From Pantoea eucrina (GTDB lineage Bacteria > Pseudomonadota > Gammaproteobacteria > Enterobacterales > Enterobacteriaceae): a stretch of DNA of 64,000 nucleotides. Of the stretch, positions 1 through 64,000 are shown one piece after another. Every line of letters starts with the position of its first letter. Position 1 is the stretch's first letter. The translations under genes were made by a program, and so were the position numbers. The notes below the pieces were generated by a model. That model was not told where the DNA came from. It saw only the letters and a program-made list of their open reading frames with translations, and did not search any database. The stretch is taken from assembly GCF_002095385.1 (NCBI RefSeq), contig NZ_MIPP01000005.1:62001-126000 (forward strand), given 5' to 3'.

Positions 1-982
1 CACTCTGCAGGCCGCTGGCGTCAATCCAGCCGAGATAGGTCGCGTCCGGCACAACCATATCGAGGCCGGGCAGGGCATCAATGCGGCTCGCCAGCCAGTC
101 GCGGTTTGCGCGCAGATAGGCAATTTGCGCCTGCAGCCACGCATCACCCTCGCGCCACGCCGCCTCGGCGGCAACCAGCGCCAGAATATCCACGCCCGGC
201 ACGATCCCCTCACGCACCTGCTTAAAGCGCCGGCGCAACGTATCATCGGGAATAATGGCCATAGAGGCGCCCAGCCCGGCGATATTGAAACTTTTAGAGG
301 GAGAGATAAGCGTTATGCTGCGCTGTGCAGCATCCTCACTCAGCGCGGCAAACGGCGTATGCTGCACGCCCGGCGTCAGCACCAGATCGGCATGGATCTC
401 ATCTGAACAGACGATAAGATCGTGACGCTGCGCAAACGCAAGCTGCCAGGATAGCTCATCGCGCCGGTACACCGTGCCGCCGGGGTTTTGCGGGTTGCAC
501 AGCATCAGCAGTCGCTCGTTGCCCGTCATCTCCGCCCGATCTATGTCCATGACCCAGCGATTTTCTGTCCGCTGCAGCGGCAGACTGAGCTGCGCGCGAT
601 CGGCCAGCCGGGAAGCGCCGCGAAACGGCGGATAGATGGGCGCAGGCGCCACGGTACGTTCTCCGGCTGCGGTAAAAGCACGCACGGCAATGTTAAGTCC
701 GCTTACCACACCCGGCAATATCACTATCCATTCCGGCCTGATAATCCAGTCATAACGCTCCGCCATGCGCTGCACGATAATCTCTGTCAGTCCGGCAGGC
801 GTGACACCGTAACCAAATACGCCGTGTGCGACCCGCTTTTGAATGGCCTCAATAATACAGGGTGGCGAGCGAAAATCGGTATCTGCAATCCAGAGTGGCA
901 GCACATCACGGTCACGATATTTGTGCCATTTAAGACTATCACTGTGACCGCGGTCTATCCGTTGATCAAAATCGAATACCAT
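1..982 (-). CDS. PatB/MalY-family pyridoxal-phosphate C-S lyase (partial)
   Basis: The ATG is at 982 and the frame stays open for 327 codons to the left edge, so the C-terminus is missing. The translation is a fold-type I aminotransferase-like enzyme of the PatB/MalY group (cystathionine beta-lyase activity in characterised members, releasing a thiol, pyruvate and ammonia). Visible marks are LPLWIADTDF near the N-terminus, the CNPQNPGG loop, SDEIHAD, and SPSKSFNIAG, in which Lys230 would form the Schiff base with PLP. The N-terminus resembles PatB more than E. coli MalY, and no maltose genes lie nearby, so no symbol is given. It is divergent from cutC with about 85 bases between the two starts. 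Confidence 0.88.
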   Translation of the reverse strand, partial: MVFDFDQRIDRGHSDSLKWHKYRDRDVLPLWIADTDFRSPPCIIEAIQKRVAHGVFGYGVTPAGLTEIIVQRMAERYDWIIRPEWIVILPGVVSGLNIAVRAFTAAGERTVAPAPIYPPFRGASRLADRAQLSLPLQRTENRWVMDIDRAEMTGNERLLMLCNPQNPGGTVYRRDELSWQLAFAQRHDLIVCSDEIHADLVLTPGVQHTPFAALSEDAAQRSITLISPSKSFNIAGLGASMAIIPDDTLRRRFKQVREGIVPGVDILALVAAEAAWREGDAWLQAQIAYLRANRDWLASRIDALPGLDMVVPDATYLGWIDASGLQS

Positions 983-1067
983 AGTGCGCTTTCCACGTAA
1001 AATGAGTGAGTAACAGACTAACCGAAGCTACCCCCTCTGAGCCAGCAGTCGTGATAAGGAGAAACCG

Positions 1068-1820
1068 ATGACGAAACTGGAAATTTGTTGCTACGGCATT
1101 GATTGCGCAGTGACCGCCCAGCGCGCCGGTGCCGATCGCGTAGAGCTTTGCAGCGCCCCGCGCGAGGGCGGGCTGACGCCATCAGCGGGCATGCTGCAGG
1201 CCGCGCTGCGCGAGCTGACTATTCCGGTGCATCCCATCATCCGGCCGCGCGGCGGCGATTTTTGCTACTCCCGTCTGGAGTTTGACATCATGAAATCGGA
1301 TATCGCGCAGATACGCGAATGGGGCTTTCCCGGCGTCGTCGTGGGCGTTCTGGATGAAGATGCGCATATCGATGTGCCGCGTATGCAGCAGATTATGCAA
1401 CTGTGCGAAGGCCTGGCCGTGACCTTTCACCGGGCGTTTGATCTGTGCCACAGCCCCAGGCGGGCGCTGGAGGTGCTGACCGATTTGGGTGTCGCGCGCA
1501 TTCTGACGTCAGGCCAGCAGCAGAGTGCAGAAACAGGAATTGCACTACTCAGGGAACTTAATCAATTAAGCACGGGTCCAATCATTATGGCCGGTGCTGG
1601 TGTACGCCTGAGCAATCTGCAGAAGTTTCTGGATTGCGGCTTGCAGGAGGTCCACAGCTCAGCCAGTCGCGCCATCGCTTCCCCTATGCGCTATCGCAAA
1701 GCGGGTGTTTCGATGTGCGCCGAAGCAGAAACCGATGAATTCAGCCGTTCCTGCGTTGATGGTGACGTAATAGAAGCCATGAAAAGTATGATGCAGATGA
1801 ACGTTAACCGGGTCGCCTGA
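1068..1820 (+). CDS. cutC: CutC family protein
   Basis: A 250-residue protein, close to the 248 of E. coli CutC. It starts with [10 protein letters not shown] and carries the family hallmarks GADRVELC, a TIM-barrel pattern with [11 protein letters not shown], and VTFHRAFD in the middle. AAGGAG lies just upstream of the ATG. CutC was named from copper-tolerance mutants, but later work attributes much of that phenotype to a neighbouring sRNA in E. coli, so a direct copper role is uncertain; the protein is cytosolic. It is followed by a strong intrinsic terminator, so it is probably a single-gene transcript. Confidence 0.93.
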
Positions 1821-1883
1821 TCCGCTATCGATTTTGCCGCACAGCACGCCACCAACCCTGACGTGATGTTTGCAAGTACCACG

Positions 1884-1910
1884 CCCCAGTCATTTGCTGG
1901 GGTTTTTTTT
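1884..1910 (+). terminator. Intrinsic terminator after cutC
   Basis: A perfect 6-bp stem CCCCAG/CTGGGG with a 7-base loop is followed by eight T residues. Confidence 0.88.
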
Positions 1911-2088
1911 ATGCCGTTAAAAACGCGCAGGTGAGCCGGCTGCCGGCAAACATAGCCTGTTCTGCGGTTGATTCAGCCCCTTGTATATTCGCTATACCCG
2001 GCATAATTTTCTTCTCCGCCCGCCATCTGCATAGCGATTTGCCGGAAAAGGTGCTTTGCTTAACAGATGGCTCCATGCGGATAACCCT

Positions 2089-2937
2089 ATGAAATGCCAC
2101 CTTTGTGCAACGCTGTTGCTGACATATTTAGCTGCCTGCCCGACGCAGGCGGCCACCGCTCCCTGTCCGCCGCTCAGCCATAACATCAGCAGCAGCAATC
2201 TCTGGATCCTGCTGGGCGGCGCGGCAAAAGGCGCGGTGCGGCAGGTTATTGCCGGGGAGTTTGGTAAAGACGTTGACTCCCAGAAACGCGTGCTGGGCCA
2301 GTTTGACCGCTGCGGCGACCTGATGGTGGCTGATATCAGCTACGATAAGCGCGAAGGGAATATTGTGCTGAGCATGGAGCAGCATATTGCCCGCGTACAG
2401 CGCGGCTGGGTAGCGGAGTACGCCTGGCGGGTTACCGCGATTAAGTCGGGGCGTGAAGAAGTGGTGGATCAGCGACAGGGTACGCTGAGCTGGCGCAAAG
2501 GGCCGCAGGGAAACATCATCAGCGCCACCGATAAATTCGTGAATATGGGCAGTGAGGGTTCTGCAGCGATCGCCTATCATTACGACCCGCGATTACGGGT
2601 GCAGAAGAGCGTCACGCGCGGCAGCGATAAACAAAATAACGGTGAAAACCGCTGGCGCTGGAATGCGCAGGATCGGGTGGTTGAGACGCAAAGCGCGCGC
2701 AGCCGGGAGATCTGGCGTTACGATAAGCAGTGGCGCGAGCTGGGATTAAGCGGGCTGGCGACCACGCCGGTCAGCACGCTGCACTCTACGGACACCTGTC
2801 AGCTCTGGGATGAAGCCGGCAACTGTACGCTGAGTTTTCTGCACGAAAAAGAGGTGTTTGCCAAAGGCACTATCGAGCGTCATCTTACTTCCGCCTATAA
2901 ATATCAGTACTGGGATCGGTCAGCAGATGAGCAGTAG
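2089..2937 (+). CDS. Exported protein of unknown function
   Basis: I do not recognise this protein. The frame is open from a TTG at 2056, but the ATG at 2089 is preferred because it puts a typical signal peptide at the N-terminus (MKCHLCATLLLTYLAAC, then PTQA, with likely cleavage near residue 21). The mature part is about 260 residues with no membrane segment and four later cysteines (two in the TDTCQLWDEAGNC region). A central stretch reads like the YD/RHS style of repeat (YHYDPRLRVQ, NRWRWNAQDRVVE, IWRYDKQWREL), but there are only about three irregular units, so this is a resemblance and not an RHS protein. The ribosome-binding site is weak. It lies alone between terminators and is convergent with cmoB. 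Confidence 0.7.
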   Translation: MKCHLCATLLLTYLAACPTQAATAPCPPLSHNISSSNLWILLGGAAKGAVRQVIAGEFGKDVDSQKRVLGQFDRCGDLMVADISYDKREGNIVLSMEQHIARVQRGWVAEYAWRVTAIKSGREEVVDQRQGTLSWRKGPQGNIISATDKFVNMGSEGSAAIAYHYDPRLRVQKSVTRGSDKQNNGENRWRWNAQDRVVETQSARSREIWRYDKQWRELGLSGLATTPVSTLHSTDTCQLWDEAGNCTLSFLHEKEVFAKGTIERHLTSAYKYQYWDRSADEQ

Positions 2938-2951
2938 CAGGATAATACCTG

Positions 2952-2982
2952 ACGCGCCGCGATGCCGTCGCGGCGCGTATTT

Positions 2983-2983
<1 letters not shown>
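2952..2983 (+). terminator. GC-rich hairpin between the unknown exported protein and cmoB
   Basis: An 11-bp stem ACGCGCCGCGA/TCGCGGCGCGT followed by ATTTTC. It lies between convergent genes and reads best as a plus-strand terminator. Confidence 0.65.
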
Positions 2984-5575
<2,592 letters not shown>

Positions 5576-5663
5576 AACGGACTCCGGATGCCGGTTGTAA
5601 GAGAAAGCGGGCAGAGGATAACGCATAAATGCCGATGAATTAGCTGCTTTGCAGCAGCTCTAC

Positions 5664-5692
5664 TTATCCTGCCTGGCTTTTTCCATTATAAT
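5664..5692 (+). promoter_or_regulatory. Probable sigma-70 promoter of aspS
   Basis: A perfect -10 TATAAT at 5687-5692 with TTATCC 17 bases upstream. It lies in the aspS/yecE divergent spacer, about 80 bases before the aspS start. Confidence 0.6.
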
Positions 5693-5776
5693 AGCTGCCT
5701 TTTTTGCGGCAGCATCTTCAGAGGTTACGCGCCCTGATGCTGCCTGGCAGCAGCGGCGAAGTTAAAAGGATACGTT

Positions 5777-7465
5777 ATGCGTACAGAATATTGCGGACAG
5801 CTCAACCTGTCTCATGTGGGTCAGCAAGTTACTCTCTGCGGCTGGGTTAATCGCCGTCGCGATCTCGGCAGCCTGATTTTTATCGATATGCGTGACCGCG
5901 AAGGGATCGCTCAGGTGTTTTTTGATGCCGATTATCAGGAGGCTTTCCAGCTGGCGTCTGAGCTGCGCAACGAATTCTGCATCCAGATCACCGGTACGGT
6001 GCGCGCGCGTGAAGAGAAAAACCGCAACAGCGATATGGCGACCGGCGATATCGAAGTGTTTGCCCACGCGCTGACCATCATTAATCGCGCGGAGCCGCTG
6101 CCGCTGGACTCCAACCAGGTCAATAGCGAAGAAGCGCGTCTGACCTATCGTTACCTCGATCTGCGTCGCCCGGAGATGGCACAGCGCCTGAAAACGCGCG
6201 CCAGAATTACCAGCTTTGTTCGCCGCTTTATGGACAGTGAAGGTTTCCTGGATATTGAAACGCCGATGCTGACCAAAGCAACGCCGGAAGGCGCGCGCGA
6301 CTATCTGGTGCCAAGCCGCGTGCATAAAGGCAAGTTCTATGCGCTGCCGCAGTCGCCACAGCTGTTTAAGCAGCTGCTGATGATGTCCGGCTTCGATCGC
6401 TACTATCAGATTGTAAAATGCTTCCGTGATGAAGATCTGCGGGCCGATCGCCAGCCTGAATTTACGCAAATCGACGTTGAAACCTCCTTTATGAGCGCGG
6501 AAGAGGTGCGGGAGAAGATGGAGCGCCTGATCCGCGAGCTCTGGCTTGAGATCAAAGGCGTTGATCTGGGTGATTTCCCGCTGATGACGTTTGCAGAAGC
6601 GATGAACCGCTACGGCTCTGATAAACCCGATCTGCGTAATCCGATGGAACTGGTGGACGTTGCCGATCTGCTGAAAGACGTAGAGTTTAAGGTGTTCTCT
6701 GGTCCGGCGAACGACGCCAAAGGACGGGTTGCTGCGCTGCGCGTGCCGGGCGGTGCGACGCTGACGCGTAAGCAGATTGATGAATATACGAAGTTTGTTG
6801 AGATTTATGGTGCACGTGGCCTGGCATGGATGAAAATCAACGCCCGCGCCAGTGGCGCTGAAGGCGTGCAGAGTCCGGTGGCTAAATTCCTGACGCCTGA
6901 GATCGTGGAAGCGATTCTGGATCGCACCGGCGCGCAGGATGGCGATCTGATCTTCTTTGGCGCCGATCGCGCTAAAGTTGTGGCGGATGCGCTGGGTGCA
7001 CTGCGCCTGAAAGCTGGCCGCGACCTGAAGATCACCGACGAGAAAGCCTGGGCACCGCTCTGGGTCATCGACTTTCCGATGTTTGAAGAGGATGACGAAG
7101 GCGGTCTGGCAGCGATGCACCATCCGTTTACCTCACCTAAGTCGCTTACGGCGGAGCAGCTGGCAGCCGAGCCGACGCAGGCAGTGGCTAATGCCTACGA
7201 TATGGTGATCAACGGCTACGAAGTGGGCGGCGGCTCTGTGCGTATCCACAACGGGACGATGCAGCAGACCGTGTTCAGCATTCTCGGCATTACGGCTGAA
7301 GAACAGCAGGAGAAGTTTGGCTTCCTGCTGAACGCGCTCAAATATGGTACGCCGCCGCACGCCGGTCTGGCGTTTGGCCTTGATCGTCTGACTATGCTGC
7401 TCACCGGCACCGATAATATTCGTGACGTGATCGCTTTCCCGAAAACCACGGCGGCAGCTGTATGA
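5777..7465 (+). CDS. aspS: Aspartate-tRNA ligase, C-terminus frameshifted
   Basis: Class II aspartyl-tRNA synthetase, essential, charging tRNA-Asp. The N-terminal OB-fold anticodon domain begins [10 protein letters not shown]; the catalytic core shows motif 1 around FLDIETPML, motif 2 [16 protein letters not shown], the bacterial GAD insert, and motif 3 GLAFGLDRL. As written the protein stops after 562 residues at KTTAAAV. E. coli AspRS has 590 and continues with a conserved tail. One base is missing near 7458: restoring it continues the frame as [12 protein letters not shown] and on to a TAA at 7555-7557 that overlaps the nudB ATG as TAATG, exactly the spacing expected for this operon. The loss is therefore either a sequence error or a very recent truncation of a 30-residue tail. 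Confidence 0.93.
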
Positions 7466-7556
7466 TGACGGAAGCACCAAGCCTGGCAAATCCAGCTGCG
7501 CTGAGCGATCTGGGCATTCAGATTGTCGCGAAGAAAGAAAAGCCAGAGCAGCAGTA

Positions 7557-7988
7557 ATGGGCTTTAAACATCCGGTATCGGTGCTGGTGGTGATCTTTGC
7601 GCGAGATACCGGCCGGGTGTTGATGCTGCAGCGGCGCGATGATCACGGCTTCTGGCAGTCGGTCACCGGCAGTCTGGAGCCGGGTGAAACGCCGGCTCAG
7701 GCTGCAGCACGCGAAGTGGCGGAAGAGCTGGCGATCGATATCTGTGGCGAAGGGCTGCAGCTTGAAGATTGCCAGCGGCAGATTGAATTTGAGATCTTCC
7801 CGCATTTTCGTCACCGCTATGCGCCAGGCATAACGCACAATCGCGAGCACTGGTTCCGGCTGGCGCTGCCGGCTGAACGGATGCCGCTGCTGAGTGAGCA
7901 CCTGGCTGCCCGCTGGCTGATCGCTGAAGAGGCTGCGGCGTTAACCAAATCCTGGAGCAATCGCCAGGCGATTGAAGAGTTTATCTGA
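7557..7988 (+). CDS. nudB: Dihydroneopterin triphosphate diphosphatase NudB
   Basis: 143 residues (E. coli 150). This Nudix hydrolase removes pyrophosphate from dihydroneopterin triphosphate in folate synthesis. The Nudix box runs from Gly38 to Ile60: Gly38, Glu44, Arg52-Glu53 and Glu56-Glu57 are all present, with Ala in place of the last box glycine. Non-glycine residues occur there in this subfamily. The start overlaps the stop of the repaired aspS frame (TAATG), so the two genes are translationally coupled. Confidence 0.93.
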   Translation: MGFKHPVSVLVVIFARDTGRVLMLQRRDDHGFWQSVTGSLEPGETPAQAAAREVAEELAIDICGEGLQLEDCQRQIEFEIFPHFRHRYAPGITHNREHWFRLALPAERMPLLSEHLAARWLIAEEAAALTKSWSNRQAIEEFI

Positions 7989-8258
7989 GCGAGCGCCGCC
8001 GCGTGTTTTCCGGTGGCAACCAGGGTAAATTCCACACATTCGACGAAGCGTATTCCCTTCGTCCAACTATCGTGTGCTGTTTTATCAAACCGCACCGCTA
8101 ACATTGAGCAGTCAGGCGTTATCGGCGCAGCGCAATTGTTCATCGTCAGCGCCACCACCGCTGCGCAGATCTCTGCGTGCGGATGGCGTGGATGCTGCCG
8201 GGGATAAGAGCGCAGGCAAGATAGCCTGCACCCTGTAAAAGATCGGAGAAAATGTAAG

Positions 8259-9002
8259 ATGGCTGGTCACAGTAAATGGGCGAACACAAAACATCGTAAG
8301 GCGGCGCAGGACGCCAAGCGCGGCAAGATCTTTACTAAAATCATTCGCGAGCTGGTCACTGCCGCGAAGCTGGGCGGCGGCGATGCAGGTTCCAACCCGC
8401 GTCTGCGTGCAGCGATGGATAAAGCGCTTTCAAATAACATGACGCGCGACACCATGAACCGCGCCATTGCACGCGGCGTCGGCGGCGAAGATGATTCCAA
8501 TATGGAAACCATCATTTATGAAGGCTACGGTCCGGGCGGCTCTGCGGTAATGATCGAATGCCTGAGTGACAACCGTAACCGTACCGTCGGAGAAGTGCGC
8601 CACGCCTTCACCAAAACCGGCGGTAATCTGGGCACTGACGGCTCTGTCTCCTATCTCTTCAGCAAAAAAGGAGTGATCTCCTTTGCTCCGGGTCAGGATG
8701 AAGATGCGGTGATGGAAGCAGCACTGGAAGCGGGTGCGGAAGATGTGGTGAGCTATGATGACGGTGCCATCGATGTCTTCACAGCGTGGGAAGAGCTGGG
8801 CAACGTGCGTGATACGCTGGAAGCGGGCGGTCTGAAAGCTGACAGCGCTGAAGTCTCCATGATCCCGTCAACCAAAGCGGAACTGGATGCAGAAACGGCA
8901 CCAAAACTGCTGCGGCTGATCGATATGCTGGAAGATTGCGACGACGTGCAGGAGGTTTATCACAACGGTGAGATCTCTGACGAGGTGGCGGAAACGCTGT
9001 AA
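8259..9002 (+). CDS. yebC: YebC/PmpR family protein
   Basis: 247 residues starting [14 protein letters not shown], the signature N-terminus of the family. TACO1/YebC-type proteins associate with ribosomes, and recent work gives some of them a role in relieving stalling at proline-rich stretches; others bind DNA as regulators. Later conserved parts include [23 protein letters not shown], and the acidic C-terminal domain. GGAG lies upstream of the ATG. A 270-base spacer separates it from nudB, while ruvC follows after 36 bases, so yebC-ruvC are probably cotranscribed. Confidence 0.94.
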
Positions 9003-9038
9003 TGGCGTGGTTATTTTTCCGGCAACCGGAGGCGTGCT

Positions 9039-9566
9039 GTGGCGATTATTCTCGGGATTGACCCCGGCTCGCGCATTACCGGCTACGGCGTTATCCGTCA
9101 GACCGGCCGTCAGCTGAGCTACCTGGGCAGCGGCTGTATCCGCACCAACGTGACCGATTTACCGGGACGCCTGAAGCTGATTTATGCCGGCGTCTGCGAA
9201 ATCATCACGCAGTTTTCGCCTGACTACTTTGCGATTGAGCAGGTGTTTATGGCGAAAAATGCGGATTCGGCACTGAAACTTGGCCAGGCTCGCGGCGCAG
9301 CGATTGTGGCCGCGGTCAATGCCGATTTGCCGGTGTTTGAATATGCGGCGCGGCAGGTTAAACAGACGGTTACCGGAACCGGCGGGGCGGAGAAGAGCCA
9401 GGTGCAGCATATGGTCCGCACGCTGCTGAAACTGCCGGCCAACCCGCAGGCGGATGCGGCAGATGCGCTGGCTATCGCCATCACCCACTGCCACGTTAGC
9501 CAGAATGCGGCGCGCATGAGCGACAGCAAACTGGTGATGACGCGCGGGCGGCTGCGCTCGGGTTAA
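9039..9566 (+). CDS. ruvC: Holliday junction resolvase RuvC
   Basis: 175 residues with a GTG start preceded by GGAGG. RuvC cuts Holliday junctions symmetrically, working with RuvAB. All four catalytic acids of the RNase H-like fold are visible: Asp8 in GIDPGSR, Glu67 in FAIEQVF, and Asp139 and Asp142 in QADAADALA. An intrinsic terminator follows, so ruvAB have their own promoter as in E. coli. Confidence 0.97.
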
Positions 9567-9588
9567 GCTGCCATCAGACGCGCTAACA

Positions 9589-9614
9589 GGCTGGATATGC
9601 ATCCAGCCTTTTTT
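9589..9614 (+). terminator. Intrinsic terminator after ruvC
   Basis: Stem GGCTGGAT/ATCCAGCC with an ATGC loop and six T residues. Confidence 0.85.
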
Positions 9615-9707
9615 ATGTTATACATAGCCGCTATCACACCGCCAGCGGCTGCGCTGGTCACAGGGAATACCCTGCACCGCTTACTCACAGATTAAGGAAT
9701 TGCTCAG

Positions 9708-10322
9708 GTGATTGGTCGTTTACGAGGCAACATTCTGGAAAAACAGCCGCCGCTGGTGCTGCTTGAAGCGCACGGCGTCGGTTATGAAGTGCATATGCCA
9801 ATGACCTGCTTCTACGAGCTGCCGGAGATCGCCCAGGAGGCGGTCATTTTCACCCATTTCGTGGTGCGTGAAGATGCCCAGCTGCTGTTTGGTTTCAACA
9901 GCAAACAGGAGCGCGCGCTCTTTCGCGAGCTGATCAAAGTCAACGGCGTTGGTCCCAAGCTGGCGCTGGCGATCCTATCGGGCATGTCAGCGCAGCAGTT
10001 TGTGACCGCTGTTGAGCGTGAAGAGGTCGCCTCGCTGGTGAAGCTGCCGGGTGTCGGCAAAAAAACTGCTGAGCGTCTGGTGGTTGAGATGAAAGATCGC
10101 TTTAAAGGCATGCATGGCGACCTCTTTGGCGGCGACTCAGCCTTCACGCTGACGACCCCAGCGGTCGCGCCGGAGAGCAACGACGCTGAAGCAGAAGCGG
10201 CGGCTGCACTGGTGGCACTGGGATATAAACCGCAGGAAGCCAGCCGCATGATCAGCAAAGTGGGCAAACCTGACGCAGACTGCGAAACCCTGATCCGCGA
10301 AGCGCTGCGTGCAGCTATCTGA
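9708..10322 (+). CDS. ruvA: Holliday junction branch migration protein RuvA
   Basis: 204 residues, GTG start with AAGGA upstream. RuvA forms tetramers that hold the junction in square-planar form and recruit RuvB. The N-terminal OB domain starts MIGRLRG; two helix-hairpin-helix motifs follow ([13 protein letters not shown] and [12 protein letters not shown]), then a linker and the C-terminal domain that binds RuvB ([15 protein letters not shown]). ruvB starts 8 bases after the stop. Confidence 0.97.
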
Positions 10323-10330
10323 GGTAACAC

Positions 10331-11335
10331 ATGATTGAAGCCGATCGCCTGGTCTCGGGCAGTTCATATAATGAAGAAGAGAGCCTGGATCGTGCTATTC
10401 GCCCGAAGCTGCTCGCGGAGTATGTCGGTCAGCCGCAGGTGCGCGAACAGATGGAGATTTTTATCCAGGCGGCGAAGCTGCGCGGCGATGCACTTGACCA
10501 TCTGCTGATTTTCGGCCCGCCTGGGCTGGGGAAAACCACACTGGCGAATATCGTGGCGAATGAGATGGGCGTTAATCTGCGCACGACGTCAGGGCCGGTG
10601 CTGGAGAAAGCGGGCGATCTGGCGGCGATGCTCACCAATCTCGAACCGCACGACGTCCTGTTTATCGATGAGATCCACCGTCTCTCCCCGGTAGTGGAAG
10701 AGGTGCTCTATCCGGCAATGGAAGATTATCAGCTGGATATCATGATCGGTGAGGGGCCGGCCGCCCGCTCAATCAAGCTTGATCTGCCGCCGTTTACCCT
10801 GATTGGCGCGACGACGCGCGCCGGGTCGCTGACCTCCCCGCTGCGCGATCGTTTCGGCATTGTCCAGCGGCTTGAGTTCTATAACGTGCCGGATCTGCAG
10901 CACATTGTCAGCCGCAGCGCGGCCTGTCTCGGTCTGACGCTGAGTGAAGAGGGCGCGCTGGAAGTGGCCCGTCGCGCACGCGGCACCCCGCGTATCGCTA
11001 ATCGCCTGCTGCGCCGCGTGCGTGATTTTGCCGATGTCCGTGCCGCAGGCAACATGAGCGGTGACGTGGCGGCCAGCGCGCTGGATATGCTGAATGTCGA
11101 TACGCAGGGTTTTGATTACATGGACCGCAAGCTGCTGCTGGCGATTATCGATAAGTTTATGGGTGGCCCGGTAGGGCTGGATAACCTGGCGGCGGCAATA
11201 GGCGAAGAGCGCGAAACGATCGAGGATGTTATAGAGCCTTTCCTGATCCAGCAGGGGTTTATTCAGCGTACGCCGCGCGGCCGTATGGCCACGCAGCACG
11301 CTTACCGGCACTTTGATATCGTGCGCGAAGAGTAG
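10331..11335 (+). CDS. ruvB: Holliday junction branch migration ATPase RuvB
   Basis: 334 residues. This hexameric AAA+ motor drives branch migration with RuvA. Walker A is [10 protein letters not shown] with Lys68, Walker B is FIDEIHRL with Asp113 and Glu114, sensor 1 is IGATTRAG, and an arginine-finger segment LRDRFG follows. The C-terminal winged helix ends with RTPRGRMAT. In an operon with ruvA. It ends at a terminator shared with the convergent znuB. Confidence 0.97.
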
Positions 11336-11354
11336 GGTACAGTACGCTGGCAGA

Positions 11355-11384
11355 CAAAAAACGGGCACCTCAGGTGCCCGTTTT
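11355..11384. terminator. Bidirectional terminator between ruvB and znuB
   Basis: Stem CGGGCACCT/AGGTGCCCG flanked by an A run on one side and TTTT on the other, so it can act on both convergent transcripts. Confidence 0.85.
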
Positions 11385-11404
11385 GCATCGCGAAAACGGA
11401 GGGC

Positions 11405-12190
11405 TCAGACAGCCGGTTTTTTTATCATGCTGAGTATAAACAGCACGGCGGCGCAGAGCACGACGGAGGGGCCGGCAGGAGTATCATAGGTGGCGGAGAA
11501 TGTCAGGCCACCGGTCACAGCGATCAGTCCGGCGAGCGTTGCACAGCCCGCCATCTGTTCCGGAGAGCGCGAAAAGCGGCGCGCCGTTGCGGCAGGGATA
11601 ATCAGCAGTGAGGTAATAATCAGCGCGCCGACAAACTTCATTGCGACGCCGATCGTCAGGGCGGTCACCAGCATCAGCATCAGCCGGGTACGCTGAATAT
11701 TCACGCCGTCAACCTGCGCCAGCTCCGGACTGATGGTCATAGAGAGCAGGGCGCGCCACTGCCACGCCATCACCGCCAGTACAATGGCAACGCCACCGCC
11801 CATCAGCCAGAGATCGTCCGGCGTAATCGCCAGCAGGTCACCAAACAGGTAGGCCATAAGATCAACGCGGACCCCCTGCATCAGGCTGACCACCACCAGA
11901 CCAAGCGAAAGCGCGCTGTGCGCCATAATCCCTAACAGCGTATCAATGGCCAGATGCGGGCGACGTTCCAGCCATACCAGGCCGAGCGCCAGACAGATTG
12001 TCACCAGGATAACCGCGTAGTAAGGATTAACGTTCAGCAGCAGGCCAAAAGCCACGCCCAGCAGCGAGGCGTGCGCCAGGGTATCGCCAAAGTAGGACAT
12101 ACGGCGCCAGACCACAAATGAGCCGAGCGGTCCGGCCGCCAGCGCCAGCAGCGCGCCGCCGAGCCAGCCGGGAAGTAATAATTCAATCAT
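11405..12190 (-). CDS. znuB: Zinc ABC transporter permease ZnuB
   Basis: 261 residues, strongly hydrophobic with about eight membrane segments. It is the inner-membrane channel of the high-affinity ZnuABC zinc importer. Family stretches include [14 protein letters not shown] near residue 35 and [15 protein letters not shown] in the C-terminal half. The start codon overlaps the znuC stop by ATGA, so the two are coupled. Regulated through the Zur box in the znuC/znuA spacer. Confidence 0.95.
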
Positions 12191-12942
12191 GACGGGCTGT
12201 TTCCTTTGCGTAAAACGATACGTCCCTGTAGGTCGTGACGATGGTTATGCTGATGCCGGTAAATGGCCAGCTGCTGTGCGCCGCGCGGACCAAACATGGC
12301 GATAAACTCAGGATGCTGTGACACCGCTTCCGGCGTACCGGAACAGCAAATATGGTGGTTAAGGCACAGCACTTCGTCGGTTTTCGCCATCACCAGATGC
12401 AGATCGTGTGAGACCATCAGCACGCCGCAGTTAAGTTCGCGTCGCAGCTGATCGATTAAATCGTAAAGCGCCACCTGACCGTTTACATCAACGCCCTGGG
12501 TCGGTTCATCCAGCACCAGCAGCTGCGGCTGGTTCAGCAGGGCGCGCGCCAGCAATACGCGCTGCGTTTCACCACCGGAGAGTTTCTGCAGCGGCGCCTG
12601 CAGCAGATGCCCGGCCTGTACGCGCTTCAGCGCCGGCAGGATATCGGCACGCCTGCTGCCGCCTGTCAGACGCATAAAGCGTTCTACGGTAACCGGCAGC
12701 GTGGGATCGATATGCAATTTTTGCGGCACGTAGCCAATACGCAGACCCGGCGCGCGCTGTACGCTGCCGCGGTCCGGCGTCAGCAGACCTAAAACCGTTC
12801 GCACCAGCGTTGACTTGCCGGCGCCGTTAGGGCCCAGCAGGGTCAGAATTTTACCAGGCTGAAGCGTCAGCGAGATACCTGCCAGCACATGGCGCTGAGC
12901 AAAGGTCACTGAAATATCATCAAGTGTAACAAGTGAAGACAT
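12187..12942 (-). CDS. znuC: Zinc ABC transporter ATPase ZnuC
   Basis: 251 residues from [10 protein letters not shown], the same length as E. coli ZnuC; the ATG at 12960 would add six residues and is less likely. Walker A is GPNGAGKST with Lys43, the ABC signature is LSGGETQ, Walker B is [10 protein letters not shown], and the switch histidine lies in MVSHDLHLV. The C-terminus is rich in histidine ([10 protein letters not shown]), a known ZnuC feature probably linked to zinc sensing. First gene of znuCB, divergent from znuA. Confidence 0.96.
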
Positions 12943-12968
12943 ATAATTTACGGGTTGCATTGAAATTA

Positions 12969-12989
12969 GAATGTTATAATATCACATTC
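12969..12989. promoter_or_regulatory. Zur operator between znuC and znuA
   Basis: The 21-base near-palindrome GAATGTTATAATATCACATTC closely matches the enterobacterial Zur consensus (GAAATGTTATANTATAACATTTC). It sits in the 77-base divergent spacer, so Zur with bound zinc would repress both znuA and znuCB. Confidence 0.88.
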
Positions 12990-13019
12990 CATCACCCAGT
13001 CACGATGGAATGACGCATT

Positions 13020-13979
13020 ATGTTACACAATAAGCAGCGCCTGTTTTTTAACCTTTCTGCCACTGCCATTTTAGCCGCGCTTGCGCTTCCGGCCCACTCA
13101 GCGGTCGTCACGTCAATCAAACCGTTAGGATTTATCGCAGCTGCGATTTCAGAAGGCATTACGCCGGTTGAAGTATTGCTGCCGGATGGCGCCTCGGAAC
13201 ACGATTACGCACTCCGTCCTTCTGATGTAAAACGCATTAAAAACGCGGACTTAGTCATCTGGGTCGGGCCTGAAATGGAGGCTTTTCTGACTAAACCTGC
13301 CGCCGCTCTGCCCGCCAGCAGGAACCTGGAAATCGCCGCGCTGCCGGCGGTGAAATCTCAGCTGATTCGGGGCGGAGAAGATGAGGATGAGCACGAAGAA
13401 GGGCTCGCCTCAGATAAGTCCGAAGATCAGGACTCATCTCATACTCACCATCATCATGGTGAATATAACATGCACCTGTGGATGTCACCGAAGATTGCGC
13501 AAGAATCCGCTGTTGCAATCCACGGAAAATTATTGGAACTTATGCCCGAAAGCAAAGCCAAACTTGACGCCAATCTGCAGCAGTTTGAAGCAGCACTGGC
13601 CGAGACGGACAAACACATTGGCGCGCAGCTTGCGCCGGTGCGGAACAAGGGTTATTTCGTTTTTCACGACGCGTATAGCTATTTTGAGAAACACTACGGT
13701 TTGTCCCCCGCGGGGCATTTTACCGTCAATCCTGAAATCCAGCCTGGCGCTCAGCGTTTACATCAAATACGAACACAGTTGGTTGAGCAAAAAGCCGTAT
13801 GCGTTTTTGCTGAGCCACAATTCAGGCCGGCGGTCATCGATGCCGTGTCACGTGGCACCAGCGTACGCAAAGGCACGCTGGATCCATTAGGCATGGGGAT
13901 CAGCTTAACCAAAGACAGTTATGTGAAATTCCTCTCACAGCTGTCGAGCCAGTATGCGAGCTGCCTGAATGGAGCATAG
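13020..13979 (+). CDS. znuA: Zinc ABC transporter substrate-binding protein ZnuA
   Basis: 319 residues. The periplasmic zinc-binding component. A signal peptide runs to about residue 28 (ALPAHS). His61 in GASEHDY is the first zinc ligand; a mobile acidic and histidine-rich loop spans roughly 118-150 ([11 protein letters not shown] and [11 protein letters not shown]), followed by MHLWMSP with His152; FVFHDAYSY provides a later histidine. Two cysteines near the C-terminus (VCVFAE and ASCLNG) probably form the family disulfide. The loop is acidic as well as histidine-rich. mepM starts 14 bases downstream, so cotranscription is likely. Confidence 0.95.
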
Positions 13980-13993
13980 AGGAAAAGATAAAA

Positions 13994-15319
13994 GTGCAGC
14001 AGATAGCCCGCTCTGTCGCCCTCGCATTTAATAATTTGCCGCGCCCCCACCGCGTTATGCTGGGGTCATTAACCGTTGTCACACTGGCCGTCGCTGTCTG
14101 GCGGCCGTATGTCTATCATCCCCATGACGTTGCGCCGATTGTCAAAGAGATTGCGCTGGATAAAAACGCATTGCGCACTCTGCTGCCGGAAGCCAGCGAG
14201 CCTATCGATCAAACCACGGCCGAACCTGAAGAGGATTTGCCGGCGGACGACATCGACAAAGATGTGCCTGACAATCCCGATCAGCATGACTACACCATTT
14301 CATCTGGCGATACGTTAAGCAGCGCGCTGAATCAGTATGGCATCGATCTCAGCGACATCAATGCGCTGGTCGCCAGTGATAAAGCGCTGCGCAATCTGCA
14401 GGTGGGCCAGCAGCTAAGCTGGACGCTGGATGCAGAAGGGCAGCTGCAGGCGTTTAGCTGGGAAATCAACCGCCGTGAAACCCGTACCTATGCGCGTCAG
14501 CCAAATGGCAGCTTCAGCATGCAGCAGGAGATGCAGAAAGGCGAATGGCAAAATAGCGTGCTGAAAGGGGAAGTGCGCGGCAGCTTTGCTGCCAGTGCGC
14601 AGCGTGCCGGTCTGAGCAGCGCTGAAACCAGCAACGTCATTAAAGCGATGCAGTGGCAGATGGATTTTCGCAAACTGCGTTCGGGCGATGAGTTCAGCGT
14701 GCTGATGTCGCGCGAGATGCTGGATGGTAAAAGTGCCCAGAGCCAGCTGCTGGGCGTGCGCGTGCGCAGCGGCGGCAAAGATTACTACGCCTTCCGCGCG
14801 GAAGATGGCAAGTTCTACGATCGCAGCGGTTCGGGTCTGGCGCGGGGCTTTATGCGCTTTCCAACGGTTAAGCAGTATCGCGTCTCTTCAAACTTTAACC
14901 CGCGCCGCCTCAACCCGGTAACCGGGCGCATCTCACCGCATAAAGGCGTCGACTTTGCGCTGCCGGTGGGGACGCCGGTGCTGGCCGTCGGCGATGGCGA
15001 AGTGGTGGTGGCTAAAAATGGCGGAGCTGCGGGCAACTACGTGGCGATTCGTCACGGCCGTCAGTATATGACGCGCTATATGCACCTGAGCCGTGCGCTG
15101 GTAAAGCCGGGGCAGAAAGTTAAACGCGGCGATCGCATCGCGCTCTCGGGTAATACCGGGCGCTCAACCGGTCCTCACCTGCATTACGAGGTGTGGATTA
15201 ATAATCAGGCTGTTAACCCGCTGACGGCGAAAATGCCGCGCATGGAAGGGCTGACCGGGAAAGATCGCAGTACCTACCTTGCACAGGTTAAAACCTGGCT
15301 GCCGCAGCTGGCGCTGTAA
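13994..15319 (+). CDS. mepM: Murein DD-endopeptidase MepM
   Basis: 441 residues with a GTG start (E. coli 440). It cleaves D-Ala-mDAP crosslinks to open the sacculus for growth. An N-terminal signal anchor (residues about 22-38) is followed by a LysM-like domain (YTISSGDTLSSALNQYGID), a helical middle part, and the LytM/M23 metallopeptidase domain with the zinc ligands in HKGVDFA and PHLHYEVW. GAGGAAAAG precedes the start. It lies directly behind znuA; linkage of this zinc enzyme to zinc uptake is conserved in enterics. Confidence 0.96.
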   Translation: MQQIARSVALAFNNLPRPHRVMLGSLTVVTLAVAVWRPYVYHPHDVAPIVKEIALDKNALRTLLPEASEPIDQTTAEPEEDLPADDIDKDVPDNPDQHDYTISSGDTLSSALNQYGIDLSDINALVASDKALRNLQVGQQLSWTLDAEGQLQAFSWEINRRETRTYARQPNGSFSMQQEMQKGEWQNSVLKGEVRGSFAASAQRAGLSSAETSNVIKAMQWQMDFRKLRSGDEFSVLMSREMLDGKSAQSQLLGVRVRSGGKDYYAFRAEDGKFYDRSGSGLARGFMRFPTVKQYRVSSNFNPRRLNPVTGRISPHKGVDFALPVGTPVLAVGDGEVVVAKNGGAAGNYVAIRHGRQYMTRYMHLSRALVKPGQKVKRGDRIALSGNTGRSTGPHLHYEVWINNQAVNPLTAKMPRMEGLTGKDRSTYLAQVKTWLPQLAL

Positions 15320-15344
15320 AAGTCCGGCGGCGAATAAACGTAAA

Positions 15345-15370
15345 ACCGACGATTAATTCGTCGGTTTTTT
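15345..15370 (+). terminator. Intrinsic terminator after mepM
   Basis: Stem ACCGACGA/TCGTCGGT with a TTAAT loop and a T run. Confidence 0.85.
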
Positions 15371-15444
15371 GCTTTCAGGCGCGTGAAGATTGCAAAAATA
15401 GCTGCCGTCACTATTATTGAGCCGTCATTGTCAGAGGCGAGTGC

Positions 15445-16419
15445 ATGGAAACCCGAAAAAAAAATAACAGCGAGTTTATTCCCGTTTTTCAACGTTCTTT
15501 TTTAAAACCTAAATACTGGGGAAGCTGGCTGGCGATTGGTGCGCTGGCGGGCATGGCAATGCTGCCGCCACGCCTGCGCGATCCTGTACTGGGTAGCTTA
15601 GGCACCTTTGCCGGTAAGCTGGCAAAAAGTGCGCGGCGTCGTGCGCTGATCAATCTCTACTACTGCCTGCCGGAACTGAGTGAAGCGCAGCGCGAAGAGA
15701 TTGCTGACCGCATGTTTGCAACCGCGCCGCAGGCGATGGCGATGATGGCAGAACTCGGCATGCGCAACCCGGAGCGGGTGCGTCAGCGGGTAGAGTGGCA
15801 CGGCCGTGAAATTATTACTGACTTACAGAATAACAATGAGAATGTGATCTTCCTGGTGCCGCACGGCTGGGGCGTGGATATTCCCGCCATGCTGCTGGCG
15901 TCGGAAGGGCAGAAGATGGCAGCGATGTTTCACAATCAGAGCGATCCGCTGATGGATTATCTGTGGAACACCGTACGCCGCCGGTTTGGTGGCCGTATGC
16001 ATGCGCGCAACGACGGGATTAAGCCCTTTATCGCCTCAGTGCGTCAGGGCTACTACGGCTACTATCTGCCGGATCAGGATCACGGTGCTGAGCACAGCGA
16101 GTTTGTCGATTTCTTTGCAACCTACAAGGCTACGCTGCCGGCAGTGGGACGACTGATGAAAGTCTGCCGGGCGCGGGTAGTGCCGCTGTTTCCGGTATAC
16201 AACAGTAAAACGCACCGCCTGGAGATCTACGTGCGGCCGCCGATGGACGATCTGGTGGATGCGGATGACACCAGGCTGGCACGCCGTATGAATGAAGAAG
16301 TGGAGATTTTTGTGCGGCCGCATCCGGAGCAATATACCTGGATCCTGAAGCTGCTGAAAACGCGTAAAGAGGGGGATATTGAGCCTTACCGGCGTAAAGA
16401 TCTCTATCCGCGTAAGTAA
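15445..16419 (+). CDS. lpxM: Lipid A myristoyltransferase LpxM
   Basis: 324 residues (E. coli 323). An inner-membrane acyltransferase that adds the sixth acyl chain (myristate in E. coli) to Kdo2-lipid A. The lysophospholipid acyltransferase catalytic pair is in VPHGWGVD, His140 and Asp145. Other conserved stretches are [27 protein letters not shown], and YLPDQDHG. A hydrophobic N-terminal segment (about 25-40) anchors it. Monocistronic between a terminator and a hairpin, convergent with the MdfA-type gene. Confidence 0.96.
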
Positions 16420-16427
16420 TTCTGTAT

Positions 16428-16458
16428 GCTGCCGCTACCCGCAGTGCGTAGCGGCAGC
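16428..16458. terminator. Inverted repeat between lpxM and the MdfA-type gene
   Basis: An 11-bp stem GCTGCCGCTAC/GTAGCGGCAGC between convergent stop codons. There is no clear T run, so terminator function is only probable. Confidence 0.5.
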
Positions 16459-16464
16459 GCACGG

Positions 16465-17700
16465 TTATACGACCTCTTCGACCCTGCTCAGTCGTCTGCG
16501 CTCACGCAGAAACAGCGTAACCAGCACAAACCACAGCAGACCCGCAGCAAAATTCAGCGTACTGAACCACGGCGTACCGCCGTGAAAATAGCCCGCTTTA
16601 GCCAGCTCAATGCCCGCTGCCAGCGTCAGGATGCTGATCATTCCCAGCATGGCGGCAATACTGCCTTTGCCTTCACTGCTGGCGTAAAGCGTCAGGCGAT
16701 AGAGACCGGCATTCACCATGCCAGCCCCGAACGCATAGAGACTGAGTCCGGCGGTTAACAGCAGGTAGGTGTGGCTGTTCATCAGGTTGGCAATCAGCGC
16801 TATGCCGAGTCCGATTAAGATGGGCCAGGCAGCCAGTTTCACTGGCTGTTCAATCGGTACGCGACCCGCCAGTTTGCCCAGCGTCAGATTGCCGGCAATC
16901 ATAGCCAGAAACACCGGCAGCTGGAGCAGGGCATAGTGCATGCGCGACAGGCCCTCATCGTGCATAAGGATCACCGGTGACAGCGCCACCCACGTCAGAA
17001 TGGGAATAAACACCAGGCCGATAGCAAAGGAACCGTACATCACCTGTTTGTCACGTGCCAGCCGGCCATAGCCGCGCGCCAGCACCGGCAGCGCAACGGA
17101 GCGACTGCGATCGCCTGCCGTTTCCGGCATGATGCGCCACAGCAAAATAAAGGCGATTACGCTGCAGATCGCAAACAGCCAGAACATACTGCGCCAGCTG
17201 CCTGCGGTGAGCCATGCCGCCCCGGCCAGCGGACCGGCCAGCGGCGCCAGCAGCGCCACATTCGCCATCAGGGCCATTACCCGCACCGCGAGCGCCTCTT
17301 CAAACGCTTCCTGTACCGCCGCATAGCTGACGGCGCCAATAAAGCAGAGGCTGATGCCCTGAATGAAGCGCAGCGTGACAAACTGCTCAATTGTGCTGAC
17401 CCAGGTGGTAAGGATGCAGGCCAGCACAAAAAACAGGATGCCGGAAAGCAATACCGGACGCCGGCCATACTTATCTGATAGCGGGCCCAGCAGCCACTGC
17501 AGCACCACGCCGCCCATCAGATAGGCAGTCAGAGAGGTGGAGACCCACTGCGGGCCGACTGCAAACTCCTGCGTGACCAGCAGCATGCCGGGCTGGATCA
17601 TGTCATGAGCGATATAAGTAGCGAACTCAAACAGGACCAGCGCCAGTGGAAACAGCAGCGTACGTCCGGTTAAGCGGGCAATAGGTTGGTAGCGGGCCAT
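16465..17700 (-). CDS. mdfA: MdfA-type multidrug/proton antiporter (MFS)
   Basis: 411 residues (E. coli MdfA 410), with 12 predicted membrane segments of the DHA1 family. The start at 17700 is chosen because GGGAGG lies a few bases upstream; the ATG at 17721 adds seven residues. The two acidic residues of the first membrane segment that define MdfA proton coupling and substrate range are present as Glu25 and Asp33 in VLFEFATYIAHDMIQPG. The loop motif GPLSDKYGRRP and LRFIQGISLCFIGAV also match MdfA. In E. coli mdfA is elsewhere, so its place between lpxM and pykA is a rearrangement. The MdtM paralogue is the main alternative. Confidence 0.85.
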   Translation of the reverse strand: MARYQPIARLTGRTLLFPLALVLFEFATYIAHDMIQPGMLLVTQEFAVGPQWVSTSLTAYLMGGVVLQWLLGPLSDKYGRRPVLLSGILFFVLACILTTWVSTIEQFVTLRFIQGISLCFIGAVSYAAVQEAFEEALAVRVMALMANVALLAPLAGPLAGAAWLTAGSWRSMFWLFAICSVIAFILLWRIMPETAGDRSRSVALPVLARGYGRLARDKQVMYGSFAIGLVFIPILTWVALSPVILMHDEGLSRMHYALLQLPVFLAMIAGNLTLGKLAGRVPIEQPVKLAAWPILIGLGIALIANLMNSHTYLLLTAGLSLYAFGAGMVNAGLYRLTLYASSEGKGSIAAMLGMISILTLAAGIELAKAGYFHGGTPWFSTLNFAAGLLWFVLVTLFLRERRRLSRVEEVV

Positions 17701-17720
17701 CAAGCCTCCCTGAAAATGCA

Positions 17721-17752
17721 AAATAAAACGCGACCGCCAGAGCAGTCGCGTT
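17721..17752 (-). terminator. Intrinsic terminator of pykA
   Basis: On the minus strand, stem ACGCGACTG/CGGTCGCGT is followed by TTTTATTTT, 38 bases after the pykA stop. Confidence 0.8.
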
Positions 17753-17790
17753 TGTCCATTTTTACAGCCGCTACGCTTAACGCGTCGGCG

Positions 17791-19266
17791 TTAGTCGACG
17801 CGCAGCACGCGGCTGGTGTTGGTGGTGCCGGTTGCGCCCATCACATCACCCTGGGTGACAATCACCAGGTCGCCGGAGACGAGGAAACCTTTATCGCGCA
17901 GCAGATTTACCGCGTCGTGGGCGGCAGCCACACCGTCGTTGTTGCTGTCAAAATAGACCGGCGTCACGCCGCGATAGAGAGCGGTCAGGTTTAGCGTACG
18001 CTCATGGCGCGACATCGCAAAAATCGGCAAACCTGACGTGATACGTGACGTCATCAGCGCGGTACGGCCTGATTCGGTCATGGTAATAATGGCAGAAACA
18101 CCCTGCAGATGGTTTGCTGCATACATAGCTGACATCGCGATCGCTTCTTCGACGTTGTCAAACTGTACGTCCAGGCGATGTTTGGAGACGTTTACGCTTG
18201 GGATCTTTTCAGCGCCGAGGCAGACTTTCGCCATCGCAGAAACGGTTTCCGCCGGATATTGCCCGGCTGCGGTTTCCGCTGACAGCATCACGGCGTCAGT
18301 ACCATCCAGCACGGCGTTGGCCACATCCATCACTTCCGCACGGGTTGGCATGGGATTGGTGATCATCGATTCCATCATCTGCGTGGCGGTAATGATGGTG
18401 CGGTTCAGCTGACGGGCGCGACGGATCAGCGCTTTCTGAATACCAACCAGTTCCGGATCGCCGATTTCAACGCCCAGATCGCCGCGCGCCACCATGACAA
18501 CGTCAGACGCGAGGATAATATCATCCATTGCTTCCTGTGTCGCAACCGCTTCTGCGCGCTCCACTTTGGCCACCAGCTTTGCATCACAGCCGGCGTCGCG
18601 AGCCAGACGACGGGCGTAGTTCATATCTTCGCCATTGCGCGGGAATGACACCGCCAGATAATCAACGCCGATTTTTGCCGCCGTGACGATATCCAGCTTA
18701 TCTTTTTCAGTCAGCGCTTCGGCAGAGAGGCCGCCGCCCAGCTTGTTGATACCTTTGTTATTAGAGAGCGGACCACCGACGGTAACTTCAGTGAAGACTT
18801 TCACATCCTGCACCTCCAGCACCTTCAGCTGTACGCGGCCATCATCGAGCAGCAGAATATCGCCCGGCACGACATCTTCCGGCAATCCTTTGTAATCGAT
18901 GCCGACTTTTTCTTTGTCGCCTTCACCTTTGCTCAGGTTCGCATCAAGCAGAAAACGATCGCCGACACTGAGAAATACTTTCCCTTCTTTAAACGTAGAG
19001 ACGCGGATTTTTGGCCCCTGCAGGTCGCCGAGAATCGCCACGTGACGCCCCAGCTTGGCGGCTATCTGACGTACGCGATCGGCGCGCTGCTGGTGATCTT
19101 CGGGCGTGCCGTGGGAGAAATTAAGGCGTACTACGTTAGCGCCTGCCGCGATGATTTTTTCAAGGTTATTGTCGCGGTCGGTTGCCGGGCCGAGGGTAGT
19201 AACAATCTTGGTTCTTCTGAGACGACGTGACGGGGATTTTGAGATGAAAGCTGTAGGGCTGGTCAT
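17791..19266 (-). CDS. pykA: Pyruvate kinase II
   Basis: 491 residues. Converts phosphoenolpyruvate and ADP to pyruvate and ATP. Conserved parts include [31 protein letters not shown], the active-site stretch [21 protein letters not shown], and ATQMMESMI. It has about 11 more N-terminal residues ([11 protein letters not shown]) than E. coli PykA (480); AAGGA stands eight bases before this ATG, which supports the longer start. The sequence is of the PykA type, not PykF. Confidence 0.96.
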
Positions 19267-19386
19267 TCGGTGATCCTTTTATTCTATCTGAGTGATTGGC
19301 ATTAAATTTACAATGCGCGTGTCTCTGTTTGGCTATTGATACTGCTTCCAGGGTGTTGACGCAAAAGGCTTGAAGTATTAACGCCA

Positions 19387-19402
19387 GGTAAACGCTTACA
19401 CC
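19387..19402. promoter_or_regulatory. Possible LacI-family operator upstream of pykA
   Basis: The sequence GGTAAACGCTTACACC is nearly palindromic around a central CG with TTACA-type arms, the form typical of LacI/GalR-family operators. It lies about 120 bases upstream of the pykA start. Which regulator binds is not known. Confidence 0.4.
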
Positions 19403-19580
19403 TAAGGTACACCAAATGTCTGACCCTGTTAAGATGGGTCTGCTTTGTCAAAGTGCGGAGCGATCTATCACGCTAAAACGCGGCACAGGATAACCCCGGT
19501 TTTGCTTGCGCATTTTTAGCATCGGTATAACACGGCTGCATAGCAGAGCTAAAATGCGCCCGAACGGCACCGCACAGACA

Positions 19581-19594
19581 TGAAAGCGCTTACA
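19581..19594. promoter_or_regulatory. Possible LacI-family operator upstream of zwf
   Basis: TGAAAGCGCTTACA shares the CGCTTACA half with the copy at 19387 and is close to a perfect palindrome (TGTAAGCGCTTACA). It lies about 290 bases upstream of zwf. Confidence 0.4.
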
Positions 19595-19882
19595 TCACCT
19601 TGATTTAGTAAAAATTTGCTCTGTGAAGCACACCTTCGCGCAGCGGCAGATAAATGCGAAGCTGAATTCTTTGTCATACTTCTGCAGGCCCCGTCTGTAA
19701 TGACTGACGTAAACCCTGGTCAGGGACGCCGGCCTGTTGGTTACGCGACGTCGCGATGAACAGCGGGACGCTCGCTTGTCCTGGCGCGGCGAAAAAAGTA
19801 CATTGTGCCGTAAGAACATGACAATAAAGGTCCGGGATGGTGAGGATGCACATCCGGGAGATCCTGCAACGAGGAGAGGAAA

Positions 19883-21361
19883 ATGGCGGTAACACAAACA
19901 GCCCAGGCATGCGATCTGGTGATTTTCGGTGCCAAAGGCGATCTTGCACGCCGTAAACTGTTGCCTTCGCTTTATCAGCTGGAGAAAGCTGGTCAGATCC
20001 ACGAAACCACCCGTATTATCGGAGTAGGACGTGCGGAGTGGGATAAAGCGGCTTATACCAAAGTGGTACGCGAGGCGCTGGAAACCTTCATGAAAGAGAA
20101 GATTGATGAAGCGCTGTGGGATAAGCTCAGCGGCCGTCTCGACTTCTGTAACCTCGATGTGAACGATACAACGCATTTCACCAAACTGGGTAAAATGCTC
20201 GATCAAAAAGAGCGCGTAACCATTAACTACTTTGCTATGCCACCGAGCACGTTCGGTGCCATTTGTGAAGGGCTTGGCGCAGCGAAGCTGAACGCAAAAC
20301 CTGCCCGCGTGGTAATGGAAAAGCCGCTGGGTACCTCGCTGGAAACCTCGCGTGAAATCAACGACAGCGTGGGTAAATTCTTTGACGAGAGCCAGGTGTT
20401 CCGTATTGACCACTATCTGGGCAAAGAGACGGTGCTGAATCTGCTGGCGCTGCGCTTTGCTAACTCAATCTTTGTGAATAACTGGGACAACCGCACCATC
20501 GACCACGTGCAGATCACCGTGGCAGAGGAGGTGGGGATTGAAGGCCGCTGGGGTTATTTTGATAAAGCGGGCCAGATGCGCGACATGATTCAGAACCACC
20601 TGCTGCAGGTACTGACCATGATTGCTATGTCACCGCCCTCCGATCTCAGTGCAGATGCAATCCGCGATGAGAAAGTAAAAGTACTGCGTTCACTGCGCCG
20701 GATCGATCAAACCAACGTGCGTGAAAAAACCGTACGCGGTCAGTACACGGCAGGATTTGTACAGGGTAAAAAAGTACCGGGCTATCTGGAAGAGGAGGGC
20801 GCTAACAAGCAGAGCGCAACCGAGACTTTTGTGGCTATTCGCGTTGATATTGATAACTGGCGCTGGGCGGGTGTACCTTTCTACCTGCGCACCGGCAAGC
20901 GTCTGCCTTCCAAATGCTCTGAGGTCGTCGTCTATTTCAAGAACCCGGAGATGAACCTGTTCAAAGACTCCTATTCTGAACTGCCGCAGAACAAACTCAC
21001 TATTCGTCTGCAGCCGGATGAAGGTGTGGATATCGAGATCCTTAACAAAGTACCAGGGCTGGATCACAAGCATAAGCTGCAGACCACTAAGCTGGATCTG
21101 AGCTATTCAGAAACCTTTAATCAGTCACATCTGGCGGATGCCTATGAGCGTCTGCTGCTGGAATCAATGCGCGGCATTCAGGCGCTGTTTGTCCGTCGCG
21201 ATGAGGTAGAAGCAGCATGGGGCTGGGTGGATTCAATTATCGAGGCCTGGAATGCGGATGGCGACGCCTCTAAACCGTATCAGGCAGGCACCTGGGGCCC
21301 GGTGGCTTCCGTTGCGATGATCACCCGCGACGGCCGTTCATGGAACGAATTTAGCGAGTAA
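19883..21361 (+). CDS. zwf: Glucose-6-phosphate 1-dehydrogenase
   Basis: 492 residues. Oxidises glucose 6-phosphate to 6-phosphogluconolactone with NADP, entering the pentose phosphate pathway. The N-terminus [29 protein letters not shown] contains the Rossmann loop GAKGDLA; the substrate site RIDHYLGKE is near residue 180, and [12 protein letters not shown] lies in the C-terminal half. GAGGAGAGG precedes the ATG. In E. coli edd follows; here a terminator and then eda follow, with edd missing. Confidence 0.97.
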
Positions 21362-21398
21362 TCGCCCGTTGTACGGATGCGCCATTCAGACTCAACCA

Positions 21399-21427
21399 AT
21401 ACCTCTGCCATGCAGGGGTATTTTTTT
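21399..21427 (+). terminator. Intrinsic terminator after zwf
   Basis: Stem ATACCTCTGC/GCAGGGGTAT (one mismatch) with a CAT loop and a run of T residues. Confidence 0.8.
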
Positions 21428-21576
21428 GCGCAGCGCGTGCCAACGCCCATAGCAGAGAGAGTCCACAGCAGCATCACCACGTGGTGTTGCATAGACGCAA
21501 AGCCGTTTTATCTTGTATGGTAAAGCGCTAATGATGAGAACGCAGCCGTCGGGGCTGCGGTGACCAGGGAAACCTC

Positions 21577-22215
21577 ATGAAGAACTGGAAGATAAGTGCA
21601 GAGCAGGTGCTGAGCACCGGGCCGGTCGTGCCGGTTATTGTAGTAAAGCAGCCTGAGCACGCTGTGCCGATGGCAAAAGCGCTGGTCGCAGGCGGTATCC
21701 GGGTGCTGGAGGTGACGCTGCGTACGCCGGTTGCGATGGATGCGCTGCGCGCCATTATTCGTGAGGTGCCGGAAGCGATTGTGGGCGCCGGTACGGTTAT
21801 CAATACGCAGCAGCTGAAAGAGGTCACGGATGCAGGCGCGCAGTTTGTGATAAGCCCGGGACTGACCGAGTCGCTGCTCCGGGCCGCAACAGAGGGGCCG
21901 GTACCGCTGATCCCGGGGATCAGCACCGTGTCAGAGCTGATGATGGGTATGGATCATGGCCTGCGCGAATTCAAGTTCTTCCCGGCTGAAGCCAGCGGCG
22001 GCGTAAAGGCGCTTTCCGCGCTTGCCGGACCTTTTCCGCAGGTACGGTTTTGCCCGACCGGCGGCATTTCACCGGCAAACTATCGTGACTATCTGGCGCT
22101 GAAAAGCGTGCTGTGTATCGGCGGCTCGTGGCTGGTACCGGATGAGGCGCTGCAGCAGGGCGACTGGGAGCGGATTACGCAGCTGGCGCGTGAGGCGATA
22201 GCGGGCGCGCGGTAG
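21577..22215 (+). CDS. eda: KDPG/KHG aldolase
   Basis: 212 residues (E. coli 213). Cleaves 2-keto-3-deoxy-6-phosphogluconate to pyruvate and glyceraldehyde 3-phosphate; it also handles 4-hydroxy-2-oxoglutarate. The catalytic Glu45 (VLEVTLRT) and Schiff-base Lys133 (EFKFFPAE) keep the E. coli positions. With no edd between zwf and eda, this copy probably serves hexuronate breakdown or oxaloacetate/hydroxyoxoglutarate chemistry instead of a local Entner-Doudoroff route, unless edd is elsewhere. Confidence 0.96.
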
Positions 22216-22231
22216 CCCGGGAAGCAGATAT

Positions 22232-22260
22232 CTGGCAGCAGGCGTATGGCCTGCTGCCAG
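22232..22260. terminator. Inverted repeat between eda and purT
   Basis: A perfect 12-bp stem CTGGCAGCAGGC/GCCTGCTGCCAG with a five-base loop, lying between convergent genes. No T run follows on either strand. Confidence 0.55.
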
Positions 22261-22265
22261 CGCTG

Positions 22266-23443
22266 TCAGCCTTCGGCGGTTATCGCTGCCGCACTGGCGA
22301 CGGCGCGCGCTACCGCCTCTTCCGTGCTCTCTCCGGTTGCCAGCGCAACGCCCAGGCGACGCTGTCCGCTGATCTCCGGTTTACCAAACAGGCGCAGCTG
22401 CAGGCCCGCGCCCAGCGCGGCATCAACGTGTGCAAAGCGCACATCCTGACTCTCCAGCTGCGGCAGGATCACGCTGACGCCGCCGGTCCATACTGGCGAA
22501 TAGTGCCGATCGGCAGCCCGAGAAACGCCCGCACGTGCAGAGCGAACTCAGAGAGATCCTGAGAAATCAGCGTCACCATGCCGGTATCATGCGGGCGGGG
22601 CGACACTTCGCTGAACACCACCTCATCACCGCAAACGAACAGCTCAACGCCAAACAGGCCATATCCACCCAGCGCGTTTACCACGCTGGCCGCAATCTCC
22701 TGCGCCCGTGCGAGGGCAGCGGCGCTCATCTGCTGCGGCTGCCAGGATTCGCGGTAATCTCCCTCCTCCTGGCGATGGCCGATCGGGGCGCAGAAGTGGA
22801 TGCCGTCAACGGCGCTGACCGTCAGCAGCGTAATTTCGAAATCGAATCTGACCACGCCTTCAACAATCACCCGGCCCGCACCGGCACGGCCACCCTGCTG
22901 GGCATAATCCCACGCCTGCTGCAGCGCGTCCGCGCTGCGAATAAAGCTCTGACCTTTGCCGGATGAACTCATCACCGGCTTAATGATGCAGGGAAACCCT
23001 ATCGCTTCTGCTGCGGTAAAAAAGTGCGCCTGGCTGTCGGCAAACTGATAGCGTGAGGTGGGCAGGTTCAGTTCTTCGGCGGCCAGACGACGGATCCCCT
23101 CCCGGTTCATGGTCAGGCGTGCGGCGCGAGCGGTCGGCACCACTTTCTGCCCCCGGGCTTCAAGCTCAACCAGCGTATCGGTGGCAATCGCCTCAATTTC
23201 CGGCACCACAAAGTGCGGCTGTTCACGGGCGATCAGTGCAGCCAGCGCCTCGCCATCCAGCATATTGATTACGTGGCTGCGATGCGCAACCTGCATCGCC
23301 GGCGCATCGGCATAGCGATCGACGGCGATCACTTCCACACCTAAACGCTGGCACTCCAGCGCGACCTCTTTACCCAGCTCGCCTGAGCCCAGCAGCATAA
23401 CGCGCGTGGCACCGGGTCGCAGTGCCGTTCCGAGAGTTGTCAT
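22266..23443 (-). pseudogene. purT: Formate-dependent phosphoribosylglycinamide formyltransferase PurT, frameshifted
   Basis: PurT uses formate and ATP to formylate GAR in purine synthesis, in parallel with folate-dependent PurN. The first 324 codons (from [11 protein letters not shown], start 23443 with AAGGTG upstream) are an intact ATP-grasp enzyme: [21 protein letters not shown], and [15 protein letters not shown]. After GPAASA the frame hits TGA at about 22469. The rest continues in another frame as [13 protein letters not shown] to the normal end ([10 protein letters not shown]). One G is missing at about 22473 (GCGTGATC where GCGGTGATC is expected). Repaired, the protein is full length (about 392). 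Either a sequence error or a recent mutation. Confidence 0.9.
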
Positions 23444-23606
23444 ACCTGTCACCTTAGCAGTCAAAAAAGCGCCAGCAGTATATACGAAAACGTTTGCGCG
23501 CTCACGTTTTACGCCGGTAAAGATTTTCCGTACTTTGCCCGCTCTGACATTTTCTGACGCAGGTTGCGCCAGGATAAAGCGGGCTAACTTAAACGGGAGT
23601 TAAACA

Positions 23607-24242
23607 ATGAATCAGTGGCTGCAGCAGCTTCAGACGGTTCTGGCAAAGAAAAAGGGCGGGACTTCCGGGTTGGGTGACCTCCTGGGGCCCGGGGCACTGG
23701 GTGGGCTGGCAGGCGTGCTGGCGGGCAGCAAATCGTCACGTAAGCTGCTGACAAAATTTGGCGGCAAGGCGCTACTGCTGGGCGGCGGTGCGGCAGCCGG
23801 TGCGCTGTTATGGAATAAATATAAAGATCGTATCCGCACAGCGTATCCGCCCGCATCCGGCACTGACGGGCAACAGACGCCGCCTGACCAGCGCGCAGAG
23901 CGGCTGATCGCTGCACTGGTATTTGCGGCCAAAAGTGATGGTCATATTGATGAGGCTGAACAGGCTGCAATTGAGAAACAGATTCAGCAGGCGGGCTATG
24001 GCGCGCAGGCGGAAAGCCTGATTAAGCAGGCGATGGCGCGTCCGCTCGATCCGCAGTGGCTGGCGGCTGGAGTAAAAAATGAAGAGGAGGCGCTGGAACT
24101 CTACGTGCTCAGCTGTGCAGCTGTCGATATCGACCACTTTATGGAGCGCAGTTATCTCACCGCGCTGGGCGATGCGCTGAATATTCCGGAGGATGTTCGT
24201 GACGGGATCCAGCGAGACATCGCCGCAGAATCTGCTGGCTGA
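23607..24242 (+). CDS. yebE: YebE, DUF533 inner-membrane protein
   Basis: 211 residues (E. coli 219). The N-terminal part holds two glycine-rich hydrophobic stretches ([10 protein letters not shown] and [14 protein letters not shown]), followed by the KYKDRIR loop and a C-terminal helical TerB-like/DUF533 domain ([41 protein letters not shown]). The molecular role is unknown; in E. coli it belongs to the Cpx envelope-stress regulon. The stop lies about 95 bases before the ptrB start. Confidence 0.92.
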
Positions 24243-24337
24243 GAGGTCGGAAACAGCTGCGCCTGCGGCAGTTCTGGCATTCCCGCCTGATTGGTGCCAC
24301 GCTTGCATAAAACGATTTCTCCGGGAGAAACCGCGTT

Positions 24338-26400
24338 ATGAAACAGCCGCAGGCAAAAAAATTCCGCATGTCATGACGTTGCATGGCGATACGCGCACTG
24401 ATGATTACTTCTGGCTGCGCGATGACGATCGTGAAGACCCCAGCGTGCTTGCCTATCTGCAGGAGGAGAACCGCTACGGCAGGGCGATGATGGCGTCGCA
24501 GAATGCACTGCAGGAGAAGGTGCTGAAAGAGATTGTCGATCGTATTCCGGGTCAGGACTATTCTGTGCCCTATACGAAAAACGGCTTTCGCTATCAGCGC
24601 CGTTATGAGGCCGGGAACGAATATGCAGCGTTTTATCGGCAGCCGGTTGAGGGCGGGGCGGACGCATCCTGGCAGCTGCTGCTTGACGGCAACCGGCGCG
24701 CTGCGCACAGCGACTTCTACACCATGGGAGCGCTGGATATCAGCCCGGACAATCAGGTTATGGCACTGGCGGAAGATTTTTTATCGCGCCGTCAGTATGG
24801 TATCCGCTTTCGTAACCTGCAGAGCGGCAGCTGGTATCCTGAAGTATTACATAACGCCTCATCCAGCGTAGCCTGGGCAAACGACTCGCGTACGCTTTAC
24901 TATGTGCGCAAACATCCGAAAACGCTGCTGGCGTATCAGATATGGCGCCATGAGCTGGGCCATCCGCAGAGTGATGACCAGCTGGTATATGAAGAGAAGG
25001 ATGAGAGCTTTCATCTTAGCGTGCATAAAACCACGTCAGAGCACTTTATTCTGATTGCGCTCTTCAGCACCACCACCAGTGAGATCCTGCTGCTGGACGC
25101 GGAGTATCCTGACGCGCAGCCGCAGGTATTCTGCCCGCGCCGGCGCGATCACGAATACAGCATCGACCACTATAACCACAATTTTTATATCCGCTCGAAC
25201 CGCGACGGCAAGAACTTCGGTCTCTACCGCAGCGCCTGGCTGGCGGAGCAGCGCTGGGAGACGCTGATACCGGCGCGCGAGCACGTCGTTCTGGAGGATT
25301 TCCAGCTGTTTCGCAGCTGGCTGGTAGTAGAAGAACGCCAGCGCGGCGTCAGTACTTTGCGGCAGATTAACCGCGCCAGCGGCGAGAGCTATGGTATCGC
25401 GTTTGACGATCCCGCCTATGTGACCTGGCTGGCGTTTAACCCCACGCCGGAGAGCGATACGCTGCGCTACGGCTACTCCTCGATGACCACGCCCGATACG
25501 CTGTTTGAACTGAATATGGAGACCGGGGAGCGACGCATCCTCAAACAGACGCCGATACCAGGCTTTGATCCGGATGAGTACAGAAGTGAGCACCAGTGGA
25601 TCAAAACGCGCGACGGTACCGAAGTGCCGGTATCGCTGGTTTATCATCGGAAATATTTTCAGCGCGGTAAAAATCCGCTGCTGGTCTATGGCTATGGCGC
25701 CTACGGCAGCACGATGGAGGCGAACTTTAGCGCCAGCCGCGTCAGCCTGCTGCAGCGCGGTTTTATCTATGCCATTGTGCATGTCCGCGGCGGGGGCGAG
25801 CTGGGCCAGCAGTGGTATGACAGCGGCCGTCTGATGCATAAGATGAACAGCTTCACCGATTTTATCGACGTGACGCAGGGGCTGGTGGCCAAAGGCTATG
25901 GCGATCCGCAGCGTCTCTACGCCATGGGCGGTAGCGCGGGCGGGCTGCTAATGGGCGCGGTTGTCAATATGGCACCGACCCTGTTCCACGGCGTGGTAGC
26001 GCAGGTGCCGTTTGTGGATGTGGTGACAACCATGCTCGATCCTACTATTCCGTTAACCACCGGCGAGTATGATGAGTGGGGCAATCCGGAACAGCCCGAC
26101 GCCTATCACTACATCAGCCGTTACAGCCCCTATGATAATGTGACCGCGCAGGCGTATCCGCATCTGCTGATCACCACCGGGCTGCACGATTCACAGGTGC
26201 AGTACTGGGAGCCCGCCAAGTGGGTGGCAAAGCTGCGCGAACATAAAACCAGTGACGCGCTGCTGCTGCTCTGTACCGACATGGATTCCGGCCACGGCGG
26301 TAAGTCGGGACGCTTTAAATCCTATGAGGGCGTTGCGCAGGAATTTACGTTCCTGATTGCTCTGGCGCAGGGCAGCCTGCCGGATCGGGTGGATTACTGA
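24338..26400 (+). CDS. ptrB: Oligopeptidase B, 5' end frameshifted
   Basis: A prolyl-oligopeptidase-family serine peptidase (S9A) that cuts after basic residues in small peptides. The seven-bladed propeller is followed by the hydrolase domain: GGSAGG nucleophile elbow, [10 protein letters not shown] with the acid, and [11 protein letters not shown] with the histidine. The natural start appears to be the ATG at 24338 (GGGAG upstream), giving MKQPQAKK then [10 protein letters not shown], which aligns with the E. coli start. However the A run at 24355-24361 has seven residues where eight are needed, so that ATG is out of frame in this sequence. The frame that is open instead begins at 24193 inside yebE and adds unrelated residues. 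Treat the coding region as starting at 24338 with a one-base deletion; an ATG at 24373 would be the first in-frame alternative. Confidence 0.88.
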
Positions 26401-27062
26401 TCGTCTTTGACATATTTACGCAGCGCCTGCCGCAGCGGCGGGCGCAGATCGCGGACATTGTCCAGTACCCAGCGCAGATAACCCGGATCGCGGCGCGCAA
26501 TAGCGCTGATACTCTGTCCGCGATATTTGCCAAATGGAAAGATATCTCCGGAGAGCGCAGCCGGTTCAGTCCGGCTTACCATCTCTGCCGGACTCCAGCC
26601 GGAGATCTCCATAATACGGATCAGCAGCGCGGCGGTAACGTAGCAGTCATAAAGCGCGCGGTGTGCATGCAGGTCTGCAGGCGGCGTCACCTCAAGTTTC
26701 AGGCTGTGCCGCAGCGCCTGATTACCATATTTAATGCCGGGCCACAGTTTGCGCGCCAGCGTCATGGTGCAGATCCATTCGCCCGGCATGGCGGGCAGCA
26801 TGCGGCGGTCAAAGCTGGCGTTGTGAGCCACATAGTGCGGGCTGCCGTGATAGCGGCTGATGATCGCTTCTATCGGCGGTTTATCCGCCACCATCGCTTC
26901 TGTGATGCGGTGCACCATCATTGCCTGACGGCTGATAGGGCGATCCGGGCAGACCAGATCGCTCATCGGATTGACTATCTGCCCGTCAATAACATCCACG
27001 GAGGCGATCTCTACCACGCCGCCCTGCAGGCCGCAGGTTTCTGTATCTATCACGCGTAACAT
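26394..27062 (-). CDS. exoX: Exodeoxyribonuclease X
   Basis: 222 residues (E. coli 220). A DnaQ-family 3'-5' exonuclease acting in mismatch repair and recombination. The DEDDh acids are visible in [10 protein letters not shown] and [10 protein letters not shown], with HRALYDCY for the last acid. The C-terminal region [15 protein letters not shown] resembles the DUF3820/ExoX C-terminal segment. It is convergent with ptrB, overlapping its stop by 7 bases, and lies 3 bases from holE's end, so holE-exoX probably share a transcript. Confidence 0.94.
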
Positions 27063-27065
27063 AGG

Positions 27066-27296
27066 TTATTTCTGCTTAGGTTCGTAGGGCAGGCGGGAAA
27101 GGCTGAGCGAAGCCTGACGATAGTGCATCAGGCGCTGGCGGAACCAGTCGCGCAGCGCTTCCGGCTGCTCGCGTTCAACCATCTCCGCCACGACCGGCAT
27201 ATTGTAGCGCTCTTTGAACGCGACGCCTGCCGCCGCCAGCTCAACGTTGACTTTGTCTTTCTCTTCCTGCGACAGCTGTGCAAGATTATAACGCAT
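27066..27296 (-). CDS. holE: DNA polymerase III subunit theta
   Basis: 76 residues from [12 protein letters not shown], the same length as E. coli HolE. The open frame reaches an ATG at 27356, but AGGAG lies just before 27296 and homology starts there. Theta binds and stabilises the proofreading subunit epsilon in the polymerase III core. Conserved stretches are [21 protein letters not shown], split here as [11 protein letters not shown] and [10 protein letters not shown], and SRLPYEPK. Confidence 0.94.
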
Positions 27297-27490
27297 GCTT
27301 TTCTCCTGATAATCAGCGGCAAAAATAATGGTTTCATGCAGCAGGATCAAGGGCAACCGGATCGCACTGCAGGTCTCGACACGCTGAATCGGGCGGCGTA
27401 TCCTGCTGCCACATCAGCGGCAGCGCCGGAAAACCCGCCGGGTAATCTGTCTGCCTGCCGTGTCAGTGAAGATGAAATGAGGTCAATATT

Positions 27491-27835
27491 TTGCTGAAAA
27501 AAGTGATTCCTGCCTGCCTGCTGCTGGCGCTCTGCAGCCAGGCGCTGGCGGGCGAAATTATTACGGTCAGTCGTTTTGAAATCGGTAAGGCAAAGTGGCC
27601 CTTCACGCGTGAAGAGGTGATGCTGACCTGTGAAAAGGATGGCGCACTGTTTGCCATTAACCCCAGCACGCTACTGCAGTATCCGCTGAATGAAAAAGCG
27701 CTGGCGCGTGCCGATGCGGGGCAGGGCACGCTGCAGTCGATTAATACTATCCTGGCAGATGATAAGGCGCATCCCGGCAGTAAAATGTCGCTGCAGCCGA
27801 TTATCGATCGCGCGCAGCAGCTGTGCGTTAAGTAA
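27491..27835 (+). CDS. yebY: YebY, DUF2511 periplasmic protein
   Basis: 114 residues with a TTG start (GAGG eight bases upstream). A signal peptide MLKKVIPACLLLALCSQALAG is followed by EIITVSRFEIGK, WPFTREEVMLTC, and INPSTLLQYPLN, all matching E. coli YebY; two cysteines (LTC and QLC) could form a disulfide. In E. coli yebY sits with yobA (CopC-like) and yebZ (CopD-like) in a copper-responsive operon. Here only about 190 bases separate holE and yebY, so both partners are absent. Confidence 0.88.
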   Translation: MLKKVIPACLLLALCSQALAGEIITVSRFEIGKAKWPFTREEVMLTCEKDGALFAINPSTLLQYPLNEKALARADAGQGTLQSINTILADDKAHPGSKMSLQPIIDRAQQLCVK

Positions 27836-27955
27836 AAGCCGGCAGACGCCGCCGTCAAAAAGCGTTGCAGGCGTCTGGTAGTGCCAGCGCGATCACAGAG
27901 TTGGCAGCTTTCCGGCTCGCCTCAGGCTGCTTGCTGGACAATGTTCGCCGTTGGA

Positions 27956-27962
27956 CTACCTT
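27956..27962 (+). promoter_or_regulatory. Probable sigma-S -10 element of sdsR
   Basis: CTACCTT lies seven bases before the likely 5' end of SdsR. E. coli sdsR is one of the most strongly sigma-S-dependent sRNAs; the match to the CTATACT consensus is partial. Confidence 0.55.
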
Positions 27963-27968
27963 TAAAAG

Positions 27969-28067
27969 GCAAGGCACCTCGCCTTCAAAAATGCCAACTT
28001 TTAGCGCACGGCTCACTACGAGCCATTTCCCTGGACCCGATACAGGAATCGTATTGGGTCTTTTTTT
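27969..28067 (+). ncRNA. sdsR: SdsR (RyeB) small RNA
   Basis: About 99 bases starting GCAAGGC. The conserved core is present almost unchanged: ATGCCAACTTTTAGCGCACG, then GGCTC...GAGCC, then CATTTCCCTGG, then the terminator stem GACCCGATAC/GTATTGGGTC with seven T residues. SdsR is an Hfq-binding, sigma-S-dependent sRNA that represses ompD, mutS, tolC and other mRNAs. Its position beside yebY is the same as in E. coli and Salmonella. The antisense RNA SraC/RyeA is expected on the minus strand across this locus but has no obvious motif of its own. Confidence 0.95.
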
Positions 28068-28209
28068 AACTGGTTGTTATCGAAAGATAACTCAGGGGTT
28101 TCCCAGCATTTACCCGACATCTCACTCCGGACGGCACTCGCACTGGTTCTGAACAGGTAAATCCAGGCGTTAGCGGATAGTCAGTCAGCTACCTGACAGA
28201 ACAGAAGCG

Positions 28210-28965
28210 TTATCCCTTTCCCTGATCCACTATTTTATAAAACAGTGGAACGATCGCTCGCCGGAAACGATGTTTTAACCTGGCTTTTAACGGTCGTGAT
28301 GACATAAGTTGATTCCAGATAACCTTTTTTTGCCGGGCAATCTCACTCATATCATTATTACTGTTTATTGTAGACTGGCTGGCCTCTTCGGAGAGCTGAA
28401 CCGGATGCGGGACCACCGAAAAAACGCTTACAAACGCGTGCTCTGCAAAAAGCGTCCATTTATCTGCAGTGATCCAGACAGGATGCAGGTTTTTTAAGAG
28501 AGATTGCGCGGCTTTGTGGTTAATTACGTATGAGTGAGTGGTGGTGGCCTGCAGCGTTTTATGCAGAGTATGTTTATGGGTTAAATGAGAGACAGGCGAT
28601 AATAAATAACTGTTTGCACGGCTAAAAAGGATCACTTCTGGTCTGTGGCTGGCGGGCTTTATTTTTTCCAGTACGTCCCTGGCTTCGCGAGTGAAAATAA
28701 TGTCATCTTCCAGAATCATTGCCGCTTCAATATTGCTGTCGACGATTTTCTGGTAAATTTTTTGATGACTTAATGCGCACCCAATCTCTCCGGGTAAAAA
28801 TGCGTAATTAATCGGTGCACTTGCGGCAGCTCTTTCATCGGCTGTCATGAGCGTGCCATCGACCGCTTCGACAAATTCGTAATCAAGATTAAGTGCATCA
28901 AGCTGGGATGCAATTTTATTCCGTCTTTCGACCGATCTTTTTAAGTTTACAATAAAAATTTTCAT
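28210..28965 (-). CDS. Glycosyltransferase family 25 (LPS/LOS type)
   Basis: 251 residues. The start MKIFIVNLKRS(V)ERR and the acidic LEDDIIF motif (Glu86-Asp88) with CALSHQKIYQ are typical of GT25, which transfers galactose or similar sugars to lipooligosaccharide in Haemophilus and Neisseria (LpsA/Lex2/LgtB group). The C-terminal part is basic (RPLKARLKHRFRRAI), as in membrane-associated transferases. Codon use is clearly AT-richer than the neighbours, and E. coli has no gene here, so it is probably acquired. No other LPS genes are nearby, so donor and acceptor are unknown. Confidence 0.82.
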   Translation of the reverse strand: MKIFIVNLKRSVERRNKIASQLDALNLDYEFVEAVDGTLMTADERAAASAPINYAFLPGEIGCALSHQKIYQKIVDSNIEAAMILEDDIIFTREARDVLEKIKPASHRPEVILFSRANSYLLSPVSHLTHKHTLHKTLQATTTHSYVINHKAAQSLLKNLHPVWITADKWTLFAEHAFVSVFSVVPHPVQLSEEASQSTINSNNDMSEIARQKKVIWNQLMSSRPLKARLKHRFRRAIVPLFYKIVDQGKG

Positions 28966-29295
28966 TATCTGCCGTGCGCGATGTGCGGTTCCTTTACATT
29001 CCTGACCTGAATAATGCAGATATTATCATATAAACAATCTTGCTGAGTATAAGGCCTCAGCCGGTAACTGGCTCCGTTCTGTAGTTTATAAACCGGACAA
29101 AACAGGTTAAAAGTTTGCCTTATTGCTGAAACAGGCTACGCTTAAAGGGTGACAACTCAATGCGCCGTATCTAACGACGGACTGTTTGCTAATCAATGAT
29201 GATCAACAGGCGCACCAATTCAGGGCTCTGCTTCGGCAGGGCCTTTCCTTTGCCCGCTGTTGCCCGCAAAGCGCGCGCAGCAGCGGGTAAAGCGC
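28966..29295. other. AT-rich spacer behind the GT25 gene
   Basis: No protein gene seen. It contains the GT25 upstream region and a promoter-plus-hairpin unit on the plus strand (listed as a candidate sRNA). Confidence 0.5.
29149..29250 (+). ncRNA. Candidate small RNA
   Basis: A promoter-like pair, TTGCCT at 29115-29120 and TACGCT at 29137-29142 with 16-base spacing, is followed about 80 bases later by a stem GGCTCTGC/GCAGGGCC closed by a UUCG tetraloop (29224-29243) and TTTCCTTT. The -10 also fits the sigma-S form CTACGCTT. No open frame explains the unit. The interrupted T tract makes the terminator imperfect, and I recognise no known sRNA. Confidence 0.35.
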
Positions 29296-29361
29296 TCACT
29301 CCAGCAGATAAATACCTGCAACGAGTGTGCCTACAGAAATAATGTGCAGTAGCTCAGTCAT
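29296..29361 (-). CDS. Small membrane peptide, 21 residues
   Basis: MTELLHIISVGTLVAGIYLLE is a single hydrophobic helix. GGGAGGG lies seven bases before the ATG, a near-perfect ribosome-binding site, which is the main support for it being real. It resembles in form the single-helix small proteins of enterics (KdpF-like and similar), but I cannot name it. It is too short for normal gene callers. Confidence 0.5.
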   Translation of the reverse strand: MTELLHIISVGTLVAGIYLLE

Positions 29362-29742
29362 GGTTCGCCCTCCCGGATATGTACAGACAAAGTCAAGGAC
29401 GGATATCACACTTCGTCAAATTTAATCATGGCGGGTGATTATTCTGAAACAGCATTATCGCCCTGCGTTTTGTCTGAATTCAGCGTGACGGCGGTGACGC
29501 TGACAGACCGCTAACTGATTAAGTTCAGAGAATAAAGTGGTTTACCTGCCGCACTAACTTCAGGTTGCGCTGTCTCAGTTACAGATGTTTTAGTCCGTAT
29601 CGATCTTAAAAACACAGCAAAACTCTTTTTTTGTACTATATTGTTATAGCAAAGGGTGAGTTTTGTAAAAAAGAGTCATGCTGTACCCTTAACAATAAAC
29701 AGACAGGCCGCGAAAGGCCGTTTTAAACCAAAGGATATAAAA
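29362..29742. other. Spacer and probable leader before the YmcF-like gene
   Basis: Holds no other recognisable gene. The last 100 bases are AT-rich (GTACTATATTGTTATAG) and then carry a small stem AGGCC/GGCCG-type hairpin at about 29704-29720. This would fit a promoter and structured 5' leader as in cold-shock genes, but no cold-box match was found. Confidence 0.4.
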
Positions 29743-29940
29743 ATTATTTCAGTTTCAATTTCTATGCGTTGCCCTCACTGTCTGGGCTCGCAGTATCGCA
29801 AATCCGCATTTGACGTTTCTGAGAAGAATCCGGCGGGTGCTAAGTGCATATTCTGTAAAACAGCGATGGTTGCTCTTAACCCTGCGGCGATGAATACGTT
29901 AGCTAAGCTTAAAATGAATAACGATATGCTTCACAGATAA
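29743..29940 (+). CDS. YmcF/YnfQ-like zinc-ribbon small protein, probable AUU start
   Basis: 65 residues if started at the ATT at 29743. Four cysteines in two pairs (MRCPHCLGSQYR and GAKCIFCKTAM) form a zinc ribbon, and the segment SAFDVSEKNPAGAKCIFCK matches my memory of E. coli YmcF and YnfQ, small cold-shock proteins. Start choice: AAAGGA at 29730-29735 is seven bases before ATT at 29743; the first in-frame ATG (29764) has no ribosome-binding site and would remove the residues before MRCPHC. A longer open frame back to a TTG-class codon at 29656 lacks homology. From memory, the E. coli relatives also use a non-AUG start. A bidirectional terminator follows. Confidence 0.72.
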   Translation: MISVSISMRCPHCLGSQYRKSAFDVSEKNPAGAKCIFCKTAMVALNPAAMNTLAKLKMNNDMLHR

Positions 29941-29956
29941 CCGATCTCTGCCACGC

Positions 29957-29985
29957 AAAAGGCCACCTCAGGGTGGCCTTTTTAC
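29957..29985. terminator. Bidirectional terminator after the YmcF-like gene
   Basis: Stem AAGGCCACC/GGGTGGCCTT with a TCA loop, T run on the plus strand and A run before it, so it also serves the lipoprotein gene on the minus strand. Confidence 0.85.
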
Positions 29986-30046
29986 TTTTTGCTGACGACA
30001 GCATCTATCCCGATGGCTACAGAATAATCCAGCGCCTGGCAGGCGC

Positions 30047-30217
30047 TCAGGCTTCAGGCTGGCCTGCCGGGCCTTTACTCATCGGCCCGCCGGGCACCGG
30101 ATGCTCCATCGGCGGAGCAGGGCGGCCATCCGGACCCAGCGGGCGTTCCGGCTGCTGACAACCGGCCAGCATCAGCAGGCTGGCAGAGATAATTAATCCA
30201 CTAAAAAACAGCTTCAT
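30047..30217 (-). CDS. Small proline-rich lipoprotein, unknown function
   Basis: 56 residues. Signal peptide MKLFFSGLIISASLLMLAG ends in the lipobox LAGC with Cys20; Gln at +2 predicts sorting to the outer membrane. The mature part is 37 residues rich in Pro and Gly (LGPDGRPAPP, VPGGPMSKGP). AAGGAG lies seven bases before the ATG. I cannot assign a family. It is too short for the usual callers but the lipobox, ribosome-binding site and downstream terminator agree. Confidence 0.72.
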   Translation of the reverse strand: MKLFFSGLIISASLLMLAGCQQPERPLGPDGRPAPPMEHPVPGGPMSKGPAGQPEA

Positions 30218-30386
30218 CAGAGACTCCTTGATTAACAGGCAACCCGGCGTTGCACATTAACCCTAGCTGATAAATCTGTGCGCTGACGGCAGCGGCTGGC
30301 TTAATTTTATCGTCCTGATTAAAACAGCTGTAAGGCCAGATTTTTATCTCAGACGTCGCCATTCATGGCGTCATTGCTTCTGTTGC

Positions 30387-30394
30387 CTATACTT
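30387..30394 (+). promoter_or_regulatory. Sigma-S-type -10 element before the 68-residue acidic protein
   Basis: CTATACTT is an exact match to the sigma-S -10 consensus (preceded by GC). It stands 25 bases before the start codon, giving a very short leader. Confidence 0.6.
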
Positions 30395-30419
30395 AGGTTC
30401 TTGATGACAGGAGGCGAAC

Positions 30420-30626
30420 ATGTTCAAACATAACAGTAATGAAGAGCGTAAACATGAGGGCGATGTAGCCAAAGGATTGCCTGAAGCGGCCCCCTCTGCC
30501 GGAAATGCGTATGAAGAGGATGACCATCCGGTTCAGGACGCGCCGGATGAGCATGGCGAAATTCCCCGTACGCGTGACAGCAGTGAAGATGAAAAGAAAG
30601 ATCCCTGGGAAGATAAAGGGAAATAA
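30420..30626 (+). CDS. Small acidic hydrophilic protein, unknown
   Basis: 68 residues (MFKHNSNEERKHEGD...), highly charged with many Glu, Asp and Lys, no hydrophobic segment and little predicted structure. CAGGAGG lies six bases before the ATG. Composition and the sigma-S-like promoter directly upstream suggest a stationary-phase or stress protein, but this is inference; I recognise no family. Confidence 0.65.
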   Translation: MFKHNSNEERKHEGDVAKGLPEAAPSAGNAYEEDDHPVQDAPDEHGEIPRTRDSSEDEKKDPWEDKGK

Positions 30627-30724
30627 CGCGTAGACGCTAAATAAGAGTGGTGTGACATTTATCTTTTTTTCTGCGGCTGGCGCACATATCCCTCAGGCTG
30701 CCGCAGAGCGTCAGACAGCAGTGC

Positions 30725-30732
30725 CTATACTG
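30725..30732 (+). promoter_or_regulatory. Sigma-S-type -10 element before the 45-residue acidic protein
   Basis: CTATACTG preceded by GC, in the same setting (GTGCCTATACT) as the element at 30387, 31 bases before the next small gene. Confidence 0.55.
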
Positions 30733-30763
30733 AAAATACCCAACCCAGGGTCAGGAGGTAAAT

Positions 30764-30901
30764 ATGTCAGAACGTCCAGAAGATATTCAGCCTATCCCCG
30801 ATGATGGACAGGCACCCGGTGCAGATGAAGATTTGCCCATGGATGACGGTGCTGTGCCCAATGATGACGCGCTTCCTGTGGATGACACGCGCAGAATCTG
30901 A
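30764..30901 (+). CDS. Small very acidic protein, 45 residues
   Basis: MSERPEDIQPIPDDGQ followed by repeating Asp/Pro units (DEDLPMDDGAVPNDD, ALPVDDTRRI). About 13 Asp/Glu against four Arg. CAGGAGG lies six bases before the ATG, and an intrinsic terminator follows. The loose repeat PxDDG/PxDD is visible three or four times. No family recognised; probably disordered. Confidence 0.62.
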   Translation: MSERPEDIQPIPDDGQAPGADEDLPMDDGAVPNDDALPVDDTRRI

Positions 30902-30926
30902 TCGGGATGTATTTACCACTCAGTTA

Positions 30927-30958
30927 ACCCGTATGGCCTGACACTATACGGGTTTTTT
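30927..30958 (+). terminator. Intrinsic terminator after the 45-residue acidic protein
   Basis: Stem AACCCGTAT/ATACGGGTT with an 9-base loop and a T run. Confidence 0.8.
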
Positions 30959-31068
30959 AATGAGCGCTTCTCTGGCTGTACCTGAGATCGGGAAAGAGTA
31001 AAGCAGCGTTATACTGCCTGAAATGGTATAAAATGCCCTGGTTTCGTATATTTCAGGACAGATCATTA

Positions 31069-31236
31069 ATGGCAGATACACACTATTTACTTTGGGTAAT
31101 GACAGGGACGCTGACCATCCTCAGCCTGTTTATTGGTGCAATTGTCGGACAGGCAAAAACCCGCCGGCTGGGTATGATGACCTTTACCGGTCTCTGGGCA
31201 TTTTTTATGCTGGCAATATTTTTGATAACCCGCTAA
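31069..31236 (+). CDS. Small membrane protein, 55 residues
   Basis: MADTHYLLWVMTGTLTILSLFIG begins the protein; two hydrophobic helices (about 6-26 and 36-53) are joined by a short basic loop QAKTRRLG. AGGACAG lies nine bases before the ATG. An ATG at 31033 would add 12 residues but is poorly placed. Function unknown. Its stop overlaps the end of a convergent membrane-peptide gene by four bases. Confidence 0.62.
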   Translation: MADTHYLLWVMTGTLTILSLFIGAIVGQAKTRRLGMMTFTGLWAFFMLAIFLITR

Positions 31237-31340
31237 CCCACTATCAGCAGATGCACCAGCCGGGCCAGCGATTCCAGCAGCAGCAGGCTGCCGGTCACCA
31301 GCATAATCAACACAATGATAAACTGCTTACGGCCTTTCAT
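31233..31340 (-). CDS. Small membrane peptide, 35 residues
   Basis: A short basic start (MKGRKQ) is followed by one long hydrophobic helix (FIIVLIMLVTGSLLLLE) and a second amphipathic part (SLARLVHLLIVG). GGAG lies eight bases before the ATG. The arrangement resembles enteric single-helix proteins such as YniD, but identity is not certain. It lies downstream of rsmF on the same strand (gap about 90 bases) and could be the last gene of that transcript. Confidence 0.52.
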   Translation of the reverse strand: MKGRKQFIIVLIMLVTGSLLLLESLARLVHLLIVG

Positions 31341-31432
31341 GCTGTGCTCTCCATGGCGACGCCATACCGGCATTACACTATGCCGGTTGGGTTAAACTAA
31401 CGCTCAACCATCAGATTATGAGCCGCAGCCTG

Positions 31433-32851
31433 CTAGCGAAACAGCCGGCCGTCACGCACCAGCTCGCGCGGATAGCTGTTTTTAATGCGGTTGCCCACTT
31501 TTTTAGCCAGTCCAAGCGGCTGCTGCTGCCAGGTGACGATGACTTCATCCCGGTCAGGCAGTGTCTCCGGATGGATATCCTGTCCGCGATACCAGCTTTC
31601 CGCTTCCGCTTCATTCAGCGCAAACGCCAGCGATGCATCAGGCCTGGCCAGTGCCATCACCGCCTCATGCTGCCAGCGGTAGCCTTTGGGAAAGGTTTCA
31701 GCCAGTTTCAGACCAATGCGTGAGAAGCGCACCTTATTCAGCCACTGCTCTGCGCTGGCCGGAAACAGCCACAGCTCTTTATCGCGCTGCCAGAGCGTCA
31801 GGCTCTCATCCCACTGCAGGCCCACCTTAGCCGCTGCCTGCATCACCTCCGCGCTGAGTTTTCGGCTGGCGGGCGCAAACGGCAGTTTCCCGAGTTTATA
31901 GCCCGGCGCCGGCAGTGCCGGCACGCTGGCGGTTTTACGCAGACGCGCGACGAAAAATCCTTCGCTGTCGAAGCAGTGAGGAAACACGTGCAGATAGCCT
32001 TCCGGCGTCAGGGCAGCCTCTGCGCCGGCAAACAAATCCTGCAGCGACAGGATCTCAATGGCGTCGGGATAGCGTGTCAGCAACCAGGCTATGACCTGCT
32101 GATTCTCAATGGTGTTAAGGGTACAGGTTGAGTAGATCAGCACGCCACCGGGCCTGAGCGCGTGAAAAGCGCTGTCGATAAGATCGCGCTGGGTGGCCGC
32201 AATCGCCTCGGTGCTGGCCAGCGTCCAGTTGCGCAGCGCATCTGCATCTTTACGCACCACGCCTTCGCCTGAGCAGGGAGCATCAAGCAGGATGGCGTCG
32301 AACTGTTCCGGCAGCGCTGCGCCAAACACCCGGCCATCGAAATGCGTCAGCGCCACGTTGCTGACGCCGCAGCGGCTGATATTGGCATGAAGGACTTTGA
32401 CCCGGCTGGCGGAGTATTCATTGGCGAGGATCGCGCCGCGATTATGCATCAGCGCCGCCAGCTGCGTGGTTTTGGATCCCGGTGCCGCCGCCATATCCAT
32501 AACCTGCTGTGCGTCCGGCGCGGCGGCAAACAGCGCCGTCACCGGCAGCATCGAGCTCGCTTCCTGAATGTAGAACAGACCGCTAAGATGTTCAGCCACG
32601 CTGCCAAGCGGCAGGCTCTCATCATCGCGCTCGATCCAGAATCCCTCTGCGCACCAGGGAACCGGCGTCAGCCGCCAGCCATACTGCGCCGTGCGGGCAA
32701 GAAAATCAGCCACGCTGATCTTCAGCGTGTTGACGCGTACACTTTTGCGCAGCGGCTGCTGGCTGATAGCAAGAAAGCGTTGCAGTTCAGCCTCATCAGG
32801 GAGGCTGGCACGCATGAGGGTAATGAACTCTTCAGGAAAACGACTGGACAC
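31433..32851 (-). CDS. rsmF: 16S rRNA m5C1407 methyltransferase RsmF
   Basis: 472 residues (E. coli 479). Methylates C1407 of 16S rRNA with SAM. The NOL1/NOP2/Sun core shows [11 protein letters not shown] (cofactor loop), [11 protein letters not shown] with one catalytic cysteine, and IYSTCTLN with the second. The N-terminal domain contains [14 protein letters not shown]; the C-terminal half carries the PUA-like domain ([12 protein letters not shown]). It lies downstream of letAB in the same direction. Confidence 0.96.
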
Positions 32852-32905
32852 AACAATTTACCGCGCTGACAAATGATGGGCGCAGTGTAACACGCGCAAA
32901 GAGAA

Positions 32906-32927
32906 CGGGCAGCCTGCTGGCTGCCCG
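32906..32927. terminator. Hairpin between letB and rsmF
   Basis: A perfect 9-bp stem CGGGCAGCC/GGCTGCCCG with a TGCT loop, directly after the letB stop. The minus-strand tail TTCTCTTT is weakly T-rich. Confidence 0.6.
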
Positions 32928-32932
32928 GTTGT

Positions 32933-35566
32933 TTAGCGCGGAGCAGGGATAGCGGTACCCCAGTCACGCCACGCTTTCGGCGCTTCATCCTGCAGCAGGA
33001 AGTGTTTGTTGGCGCCTGCCTGCGGTGCCATCGGCACGGTTGGCGGCGTAGCGAACTGAATGCCGCCGCGAATAAACTGCTGGAAGGTGCCGGTTTTCAC
33101 CACGCCGCCAATCAGGCCAAAATCGAGGTTATAGCCGGATGCCAGCCAGAATACTGAGTTATTCCGCACCAGATGCTGATACTTTTTACTGATGCGCAGC
33201 GCAATCTGCACCCGATCGGCCATATTACCCAGCGAGGTGCCGGTGACCGTACCGACCTCAACGCCGCGGAACAGAACCGGCGTACCCAGGGAGAGCGATC
33301 CCGCCTCGGCGGCATCGACATAAATGTTCAGGCCGTTCAGGTAACGCGAGTCGGTGATTGTGCTTTCCTGCAGCTCAAAGCTGCGCGCCATCGCACCTTT
33401 GCCGGGATCGACGTTGACATAGGGCTGCAGAATCGTCTCCAGATGGTTGACGCCTGCCGCAGAAATTTCCGGCGATACCACTGAGAAACGGCTGCCCGTG
33501 CGGGCAAAGTCCTGCACATACTCCGGATAGAGCACGGCTTTAGCGACCACCTGATTGTTATCCTGACTCAGCGCCAGCGACTCCACCTGACCGACATTAA
33601 TACCGAGATAGCGCACCGGCATGCCTGCCGCCAGCTTGCTGCCGTCGTAGGTGTGCAGGGTGATCTGGCTGCCGACGGCGCGGGCTGCGGTTTCTGACGC
33701 ATAGAGCACGCGCTTAACGCCTTTTTTCGCCTGTGCACCGGTCAGATTGTCAAAGCTGATGGCGCCTTTCAGCGCCCGGTTAATCGGCGACGCCTGCACG
33801 GTCAGACCGCTGCCGTTGAGCTGCACTTTTGCGCCACCTTCGGCCCAGAATACGCTTTCGCTGGTCAGCAGCTTGCGATACTGCGGCTGAATATGCACTG
33901 AGATATCAAACGCATCCGCACGCGGCACCACGTCGACCACTTCACCGACTTCAAACTTACGGTAGAGCACTACGGAACCTGCCTGTACGTCCGGCAGGCT
34001 GGTTGCCGTCAGCGTCAGCGTGGCAGGCGGCTGATCGCCGGTGATCCCTTCAGCAGCACGCTCGGCGTCTGCATAGAGCGGGTAGCGGCTGGAGGCTTTC
34101 CCTTTTGCGCCGGGATCGAGACGAATACCGCCATCCACCCATTCACGTGCGCTGGCACCCAGCACCTGCATACCATCAAGGCCAAATTTTACGTTCAGGC
34201 GACTGTTGACGATAAACTTGCTGTCAGCGTGCACCAGCTGACGATATTCAGGATTAATCGCGACCACGAAATTGATGCCGTTCTCATCCAGTTTGCGCGA
34301 GATCACCTGACCAATCTTCATGCCATAGATCACCAGGGGCTGGCCGGCATCGATACCGTAGGTTTCCGGCGCGCTAAGCTGTACCGTCAGGACATCCGGT
34401 TTCTGCAGCAGCGTTTCGCTGGCGGGCAGCACGCTGAAATGGTCCTGCGGTTCGCCCTTACCGGGCACCAGCTCCAGCGTGTTACCGGTGAGCAGGCTGC
34501 TCAGGCTGGTGTCAGTGAGGCTGAGTTTCGGTGCGCGCATCTCAATACGTGTTCCGCTGCGCATCAGGCCGGTCACTGAGGGATCAATCGTCAGTTCGCC
34601 AGAGACTTTGCCGTCAGGCAGCAGCGTAAGTTTTGTCAGGGTGCCTACTTCCAGCCCCTGATACATCAGAGGCGTACTGTTGGCTTTGAGGTTGTTACCA
34701 TCAGGCAGATCGAGGTTAATCAGCACGCCGCGTTGGCTGTGTGCCAGATCCGGATAGAGCTGATAGTTCTGCTCGCTCTCAGCCGGTTCGCCTTTATCGG
34801 GTGAATCAAACGCGATAGCGCCGTTTACCAGCGCGGCCAGACTCTCCAGCTTCACTTTCGCGCCGCTCAGGCTGACATCTGCATCAATACCGGAAACATT
34901 CCAGAAGCGGCTCTGCTTTTTGATGAGATTGATAAAGCGCCGCTCGATCAGCACATCAATGGTGACGCCATCAGTATTGCTATTAAGGCTGTAGTCATAG
35001 ACGTGACCCACCGGAATTTTCCGGTAGTAGACCAGCGAGCCGGTATTAAGCGAACCGAGATCGGGCGCATGCAGATGGATGAGCAGCTCGCCGGTATTGA
35101 CCCGGTATTTAGGCTGCGTATCAAGCGCGGTGAAATGGTCGCGCTCTTTACCATCGCCAGGCATCATACCGATGTAGTTACCGCCCACGAGCGCATCAAG
35201 CCCGGAGACGCCGGCCAGGGAGGCTTTTGGCGTCACCAGCCAGAATTGCGTATTCTCGCGCAGGGCGTCGCGCATATCGCTTTTGATGCTCGCTTTGATA
35301 CGAATGCTGCGATAATCATCACTCAGCTCAATACCCTGCACAGTACCGACCTCCACGCCCTGATAGCGAATCGGCGTGCGGCCCGGCACTATGCCGTCCG
35401 CCGTCTGGAAGTTGATGGTAATGGTGGTACCGCGCTCCTGATAATTGGTCCATAAAAGCCAGCCGGCAATCAGCAGGGCGATAATGGGCAAAAGCCAGAA
35501 TGGCGACAACTTGCGTTTGTTACGCACGGTTGCGCTAGTCGGTGTAGTCGGCGTTTCCTGTTGCAT
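32933..35566 (-). CDS. letB: Lipid transport protein LetB (seven MCE domains)
   Basis: 877 residues from MQQETPT, the length of E. coli LetB. One N-terminal membrane helix ([17 protein letters not shown]) is followed by seven MCE repeats recognisable by the recurrent G-T-P-x-x-Y/F-x-G-x-x-V-G pattern ([86 protein letters not shown]). Hexamers form a tunnel across the periplasm for phospholipids. An ATG two codons upstream (35572) is also possible. The 5' end overlaps letA by 32 bases. Confidence 0.96.
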
Positions 35567-36779
35567 GTGCATCCCAGATCAGGCGGCTATCCAGCCACTC
35601 AACAGCCATAATAGTCAGGATTACCGCTGCGCCGAAGTAAAGCGCGGCAGGTCCCATGGTAAAAGCCAGCAGCTGATCGCGATTGACCAGCGACATGGTT
35701 AAAGCAATAACAAACAGATCCAGCATCGACCAGCGTCCCACCCAGGTCACCACGCGCAGCAGCCGGATGCGGGTTTTCAGCCCCTGTTCACATTTGAAGT
35801 GAATACTGAGCAGCAGCGTCAGCATCACCAGCACTTTAGTGAAAGGCACCAGGATACTGGCGATAAACACCACCGCAGCAATGGGAATATTGCCTGAGCC
35901 CAGCCCGAGGATACCGGAAAAGATAGTGTCTTCACGCCGCGAACCGTTTACAAACACCACGGAAATCGGCAGCAGGTTGGCGGGTATCAGCATCACGATC
36001 GACGCAATTAACGCCGCCCAGGATTTTTGCAGGCTGTGGCGACGGCGAAAATCAAGCGGCGTGTGGCAGCGGGTACAGCGACCACGCTCATCGGGCATGC
36101 CGGTGTGATGACAGTTGAGGCACACCTGCCAGCGCTCTGGCGGCGCGGTTGGGATGGACTGGGGATAGTAATGCTCCCAGAGCTCTTCCACATTAAGATG
36201 AATAATAGTGAGCAGGCTTAACAGGGTCAGAGCTACGTAAGCGACCAGACCATAACCCAACGCCAGCGAGGCGTAATCCTGAACTTTGATAGAGGCGACG
36301 CCAATACCTACCAGGTAGATATCCAGCATCACCCACTCTTTCAGCCGCTCAAGCATTAGCAGCACCGGTCGCAGATTCATGCCCAGCCGGTTGCCAATCC
36401 ACAGATAGCTGATGCCGGCAACCAGCGTCACCGGAGCCCCGATTGTACAAAACGCGACCATGGCGGCCGTCAGCACGTTGCCCTGCTGCGCCATCTGCAA
36501 TACGCCTTCCAGCAGACTGGCGTTTATGCGCATGCCAAGTAAGCGAATTTCAACCAGTGGCAGGCTGAAAGCAAAGGGCATCAGCACCAGCATTGTCACT
36601 GCCATCGCGGTCAGACGACGCATTGACCAGTCACGGCCATTCTGGATTTTGGCATGACAGCGCGGGCAATAAGCCGTTTGATGCGATTTCACATCCGGTA
36701 AGGAAAAAAGGGTATCGCATTGGGGGCAACGCTGATAACGTGCGTGGGGCAAGCTCTGGCTGATAGCGTGAATTTTCAT
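35535..36779 (-). CDS. letA: Lipid transport membrane protein LetA (PqiA family)
   Basis: 414 residues (E. coli 427). Inner-membrane partner of LetB. Two zinc-ribbon cytosolic segments are visible (RCPQCDTLF with [18 protein letters not shown] with RCTRCHTPL), each followed by a four-helix tetraspanin-like membrane domain. The N-terminus is shorter than in E. coli. letA comes first and letB starts inside its last codons, a strong sign of coupled translation. Confidence 0.95.
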
Positions 36780-36996
36780 AAGTGACGCGAGTGGCCCATC
36801 ATTCGTTACGGTTGCCGGCAGTCTGAACAGAACGTGCAGCCTGCACTATCTTGTGGTACGAGATCAGTCTCAATCATAGCGTGCTAAGGGTATAGCAACT
36901 TATTCAATGATTCACCTTGTTGGGCTGGATTATTAGTGCTTATTTTAACAACTGAGGGAAAACTGATACCTCTCAGTGATGAATTATGGTTGATCA

Positions 36997-37497
36997 ATGA
37001 ACAAAAAAGCCTTTTACGAGGAATTAAATCGTGATGCCCGGGCGCTGCTGGCGGGCGAAACCTCTTTTCTTGCCGCGCTGGCTAACTGCAGTGCGCTGCT
37101 GTTTGAGCGTCTGGAGGGGGTTAACTGGGCAGGCTTCTATCTGCTGACTGAAGAGAATACGCTGGTCCTGGGTCCGTTCCAGGGCAAGATTGCCTGCGTG
37201 CGTATTCCGGCAGGTAAAGGCGTTTGCGGTACGGCAGTGGCTGAAGAGCGCGTGCAGCGCGTGGATGACGTTCATGCGTTTCCCGGTCATATCGCCTGCG
37301 ACGCCGCCAGTAACGCAGAAATCGTGATTCCTCTGAAAGTGAACGGCCTGCTGGCAGGCGTTCTTGATATCGACAGTACGCTTTATTCCCGCTTTGACAG
37401 TGAGGATGAAGCAGGGCTGGTAGCCCTTGCCGACGGGCTTTGTGAGGTGCTGGCGAACAGCAACATCGAAAAATTTATTGCGCTGTCGCATAGCTAA
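36997..37497 (+). CDS. msrC: Free methionine-(R)-sulfoxide reductase MsrC
   Basis: 166 residues, a single GAF domain. Reduces free L-methionine-(R)-sulfoxide. Three cysteines with the family spacing are present: Cys67 (GKIACVRIP), Cys77 (KGVCGTA) and Cys101 (HIACDAAS), the last being the catalytic one. NWAGFYLL and LDIDSTLYSRF are conserved. Divergent from letA across a 217-base spacer; proQ follows about 100 bases downstream with its own promoter-like sequence. Confidence 0.94.
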   Translation: MNKKAFYEELNRDARALLAGETSFLAALANCSALLFERLEGVNWAGFYLLTEENTLVLGPFQGKIACVRIPAGKGVCGTAVAEERVQRVDDVHAFPGHIACDAASNAEIVIPLKVNGLLAGVLDIDSTLYSRFDSEDEAGLVALADGLCEVLANSNIEKFIALSHS

Positions 37498-37510
37498 TCG
37501 TCTGGATTGC

Positions 37511-37539
37511 ATGGCATTTGGCGATGTTGTCATTATAAT
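37511..37539 (+). promoter_or_regulatory. Probable promoter of proQ-prc
   Basis: A perfect TATAAT at 37534-37539 with ATGGCA 17 bases upstream, 55 bases before the proQ start. Confidence 0.45.
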
Positions 37540-37593
37540 GTCGCCTGTTCATGCCCGCTCTGGTCGGCAAATCCGTTGTAATCAGGAAATTTC

Positions 37594-38274
37594 ATGGAAA
37601 ATCAACCTAAGTTGAATAGCAGTAAAGAAGTCATCGCCTTTCTGGCGGAACGTTTTCCGCACTGCTTTAGCGCCGAAGGTGAAGCGCGTCCGCTCAAAAT
37701 CGGTATCTTTCAGGATCTGGTCGAGCGCGTTCAGGGCGAAAATAGTCCGAGCAAAACGCAGCTGCGTTCAGCTCTGCGTCTTTATACCTCCAGCTGGCGT
37801 TATCTTTACGGTATCAAAGCCGGCGCAACGCGTGTCGATCTCGATGGCAACGCCTGTGGCGTACTGGATGAGCAGCACGTAGAGCATGCGCGGAAGCAGC
37901 TGGAAGAGGCAAAGGCACGCGTTCAGGCGCAGCGTGAGCAGCAGCGGGCGAAGAAGCGCGAGGCAGGAGAGGAGAGTGCAGAGCGTCGTCCGCGTAAGCC
38001 AGCACCGCGTAAAGCGGCTGAAGGTGATACGCCGCGCAAGCCGCGCCCTCAGACGCCACGCACCGGTGCTGCAGAACGCAACGCCGCACCACGTCCGCCG
38101 CGGGCAAAACCCGTTACCGACACCTCAGCTTTGCAGCCAGGCCAGAATATTAAAGTCAAAGCAGGCAAAAGTGCTATGGACGCCACCATTCTTGAAATCA
38201 CTAAAGATGGCGTTCGGGTACAGCTTGCTTCAGGTCTGGCAATGATTGTGCGCGCAGAACACTTGCAGTTCTGA
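37594..38274 (+). CDS. proQ: RNA chaperone ProQ
   Basis: 226 residues (E. coli 232). A FinO-domain RNA-binding protein that binds 3' ends of sRNAs and mRNAs; first known for its effect on ProP. The FinO domain occupies about residues 8-125 ([22 protein letters not shown], split as [10 protein letters not shown] and [28 protein letters not shown]), followed by a long basic Lys/Arg/Pro-rich linker and a C-terminal Tudor-like domain (INVKAG-type stretch [15 protein letters not shown]). prc starts 20 bases downstream, as in E. coli. Confidence 0.95.
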
Positions 38275-38294
38275 AACGGAGGCCCGACCCTGGC

Positions 38295-40333
38295 ATGAAC
38301 AGCTTTTTTAAGATCGGTATGATCGCGGGCCTGCTGCTGGCAGGCCCCTCCGTTGCCGCAGACAATATCACGCGTGCAGACCAGATCCCGCAGTTACATG
38401 AAGAAGCGCAGCATCCCACGGTCAGTGAGCGGGTTACATCGCGCTTTACCCGCTCTCACTACCGTCAGTTCGATCTGAATCAGGATTTCTCAGCAAAGAT
38501 TTTTGATCGCTATCTGAACCTGCTGGATTACAGCCATAACGTGCTGCTGGCATCAGACGTTGCGCAATATGCGGACAAAAAACCACGCTCGGCGACGAGC
38601 TGCGCAGCGGCAAGCTGGATCTGTTTTACGCGCTCTATAACCTGGCACAAAAACGCCGTTTTGAGCGCTATCAATATGCGCTGACGGTGCTGGATCGTCC
38701 GATGGATTTCAGTGGCAATGACACCATCGATATCGACCGGGCGAAAGCACCGTGGCCAAAGAGCACCGCAGAGCTTAACGCGCTCTGGGACGCCAAAGTT
38801 AAATATGATGAGCTCAGCCTGAAGCTGGCGGGCAAAGATGACAAAGAGATCCGTGAAACGCTGACCAAGCGCTACAACTTTGCCATCCGTCGCCTGGCTC
38901 AGAGCAACAGTGAAGATGTCTTCCAGCTGGCAATGACCGCCTTCGCTCATGAGATCGATCCCCACACCAACTACCTTTCCCCGCGCAATACTGAGCAGTT
39001 CAACACCGAGATGAGCCTGTCGCTTGAAGGGATCGGTGCCGTGCTGCAGATGGATGATGACTACACGGTCATCAACTCTATGGTCGCAGGCGGTCCGGCA
39101 GCAAAAAGCAAATCGATTACCGTTGGCGATCGCATTGTCGGCGTCGGTCAGCCAGGCAAGCCTGTTGAGGATGTTATCGGCTGGAGGCTGGATGATGTGG
39201 TATCGAAAATCAAAGGACCTAAAGGCAGCAAAGTGCGTCTTGAGATCCTGCCTGCCGGTAAAGGCACCAAAACCCGGACCGTAACGCTCACGCGTGAAAA
39301 GATCCGTCTGGAAGATCGGGCAGTTAAAGGCACGGTGCATAACGTCGGCAAAGAAAAAGTGGGCGTGCTGGATATTCCGGGCTTCTATGTCGGTCTGACT
39401 GACGATGTCAAAGTGCAGCTGCAGAAACTGCAAAAGCAAAATGTGGACAGCGTCGTTATCGACCTTCGAACCAACGGCGGCGGTGCACTGACTGAAGCGG
39501 TCTCTCTCTCCGGACTCTTTATTCCGGGTGGCCCGGTGGTTCAGGTCAGGGATAACAATGGACGGGTGCGTGAAGACAGCGATACCGACGGCATTGTTTA
39601 CTACAAAGGTCCGCTGGTAGTGCTGGTCGACCGGTTCAGCGCGTCAGCTTCGGAAATCTTTGCCGCGGCGATGCAGGACTATGGCCGGGCTCTGATTGTT
39701 GGCGAACCGACCTTCGGCAAGGGAACCGTACAGCAGTATCGTTCTCTGAACCGCATTTACGATCAGATGCTGCGTCCGGAGTGGCCTGCGCTGGGTTCCG
39801 TACAATATACCATTCAGAAATTTTATCGTATCAACGGCGGCAGCACGCAGCGTAAAGGGGTAACCCCCGATCTGCTGATGCCAACCGGCGTTGAAGCGGC
39901 AGAGACCGGCGAAAAATTTGAAGATAACGCGCTGCCGTGGGACAGCATTAATGCGGCAACCTATACCAAAACCGGTGATATCACCGCGCTGGTGCCGAAG
40001 CTGACGCAGTCCCATGCCGATCGCATTGCGCAGGATCGTGAGTTCCAGTACATCATGAAAGATATTGCGCGTTTCAATGCGATGAAAGATAAACGCAATA
40101 TTGTGTCGCTCAATCTTGCCCAGCGTGAGAAAGAGAGTCACGAAGAGGACGCGCTGCGTCTGGAGCGTATTAACGCGCGTTATCAGATGGAAGGGAAAAA
40201 GCCGCTTAAGAATCTCGAGGCATTGCCAAAAGATTATAAAGAGCCCGATCCCTATCTGGATGAGACGGTGAAGATCGCTAACGATCTGGCGCAGCTGGCC
40301 TCTTCTCAGCCCGCTGCTACTCCGGCGAAGTAA
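38295..40333 (+). pseudogene. prc: Tail-specific protease Prc, frameshifted
   Basis: A periplasmic PDZ serine protease that degrades ssrA-tagged proteins, trims FtsI and works with NlpI on MepS. The first 94 codons (signal peptide, then ITRADQIPQLHEE and SERVTSRFTRSHYRQFDL) are intact. At 38577-38582 six A residues stand where seven are needed. The frame then reads through a foreign tail to a stop at 38684, while the correct continuation (TTLGDELRSGKLDLFY) resumes in the +1 frame and runs to 40333. The PDZ domain (SLEGIGAVLQ), catalytic Ser in DRFSASASEIF and Lys in GEPTFGKGTVQ are all intact in the second part. Repaired length is about 679 residues (E. coli 682). Confidence 0.92.
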
Positions 40334-40351
40334 TCCTGAAGCCGGTCACAA

Positions 40352-40378
40352 AACACCGCTACGGCGGTGTTTTTTTTT
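40352..40378 (+). terminator. Intrinsic terminator after prc
   Basis: Stem AACACCGC/GCGGTGTT with a TACG loop and a run of T residues. Confidence 0.88.
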
Positions 40379-40553
40379 GCACTATACTCGCTAAATAAGT
40401 GGTCTGAGCAGTTTGCAATCGATCGCCTGAGTAGAATGTAAAGTTTTGTTTTTTTAGACACTTAAAGATTAAGGTCGCTTGAAAAGCCGCGCAATGAACA
40501 TAGGATATATATCCGCGTACAAGCGCGTGAACAACTGAGGAAGATTAACATTT

Positions 40554-41435
40554 ATGATGCGTATTGCTCTTTTCCTGATCACCAACCTGGCGGTGATGTT
40601 GGTATTCGGACTCATTCTGAGTCTGACAGGAATCCAGTCAAGCAGTGTTCAGGGTCTGATGATTATGGCGGGTCTGTTTGGCTTTGGCGGTGCGTTCGTT
40701 TCACTGCTGATGTCCAAATGGATGGCGCTACGCTCCGTTGGCGGGGAGGTGATTGCACAGCCCCGTAATGAGACCGAGCGCTGGCTGATGGAGACCGTGG
40801 GTCGCCAGGCGCAGCAGGCTGGCATTGCGATGCCGCAGGTCGCGATTTATCATGCGCCCGATATCAATGCCTTTGCGACCGGTGCACGCCGTGATGCGTC
40901 CCTTGTCGCTGTCTCAACCGGTCTGCTGCAGAACATGAGCCGCGATGAGGCTGAAGCCGTGCTGGCGCATGAGATCGCGCATATCGCCAACGGAGATATG
41001 GTCACCATGACCCTGATTCAGGGCATTGTGAACACCTTTGTTATCTTTATCTCGCGCATTATTGCGCAGGTTGCGTCGGGCTTTCTGTCCGGCAACCGCG
41101 ATGGTGAAGAGAGCAGCAACGGTAATCCGCTGGTCTATTTTGCGGTTGCAACGGTGCTGGAACTGCTTTTTGGTATCCTCGCCAGCATCATTACCATGTG
41201 GTTCTCACGCCACCGTGAGTTTCACGCTGATGCAGGATCGGCAAAACTGGTTGGCCGTGAAAAAATGATCGCCGCGCTGCAACGTCTGAAAACCAGCTAC
41301 GAGCCGCAGGAGCCAGGCAGCATGATGGCGTTCTGCATCAACGGTAAAAACAAGTCGTTCAGCGAGCTGTTTATGTCTCACCCGCCGCTTGATAAGCGCA
41401 TCGAAGCGCTGCGCAGCGGGCAGTATCTGAAATAA
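40554..41435 (+). CDS. htpX: Membrane protease HtpX
   Basis: 293 residues, the E. coli length, with the same MMRIALFL start. An inner-membrane zinc metalloprotease that removes misfolded membrane proteins alongside FtsH; under Cpx and heat-shock control in E. coli. Two N-terminal helices are followed by the M48 motif [11 protein letters not shown] with ligands His139 and His143 and catalytic Glu140; two further helices follow, and the third ligand lies in [12 protein letters not shown]. Confidence 0.97.
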
Positions 41436-41450
41436 TCCGCTCAGGCGACG

Positions 41451-41485
41451 AAAAAAAAGGCATCACCCTGGTGATGCCTTTTTTA
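41451..41485. terminator. Bidirectional terminator between htpX and yebQ
   Basis: Stem GGCATCACC/GGTGATGCC with an A run before and a T run after, between convergent genes. Confidence 0.88.
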
Positions 41486-41502
41486 TTTGCGTGCGGATAG
41501 CG

Positions 41503-42879
41503 TCAGGCCGGCGCGCGTGACTGGGTCAGCCGCACCAGACTTATCGCAGCAGCAGCGGAAGCAAAGCCACCGGCAAGGATCAAAGAAGCGTGCGTGCCGC
41601 TGTCGCTGAACAGGTTAAACATCAGAGCCACCAGCGCGGCACCGGCACTCTGTCCTGTCAGCCGGGCGGTGCCCAGCATGCCGCTGGCTCCGCCGCTGCG
41701 GTTGCGCGGGGCAGCAGAGATAATGGTGTGATTATTGGGTGACTGAAACAGGCCAAAACCGGCACCGCACAGCATCATACGCCAGATGATATCTGCATCA
41801 GCAGGCTGCGCCGGGAGCATGGCCAGCAGAAACAGCCCGGCGGCAAACAGCGCCAGCCCCAGTCCACCCAGCAGGCCGGCGTGATACTTCTCAATCAGAC
41901 GTCCGGCAATCGGCGCCATCACCATTGTTGCCAGCGGCCACGGCGTCAGCAGCAGGCCGGTTGCCACTTCATCCCGGCCAAGCACGTTCTGCAGGTAAAA
42001 CGGCAGCGATACCATCGCCAGCATCTGCGCGCAGAAAGAGCAGACGGAGGTGCCGATGGAGAGCGAGAACAGCGGCAGACGCAGCAGATCAACCGGTAAC
42101 AACGGCACCGGCAAGGTTAACTGACGCCGCACAAAGATAATACCGGTAACGAGCAGCGCCGCCAGCTCGGCCACGATCAGGCTGGCTGGCTGCCCCTGCG
42201 AAAAGCCGCTCAGCGCAGTGATAAGTAACCCAAAAAAGAGCGCGTTCATCACCGCACTTGGAATATCAAACTTCTGCTGGCGCGCTTTTTGCGGATTGTC
42301 AGGCAGGAAGCGCAGCGCCAGCCAGAGTGCGGCAAGGCCGAACGGGATATTGATTAAAAAGAGCCACTGCCAGCTCGCCACGGCCAGAATAGCCGCGGCT
42401 ATAGTGGGGCCGGCGGCGCTGGAGACCGCCACAATAAGTGAGTTGATCGCCATGCCGCGTCCGAGAAAGCGCTGCGGATAAATAATCCGGATGAGTGCGG
42501 TGTTAACGCTCATCAGCGCGGCGCCGCCAAATCCCTGCAGCACGCGCGCCACGGTTAGCGTCGTCAGCGTGGAGGAGAGGGCGCAGAACAGCGATGTCGC
42601 GATAAACAGCACCAGGCCGGCCTGATAGATACGGCGGTATCCCAGCATATCTCCCAGAAAGGAGAGCGACAGCAGCGAGATCACGATTGCGATCTGATAT
42701 GCGTTAACTATCCAGATTGATTCAGCCGGGCTGGCGCTGAGATCGCGGGCTATCGTCGGCAGCGCTACGTTAGCGATAGCGCCATCGAGTACCGCCATCA
42801 TAATACCCAGCGCAATCGTGATGATTGCGCCATAGCGCTGCGGTAGCGGAAGTCCATCCTGAGGGGCAATTGAAGGCAT
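41503..42879 (-). CDS. yebQ: YebQ, MFS drug-efflux-type transporter
   Basis: 458 residues (E. coli 457), with the DHA2 (EmrB/QacA-type, 14-helix) pattern. Motifs are VLDGAIANVALPTIARDL in the first helix (split VLDGAIANVALP and TIARDL), FLGDMLGYRRIY between helices 2 and 3, and ARVLQGFGGAALMS. The substrate is not established; a hydrophobic drug/proton antiport is inferred from the family. In E. coli kdgR lies next to yebQ; here there are only 142 bases to the next gene. Confidence 0.93.
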   Translation of the reverse strand: MPSIAPQDGLPLPQRYGAIITIALGIMMAVLDGAIANVALPTIARDLSASPAESIWIVNAYQIAIVISLLSLSFLGDMLGYRRIYQAGLVLFIATSLFCALSSTLTTLTVARVLQGFGGAALMSVNTALIRIIYPQRFLGRGMAINSLIVAVSSAAGPTIAAAILAVASWQWLFLINIPFGLAALWLALRFLPDNPQKARQQKFDIPSAVMNALFFGLLITALSGFSQGQPASLIVAELAALLVTGIIFVRRQLTLPVPLLPVDLLRLPLFSLSIGTSVCSFCAQMLAMVSLPFYLQNVLGRDEVATGLLLTPWPLATMVMAPIAGRLIEKYHAGLLGGLGLALFAAGLFLLAMLPAQPADADIIWRMMLCGAGFGLFQSPNNHTIISAAPRNRSGGASGMLGTARLTGQSAGAALVALMFNLFSDSGTHASLILAGGFASAAAAISLVRLTQSRAPA

Positions 42880-43021
42880 AATAGTGGTAAGTAAAGGGAG
42901 TAAATATCATCATGCTAATCAATTTAGCGCCGGAAAGCATCGCCGCAGGCGTGAAAAACCTCTATTTCGCTGATGCCGGCATAGCGAAAATCAAAATGGG
43001 CTCACGCTGAGCCCGGAAGGG

Positions 43022-43261
43022 TTACTGGTTATCAATGACATCGCCGCTTTTTTTCAGCAGCGGACAGGCCGTTACACCGACAATTCCGCTGTCGCTATGC
43101 AGATAACGGGCGGTCATCATGCCGCGTGCGGTCAGGTAGTTACACTCCAGGCCAAGACCGGCTGCTTTCTCAGCGCTGCCGGTCAGAACACCATAGCCGG
43201 TGAAGAGCAGCGCCAGCCACAGCAGGGCGAACAGCATCACCAGACGAATAAAATATTTCAT
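43022..43261 (-). CDS. yobH: YobH family small protein
   Basis: 79 residues, the E. coli length. One N-terminal hydrophobic helix (LVMLFALLWLALLFTGYGVL), then a conserved periplasmic part with GLGLECNYLTARG and GVTACPLLKKS whose two cysteines may pair. Function unknown. In E. coli it belongs to a region controlled by envelope and drug-stress regulators; its neighbour kdgR is missing here. Confidence 0.92.
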   Translation of the reverse strand: MKYFIRLVMLFALLWLALLFTGYGVLTGSAEKAAGLGLECNYLTARGMMTARYLHSDSGIVGVTACPLLKKSGDVIDNQ

Positions 43262-43469
43262 TATTATCTCCCGAAATTGAAAACGCGCCGCATCCGTTTG
43301 GCAATAAGCGCGACAGGCGTACCATGCCGTGCTTTACACGTTAATACGATCGGAGATAGCTGAAAGCGCTGCGGCAGGCAACTGCTTTGGTTGCAGAAGA
43401 TATCTTTTCCTGGCGCAACAGGTAGAATTAGCGCCGTTAAATCCTTACTGATAGTTACCCGAGGCAGTT

Positions 43470-43745
43470 ATGAACGAATTAGCCGCAAACTCCAGCCCGC
43501 TGCTGCACTATGGTATCGTGGCGCTCATTATTCTTGTGGCCTTTATCGTCTGGTTTTTTGTTAATCGCGCCAGCGTGCGTGCCAGCGAGCATCTGCAGCT
43601 GCTGGAAATGCTGGTGGAAGAGCAGAAAAAACAGACCGCGCTGCTGCGCCGTATTGCGGAGGCGCAGGGGGAAACGTCGTCCGCTGTGCAGGATGACGAA
43701 GGCACGGCTTCACGCGATTTTATCCGGCTGATCCCGGAGCGCTGA
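43470..43745 (+). CDS. yebO: YebO family membrane protein
   Basis: 91 residues (E. coli 95). One membrane helix (about 14-33, ending IVWFFVNRAS) is followed by a cytosolic coiled-coil segment (LQLLEMLVEEQKKQTALLRRI) and the conserved C-terminus FIRLIPER. Function unknown. CGAGGCAG lies upstream. The MBL-fold gene starts 20 bases downstream, so the two are likely cotranscribed. Confidence 0.88.
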   Translation: MNELAANSSPLLHYGIVALIILVAFIVWFFVNRASVRASEHLQLLEMLVEEQKKQTALLRRIAEAQGETSSAVQDDEGTASRDFIRLIPER

Positions 43746-43764
43746 GAGTAAAAATGGAGAGGGC

Positions 43765-44766
43765 ATGAGCCGCAGAAATCCCTGGTACGACGCTTCAAAA
43801 GCACACCATACCCCTGACGGGTTTTGCAATCCTGAAGGGGAACAGCGCAAGCCGGGTGATTTACAGCGCTGGCGTCGTGAACGTAAAGCGCAGCATCTCC
43901 CGCTGCCGCCTGCCAGCGGCTATGCTGATTTCAGCGCTCGCTGGTATCAGCCCGCCGACCTGAGCGGCAGTGACGATCGCATCTGGTGGCTGGGTCACGC
44001 CGCGCTGCTGCTGCGCCTTAAGCAGCGCTATATCCTGATTGACCCGGCTTTGTCACCGCGCGCTTCGCCGCTGCCCTTTGCCGGTCCTGAACGCCGGGTA
44101 CCCTCACCGCTTGATGTGACCCGGCTGCCGCAGCTCGACTATGTACTGATTTCACATAACCACTACGATCATCTTGACCGGGGCACGATAAAGCGCCTGC
44201 TGCGCTGTTTTCCGGAGGTAAAGATGATAGTACCGCTTGGGCTGGGCGCATGGTGCCGGAAGCGGGGGGCCCGCAACGTCACCGAGATGGACTGGTGGGA
44301 GTCAGCGGATAGTCAGGATTTGAGCATTACCGCTGTGCCGGCGCGCCACTGGAGTATGCGCACGCTGTGGGATCGCAATCGCTCGCTATGGTGTGGCTGG
44401 GTAGTGCGCTGCGGCACGCTCAACTTCTGGTTTTCCGGCGACAGCGGTTACAGCGATAACCTGCTGCAGATTGTGCAACAGCTGGGGCCGTTTAATCTGG
44501 CCGCCCTGCCGGTTGGCGCGTATGCACCAGAATGGTTCATGGGCAGCCAGCACATGAACCCGCAGCACGCCGCAGACTTATGGCAGTATGCCGGGCATCC
44601 ATTAACAATACCTATACACTGGGGTGTTTATGAACTGGCTGATGAGTCGCTGGATGCGCCTCCTGCTGAACTGCAGCGTGTGCTGGACGCAGCCGGGACG
44701 CCTCTGGCCGGACGGTTCAGACCGTGGCGGATAGGGGAGAGCCGGACGCTGGCGGATATTGAATGA
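43765..44766 (+). CDS. MBL-fold metal-dependent hydrolase, NAPE-PLD/RomA-like
   Basis: 333 residues. The metallo-beta-lactamase motif is HNHYDHLD with His131, His133, Asp135 and His136; further ligands are in VPARHWS, FSGDSGYS, and IPIHWGVYE. The N-terminus (NPWYDASKAHHTPDGF with GDLQRWRRER) is typical of the group that includes NAPE-type phospholipase D and the enteric RomA proteins. A phospholipid or related phosphodiester substrate is possible but unproven. E. coli K-12 has no gene here, so it is an addition between yebO and yobF. Confidence 0.85.
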   Translation: MSRRNPWYDASKAHHTPDGFCNPEGEQRKPGDLQRWRRERKAQHLPLPPASGYADFSARWYQPADLSGSDDRIWWLGHAALLLRLKQRYILIDPALSPRASPLPFAGPERRVPSPLDVTRLPQLDYVLISHNHYDHLDRGTIKRLLRCFPEVKMIVPLGLGAWCRKRGARNVTEMDWWESADSQDLSITAVPARHWSMRTLWDRNRSLWCGWVVRCGTLNFWFSGDSGYSDNLLQIVQQLGPFNLAALPVGAYAPEWFMGSQHMNPQHAADLWQYAGHPLTIPIHWGVYELADESLDAPPAELQRVLDAAGTPLAGRFRPWRIGESRTLADIE

Positions 44767-45280
44767 GATTTTTCTCACCGGTAATGAATAAGGTGTACAG
44801 TTTTCTTAACCTGTCCGGATTAGCGTGCTTATAAAAATAACAGATAAGTTCAGCAGGTTAATGATTATATCCGGAGCAGCCGGATAATAATTTTCCCGGT
44901 TTTGGTGCAAAAGCGTTTTATAACCTGTACTCCGCGGGTTTAATTGTACACCTTGTGCATTAAGAGAAGCAGGCGCTGTTATTTTACACTGCAGAGAGAA
45001 ATAATCTTTGTCTGCCATAATAGTGCAACACGTTTAACGTAGCGTCTGGCACTTAACGCAAATTCATGTCCTGCCGCTGCGCTTGACGTTGCTGCAGAAA
45101 AACGCTGGTCATCAAGGATTTTGTGCGCCATCAGGTGTTTGCGGTTCCTGTTTCACCACGAAGGAGCAGGGGTCCCGGATAATAATGTGCGACAAGTCGA
45201 CCACTGTTTAAAAATGGCTTGCCATTATTTAGCGGATATGTGATAACCATCAGCGGGTCAAACGAGGTACAGTTCTGTTT
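44767..45280. other. Intergenic region upstream of yobF-cspC
   Basis: 514 bases, AT-rich in the first half. A 70-codon minus-strand frame at 44806-45018 lacks a ribosome-binding site and homology. In E. coli mgrB, encoding a small PhoQ inhibitor, lies in this area; no frame here looks like it. The right end holds the probable yobF promoter. Confidence 0.5.
45219..45247 (+). promoter_or_regulatory. Possible promoter of yobF-cspC
   Basis: TTGCCA and GATAAC separated by 17 bases, 34 bases before the yobF start. Confidence 0.4.
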
Positions 45281-45355
45281 ATGCATGGCATCTTCAGTAA
45301 AGAAGTTTTGAGTAAAGACGTTGACGTTGAATACCGCTTCCTTGCCGAACCTTAA
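45281..45355 (+). CDS. yobF: YobF, interrupted by an in-frame stop
   Basis: [20 protein letters not shown] then LAEP matches E. coli YobF (47 residues) for its first half, after which TAA at 45353-45355 replaces the tyrosine codon. The same frame then continues with ISASFSNVSVSLQYCLRAK to a second TAA at 45413-45415, still resembling the rest of E. coli YobF (recalled as IGASCSNVSV..LCLRAK). So the product is either a 24-residue peptide, or about 44 residues if the stop is read through. YobF is a small stress-induced protein encoded in the cspC leader; cspC starts 81 bases after the first stop. Confidence 0.75.
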
Positions 45356-45436
45356 ATTAGTGCCTCATTCAGTAACGTCTCTGTTTCTCTGCAATACTGC
45401 CTTCGGGCAAAATAAACATTTAAAGGAATTTGCAAA

Positions 45437-45646
45437 ATGGCAAAGATTAAAGGTCAGGTTAAGTGGTTCAACGAGTCTAAAGGTTTTGGTTTCATTACTC
45501 CTGCTGACGGCAGCAAAGATGTGTTCGTACACTTCTCTGCTATCCAGGGTAACGGCTTCAAAACTCTGGCTGAAGGCCAGCAGGTTGAGTTTGAAATTCA
45601 GGATGGCCAGAAAGGTCCTGCAGCGGTTAACGTTACCGCTATCTGA
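45437..45646 (+). CDS. cspC: Cold-shock-like protein CspC
   Basis: 69 residues, nearly identical to E. coli CspC. A single OB-fold nucleic-acid-binding domain with RNP1 KGFGFITP and RNP2 VFVHFSAI. CspC is constitutively expressed, binds RNA, antiterminates and stabilises rpoS and other mRNAs. AAAGGA lies 11 bases before the ATG. It shares its transcript with yobF; a terminator follows. Confidence 0.97.
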
Positions 45647-45690
45647 TTTTCCGCTCAGCCCGGGTCACTGTACCTGCTGAAACGAATCGT

Positions 45691-45720
45691 AAGCCCTGCT
45701 CTCTGAGCGGGGCTTTTCTT
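45691..45720 (+). terminator. Intrinsic terminator after cspC
   Basis: Stem AAGCCCTGCTC/GAGCGGGGCTT with a TCT loop and TTTTCTTT. Confidence 0.82.
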
Positions 45721-45784
45721 TATGCTTTTTGTTACTCCTGCTTCAGGGTAAACTGCGCCGCTTATCGTTGAACCGGAGTCCGCT

Positions 45785-46591
45785 ATGTCCCTGATCTGTC
45801 CCCTGTGCCGCCAGCCATTAACCCAGCAGCCGGGCGTGTTTCGCTGTGACGCTGGTCATCAGTTTGATCGGGCCAGAGAAGGGTATGTCAATCTTCTGCC
45901 GGTGCAGCACAAGGGGTCGCGAGAGCCGGGTGACAGCCTGGAGATGCTGCAGGCGCGCCGTGCTTTCCTGGATGCCGGGCACTATCAGCCGCTGCGCGAT
46001 CGCGTGGCGGCGATACTGGCGCAACGCCTGACGCAGCCTGCGGCTCAGGTTCTGGATATCGGCTGCGGTGAGGGGTATTACACCAGCGCCCTGACCAGCG
46101 CGCTGCCTGACGCCGAAATCTATGGGCTTGATGTTGCCAAACCGGCTATCCGGATGGCGGCAAAACGCTATACGCAGGTACGCTTTTGCGTTGCCTCCAG
46201 CCAGCGGCTGCCGTTTGCCAGCGCGGTGCTGGATGCGGTGGTACGCATCTATGCGCCCTGTAATGAAGAGGAGCTTAGCCGGGTGGTAAAGTCAGGCGGT
46301 TATCTGCTGACCGTTACGCCGGGTCCGCACCATCTGCAGCAGTTCAAGGCGCTAATCTATTCGCAGGTGCAGCTGCATGCTGCAGAAGAGAAAACCTATA
46401 CCGGCTTTACGCTCTGCGAGTCGCAGTCTCTCAGCTATGACCTGACGCTAAGCGGCGCTGAAGCGGTAAGCCTGCTGCAGATGACACCCTTTGCCTGGCG
46501 TGCATCGGAAGCGGTATGGCAGACGCTGGCAGCGGCAGAGCAGTTCCGCTGTGACGCGGACTTTTCCCTCTCTCTGTGGCAGCGCGATTAG
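45785..46591 (+). CDS. rlmA: 23S rRNA m1G745 methyltransferase RlmA
   Basis: 268 residues (E. coli 269). Methylates N1 of G745 in 23S rRNA helix 35. The N-terminal zinc finger is made by CPLCRQP and FRCDAGHQF; the Rossmann methyltransferase loop is [11 protein letters not shown], with YGLDVAK and [10 protein letters not shown] further on. Its stop overlaps the end of the convergent yobD by four bases. Confidence 0.95.
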
Positions 46592-47046
46592 CGAGCGGTG
46601 AGGAGCGTATGCCAGATACGCTCCAGGTCATCCAGCGTATGAACAGCAATAAGCAGCCGGCGCCGCTCCAGCTGCATCATTAAAACCCCCTCCGGCGAGA
46701 GGTTAATCGCGGCAATGCGCGCATAGCGGATCCAGATCCCGTTATCAAACAGGCCTTCCTGCTTCATCAGCAGCACCGGACGGCGCAGCCAGAATACCCA
46801 AAGCGTCAGGGCGCACAGCACCATGATAAGCGTTGTCGTCAGCACCGGCCCTGCATTGCTGATATTTTTCCACAGCAGAATCAGCAGCAGTCCGATAAAA
46901 ATCGCGCTATCGGGCAGGTGACGTCGTCGCAGTGCGACCCGCAGCAGGGTGACGCCTTTACGGCGCGGCAACATTACATCATGGTAAATAGCAAACAGCA
47001 GCAGAGCGGCGATGCAGAACATCAGCAGCAGATCGGTCAGCGCCAT
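46588..47046 (-). CDS. yobD: YobD, DUF986 inner-membrane protein
   Basis: 152 residues, the E. coli length. Three hydrophobic helices (about 4-22, 50-64, 70-88) are followed by a cytosolic domain ending in [20 protein letters not shown]. Function unknown. It lies 52 bases downstream of manZ on the same strand, as in E. coli, so it is likely the last gene of the man operon. Confidence 0.92.
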
Positions 47047-47098
47047 TATCGCTCCTTTTTACACTCTGCCCATATTAGGCGTCCGGCCGGAAAGCGCC

Positions 47099-47944
47099 TT
47101 ACAGTCCCAGCAGGCCAATCGAGTAACCAATAATCCCGATCGCAAAGAAACCGATGATGATCCACAGCGCGTTAACTTTACGACGCAGCAGCCACATACA
47201 GCCAAATGTCAGCAGCAGCGGGATCAGGCCGGGCATAAGCTGGTCAAGAATAGACTGAACGGTGGTTACCGTGGTTTTACCGGTCTGGTCGGTAATACTC
47301 GATACCACCAGCGGCACGTTAACGTGGGTCCATTTATTGACCAGTGCGCCCATCACAAACAGGCCGAGGATCGAGGCGCCTTCGGTGAGCTTCTGCAGAA
47401 AACCGCCGCCCATATCGCTGACGATATCAACGCCTTTGCGATAGCCGTAAGCAACGCCGTAATAGCGGGTCAGCAGGCGCACAACGTTAAACAGCACAAA
47501 AAACAGCAGCGGGCCCAGCAGGCTGCCGCTCATGGCGATCCCTGCACCAAGCGCGGCAAATACCGGCCGTACGGTGCCCCAGAAGATGGGATCGCCTACG
47601 CCTGCCAGCGGCCCCATCAGACCTACTTTAATGCCGTTAATAGCACCATCATCAATGGCGGCGCCGTTTGCCCGCTGCTCCTCCATTGCCATAGTGACGC
47701 CCAGTACCGGCGCGGCGACATAGGGCTGCGTGTTGAAAAACTCCAGATGACGCCGGATCGCCTGTTTACGTGCGTCGTCGTTTTCCGGGTAGAGGCGACG
47801 GATCACCGGCACCATGGAAAAACAGAAACCGAGCGCCTGCATACGTTCAAAGTTCCATGACCCCTGAAGCAGGTTAGATCGTATGAACACGGCGCGGACA
47901 TCACCGGAGGTGAGCTTTTTAGCCATTCGCGTGCTGTCAACCAT
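47099..47944 (-). CDS. manZ: Mannose PTS transporter subunit IID
   Basis: 281 residues (E. coli 283). With ManY it forms the membrane channel of the mannose PTS, which imports mannose, glucose, glucosamine and related hexoses with phosphorylation; it is also a receptor for some bacteriocins and phage DNA entry. Conserved are RSNLLQGSWNFERMQALG, GPLAGVGDPIFWGTV, and the C-terminal membrane helix. It starts 14 bases after manY. Confidence 0.96.
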   Translation of the reverse strand: MVDSTRMAKKLTSGDVRAVFIRSNLLQGSWNFERMQALGFCFSMVPVIRRLYPENDDARKQAIRRHLEFFNTQPYVAAPVLGVTMAMEEQRANGAAIDDGAINGIKVGLMGPLAGVGDPIFWGTVRPVFAALGAGIAMSGSLLGPLLFFVLFNVVRLLTRYYGVAYGYRKGVDIVSDMGGGFLQKLTEGASILGLFVMGALVNKWTHVNVPLVVSSITDQTGKTTVTTVQSILDQLMPGLIPLLLTFGCMWLLRRKVNALWIIIGFFAIGIIGYSIGLLGL

Positions 47945-47958
47945 AGTGGCACCTGCTC

Positions 47959-48759
47959 CTAGTCAAGTTCATTATCAAGGTCGTTTTGCGAGGCACCTGC
48001 CGGCGCTGCGCCTGAGACCCGGTTATATTTCGGGGCGAGCTGGATATAGAGAATCGCCATCACGACGCCGATAACGCCCAGCGCAACCAGATTGAAGTCA
48101 GTAAACGCGGCGGTGACAAACCCGAGATAGAAGAACGGCATCAGATAACCGGCGCGCATCATATTGATGACCATTGCGTATCCCACTACCACAATCATGC
48201 CGCCGGCGATGTTAAGGCCGTTGGTGACTACCTCCGGAATGGAACTCAGTAGCGTATGCACGGCGCTGGTGCCGACAGAGATAGCGACAATCAGCGCCGG
48301 GATGGCAATGCGCATCGCCTGCAGCAGCAGGGCAGAGACATGGATCCAGGAGATAGCGGTGAGGTTACCTTTCGCGGCCGCGTTATCTGCCGCATGCTGA
48401 AACGCCACGGTCAGCGTTCGCACGATAATGGTCAGCACCTGACCCGCTGCGGCCAGCGGGATCGCCAGAGCGATACCGGCACCGACGCTCTGTCCGCCGG
48501 CAATCACCAGGATGGTGGATATAATGGAGGCGAGAGCCGCATCGGGTGCTACCGCCGCCCCGATATTCATCCAGCCCAGCGCGATCATCTCCAGCGTGCC
48601 GCCGATAATAATGCCGGTTTTCATGTCACCCAGCACGGCACCAATCAGGGTACAGGCCACCAGCGGACGGTGAAACTGAAATTCATCCAGGATAGAACCC
48701 ATACCGGCAATACAGGCCACGATAAATATCAGCACAATCTGTAACGTGGTTATTTCCAT
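47959..48759 (-). CDS. manY: Mannose PTS transporter subunit IIC
   Basis: 266 residues from MEITTLQIV; the frame is open to an ATG at 48786, but GGAGATG lies just before 48759 and homology starts there. A polytopic inner-membrane sugar translocator of the mannose PTS. Conserved are DEFQFHRPLVACTLIGAVLGD (split as DEFQFHRPLV and GAVLGD), GGTLEMIALGWMNIGAA, and APDAALASIISTIL. Second gene of manXYZ. Confidence 0.96.
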   Translation of the reverse strand: MEITTLQIVLIFIVACIAGMGSILDEFQFHRPLVACTLIGAVLGDMKTGIIIGGTLEMIALGWMNIGAAVAPDAALASIISTILVIAGGQSVGAGIALAIPLAAAGQVLTIIVRTLTVAFQHAADNAAAKGNLTAISWIHVSALLLQAMRIAIPALIVAISVGTSAVHTLLSSIPEVVTNGLNIAGGMIVVVGYAMVINMMRAGYLMPFFYLGFVTAAFTDFNLVALGVIGVVMAILYIQLAPKYNRVSGAAPAGASQNDLDNELD

Positions 48760-48806
48760 TTTGCATCTCCTCAGCACGCCCGCCATTATTGCCGGGCGGC
48801 AACAAG

Positions 48807-49760
48807 TCAGGCGGTGGCCTTCGCAATCAGGTCCATCATATTAAGCTTTTGATCGGTGGAGACTTTGCGTACCTCAAGCTCAATCCCGTGGGCGTTGAGC
48901 TGACGAAAAGCGGCAATATCTTTTTCATCTACTGAAACCGCATTATTGACCTGCGTTTTACCCTGACGAAACGCCATGCCGCCGATATTCACAGAGGTAA
49001 TATTGACGCCCTGCGCAACCACGCGCTCAACGTCGGTGGGATTAGTAAACAGCAGCATGACGCGTTCGCCCGCATATTTGGGGTTATTCCAGACGCGGAT
49101 CATTTTTGCGATATCGACCACGTGTGCGGTTACGCCCGGCGGCGCCACCTGGGTCAGCAGGGTTTTACGTACGTGATCGTTTGCCACTTCATCACTGATC
49201 ACAATAATGCGACTGACGCCGGTCTCTTTAGTCCAGCGGGTCGCTACCTGGCCATGGATCAGACGATCGTCTATGCGCGCCAGCCCGATTTTCATATGCT
49301 GGCCCGGCGCCAGCGGTGGCGGCGGCGCAGCAGATTTAGCCGGCGCTGCGGCAGCGGAAACCGGGTTCGCCTTTAGCGCTTTAATGCCCTCACGGCCGGC
49401 ATCGGTTGCGACCTGCACCAGCGCCGCCAGTTCAGGATTGTCATCGCGGGCCATCAGCGTTTCGACCAGCATCGGAATATTCACGCCAGCAATGACCTCC
49501 TGATCCGGGCGATCCGTGACGAGACGGCTGGCGGCATTAAACGGGCTGCCTCCCCATGTATCGACCAGAAACAGGACTCCCTGAGCGGTATCAAGCTCTG
49601 CCAGCCGGGCACGATACTTATCCATCAGGGTTTCGGCGTTTTCACCGGGTGCAAAATCGATACAGGCGACATTGTGCTGTTCGCCCAGCAGCATCTCTGC
49701 TGTTTTCAGGAGCGGCTCTGCTGCCCAGCCGTGTGTACCAATGACTAATGCGATGGTCAC
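48807..49760 (-). CDS. manX: Mannose PTS transporter subunit IIAB
   Basis: 317 residues (E. coli 323). Cytosolic phosphotransfer protein: His10 in VIGTHGWAAE of the IIA domain takes phosphate from HPr, and His169 in DDRLIHGQVATRW of the IIB domain passes it to the sugar. The Ala/Pro-rich hinge (AAAAPAKSAAPPPPLAPG) between the domains is a few residues shorter than in E. coli. First gene of manXYZ-yobD, divergent from yoaE; control by CRP and Mlc is expected from E. coli. Confidence 0.96.
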   Translation of the reverse strand: MTIALVIGTHGWAAEPLLKTAEMLLGEQHNVACIDFAPGENAETLMDKYRARLAELDTAQGVLFLVDTWGGSPFNAASRLVTDRPDQEVIAGVNIPMLVETLMARDDNPELAALVQVATDAGREGIKALKANPVSAAAAPAKSAAPPPPLAPGQHMKIGLARIDDRLIHGQVATRWTKETGVSRIIVISDEVANDHVRKTLLTQVAPPGVTAHVVDIAKMIRVWNNPKYAGERVMLLFTNPTDVERVVAQGVNITSVNIGGMAFRQGKTQVNNAVSVDEKDIAAFRQLNAHGIELEVRKVSTDQKLNMMDLIAKATA

Positions 49761-50098
49761 CTGCTACCTCCGTTTATGACGAAACCCTGTCATTAAAGGA
49801 CGTAGACAGGAATAAAGGATGCGGCCGCGCCCGTCAGGCAGTATAAGCCTGAGCCGCTACGATAGAGCGCCCATCGGTTTGCGTTGAGGTCGCCGTTTAT
49901 TTTAGTTAGCGAAAGAAGAAAGAGTGTGACGCCTGTCGGTTATCTGGTGTAACGGCGGTTCAGCGGACTTTTTTATGCCGTTTTTATGCGCCAGCGCAGC
50001 TATGTGTAAATGTAAGAAAATTTTTTGATCTTGTTGAGGTAACTGATACATTAACTTTCTGTTTATTATTCAGGAGTACCGGGCTCAAGCTCACCTTT
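49761..50098. other. manX/yoaE divergent regulatory region
   Basis: 338 bases without a protein gene. It holds a T/A-rich stretch (TTATTTTAG then GCGAAAGAAG) and a GTGTGACG half-site at about 49921-49935, which could be Mlc- and CRP-type signals for manX but match no consensus fully. A candidate AGGAG at 50072 lies before the yoaE upstream ORF. Confidence 0.4.
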
Positions 50099-50254
50099 AT
50101 GGACCGTCACCGACGTCGCTTCTTATCCTTACTGTGCCAGCCGGCGCAGATCGCCACGCCGTTCAGCGTTATTTCGCCTTCGACTCTTCAGCTGTCTCAC
50201 TTACCGGTGCAGGCTGATTTTCGTGCGTCTACTTTCTTAGCAAGGAGTCACTAA
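50099..50254 (+). CDS. Upstream ORF coupled to yoaE
   Basis: 51 codons starting [17 protein letters not shown] and ending LARSH. Its TAA overlaps the yoaE ATG as TAATG, and the AAGGAG that serves yoaE lies inside its last codons. This arrangement suggests translational coupling. Against it, there is no good ribosome-binding site at its own ATG (AGGAG is 22 bases upstream). I recall that E. coli has a small upstream gene named yoaL before yoaE, but cannot confirm that this is its homologue. Confidence 0.45.
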
Positions 50255-51819
50255 TGGAGTTTCTCTTGGATCCCTCGATCTGGGCGGGGCTGTTAACGCT
50301 GATCGTGCTGGAAATTGTGCTGGGTATCGATAACCTGGTCTTTATCGCCATTCTTGCTGACAAACTGCCGCCAAAGCAGCGCGATAAAGCGCGACTGATC
50401 GGTCTGTCGCTGGCGCTGGTGATGCGCCTCGGCCTGCTCTCCCTGATCTCGTGGATGGTCACGCTGACCCGTCCGCTGTTCAGCGTGATGGATTTCAGCT
50501 TTTCCGGTCGCGATCTGATCCTGCTGTTTGGTGGCCTGTTCCTGCTTTTCAAGGCCACGATGGAGCTGCATGAGCGTCTGGAAAATAAAGGCATGGAGCA
50601 GCAGGGTAATCGCAACTATGCCAGCTTCTGGGCAGTGGTCGCACAAATCGTGGTGCTGGATGCCGTCTTCTCACTGGATGCCGTGATTACCGCAGTGGGT
50701 ATGGTCAACCACCTGCCGGTGATGATGACTGCGGTAGTGATCGCAATGGGCGTAATGCTGCTGGCATCAAAGCCGCTGACTAATTTTGTCAACGCTCATC
50801 CGACGGTTGTCGTGCTCTGCCTGAGCTTCCTGCTGATGATCGGTTTGTCGCTGGTAGCGGAAGGGTTCGGTTTCCATATTCCGAAAGGTTATCTCTATGC
50901 GGCGATCGGCTTCTCAATTTTGATTGAGCTGTTTAACCAGATCGCGCGCCGTAATTTTATGCGCCATCAGGCGCGCCGGCCAATGCGTGAGCGTACGGCA
51001 GAAGCTATTTTACGTCTGATGGGCGGGCGCAATCGTCAGCAGCAGCCTTCAACGGATGAGCACACGCTGAATAACGCTATGCCGCAGGAAGCGTTTAAGG
51101 ATGAAGAGCGCTATATGATTAACGGCGTACTGACGCTGTCGCAGCGCTCTATTCGCAGCATCATGACGCCGCGTGGCGATATCTCATGGGTTGATGTGAC
51201 GCGTCCGCTGGATGAGATCCGTATGCAGCTGCTGGATACGCCACACAGTCTGTTTCCGGTGTGCCGCGGTGAGCTGGATGAGATTATTGGCGTGGTGCGC
51301 GCAAAAGAGCTGCTGGTGGCGCTGGAGCACGGTATGGATGTGACCACGTTCGCATCAGGCTCGCCGGCGATTGTTGTCCCTGAGACGCTGGATCCTATTA
51401 ATCTGCTGGGCGTGCTGCGCCGGGCGAAAGGCAGCTTTGTTATCGTAACCAACGAATTTGGTATGGTGCAGGGTCTGATTACGCCGCTGGACGTGCTGGA
51501 AGCGATTGCCGGTGAGTTCCCGGATGAAGATGAGACGCCGGATGTGATCGCCGATGGTGATGGCTGGCTGGTCAAAGGCGGCACCGACCTGCATTCGCTT
51601 CAGCAGCTGCTCGACTACCATGAGCTGGTTAAACAGGAGGACGATCACGCTTCGCTGGCGGGCCTGCTGATTGAGCAGAAAGGTCAGCTGCCGCAGCCTG
51701 GTGAGGTAATCGATCTGCCGCCGCTGCACTTTGAAATTGTTGAGGCGACAGATTATCGTATCGACCTGGTACGGGTGACCAAAGATGCGCCTCACGATGA
51801 AGATGAAGAAAACGCGTAA
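50254..51819 (+). CDS. yoaE: YoaE, TerC-family membrane protein with CBS and CorC_HlyC domains
   Basis: 521 residues (E. coli 518). Seven helices of the TerC family occupy about residues 10-235 ([16 protein letters not shown] and [14 protein letters not shown] carry the paired Asp residues). A cytosolic CBS pair follows at about 290-415 ([35 protein letters not shown]), then a CorC_HlyC domain to the end. TerC relatives export metal ions such as Mn(II), so metal efflux is possible but not shown for YoaE. A terminator shared with pdeD follows. Confidence 0.93.
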
Positions 51820-51840
51820 TCGCGCGTAGCTGTTCAATCA

Positions 51841-51868
51841 GGGCCGTCGTGAAGACGGCCCTTTTTTT
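51841..51868 (+). terminator. Intrinsic terminator after yoaE
   Basis: Stem GGGCCGTC/GACGGCCC with a five-base loop and seven T residues. Confidence 0.87.
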
Positions 51869-53426
51869 AACCCGCTGTTTCCTGATGCTGAGCCAGCCAT
51901 GCCGGAAAATCTTCGATCGGCATGGGGCGCGCATAGAAGTAACCCTGCAGATGATCTACCCCGCGCTCGCGCAGATAGGAGGCCTGTTCAGCGGTCTCCA
52001 CGCCTTCGGCCACCAGCGCAATCTTCAGCCGCTGCGCCAGTGAAATCACCATATCGGTTACCGTGGCGTTGATCGCGTCAGTGCCGATCGCCGCGGTAAA
52101 AATCTTGTCAATTTTCAGCACATCCGGCTGCAGATCTTTCAGGTAGGCCAGCGAACTGTGCCCGGTGCCGAAATCGTCTATCGCCAGGCGTACGCCAATG
52201 TTATGCAGCTGCGCCACGACCGACTGATCGATAACCGGCAAGGCGTCACGCTCTGTCAGCTCCACAACCAGCTGCGGATGGGGGTTAGCAGGCCACCAGA
52301 TCTGCTGCAGATCTTCCACAATGGCGCGATCGTGAAAATGGCTGGCGGCGACGTTAATCGCAATATGGAATGCGCTGCTTTGCGGCAGCTGCGGCAGCGC
52401 CTCTACGGCCCGGGCAATCACGAAGCGGGTAAGGGGAGCGATCAGGTTTTGCCGTTCCGCCAGAGGGATAAAGACGTCAGGTGCAATCCATCCCTGACGC
52501 GGATTATGCCAGCGCAGCAGAAGCTCAATACCCTCACACTGTTCGCTGCGGGCATTGATTAGCGGCTGACAATAAACCATAAACTCACTGGCGGTGATGC
52601 CGTAGCTGATCTGCCAGCTGAGGCTCATGCGATTGGCCGTTGCCAGCCAGACAATATAGCCAATCAGCAGGCTCAGCATCACCGCCAGCGGCAGCTGGGA
52701 AGGCAGCGTATTTAACGCCAGGCGCGCCGGAGAAGGGCCGTAGAGCGTAATGGTGAACGGGTAGCGTAAAGATGCCTGATCGTAAGCGACCTCGTCATCC
52801 GAGGGCACCGTGTGTTCAATCATCGGATTACCATACTCAAGGCTCTGACCGCCCACGTTGAAAATAGCCCGCTCTACCCATGGCAGCTGAGGCTCAAGCA
52901 GATAATTGCTCATCAGTTCAACATTCACCACCTGCAGCAAGCCATCGCGATTATCCAGCGACTTTGGCGTCCAGAGCAGCAGCACCGGCGAGCCTTTAAG
53001 CAGATAATCATCTGTGGTCAGCAGCATGCGCTGATTATTGAGCGCCAGCTCCGGATAGGTCTGACTAAAAGAGATATCGCGGGCGCCATAGATGCTGGAG
53101 CAGTAGATAGTGTCATTTTGCACCAGCAGCACGGTGCGTACCGTCTGCAGCGCAGCGATCTTTTCAATCAGCGGATAACGCACCAGCGAACAGGGCAGGC
53201 CCACCAGGCCCAGCGTGTTATTGGCGGAGACGTCCAGCGGCGAGAACATACGGTCAAAGCGCTCAATGGCGCGGCTGGCAAAGTTAAGAGACTGCTGCTC
53301 AATACGTGACTTCTCTTCGATATAACGAAAAGTCAGGGTAAGGATCAAAACCAGCGTCGCGATCACTAACGCAATAAGCAGCCGCTTACGGCGAAATTGA
53401 CCCACAAATTGCTGGGGAATGAGCAT
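51867..53426 (-). CDS. pdeD: Cyclic-di-GMP phosphodiesterase PdeD (YoaD)
   Basis: 519 residues from MLIPQQFVGQF; the frame is open to 53528, but AAGGTGG lies eight bases before this ATG. An N-terminal helix (about 15-33), a periplasmic CSS-motif domain (GLPCSLV and IYCSSIYG, with cysteines that control such enzymes through disulfide formation), a second helix (LAVMLSLLIGYIVWLA), and a cytosolic EAL domain. In the catalytic domain the EAL signature reads ELL, with TERDAL, DDFGTGHSSL, KIDK, and VAEGVET intact, so it should be active. Convergent with yoaE. Confidence 0.93.
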   Translation of the reverse strand: MLIPQQFVGQFRRKRLLIALVIATLVLILTLTFRYIEEKSRIEQQSLNFASRAIERFDRMFSPLDVSANNTLGLVGLPCSLVRYPLIEKIAALQTVRTVLLVQNDTIYCSSIYGARDISFSQTYPELALNNQRMLLTTDDYLLKGSPVLLLWTPKSLDNRDGLLQVVNVELMSNYLLEPQLPWVERAIFNVGGQSLEYGNPMIEHTVPSDDEVAYDQASLRYPFTITLYGPSPARLALNTLPSQLPLAVMLSLLIGYIVWLATANRMSLSWQISYGITASEFMVYCQPLINARSEQCEGIELLLRWHNPRQGWIAPDVFIPLAERQNLIAPLTRFVIARAVEALPQLPQSSAFHIAINVAASHFHDRAIVEDLQQIWWPANPHPQLVVELTERDALPVIDQSVVAQLHNIGVRLAIDDFGTGHSSLAYLKDLQPDVLKIDKIFTAAIGTDAINATVTDMVISLAQRLKIALVAEGVETAEQASYLRERGVDHLQGYFYARPMPIEDFPAWLAQHQETAG

Positions 53427-53617
53427 CAGTAACCACCTTGTTAAGACACAGACCAGGAGCAAATTAACGTGAAGGTTATCGGCATCGGGACGGCCAGGTT
53501 TAGCGCTGCCCGTTAAAAAAGCAGGCAATGAAAATTGCGTCCTGCCGGATCTGCGCAGGAAAATTACAATATCTGGTTTGGCAACGCCGAGGTAGGTAAA
53601 AAAGCAGAAATCAGTAT

Positions 53618-53645
53618 GAGTGCGCTGATTTTAACCAGCGCACTC
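53618..53645 (-). terminator. Probable terminator of sdaA
   Basis: A perfect 10-bp stem GAGTGCGCTG/CAGCGCACTC 11 bases after the sdaA stop. The following T-rich tract on the minus strand is loose (GATTTCTGCTTTTTT). Confidence 0.6.
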
Positions 53646-53655
53646 CGGACAGGTA

Positions 53656-55020
53656 TCAGTCACACTGAACTTTGATGGCCAGACCGCCACGCGAGGTTTC
53701 GCGATATTTAGCGTTCATATCTTTACCGGTCTCATACATGGTCTCAATGACTTTATCCAGCGAGACGCGCGGGGCGCTGGTCCGGCGCAGCGCCATGCGC
53801 GCTGAGTTGATGGCTTTGACCGATGCAATAGCATTGCGCTCAATACAGGGCACCTGCACCTGACCGGCAACCGGATCGCAGGTCAGACCCAGGTTATGCT
53901 CCATACCAATTTCCGCGGCCACGCAGACCTGCTCCGGGCTGGCGCCCAGCAGCTCCGCCAGACCCGCCGCCGCCATAGAGCAGGCCACGCCCACTTCACC
54001 CTGACAGCCTACTTCGGCACCGGAGATAGAGGCGTTCATTTTATAGAGAATACCGATAGCGCCTGACGCGAGAAAATAACGGATAAAGATATCGGGCGTG
54101 ACGCTTTCGATAAAGTGATCGTAATAGGCAAGCACCGCCGGCACGATGCCGCAGGCTCCGTTAGTCGGGGCCGTTACCACGCGTCCGCCTGCCGCATTCT
54201 CTTCGTTTACCGCCAGGGCAAACATATTGACCCAGTCGATAACGTTCATTGGATCATTGGAGTGCTTGGTCGATGAGACCAGCAGGCGACGCAAAGAGGC
54301 GGCACGGCGCGGAACGCGCAGCGGCCCCGGCAGCACGCCTTCGGTGTTCAGACCGCGGTCAATACACGCCTGCATGGTCTGCCAGACATCGGTAAAATAG
54401 CGGGTGATCTCTTCACGGCTGTGCAGCGCCAGCTCATTTTGCATCACCAGTCCTGAAAGCGACATGCCGGTCTCGCTGCAGTGGCTGAGCAGCTCTTTTG
54501 CCGAGTGAAACGCATAAGGTACCGCGACTTCATCCAGCACCGGCTGGCCAAAATGCGCTTCATCCACGATAAACCCGCCGCCAATTGAGTAGTAGGTTTT
54601 CGTCAGAATCAGCAGATCGCCGGCAAACGCATACAGCGTCATACCGTTTTCATGCAGCGAAAGATTCTCACTGCGGAACACCATGCCGCCTTCGCGTGGA
54701 AAGTCGACCTCATGCGCGCCCTTAGCCAGCAGCAGGCGCTCACGCGTTTCCGTATCTTTAATAAATGCCGGGATCGCATCAATATCCACGGTGGCAGGTT
54801 CATAACCCGCCAGACCCATAATGATAGCGATATCCGTATGGTGACCTTTGCCGGTCAGCGAGAGAGAGCCATACACATCCACCGCTACGCGCGTGACATC
54901 CTGCAGTTTGCCCTGCTCAGCCAGCAGATCCACAAACTGTTTGCCCGCTTTCATCGGACCTACGGTATGTGAACTGGATGGGCCGATGCCCACTTTGAAC
55001 ATGTCAAAAACACTAATCAA
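53656..55020 (-). CDS. sdaA: L-serine dehydratase 1
   Basis: 454 residues, the E. coli length. Deaminates L-serine to pyruvate using a 4Fe-4S cluster. The N-terminal beta domain begins [19 protein letters not shown]; the alpha domain has the cluster cysteines in [22 protein letters not shown] and [10 protein letters not shown]. The C-terminus ends GLAIKVQCD, in which the last cysteine can act as a tail ligand. A 188-base spacer upstream suggests its own promoter. Confidence 0.96.
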
Positions 55021-55208
55021 CGGTAACGCTCCTCACAAATACGGGGTTCTGCGGCCTGAGCCGTAATTGCGGCTAATAGTAATCGCCACGGCGGGCGAAA
55101 GAACAGCTTTTCGCATGAAATAATCTAATTATAAACCGCAGAAATAGTTATCAATCCATACCTTTGTGAAGTGGATCGATTTTTCAGCTTTGAGTTTACA
55201 CACGGCAT

Positions 55209-55775
55209 TCAGGGCAGCGCGATCTGCTGACCAAGCGCACGAATAATTCCGGCCGTCATGCCCCAGATAAAATAATCGTTATACCAGGAGAGCCATATCC
55301 GGTGCTGACGCTGGCCGCGATATAACGTCAGCGGATGATAGCGGGCCAGATGCAGTGCTTCACGCAGCGGCATGGTAAAGGCGCTTTCGACTTCATCCGG
55401 GTTCAGACGGAGCGGCATGGCTGGCAGGATCCCCACCACCGGCGTGACGGCAAAACCGGTACTGCTGGTGACCGCCGGCAGTACACCGGCTATCTGCACC
55501 TGACGGGGATCGATCCCGATCTCTTCCTGCGCTTCACGCAGCGCGGTATCGATCAATGACGTATCGCTGGCATCCTGCATGCCGCCCGGAAAAGCGACCT
55601 GGCCGGCATGTTTACGCAGCAGCGCCGAGCGCCGCGTCAGCAGCAGTGCCGGCTCGGCGCTGTTGATAATCGGCACCAGCACTGCCGCATGACGTCCGGC
55701 AGGGGCCGGCAGGCGTGCGGGTGGCGGAGGCTGCAGCATAAAACGCGTCAGAAACTGGCTGAGTTCGGCAGTCAT
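55209..55775 (-). CDS. nudL: CoA pyrophosphatase NudL
   Basis: 188 residues from MTAELSQFL (E. coli 192); longer in-frame starts lie inside pabB. A Nudix hydrolase of the UPF0035 group that splits CoA and its derivatives into 4'-phosphopantetheine and ADP. The Nudix helix is seen as LREAQEEIGI after GQVAFPGGMQD, and LRKHAGQVAFPGG is the group signature. It starts one base after the pabB stop, so the two are coupled, as in E. coli. Confidence 0.94.
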   Translation of the reverse strand: MTAELSQFLTRFMLQPPPPARLPAPAGRHAAVLVPIINSAEPALLLTRRSALLRKHAGQVAFPGGMQDASDTSLIDTALREAQEEIGIDPRQVQIAGVLPAVTSSTGFAVTPVVGILPAMPLRLNPDEVESAFTMPLREALHLARYHPLTLYRGQRQHRIWLSWYNDYFIWGMTAGIIRALGQQIALP

Positions 55776-55776
55776 A

Positions 55777-57135
55777 TTACTTCTCATCGCTGAGGCAGGG
55801 CAGAATGCGGTTAACCTTATGGAAGGTCTCTTCATATTCAGATTGCAGATCGCTGTCAGCCACCAGTCCGCCACCGGCGGCGCAGTAGAGGGTATTGTTT
55901 TCAGCGATCAGCGTACGAATGGTAATACTGCTGTCCATACGGCCACACAGGCTGATATAGCCTATGCTGCCGCACCAGGCGTTGCGACGATGCGGCTCCA
56001 GCTCTTCGATAATCTCCATCGCACGGATTTTTGGCGCTCCGGTGATTGAGCCGCCCGGAAAGCAGGCGCGCAGCAGATCGGTGGCGCGCAGCCTGTCGGG
56101 CAGACGGGCCCGCACGGTGCTCACCAGATGATGCACTGCCGGAAAGGGTTCAACCACAAACAGCTCAGGCACGCTCACGCTGCCGGGTTCAGCCACCCGA
56201 CCAATATCATTACGCATCAGATCAACAATCATCAGATTCTCCGCACGATCTTTCGCGGAGTGCGCCAGCTTTTCCGCCTGCAGACGATCGGCCTCCGCAT
56301 CGGCCAGACGCGGCAGCGTGCCTTTGATCGGACGCGTTTCAATAACGTTTTGCTGCAGAGACAGAAAACGTTCCGGCGACAGGCTGAGCAGCGCGCTGTC
56401 CGGCAGACGCAGAAAGGCGCTAAAGGGCGCGCGATTGGCGCGCGTAAGGCGCAGAAACGCCTGCCACTCATCCCCGCTATAGCGCGCCTCGAAACGCTGA
56501 GCAAGATTGACCTGATAGCAGTCACCTGCCTGAATATACGCCTGTACAGCATTGAAGCGTGCTGCATAGGCTTCGCGCGTCAGGTCAGAGCGCCACGCGC
56601 TGGTTAAGTGAAACGCCCGCGGCAGCGGAACCGCCTGCGCCTGCAGCCAGCGCCAGCGCGCGTCAGCATCGCTGAGAGAGACCAGCGTAAGCCGCTGCAG
56701 GTGATGATCGGCAATCAGCGCCCAGTCATAAAGGCCCACTGCCATATCAGGCGTCTGCAGATCCTGCTGCGCTACCGCCGGCAGCTGTTCAAACCGGCGG
56801 CCGAGATCGTAGCCAAACAGGCCCAGCGCACCGCCCTGAAAAGGCAGATCGGGATGGGAGGCGGGCTGCAGGCCCTGCCGGTCAATCTGCCGCTGCAGCA
56901 GCTGCAGCGGATCCTCCCCGGAGCGCTGAATGCCGGTGCCATCATCGGTTTCGGTATACCCGCCGCGCGTGGTGAGCGTGACGCGCGGATCGGCAGTCAG
57001 AATATCAAAGCGGTTATCGGCGTGATCGGCCTGACCCGAGGTCAGCAGCATGGCCCACGGGCGATGCGCCAGCGTGGCAAAGCGGTTCAGCAGTGCATCG
57101 GGACTATAGGTAAGCGTGAGGGTTTTCGCGATCAT
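55777..57135 (-). CDS. pabB: Aminodeoxychorismate synthase component I PabB
   Basis: 452 residues from MIAKTLTLTYSP (E. coli 453); an upstream start at 57195 adds 20 non-homologous residues. Makes 4-amino-4-deoxychorismate from chorismate with ammonia from PabA, for folate synthesis. ETRPIKGTLPR carries the lysine that distinguishes PabB from anthranilate synthases. DLMRNDIGRVAEPGSV, FPGGSITGAPK, and CGSIGYI are conserved chorismate-enzyme motifs. Divergent from yoaH. Confidence 0.95.
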   Translation of the reverse strand: MIAKTLTLTYSPDALLNRFATLAHRPWAMLLTSGQADHADNRFDILTADPRVTLTTRGGYTETDDGTGIQRSGEDPLQLLQRQIDRQGLQPASHPDLPFQGGALGLFGYDLGRRFEQLPAVAQQDLQTPDMAVGLYDWALIADHHLQRLTLVSLSDADARWRWLQAQAVPLPRAFHLTSAWRSDLTREAYAARFNAVQAYIQAGDCYQVNLAQRFEARYSGDEWQAFLRLTRANRAPFSAFLRLPDSALLSLSPERFLSLQQNVIETRPIKGTLPRLADAEADRLQAEKLAHSAKDRAENLMIVDLMRNDIGRVAEPGSVSVPELFVVEPFPAVHHLVSTVRARLPDRLRATDLLRACFPGGSITGAPKIRAMEIIEELEPHRRNAWCGSIGYISLCGRMDSSITIRTLIAENNTLYCAAGGGLVADSDLQSEYEETFHKVNRILPCLSDEK

Positions 57136-57246
57136 GGGTTCAGCAGCATTCAACAGGCAGAGGCGTAGCCTGGCATATTTTTTTGCCACTGGCACCTGTT
57201 TGTTCCGCGTGGGATAATGCCCGTCCGATTTAATCTGGAGTAACGT

Positions 57247-57432
57247 ATGTTTACAGGGCTTCCGGCACTATCTCATGAGCAGCAGCAGCAGGCGGTTGAG
57301 CGAATTCAGGAACTGATGGCGGGCGGCATGGCCAGCGGCCAGGCGATTGCGCAGGTGGCGCAGGAAATTCGTGAAACCTTTACCGGAGAGGCAATCAGGG
57401 CACGCTTCGAAGATGAAGATGAAAACGAATAG
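57247..57432 (+). CDS. yoaH: YoaH, UPF0181 family protein
   Basis: 61 residues (E. coli 59). The conserved helical core [18 protein letters not shown] and [16 protein letters not shown] identifies the family; the C-terminus is acidic ([10 protein letters not shown]). Function unknown. GGAG lies upstream of the ATG. Confidence 0.92.
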
Positions 57433-57444
57433 TGCCCGTGCCGC

Positions 57445-57789
57445 TTAACGTGCGGCGATAATTTTTATTTCTACTTTATATTTCGGGTTCATCAGTCCGG
57501 CCTGTACGGTGCAGCGTACCGGCGCGTTGCCCGGTGATACCCATGCGTCCCAGGCGCGATTCATCGCCGCAAAATCCGCTTTATCCACCAAAAAAATCGT
57601 GGCGTCGAGAATATTGCTCTTGTCCGATCCGGCACGCGTCAGAATACGATCGATAACTGCCAGCGCGTCGGCCGTCTGCGCCTCCGCATCGGCATCCAGA
57701 TTTTCCGGGACGCTGGTGTAGTAGATCGTATTGCCGTGTATCACGGCTTCGGACATACGATGTTCGGGATCGATACGCGTAATAGACAT
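57445..57789 (-). CDS. yoaB: YoaB, RidA/YjgF family protein
   Basis: 114 residues, the E. coli length, from MSITRIDPEHRMSE; GGAGAAC lies upstream of this ATG and the frame beyond to 57846 is not homologous. RidA relatives are trimers that hydrolyse reactive enamines and imines, but YoaB belongs to an Rid subgroup whose substrate is not known. Conserved are YYTSVPENLDADAEAQ and NAPVRCTVQAGLMNPKYKVEI (the arginine in PVRCTV is the RidA substrate-binding residue). Confidence 0.9.
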   Translation of the reverse strand: MSITRIDPEHRMSEAVIHGNTIYYTSVPENLDADAEAQTADALAVIDRILTRAGSDKSNILDATIFLVDKADFAAMNRAWDAWVSPGNAPVRCTVQAGLMNPKYKVEIKIIAAR

Positions 57790-57913
57790 GCTGTTCTCCT
57801 CTGTTTTTTGCTGCGCCAGCCTGCCATAACCGGGCTGCGATGTCATCTGTTGTGGTCGCGTCTGCGGAATCCTGACATAATTACAGTGTTTTTCAGGTTA
57901 CAGGTGAGGATGT

Positions 57914-59824
57914 GTGGCAGACGATTTTGCAGCAGATGGCGCGTTAGCGCAGGCAATTCCGGGTTTCAAACCGCGTGCGGCCCAGCATGAGATGGCACAG
58001 GCGGTCACAGCAGCGGTAACGCACGGCGGTGAGCTGGTGGTGGAGGCGGGCACCGGAACCGGTAAAACCTACGCCTATCTGGCGCCTGCGCTGCGCGCAA
58101 AAAAGAAAGTCATTGTCTCTACCGGCTCTAAAGCGCTGCAGGATCAGCTCTACAATCGCGATTTGCCCACCATTGCCCGGGCGCTCAAATTCAGCGGAAA
58201 AACCGCGCTGCTGAAAGGCCGCTCTAACTATCTCTGTCTCGAACGTATGGAGCAGCAAAACCAGAGCGGCGGCGATCTTACCGTACAGGCGCTGGGCGAT
58301 CTCATCCACGTGCGCAGCTGGTCATCAGAGACCAAAGATGGCGATATCAGCAACTGCGCCGGCGTCGCTGAAGATAGCCCTGTCTGGCCTTACGTCACCA
58401 GCACCAATGACAACTGTCTTGGCAGCGACTGCCCGCTCTATAAAGAGTGCTTTGTCGTAAAAGCGCGCAAAAAAGCGATGGATGCTGATGTTGTGGTGGT
58501 GAACCATCATCTGTTTCTGGCTGACCTGGTGGTCAAAGAGGGCGGGTTTGGCGAGCTGATCCCGGAAGCGGACGTGATGATCTTCGATGAGGCACATCAG
58601 CTGCCCGATATCGCCAGCCAGTATTTTGGCCAGCAGCTCTCCAGCCGTCAGCTGCAGGATCTCGCCAAAGATATCATTCTTGCCTATCGCACCGAGGTGC
58701 GTGATGTGCAGCAGCTGCAGAAATCTGCCGATCGTCTGGCGCAGTGTGCGCAGGATTTTCGCCTGACGCTTGGCGAACCCGGCTTTCGCGGTAATCTGCG
58801 CGATCTGCTCAGTGATAACAACGTCATGCGCATGTTTACTCTGCTGGATGATGCGCTGGAACTCTGTTACGACGTCATTAAACTCTCCCTGGGACGCTCA
58901 GCGCTGCTTGACGCGGCCTTTGAGCGCGCGGCGCTCTATCGCACCCGCCTGAAGCGTTTACGTGCCATCAGCGAACCCGGTTTCAGCTACTGGTATGAAT
59001 GTACCAGCCGGCACTTTACGCTGGCGCTGACGCCGCTTTCAGTAGCGGAGCGCTTTCGCGAAGTGATGGATACGCGTAAAGCGGCCTGGGTGTTTACGTC
59101 CGCCACGCTGGCGGTGAATGAACAGGTCGGGCATTTCGCCAGTCGGCTCGGGGTTGAGCAGGCGCAGACGCTGATCCTCGACAGTCCGTTTGACTACGCC
59201 CGGCAGGCGCTCCTGTGCGTGCCGCGCAATATGCCGGAGCCGAATGCGCCTGGCGGGGCCCGGCAGCTGGCGCGGATGATGAAGCCGCTGATTGATGCCA
59301 ATAAAGGACGCTGCTTTTTTCTCTGCACCTCACACAAGATGATGCGTGAGCTGGCGGCCGAGTTTCGTGCATCAATGACTCTGCCGGTGCTGCTGCAGGG
59401 CGAGACCAGCAAAGGGCAGCTGCTGAAGCAGTTCCTGGAGGCGGGTAACGCGCTGCTGGTTGCCACCAGCAGCTTCTGGGAAGGCGTCGACGTGCGCGGC
59501 GATGCCCTGTCGCTGGTCATTATTGATAAACTGCCGTTTACCTCGCCAGACGATCCGCTGCTGAAGGCGCGCATGGAGGATTGCCGGCTGCGCGGCGGCG
59601 ATCCGTTCAGTGATGTGCAGCTACCGGATGCAGTAATCACCCTCAAACAGGGGGTGGGGCGTTTGATCCGCGACACCGCCGATCGCGGCGTATTGGTGAT
59701 TTGCGATCAGCGTCTGGTCTCCCGCCCCTACGGCGAACTCTTTCTCAACAGCCTGCCACCCACGCCGCGGACCCGCGATCTGGCGCGTGCGATCGACTTT
59801 GTCCGGCAGGCTGAGGAACACTAA
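57914..59824 (+). CDS. yoaA: YoaA, Fe-S helicase of the DinG/XPD family
   Basis: 636 residues, the E. coli length, GTG start with GAGG upstream. A superfamily 2 helicase that acts with the polymerase III chi subunit in repair of stalled forks. Walker A is EAGTGTGKTYAYL; the 4Fe-4S cysteines are in NYLCLERM, SNCAGVAE, and LGSDCPLYKECF; motif II is MIFDEAHQLPD. C-terminal motifs are SFWEGVDVRGD and VGRLIRD. tsaB follows after 52 bases. Confidence 0.95.
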   Translation: MADDFAADGALAQAIPGFKPRAAQHEMAQAVTAAVTHGGELVVEAGTGTGKTYAYLAPALRAKKKVIVSTGSKALQDQLYNRDLPTIARALKFSGKTALLKGRSNYLCLERMEQQNQSGGDLTVQALGDLIHVRSWSSETKDGDISNCAGVAEDSPVWPYVTSTNDNCLGSDCPLYKECFVVKARKKAMDADVVVVNHHLFLADLVVKEGGFGELIPEADVMIFDEAHQLPDIASQYFGQQLSSRQLQDLAKDIILAYRTEVRDVQQLQKSADRLAQCAQDFRLTLGEPGFRGNLRDLLSDNNVMRMFTLLDDALELCYDVIKLSLGRSALLDAAFERAALYRTRLKRLRAISEPGFSYWYECTSRHFTLALTPLSVAERFREVMDTRKAAWVFTSATLAVNEQVGHFASRLGVEQAQTLILDSPFDYARQALLCVPRNMPEPNAPGGARQLARMMKPLIDANKGRCFFLCTSHKMMRELAAEFRASMTLPVLLQGETSKGQLLKQFLEAGNALLVATSSFWEGVDVRGDALSLVIIDKLPFTSPDDPLLKARMEDCRLRGGDPFSDVQLPDAVITLKQGVGRLIRDTADRGVLVICDQRLVSRPYGELFLNSLPPTPRTRDLARAIDFVRQAEEH

Positions 59825-59876
59825 TTTATGCCGCTTTGTGATAAGATGCGCGCCATTTTGATTCTCTGAGGTTGTT

Positions 59877-60575
59877 ATGTCCGCCCGAATTTTAGCACTG
59901 GACACGGCGACAGAAGCCTGTTCTGCCGCGCTGCTGAATCAGCAGCAGATCGATGCCCATTTTGAAATTGCTCCGCGCGATCACACGCAGCGCATTCTGC
60001 CGCTGGTGCAGTCGCTGCTGCAGGCGCAGCAGCTGGACCTGACCGCGCTGGATGCGCTGGCGTTTGGGCGCGGGCCGGGCAGTTTTACCGGCGTTCGCAT
60101 TGGTATTGGCATTGCGCAGGGGCTGGCGCTGGGCGCAAACTTACCCATGATTGGCGTCTCTTCGCTGGCAACGATGGCGCAGGGGGCCTGGCGGCTGACC
60201 GGTGCCACTCGTGTGCTGGTGGCGATTGATGCACGCATGGGTGAAGTCTACTGGGCTGAATATCAGCGCGATGATGCGGGTCACTGGCACGGCGCCGACA
60301 GCGAAGCGGTGCTGAAGCCTGAGGCTGCCGCCGCTCGCATCGCGGCGCTGAGCGGCGAATGGGCGACCGCAGGTACCGGCTGGCAGGCATGGCCTGAGCT
60401 GATGACCACGCCGGGCGCAACGCTACTGGCCACCCCGGTTACGCTGCCCGCGGCTGAAGATATGCTGCCGCTGGCGCTGCAGGCGTGGCAGCGAGGCGAT
60501 ACCGTAGCGGTGGAGCATGCAGAGCCGGTTTATCTGCGTAACGAAGTGGCGTGGAAAAAGTTGCCCGGACGCTGA
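59877..60575 (+). CDS. tsaB: tRNA t6A synthesis protein TsaB
   Basis: 232 residues (E. coli 231). An ASKHA-fold paralogue of TsaD, essential in E. coli, acting as a scaffold for TsaD and TsaE in threonylcarbamoyladenosine-37 formation. Conserved are [15 protein letters not shown] at the N-terminus, HTQRILPLV, and [22 protein letters not shown]. Located between yoaA and yeaY as in E. coli. Confidence 0.95.
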
Positions 60576-60636
60576 GTCGCCACGCAACTTATTTTTGCAC
60601 CTCCAGTCTAAATTAAAAATTACAGGAGATGTGCTT

Positions 60637-61230
60637 ATGCCAGGTTATCGTGCTGGAATCGCTGGTGGCGTACTGGCGTGTGTATTGCTGCTGAGCGGCT
60701 GCGTCAGCGTACCCGATTCTATTAAAGGAAGCTCGGCGCTTCCGCAGCAGGATTTATTGCGCGTGATGAATGCTCCTCAGCTCTATACCGGGCAGGAGTC
60801 ACGCTTTGGCGGTAAAGTGGTTCGCGTTACAAACCTCAACGGACTGACGCGGCTGGAGATAGCCACGCAGCCGCTGGATGAGAGCGCACGGCCCCGGCTG
60901 GGGGCTGCCTCAATCGGACGGATATATGCCGATCTCAAAGGATTTGTCGATCCGGTTGATGTGAATAACCAATATGTTACGGTGCTGGGTACCATCAAAG
61001 GCACCGAAAAAGGTGAAATTGGCAAGGCCAGTTATAACTTTGTTGTGATTGATGTGCGCGGCTATCAGCGCTGGCATCTGACTCAGCAGGTAATGACGCC
61101 GCCGCAGCCAATCGATCCCTGGATCGGATATGGCCCGACGCGGCATCATCCGGGTTACTGGGGGCCAAACCCTTACTGGGGGATGAACCTGGGGGGGCCG
61201 GCTCAGGTACAGACTATTCTGACCGAGTAG
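60637..61230 (+). CDS. yeaY: YeaY, Slp-family lipoprotein
   Basis: 197 residues from [11 protein letters not shown] (AGGAG upstream). Signal peptide ends with the lipobox LSGC (Cys26); Val at +2 allows outer-membrane sorting. The Slp domain includes [12 protein letters not shown] and [18 protein letters not shown]; the C-terminus is rich in Pro, Gly, Tyr and Trp. Slp relatives respond to starvation and stationary phase; the YeaY role is unknown. A terminator separates it from fadD. Confidence 0.9.
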
Positions 61231-61248
61231 CCGCCACATACTTTTCCG

Positions 61249-61281
61249 GCCCGGTTGCGGTGCACGCAGCCGGGCTTTTTT
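61249..61281 (+). terminator. Intrinsic terminator after yeaY
   Basis: Stem GCCCGGTTGCG/CGCAGCCGGGC (one mismatch) with a GTGCA loop and a T run. Confidence 0.8.
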
Positions 61282-61349
61282 ATTGGGCGCGTAACCGGCG
61301 CGCGAAATTTAGTGATGGGCTTCGCAACCTGAAAATGCCGTAACCGGCA

Positions 61350-61366
61350 AACTGGTACAATCAGTT
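61350..61366. promoter_or_regulatory. FadR operator of fadD
   Basis: AACTGGTACAATCAGTT matches the FadR consensus AACTGGTCNGACCAGTT at both outer arms and departs only in the centre. It lies 37 bases before the fadD ATG, in the E. coli position, so fadD should be repressed in the absence of long-chain acyl-CoA. Confidence 0.85.
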
Positions 61367-61402
61367 AAAGTATTGTTAATAACACTGATTGCAGAGGCGG
61401 CG

Positions 61403-63112
61403 ATGGCTACGCAACAAGAATATCGGGGTGACTCTTTGACCAAAGTTTGGCTGAAACGCTATCCGCCAGATGTGCCAGCAGAAATAAATGCCGACCGTTA
61501 TCCCTCTCTGGTCGATCTCTTTGAACATGCGGTGTTGCACTATGCCGACAACGTTGCCTTTATCAATATGGGGCAGCCGCTGACCTATCGCCAGCTCGAC
61601 GCGCAGAGCCGCGACTTTGCCGCCTGGCTGCAGCAGGGGCTGGGACTGCAGCAGGGCGATCGCGTGGCGCTGATGATGCCTAATCTGCTGCAGTATCCGG
61701 TGGCGCTGTTTGGCGTACTGCGTGCCGGTATGGTGGTGGTAAATGTTAACCCGCTCTATACCCCGCGCGAGCTGAAACATCAGCTCAATGACAGCGGTGC
61801 CAGCGCCATTGTTATCGTCTCCAATTTTGCTCACACGCTGGAAAAAGTTGTGGCAGAGACGGCGGTAAAGCACGTGATGCTGACGCGGATGGGCGATCAC
61901 CTGGCACCGGTCAAAGCGACGCTGGTGAACTTTGTGGTCAAATATGTCAAAAAGCTGGTGCCGAAATACCATTTGCCCGGAGCTGTACCGCTGCGGCATG
62001 CGCTGCAGCAGGGCGCACGCATGGTTTATCAGCGTCCGGCGCTCAGCAATGACGATCTGGCATTTCTGCAGTATACCGGTGGCACCACCGGCGTCGCAAA
62101 AGGCGCGATGCTCACCCATGGCAACATGCAGGCAAACCTGGAGCAGACAAAAGCCACCTACGGCAAACTGCTGCGCGCCGGGCAGGAGCAGGTGGTAACG
62201 GCGCTGCCGCTCTACCATATTTTTGCGCTGACGGTTAACTGTCTGCTGTTCCTCGATCTGGGCGGCACTAATCTGCTGATTACCAATCCGCGCGACATAC
62301 CCGGATTCGTTAAAGAGCTGGCTAAGTTTCCTTTTACCGCCATTACCGGCGTAAACACGCTGTTCAATGCGCTGCTGAATGATGAAAACTTTAATAAACT
62401 CGATTTCTCCACGCTGCGGCTCTCCGCTGGCGGAGGCATGTCCGTTCAGAAAGCGGTAGCGGAGCGCTGGGAAAAGCTTACCGGGCATTACCTGCTTGAA
62501 GGCTACGGCCTCACCGAATGCTCCCCGCTGGTATCGGTTAACCCTTACGATATTACCTGCCATACCGGCAGTATCGGCCTGCCGGTGCCCTCTACTGATA
62601 TCCGGGTTATTGACGATCACAATAATGATGTGACGCCGGGTGAGCCGGGTGAGCTCTGTATCCGCGGCCCGCAGGTGATGGCCGGCTACTGGCAGCGTCC
62701 TGATGCCACGCTGGAAGTGCTGAAAAATGGCTGGCTGCATACCGGCGATATTGTTACCGTGGACAGTGAAGGGTTTATCCGGATTGTCGATCGTAAAAAA
62801 GATATGATTCTGGTATCCGGCTTCAACGTCTATCCTAACGAAATTGAAGATGTGCTGATGCAGCATCCAAAAATTCGTGAAGCTGCAGCGATTGGCGTGC
62901 CAAGCGAACTCTCGGGTGAAGCGGTGAAGGTCTGTATCGTTAAAAAGGATCCCGGGCTGACTAAAGAAGAGGTGCTGGATCACTGCCGTCGTCAGCTGAC
63001 CGGCTACAAGGTGCCGAAAATTATCGAGTTTCGTGAAGAGCTGCCAAAGACAAACGTGGGCAAAATTTTACGCCGCGAACTGCGCGATGAGGCGAAGCGG
63101 GAAGGGCAGTAG
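61403..63112 (+). CDS. fadD: Long-chain fatty acid-CoA ligase FadD
   Basis: 569 residues from the ATG at 61403 (GAGG five bases upstream). A TTG at 61436, aligned with the E. coli TTG start and preceded by GGGGTG, would give 558 residues (E. coli 561); either is possible. Activates imported fatty acids with ATP and CoA at the inner membrane. Adenylate-forming motifs are [29 protein letters not shown], and the C-terminal KNVGKILRR-like stretch [13 protein letters not shown]. The FAxS-type [17 protein letters not shown] is intact. Confidence 0.96.
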
Positions 63113-63134
63113 TGTCGCCATGCTTCCCCAGGTT

Positions 63135-63159
63135 AACGCCGGCTACGACCGGCGTTTTT
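63135..63159 (+). terminator. Intrinsic terminator after fadD
   Basis: Stem AACGCCGG/CCGGCGTT with a CTACGA loop and a T run. Confidence 0.85.
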
Positions 63160-63211
63160 ATTGTTTTTAACATGGAGCGCTGCGCGGGGTTTGCGCAGCG
63201 GGAATAAATAC

Positions 63212-64000
63212 GTGAATTACACCCTGATCGACCAAGACCACCAGCTGGCTGACGTGTGCCGCCTGGCTCGCCAGCATGATGCTGTTGCTCTGGATACTGA
63301 ATTTGTACGTACCCGGACCTACTATCCTCAGCTCGGGCTGATTCAGCTGTTTGATGGCGAACAGCTGGTTCTGATCGATCCACTGCCGATTGGTGACTGG
63401 ACGCCGTTTATCGCCCTGCTGCAGGATACGCAGGTGACTAAATTCCTGCACGCCGGAGGCGAAGATCTGGAAGTCTTTCTGCATCGCTTTGGTTGCCTGC
63501 CGCAGCCGATGATCGATACGCAGATTCTGGCCGCCTTTTCCGGCCAGCCGCTCTCCTGGGGATTTGCAGCGATGGTTAATCACTTTAACCAGATTGAACT
63601 GGATAAAAGTGAGGCCCGCACCGACTGGCTTGCGCGCCCGCTGACCGAGCGTCAGTGCCAGTATGCCGCAGCGGATGTCGCCTACCTGCTGCCTATTGCC
63701 CGTGAACTGATGGCGCAGACTGAAGCCGCCGGCAACATGAAGGCCGCCCTGAGCGAGTGCGACATGCTGTGTCAGCGCCGGCTCGATATATTGCAGCCTG
63801 AAGAGGCGTGGCGCGATATTACCAACGCCTGGCAGCTGCGTCCGCGCCAGCTGGCCGCACTGCAGCGCCTGGCGGCCTGGCGCCTGAAGGTCGCGCGTCA
63901 GAAAGATATGGCGGTTAATTTTGTGGTACGTGAAGAAAATTTGTGGAAGGTCGCTCGCTATCTGCCCGGCAGCCTCGGTGAACTGGATCACCTTGGACTC
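63212..64000 (+). CDS. rnd: Ribonuclease D (partial)
   Basis: GTG start at 63212; 263 codons are present and the gene runs off the right edge (E. coli Rnd has 375). A 3'-5' exoribonuclease that trims tRNA and other small RNA precursors. DEDDy acids are in VALDTEFVRT (Asp28, Glu30), HAGGEDLEVF, and QYAAADVAYL with the tyrosine. The first HRDC domain begins at about residue 210 (AWRDITNAWQLRPRQLAALQ, given in part). fadD-rnd order is as in E. coli. Confidence 0.95.
   Translation, partial: MNYTLIDQDHQLADVCRLARQHDAVALDTEFVRTRTYYPQLGLIQLFDGEQLVLIDPLPIGDWTPFIALLQDTQVTKFLHAGGEDLEVFLHRFGCLPQPMIDTQILAAFSGQPLSWGFAAMVNHFNQIELDKSEARTDWLARPLTERQCQYAAADVAYLLPIARELMAQTEAAGNMKAALSECDMLCQRRLDILQPEEAWRDITNAWQLRPRQLAALQRLAAWRLKVARQKDMAVNFVVREENLWKVARYLPGSLGELDHLGL

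Follow-up and report, generated by a model that had tools for sequence, protein, structure and literature searches.

The window, a 64-kb stretch of Pantoea DNA, carries at 29743-29940 (plus strand) a ymcF-like coding sequence for a small protein of 65 residues with a CPxC...CxxC ribbon. The features of the locus, all on the plus strand, are the following.

29743-29940, plus strand: ymcF-like coding sequence with an ATT initiator and a TAA stop codon at 29938-29940, identified by PF23641, its translation and a synonymous-biased divergence from P. eucrina.
29743-29745, plus strand: inferred initiator codon AUU; the aligned codon is ATT in 20 of 25 Pantoea loci, and 72 of 181 family loci have no possible ATG, GTG or TTG.
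29730-29735, plus strand: Shine-Dalgarno sequence AAAGGA, at an aligned spacing of 5 to the ATT, scored here and also found in P. eucrina.
29770-29781, plus strand: first predicted metal-binding knuckle, codons C10 to C13 (CPHC), with both cysteines invariant in 24 aligned sequences.
29845-29856, plus strand: second predicted metal-binding knuckle, codons C35 to C38 (CIFC), with both cysteines invariant in the same number of aligned sequences (24).
29656-29658, plus strand: rejected start codon GTG; the stretch from it to the ATT is not conserved as protein.
29764-29766, plus strand: rejected start codon ATG, with no Shine-Dalgarno sequence upstream; its use would remove residues 1-7.
29615-29672, plus strand: leader or promoter-like block of 58 nt (role inferred), identical to P. 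eucrina and without a csp open reading frame.
29957-29982, plus strand: intrinsic terminator-like hairpin of 11 pairs followed by a T-rich tail, the stem being largely kept in P. eucrina.

Against the Pfam model PF23641 (YmcF-like), the window protein scored 72 bits (E 4.8e-20; gathering cut-off 27 bits), which places it in this family and bears out the kinship with YmcF claimed in the original prediction. The four putative metal-ligand cysteines, arranged as CPxC...C(I)FC, agree with this assignment; all of them are among the ten positions that were invariant in 20 diverse family sequences, and through them the protein probably binds a metal. A weak profile similarity over the ribbon was also seen to the ECs_2282 putative zinc-binding proteins (NF047912), but the score of 19.4 bits is below the curated cut-off of 37, and the protein is not a member of that family. 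The genome to which the window belongs has one strong PF23641 copy and one weak match (E 0.69), and the best PHROGs match of the window protein had an E value of 0.083. An IMG/VR contig encodes an identical protein (100%), and P. eucrina, to which the window is closest among named relatives, shows 95% protein identity and, over 3.3 kb, 88.9% DNA identity to the window.

In the AlphaFold2 model of the window protein (mean pLDDT 77.3), residues 2-4, which are encoded directly after the ATT, lie in a strand. No PDB structure was matched at E ≤ 0.001 (best Foldseek E 2.6), and no PDB sequence was matched better than E 0.024, all of these sequence matches being to proteins of other kinds. In the VIA comparison, 3 of the 78 chains had a Z of at least 2, the best being a pre-initiation-complex chain (Z 2.5, rmsd 2.1, 37 aligned) and the second the TFIIE-alpha zinc finger 1vd4 (Z 2.3). 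Since no PDB structure matched at that threshold and the VIA Z values did not exceed 2.5, reading a function from the fold was abandoned. According to an excerpt of PMC13348028, YnfQ was modelled with a rubredoxin topology. From its association with csp, a role of YmcF in nucleic-acid binding can be guessed at.

The AUU start is already known from Escherichia coli, as ymcF and ynfQ both begin at ATT in the RefSeq sequence of MG1655, 10 nt after the stop codons of cspG and cspI, respectively; the original prediction was thus right that these two genes use a non-AUG start. YmcF (cspG-ymcF) and YnfQ (cspI-ynfQ, in the Qin prophage) share with the window protein the Pfam family, the four-cysteine ribbon, the ATT initiator and the small size, whereas the window copy has no csp in front of it and a different leader. 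Cold induction has been reported for both E. coli proteins, and D'Lima et al. are said to have described them in 2017 as cold-shock microproteins with ATT starts. A passage of PMC10191623 cites the 2017 report for its unusual start codons, and part of PMC11728337 describes ymcF and ynfQ as down-regulated in butanol-exposed E. coli together with cspG, cspH and cspI. The ymcF stretch was matched in 5361 of the 5426 complete E. coli genomes. Nine phage records also matched E. coli-type YmcF, with no feature annotated under the match in six of them. Escherichia phage mEp460_ev081 (L359) carries at 901-1065 a csp-ymcF pair in which csp is annotated and ymcF is not.

AUU starts are generally treated as a peculiarity of infC and pcnB. 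For the window gene, the original prediction had placed the feature at 29730-29940, with AAAGGA in front of an ATT at 29743, and these coordinates were correct; it had also held that no ATG, GTG or TTG fits, which needs a correction, since GTG 29656 and ATG 29764 do occur in the open frame, even though neither is a fitting start. The motif AAGGA-N6-8-ATT was found twice in the 64-kb window, against 3.45 occurrences expected. At this chance level, the pattern was dropped as stand-alone evidence, and the significance of the start comes from homology and comparison.

For the comparison, genomes with PF23641 matches were sampled at the level of the order (394 genomes, 21 with a match), the family (392, 132 with a match) and the genus (61, 49 with a match), the samples overlapping, and 181 of the 191 loci collected were analysed. 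Three loci were skipped, namely the weak match in the window's own genome (L002), a duplicate of the window locus (L015) and one below the cut-off (L023), and seven without a match to the ribbon pattern were excluded (L027, L097, L111, L164, L189, L190 and L191). Weaker second matches below the Pfam cut-off in the family- and genus-level searches lay outside the locus set. A further set of named loci (80 kept of 211), outside the 181, supplied the names and the Kluyvera loci and was used in the structure alignment and for some of the synteny check.

In 72 of the 181 family loci there was no in-frame ATG, GTG or TTG between the upstream stop codon and the first ribbon cysteine, and the best codon by Shine-Dalgarno spacing in these loci was ATT in 54, ATC in 11, ATA in one and unassigned in six. 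The same test, applied to the neighbouring csp genes as a control, found none without a canonical start (0/112). The Shine-Dalgarno rule alone chose ATT over ATG in 26 of the 112 csp genes, so that spacing by itself over-calls ATT, and we relied instead on the absence of canonical codons. Within the E. coli-like subfamily (67 loci, 23 genus codes), the codon 24 nt before the first cysteine (-24) begins with AT in 60 loci, against 24 and 11 of the 67 for the flanking codons at -27 and -21; codon -12 is also AT-rich (56/67), because it usually encodes Ile. Five Kluyvera loci have ATC, ATC, ATG, ATT and ATG at -24, in similar surroundings, and such exchanges also mark this codon as the initiator.

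The Pantoea comparison covered the 25 of 48 loci with the N-terminal type of the window, including the window itself and its P. eucrina-like twin. At the alignment position of 29743, here -27, the codon was ATT in 20 of them, GTT in two, ACG in two and TCT in one. At the position aligned with 29746, where the window has a second ATT, 15 loci had ATT or ATC and the others AAT, AAG, AGC, ACG or ACC, which suggests that 29746 is a less likely start than 29743. Between the window and P. eucrina, the 65 codons from the ATT on differ by seven synonymous and three nonsynonymous changes, a small number from a single pair.

The same pair, with equally small numbers, bears on the GTG at 29656, from which the frame is open and would give a protein of 94 residues with a longer N-terminus; the 3-nt difference in length from P. 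eucrina also leaves this frame open. However, among the 29 codons from the GTG to the ATT, two are gapped and seven of the eight differing ungapped codons are nonsynonymous (one synonymous), many relatives have an in-frame stop codon 21-45 nt from the first Cys codon, and AAAGG abuts the GTG directly, so that we regard initiation there as highly improbable. The ATG at 29764, which would give 58 residues, is the sole ATG shortly upstream of the ribbon, and several Pantoea loci likewise have an ATG 6 nt ahead of their first Cys codon. Against its use, many Pantoea loci have neither its equivalent nor any other canonical start, it has no Shine-Dalgarno sequence, the single change in 29743-29763 relative to P. 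eucrina is synonymous, and residues 2-4, modelled as part of a strand, would be dropped; a start at this ATG thus seems quite unlikely. Initiation at AUU in this host is to be expected, because ATT is also the start of infC in the same genome, where an in-frame stop lies five codons upstream of it, a Shine-Dalgarno sequence in between and the conserved protein after it. Judged from these comparisons, the rare codon AUU at 29743 is the most likely start of the window gene, which would then share the non-AUG (AUU/AUC) initiator of the YmcF/YnfQ class.

With regard to gene order, the 181 loci comprised 113 directly behind an intact cspA-type open reading frame, 64 uncoupled and four with a broken csp. 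The last group (L005, L058, L070 and L073) was reclassed for the coupling counts, as were L096, taken as uncoupled since some 200 nt separate its ymcF from the end of the csp, and L186, taken as csp-coupled. In L186 the csp gene apparently starts at TTG, in an ATTTTG context, which would be another non-AUG start in the same type of operon. L005, whose named counterpart L226 (Citrobacter sedlakii NBRC 105722) has the same start region, is a natural csp-YmcF read-through, in which a csp without its own stop codon runs in frame into ymcF, with an altered csp core and an ATG at the position of the YmcF initiator. The survey shows that, as read from these loci, the family uses AUU/AUC starts and usually lies directly behind a cspA-type gene, a position that is common and not defining.

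The window copy does not have this position, as no csp was matched within 500 nt upstream (tblastn, E 1e-4). The genome has four csp-domain (CSD) genes at other places, of which one is in the window, some 15.5 kb downstream. In a synteny check of 42 relatives' loci, 11 had csp-ymcF next to yebY and/or the small protein at 31033, and all 11 are csp-coupled; five loci were near the small protein at 30420 only, and none of the neighbours of the window gene was found within 3-5 kb in the remaining 26. Three Pantoea loci (L058, L070 and L073) have an intact ymcF directly behind a csp whose frame is interrupted or altered, and the start regions of L058 and L070 recur in L200 and L201. No csp relic was detectable in the window leader by local alignment to the csp regions of seven relatives, for which 98 (L058), 176 (L070), 108 (L073), 10 (L063), 130 (L174), 48 (L053) and 87 (L276) of 200 dinucleotide shuffles matched or beat the alignment, only L063 coming near a signal. 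Because no relic is visible, the loss of csp is deduced from synteny and from the broken csp genes of relatives; this lineage has probably lost csp and retained ymcF together with its ATT.

The block at 29615-29672 is flanked on both sides by sequence less similar to P. eucrina. Had it diverged as fast as the ymcF open reading frame (10 differences per 195 nt), the block would be expected to show about three differences, and none was seen. A sigma-70 promoter scan of 29300-30100 found nothing on the plus strand. The leader block, together with the terminator-like hairpin downstream, suggests that ymcF probably has its own transcript. An RNA thermosensor in the leader was considered and set aside, as the fold z-score of -1.47 is not notable and none of the three Rfam matches at E ≤ 1 in 27000-32000 was of csp type.

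Further upstream, the small RNA genes SraC/RyeA and SdsR/RyeB lie on opposite strands at 27931-28071, and a glycosyltransferase family 25 (LPS-type) gene at 28210-28965 (minus strand) is placed between sdsR and ymcF. IMG/VR contig L279 is homologous to the window from 28051 on. This boundary lies within the SraC/RyeA-SdsR/RyeB locus and suggests that prophages insert at this place.

The absence of csp in the window and its breakage in three relatives, as well as the 12 of 61 genomes of the genus without a PF23641 match, would also suit a decaying relic in which ymcF is not made any more. Such decay is, however, difficult to reconcile with the intact ribbon, with the conserved leader block and terminator stem and with synonymous changes in 7 of the 10 codons that differ from P. 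eucrina, and we give this explanation little credence. We consider it quite probable, from the sequence comparisons taken together, that the locus encodes an orphan cold-shock zinc-ribbon microprotein of the YmcF family, initiated at AUU 29743 behind the AAAGGA Shine-Dalgarno sequence and expressed from its own short transcript, which would end at the terminator at 29957.

Across the family, the start codon was related to csp coupling. In coupled loci the csp stop codon often lies inside the ymcF Shine-Dalgarno sequence (TAAGG or TGAGG), and 88 of the 113 have no canonical codon between the csp stop codon and the ribbon (87 with AUU, AUC or AUA and one with none of these), leaving 25 that have one; among uncoupled loci, 26 of 64 have no canonical codon within 60 nt. 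When the search regions were nearly equalised, the counts without a canonical codon were 88 of 112 coupled versus 27 of 64 uncoupled loci. Within the E. coli-like subfamily, AUG was found at -24 in none of the 40 csp-coupled loci versus 16 of the 27 not coupled (a count that includes L005) and, by genus, in none of 16 coupled genera versus at least one locus in nine of 10 not-coupled genera. The three E. coli-like genera with both kinds of loci (g11, g12 and g172) point in the same direction. Ten of these 40 coupled loci, spread over five genera (g207, g127, g175, g11 and g134), do have a canonical codon elsewhere between the csp stop codon and the ribbon.

ATT or ATC still stands in some uncoupled groups, such as g176, g6, g166, g171 and g227, as well as in the window and its P. 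eucrina-like twin; Pantoea runs against the trend, in that the uncoupled copies L001 and L052 retain ATT. In several uncoupled YmcF subfamilies (L018-L020, L143, L144, L146-L148, L152, L156, L158-L160, L167 and L169-L171), ATC or ATT is the sole fitting start, and 16 of these 17 loci have an open frame without a canonical codon, indicating that non-AUG starts also persist without csp. A tree test (180 rows and 54 columns, with stars on 15 of the 161 inner branches; a single row, judged from its length to be L185, was left out) gave, on well-supported branches, one usable independent pair in the coupling-first direction (12 on all branches) and four in the reverse, start-first direction (19 on all branches). 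Since only one pair was usable, the association is carried by the raw and genus-level counts, and we regard it as a strong lead, not as proven.

The AUU initiator of ymcF is shared with infC, including that of the window's genome. The two differ in that infC encodes its own repressor, IF3, whose repression acts through the AUU codon, while we know of no link of YmcF to IF3. Another AUU start, that of RcsD-Hpt in Yersinia pestis, is supported by mutation of the codon and of the ribosome-binding site, as described in a section of PMC10191623; the protein is unrelated, and its start lies internally in a frameshifted gene.

In the ancestral csp-ymcF arrangement, the overlap of the csp stop codon with the ymcF Shine-Dalgarno sequence (UAAGG) would allow ribosomes that finish Csp to re-initiate, and the weak AUU would keep independent initiation low, so that YmcF would follow Csp synthesis in the cold. 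In the Pantoea lineage, csp would have been lost and AUU kept, with the AAAGGA Shine-Dalgarno sequence now present, and translation would thereby be direct. IF3 would disfavour AUU at normal temperature, and the loss of IF3 auto-repression in the cold could make AUU cold-permissive; as stated in a portion of PMC6511841, this auto-repression seems to be lost in the cold. IF3-dependent control of the ymcF AUU is plausible, and higher IF3 in the cold could also repress it. In the part of their study that bears on this point, Yoo and RajBhandary 2008 (PMC2268962) concluded that both initiator tRNA and IF2 play a part in E. coli re-initiation, that raised IF3 lowers re-initiation where a Shine-Dalgarno sequence is absent, and that non-canonical starts are among the initiations inhibited by raised IF3. 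Unlike that case without a Shine-Dalgarno sequence, ymcF has one.

We tentatively propose, as a possibility we would not yet favour, that the AUU/AUC of ymcF is a selected regulatory device, which behind a csp stop codon would need ribosomes that have finished Csp and would be cold-permissive through relaxed IF3 discrimination; lineages that lose csp would tend toward AUG, and the Pantoea orphan would keep AUU. Neither start-codon evolution nor a pattern of coupling and start codon in the YmcF family was described among the literature matches listed, from a search that took in at most a minority of subscription journals. The YmcF family and its AUU starts were known before, and what is added here is the orphan state and the coupling/start-codon pattern. 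The results suggest that gene callers limited to ATG, GTG and TTG will miss or mis-start such genes. The orphan Pantoea gene serves as a natural control in which the codon can be judged apart from the upstream cistron and, if the proposal is true, it would isolate the cold/IF3 component from the coupling component. The retention of AUU/AUC across an enteric microprotein family, together with the coupling pattern, yields a model that can be tested, in which the codon gates translational coupling in the cold.
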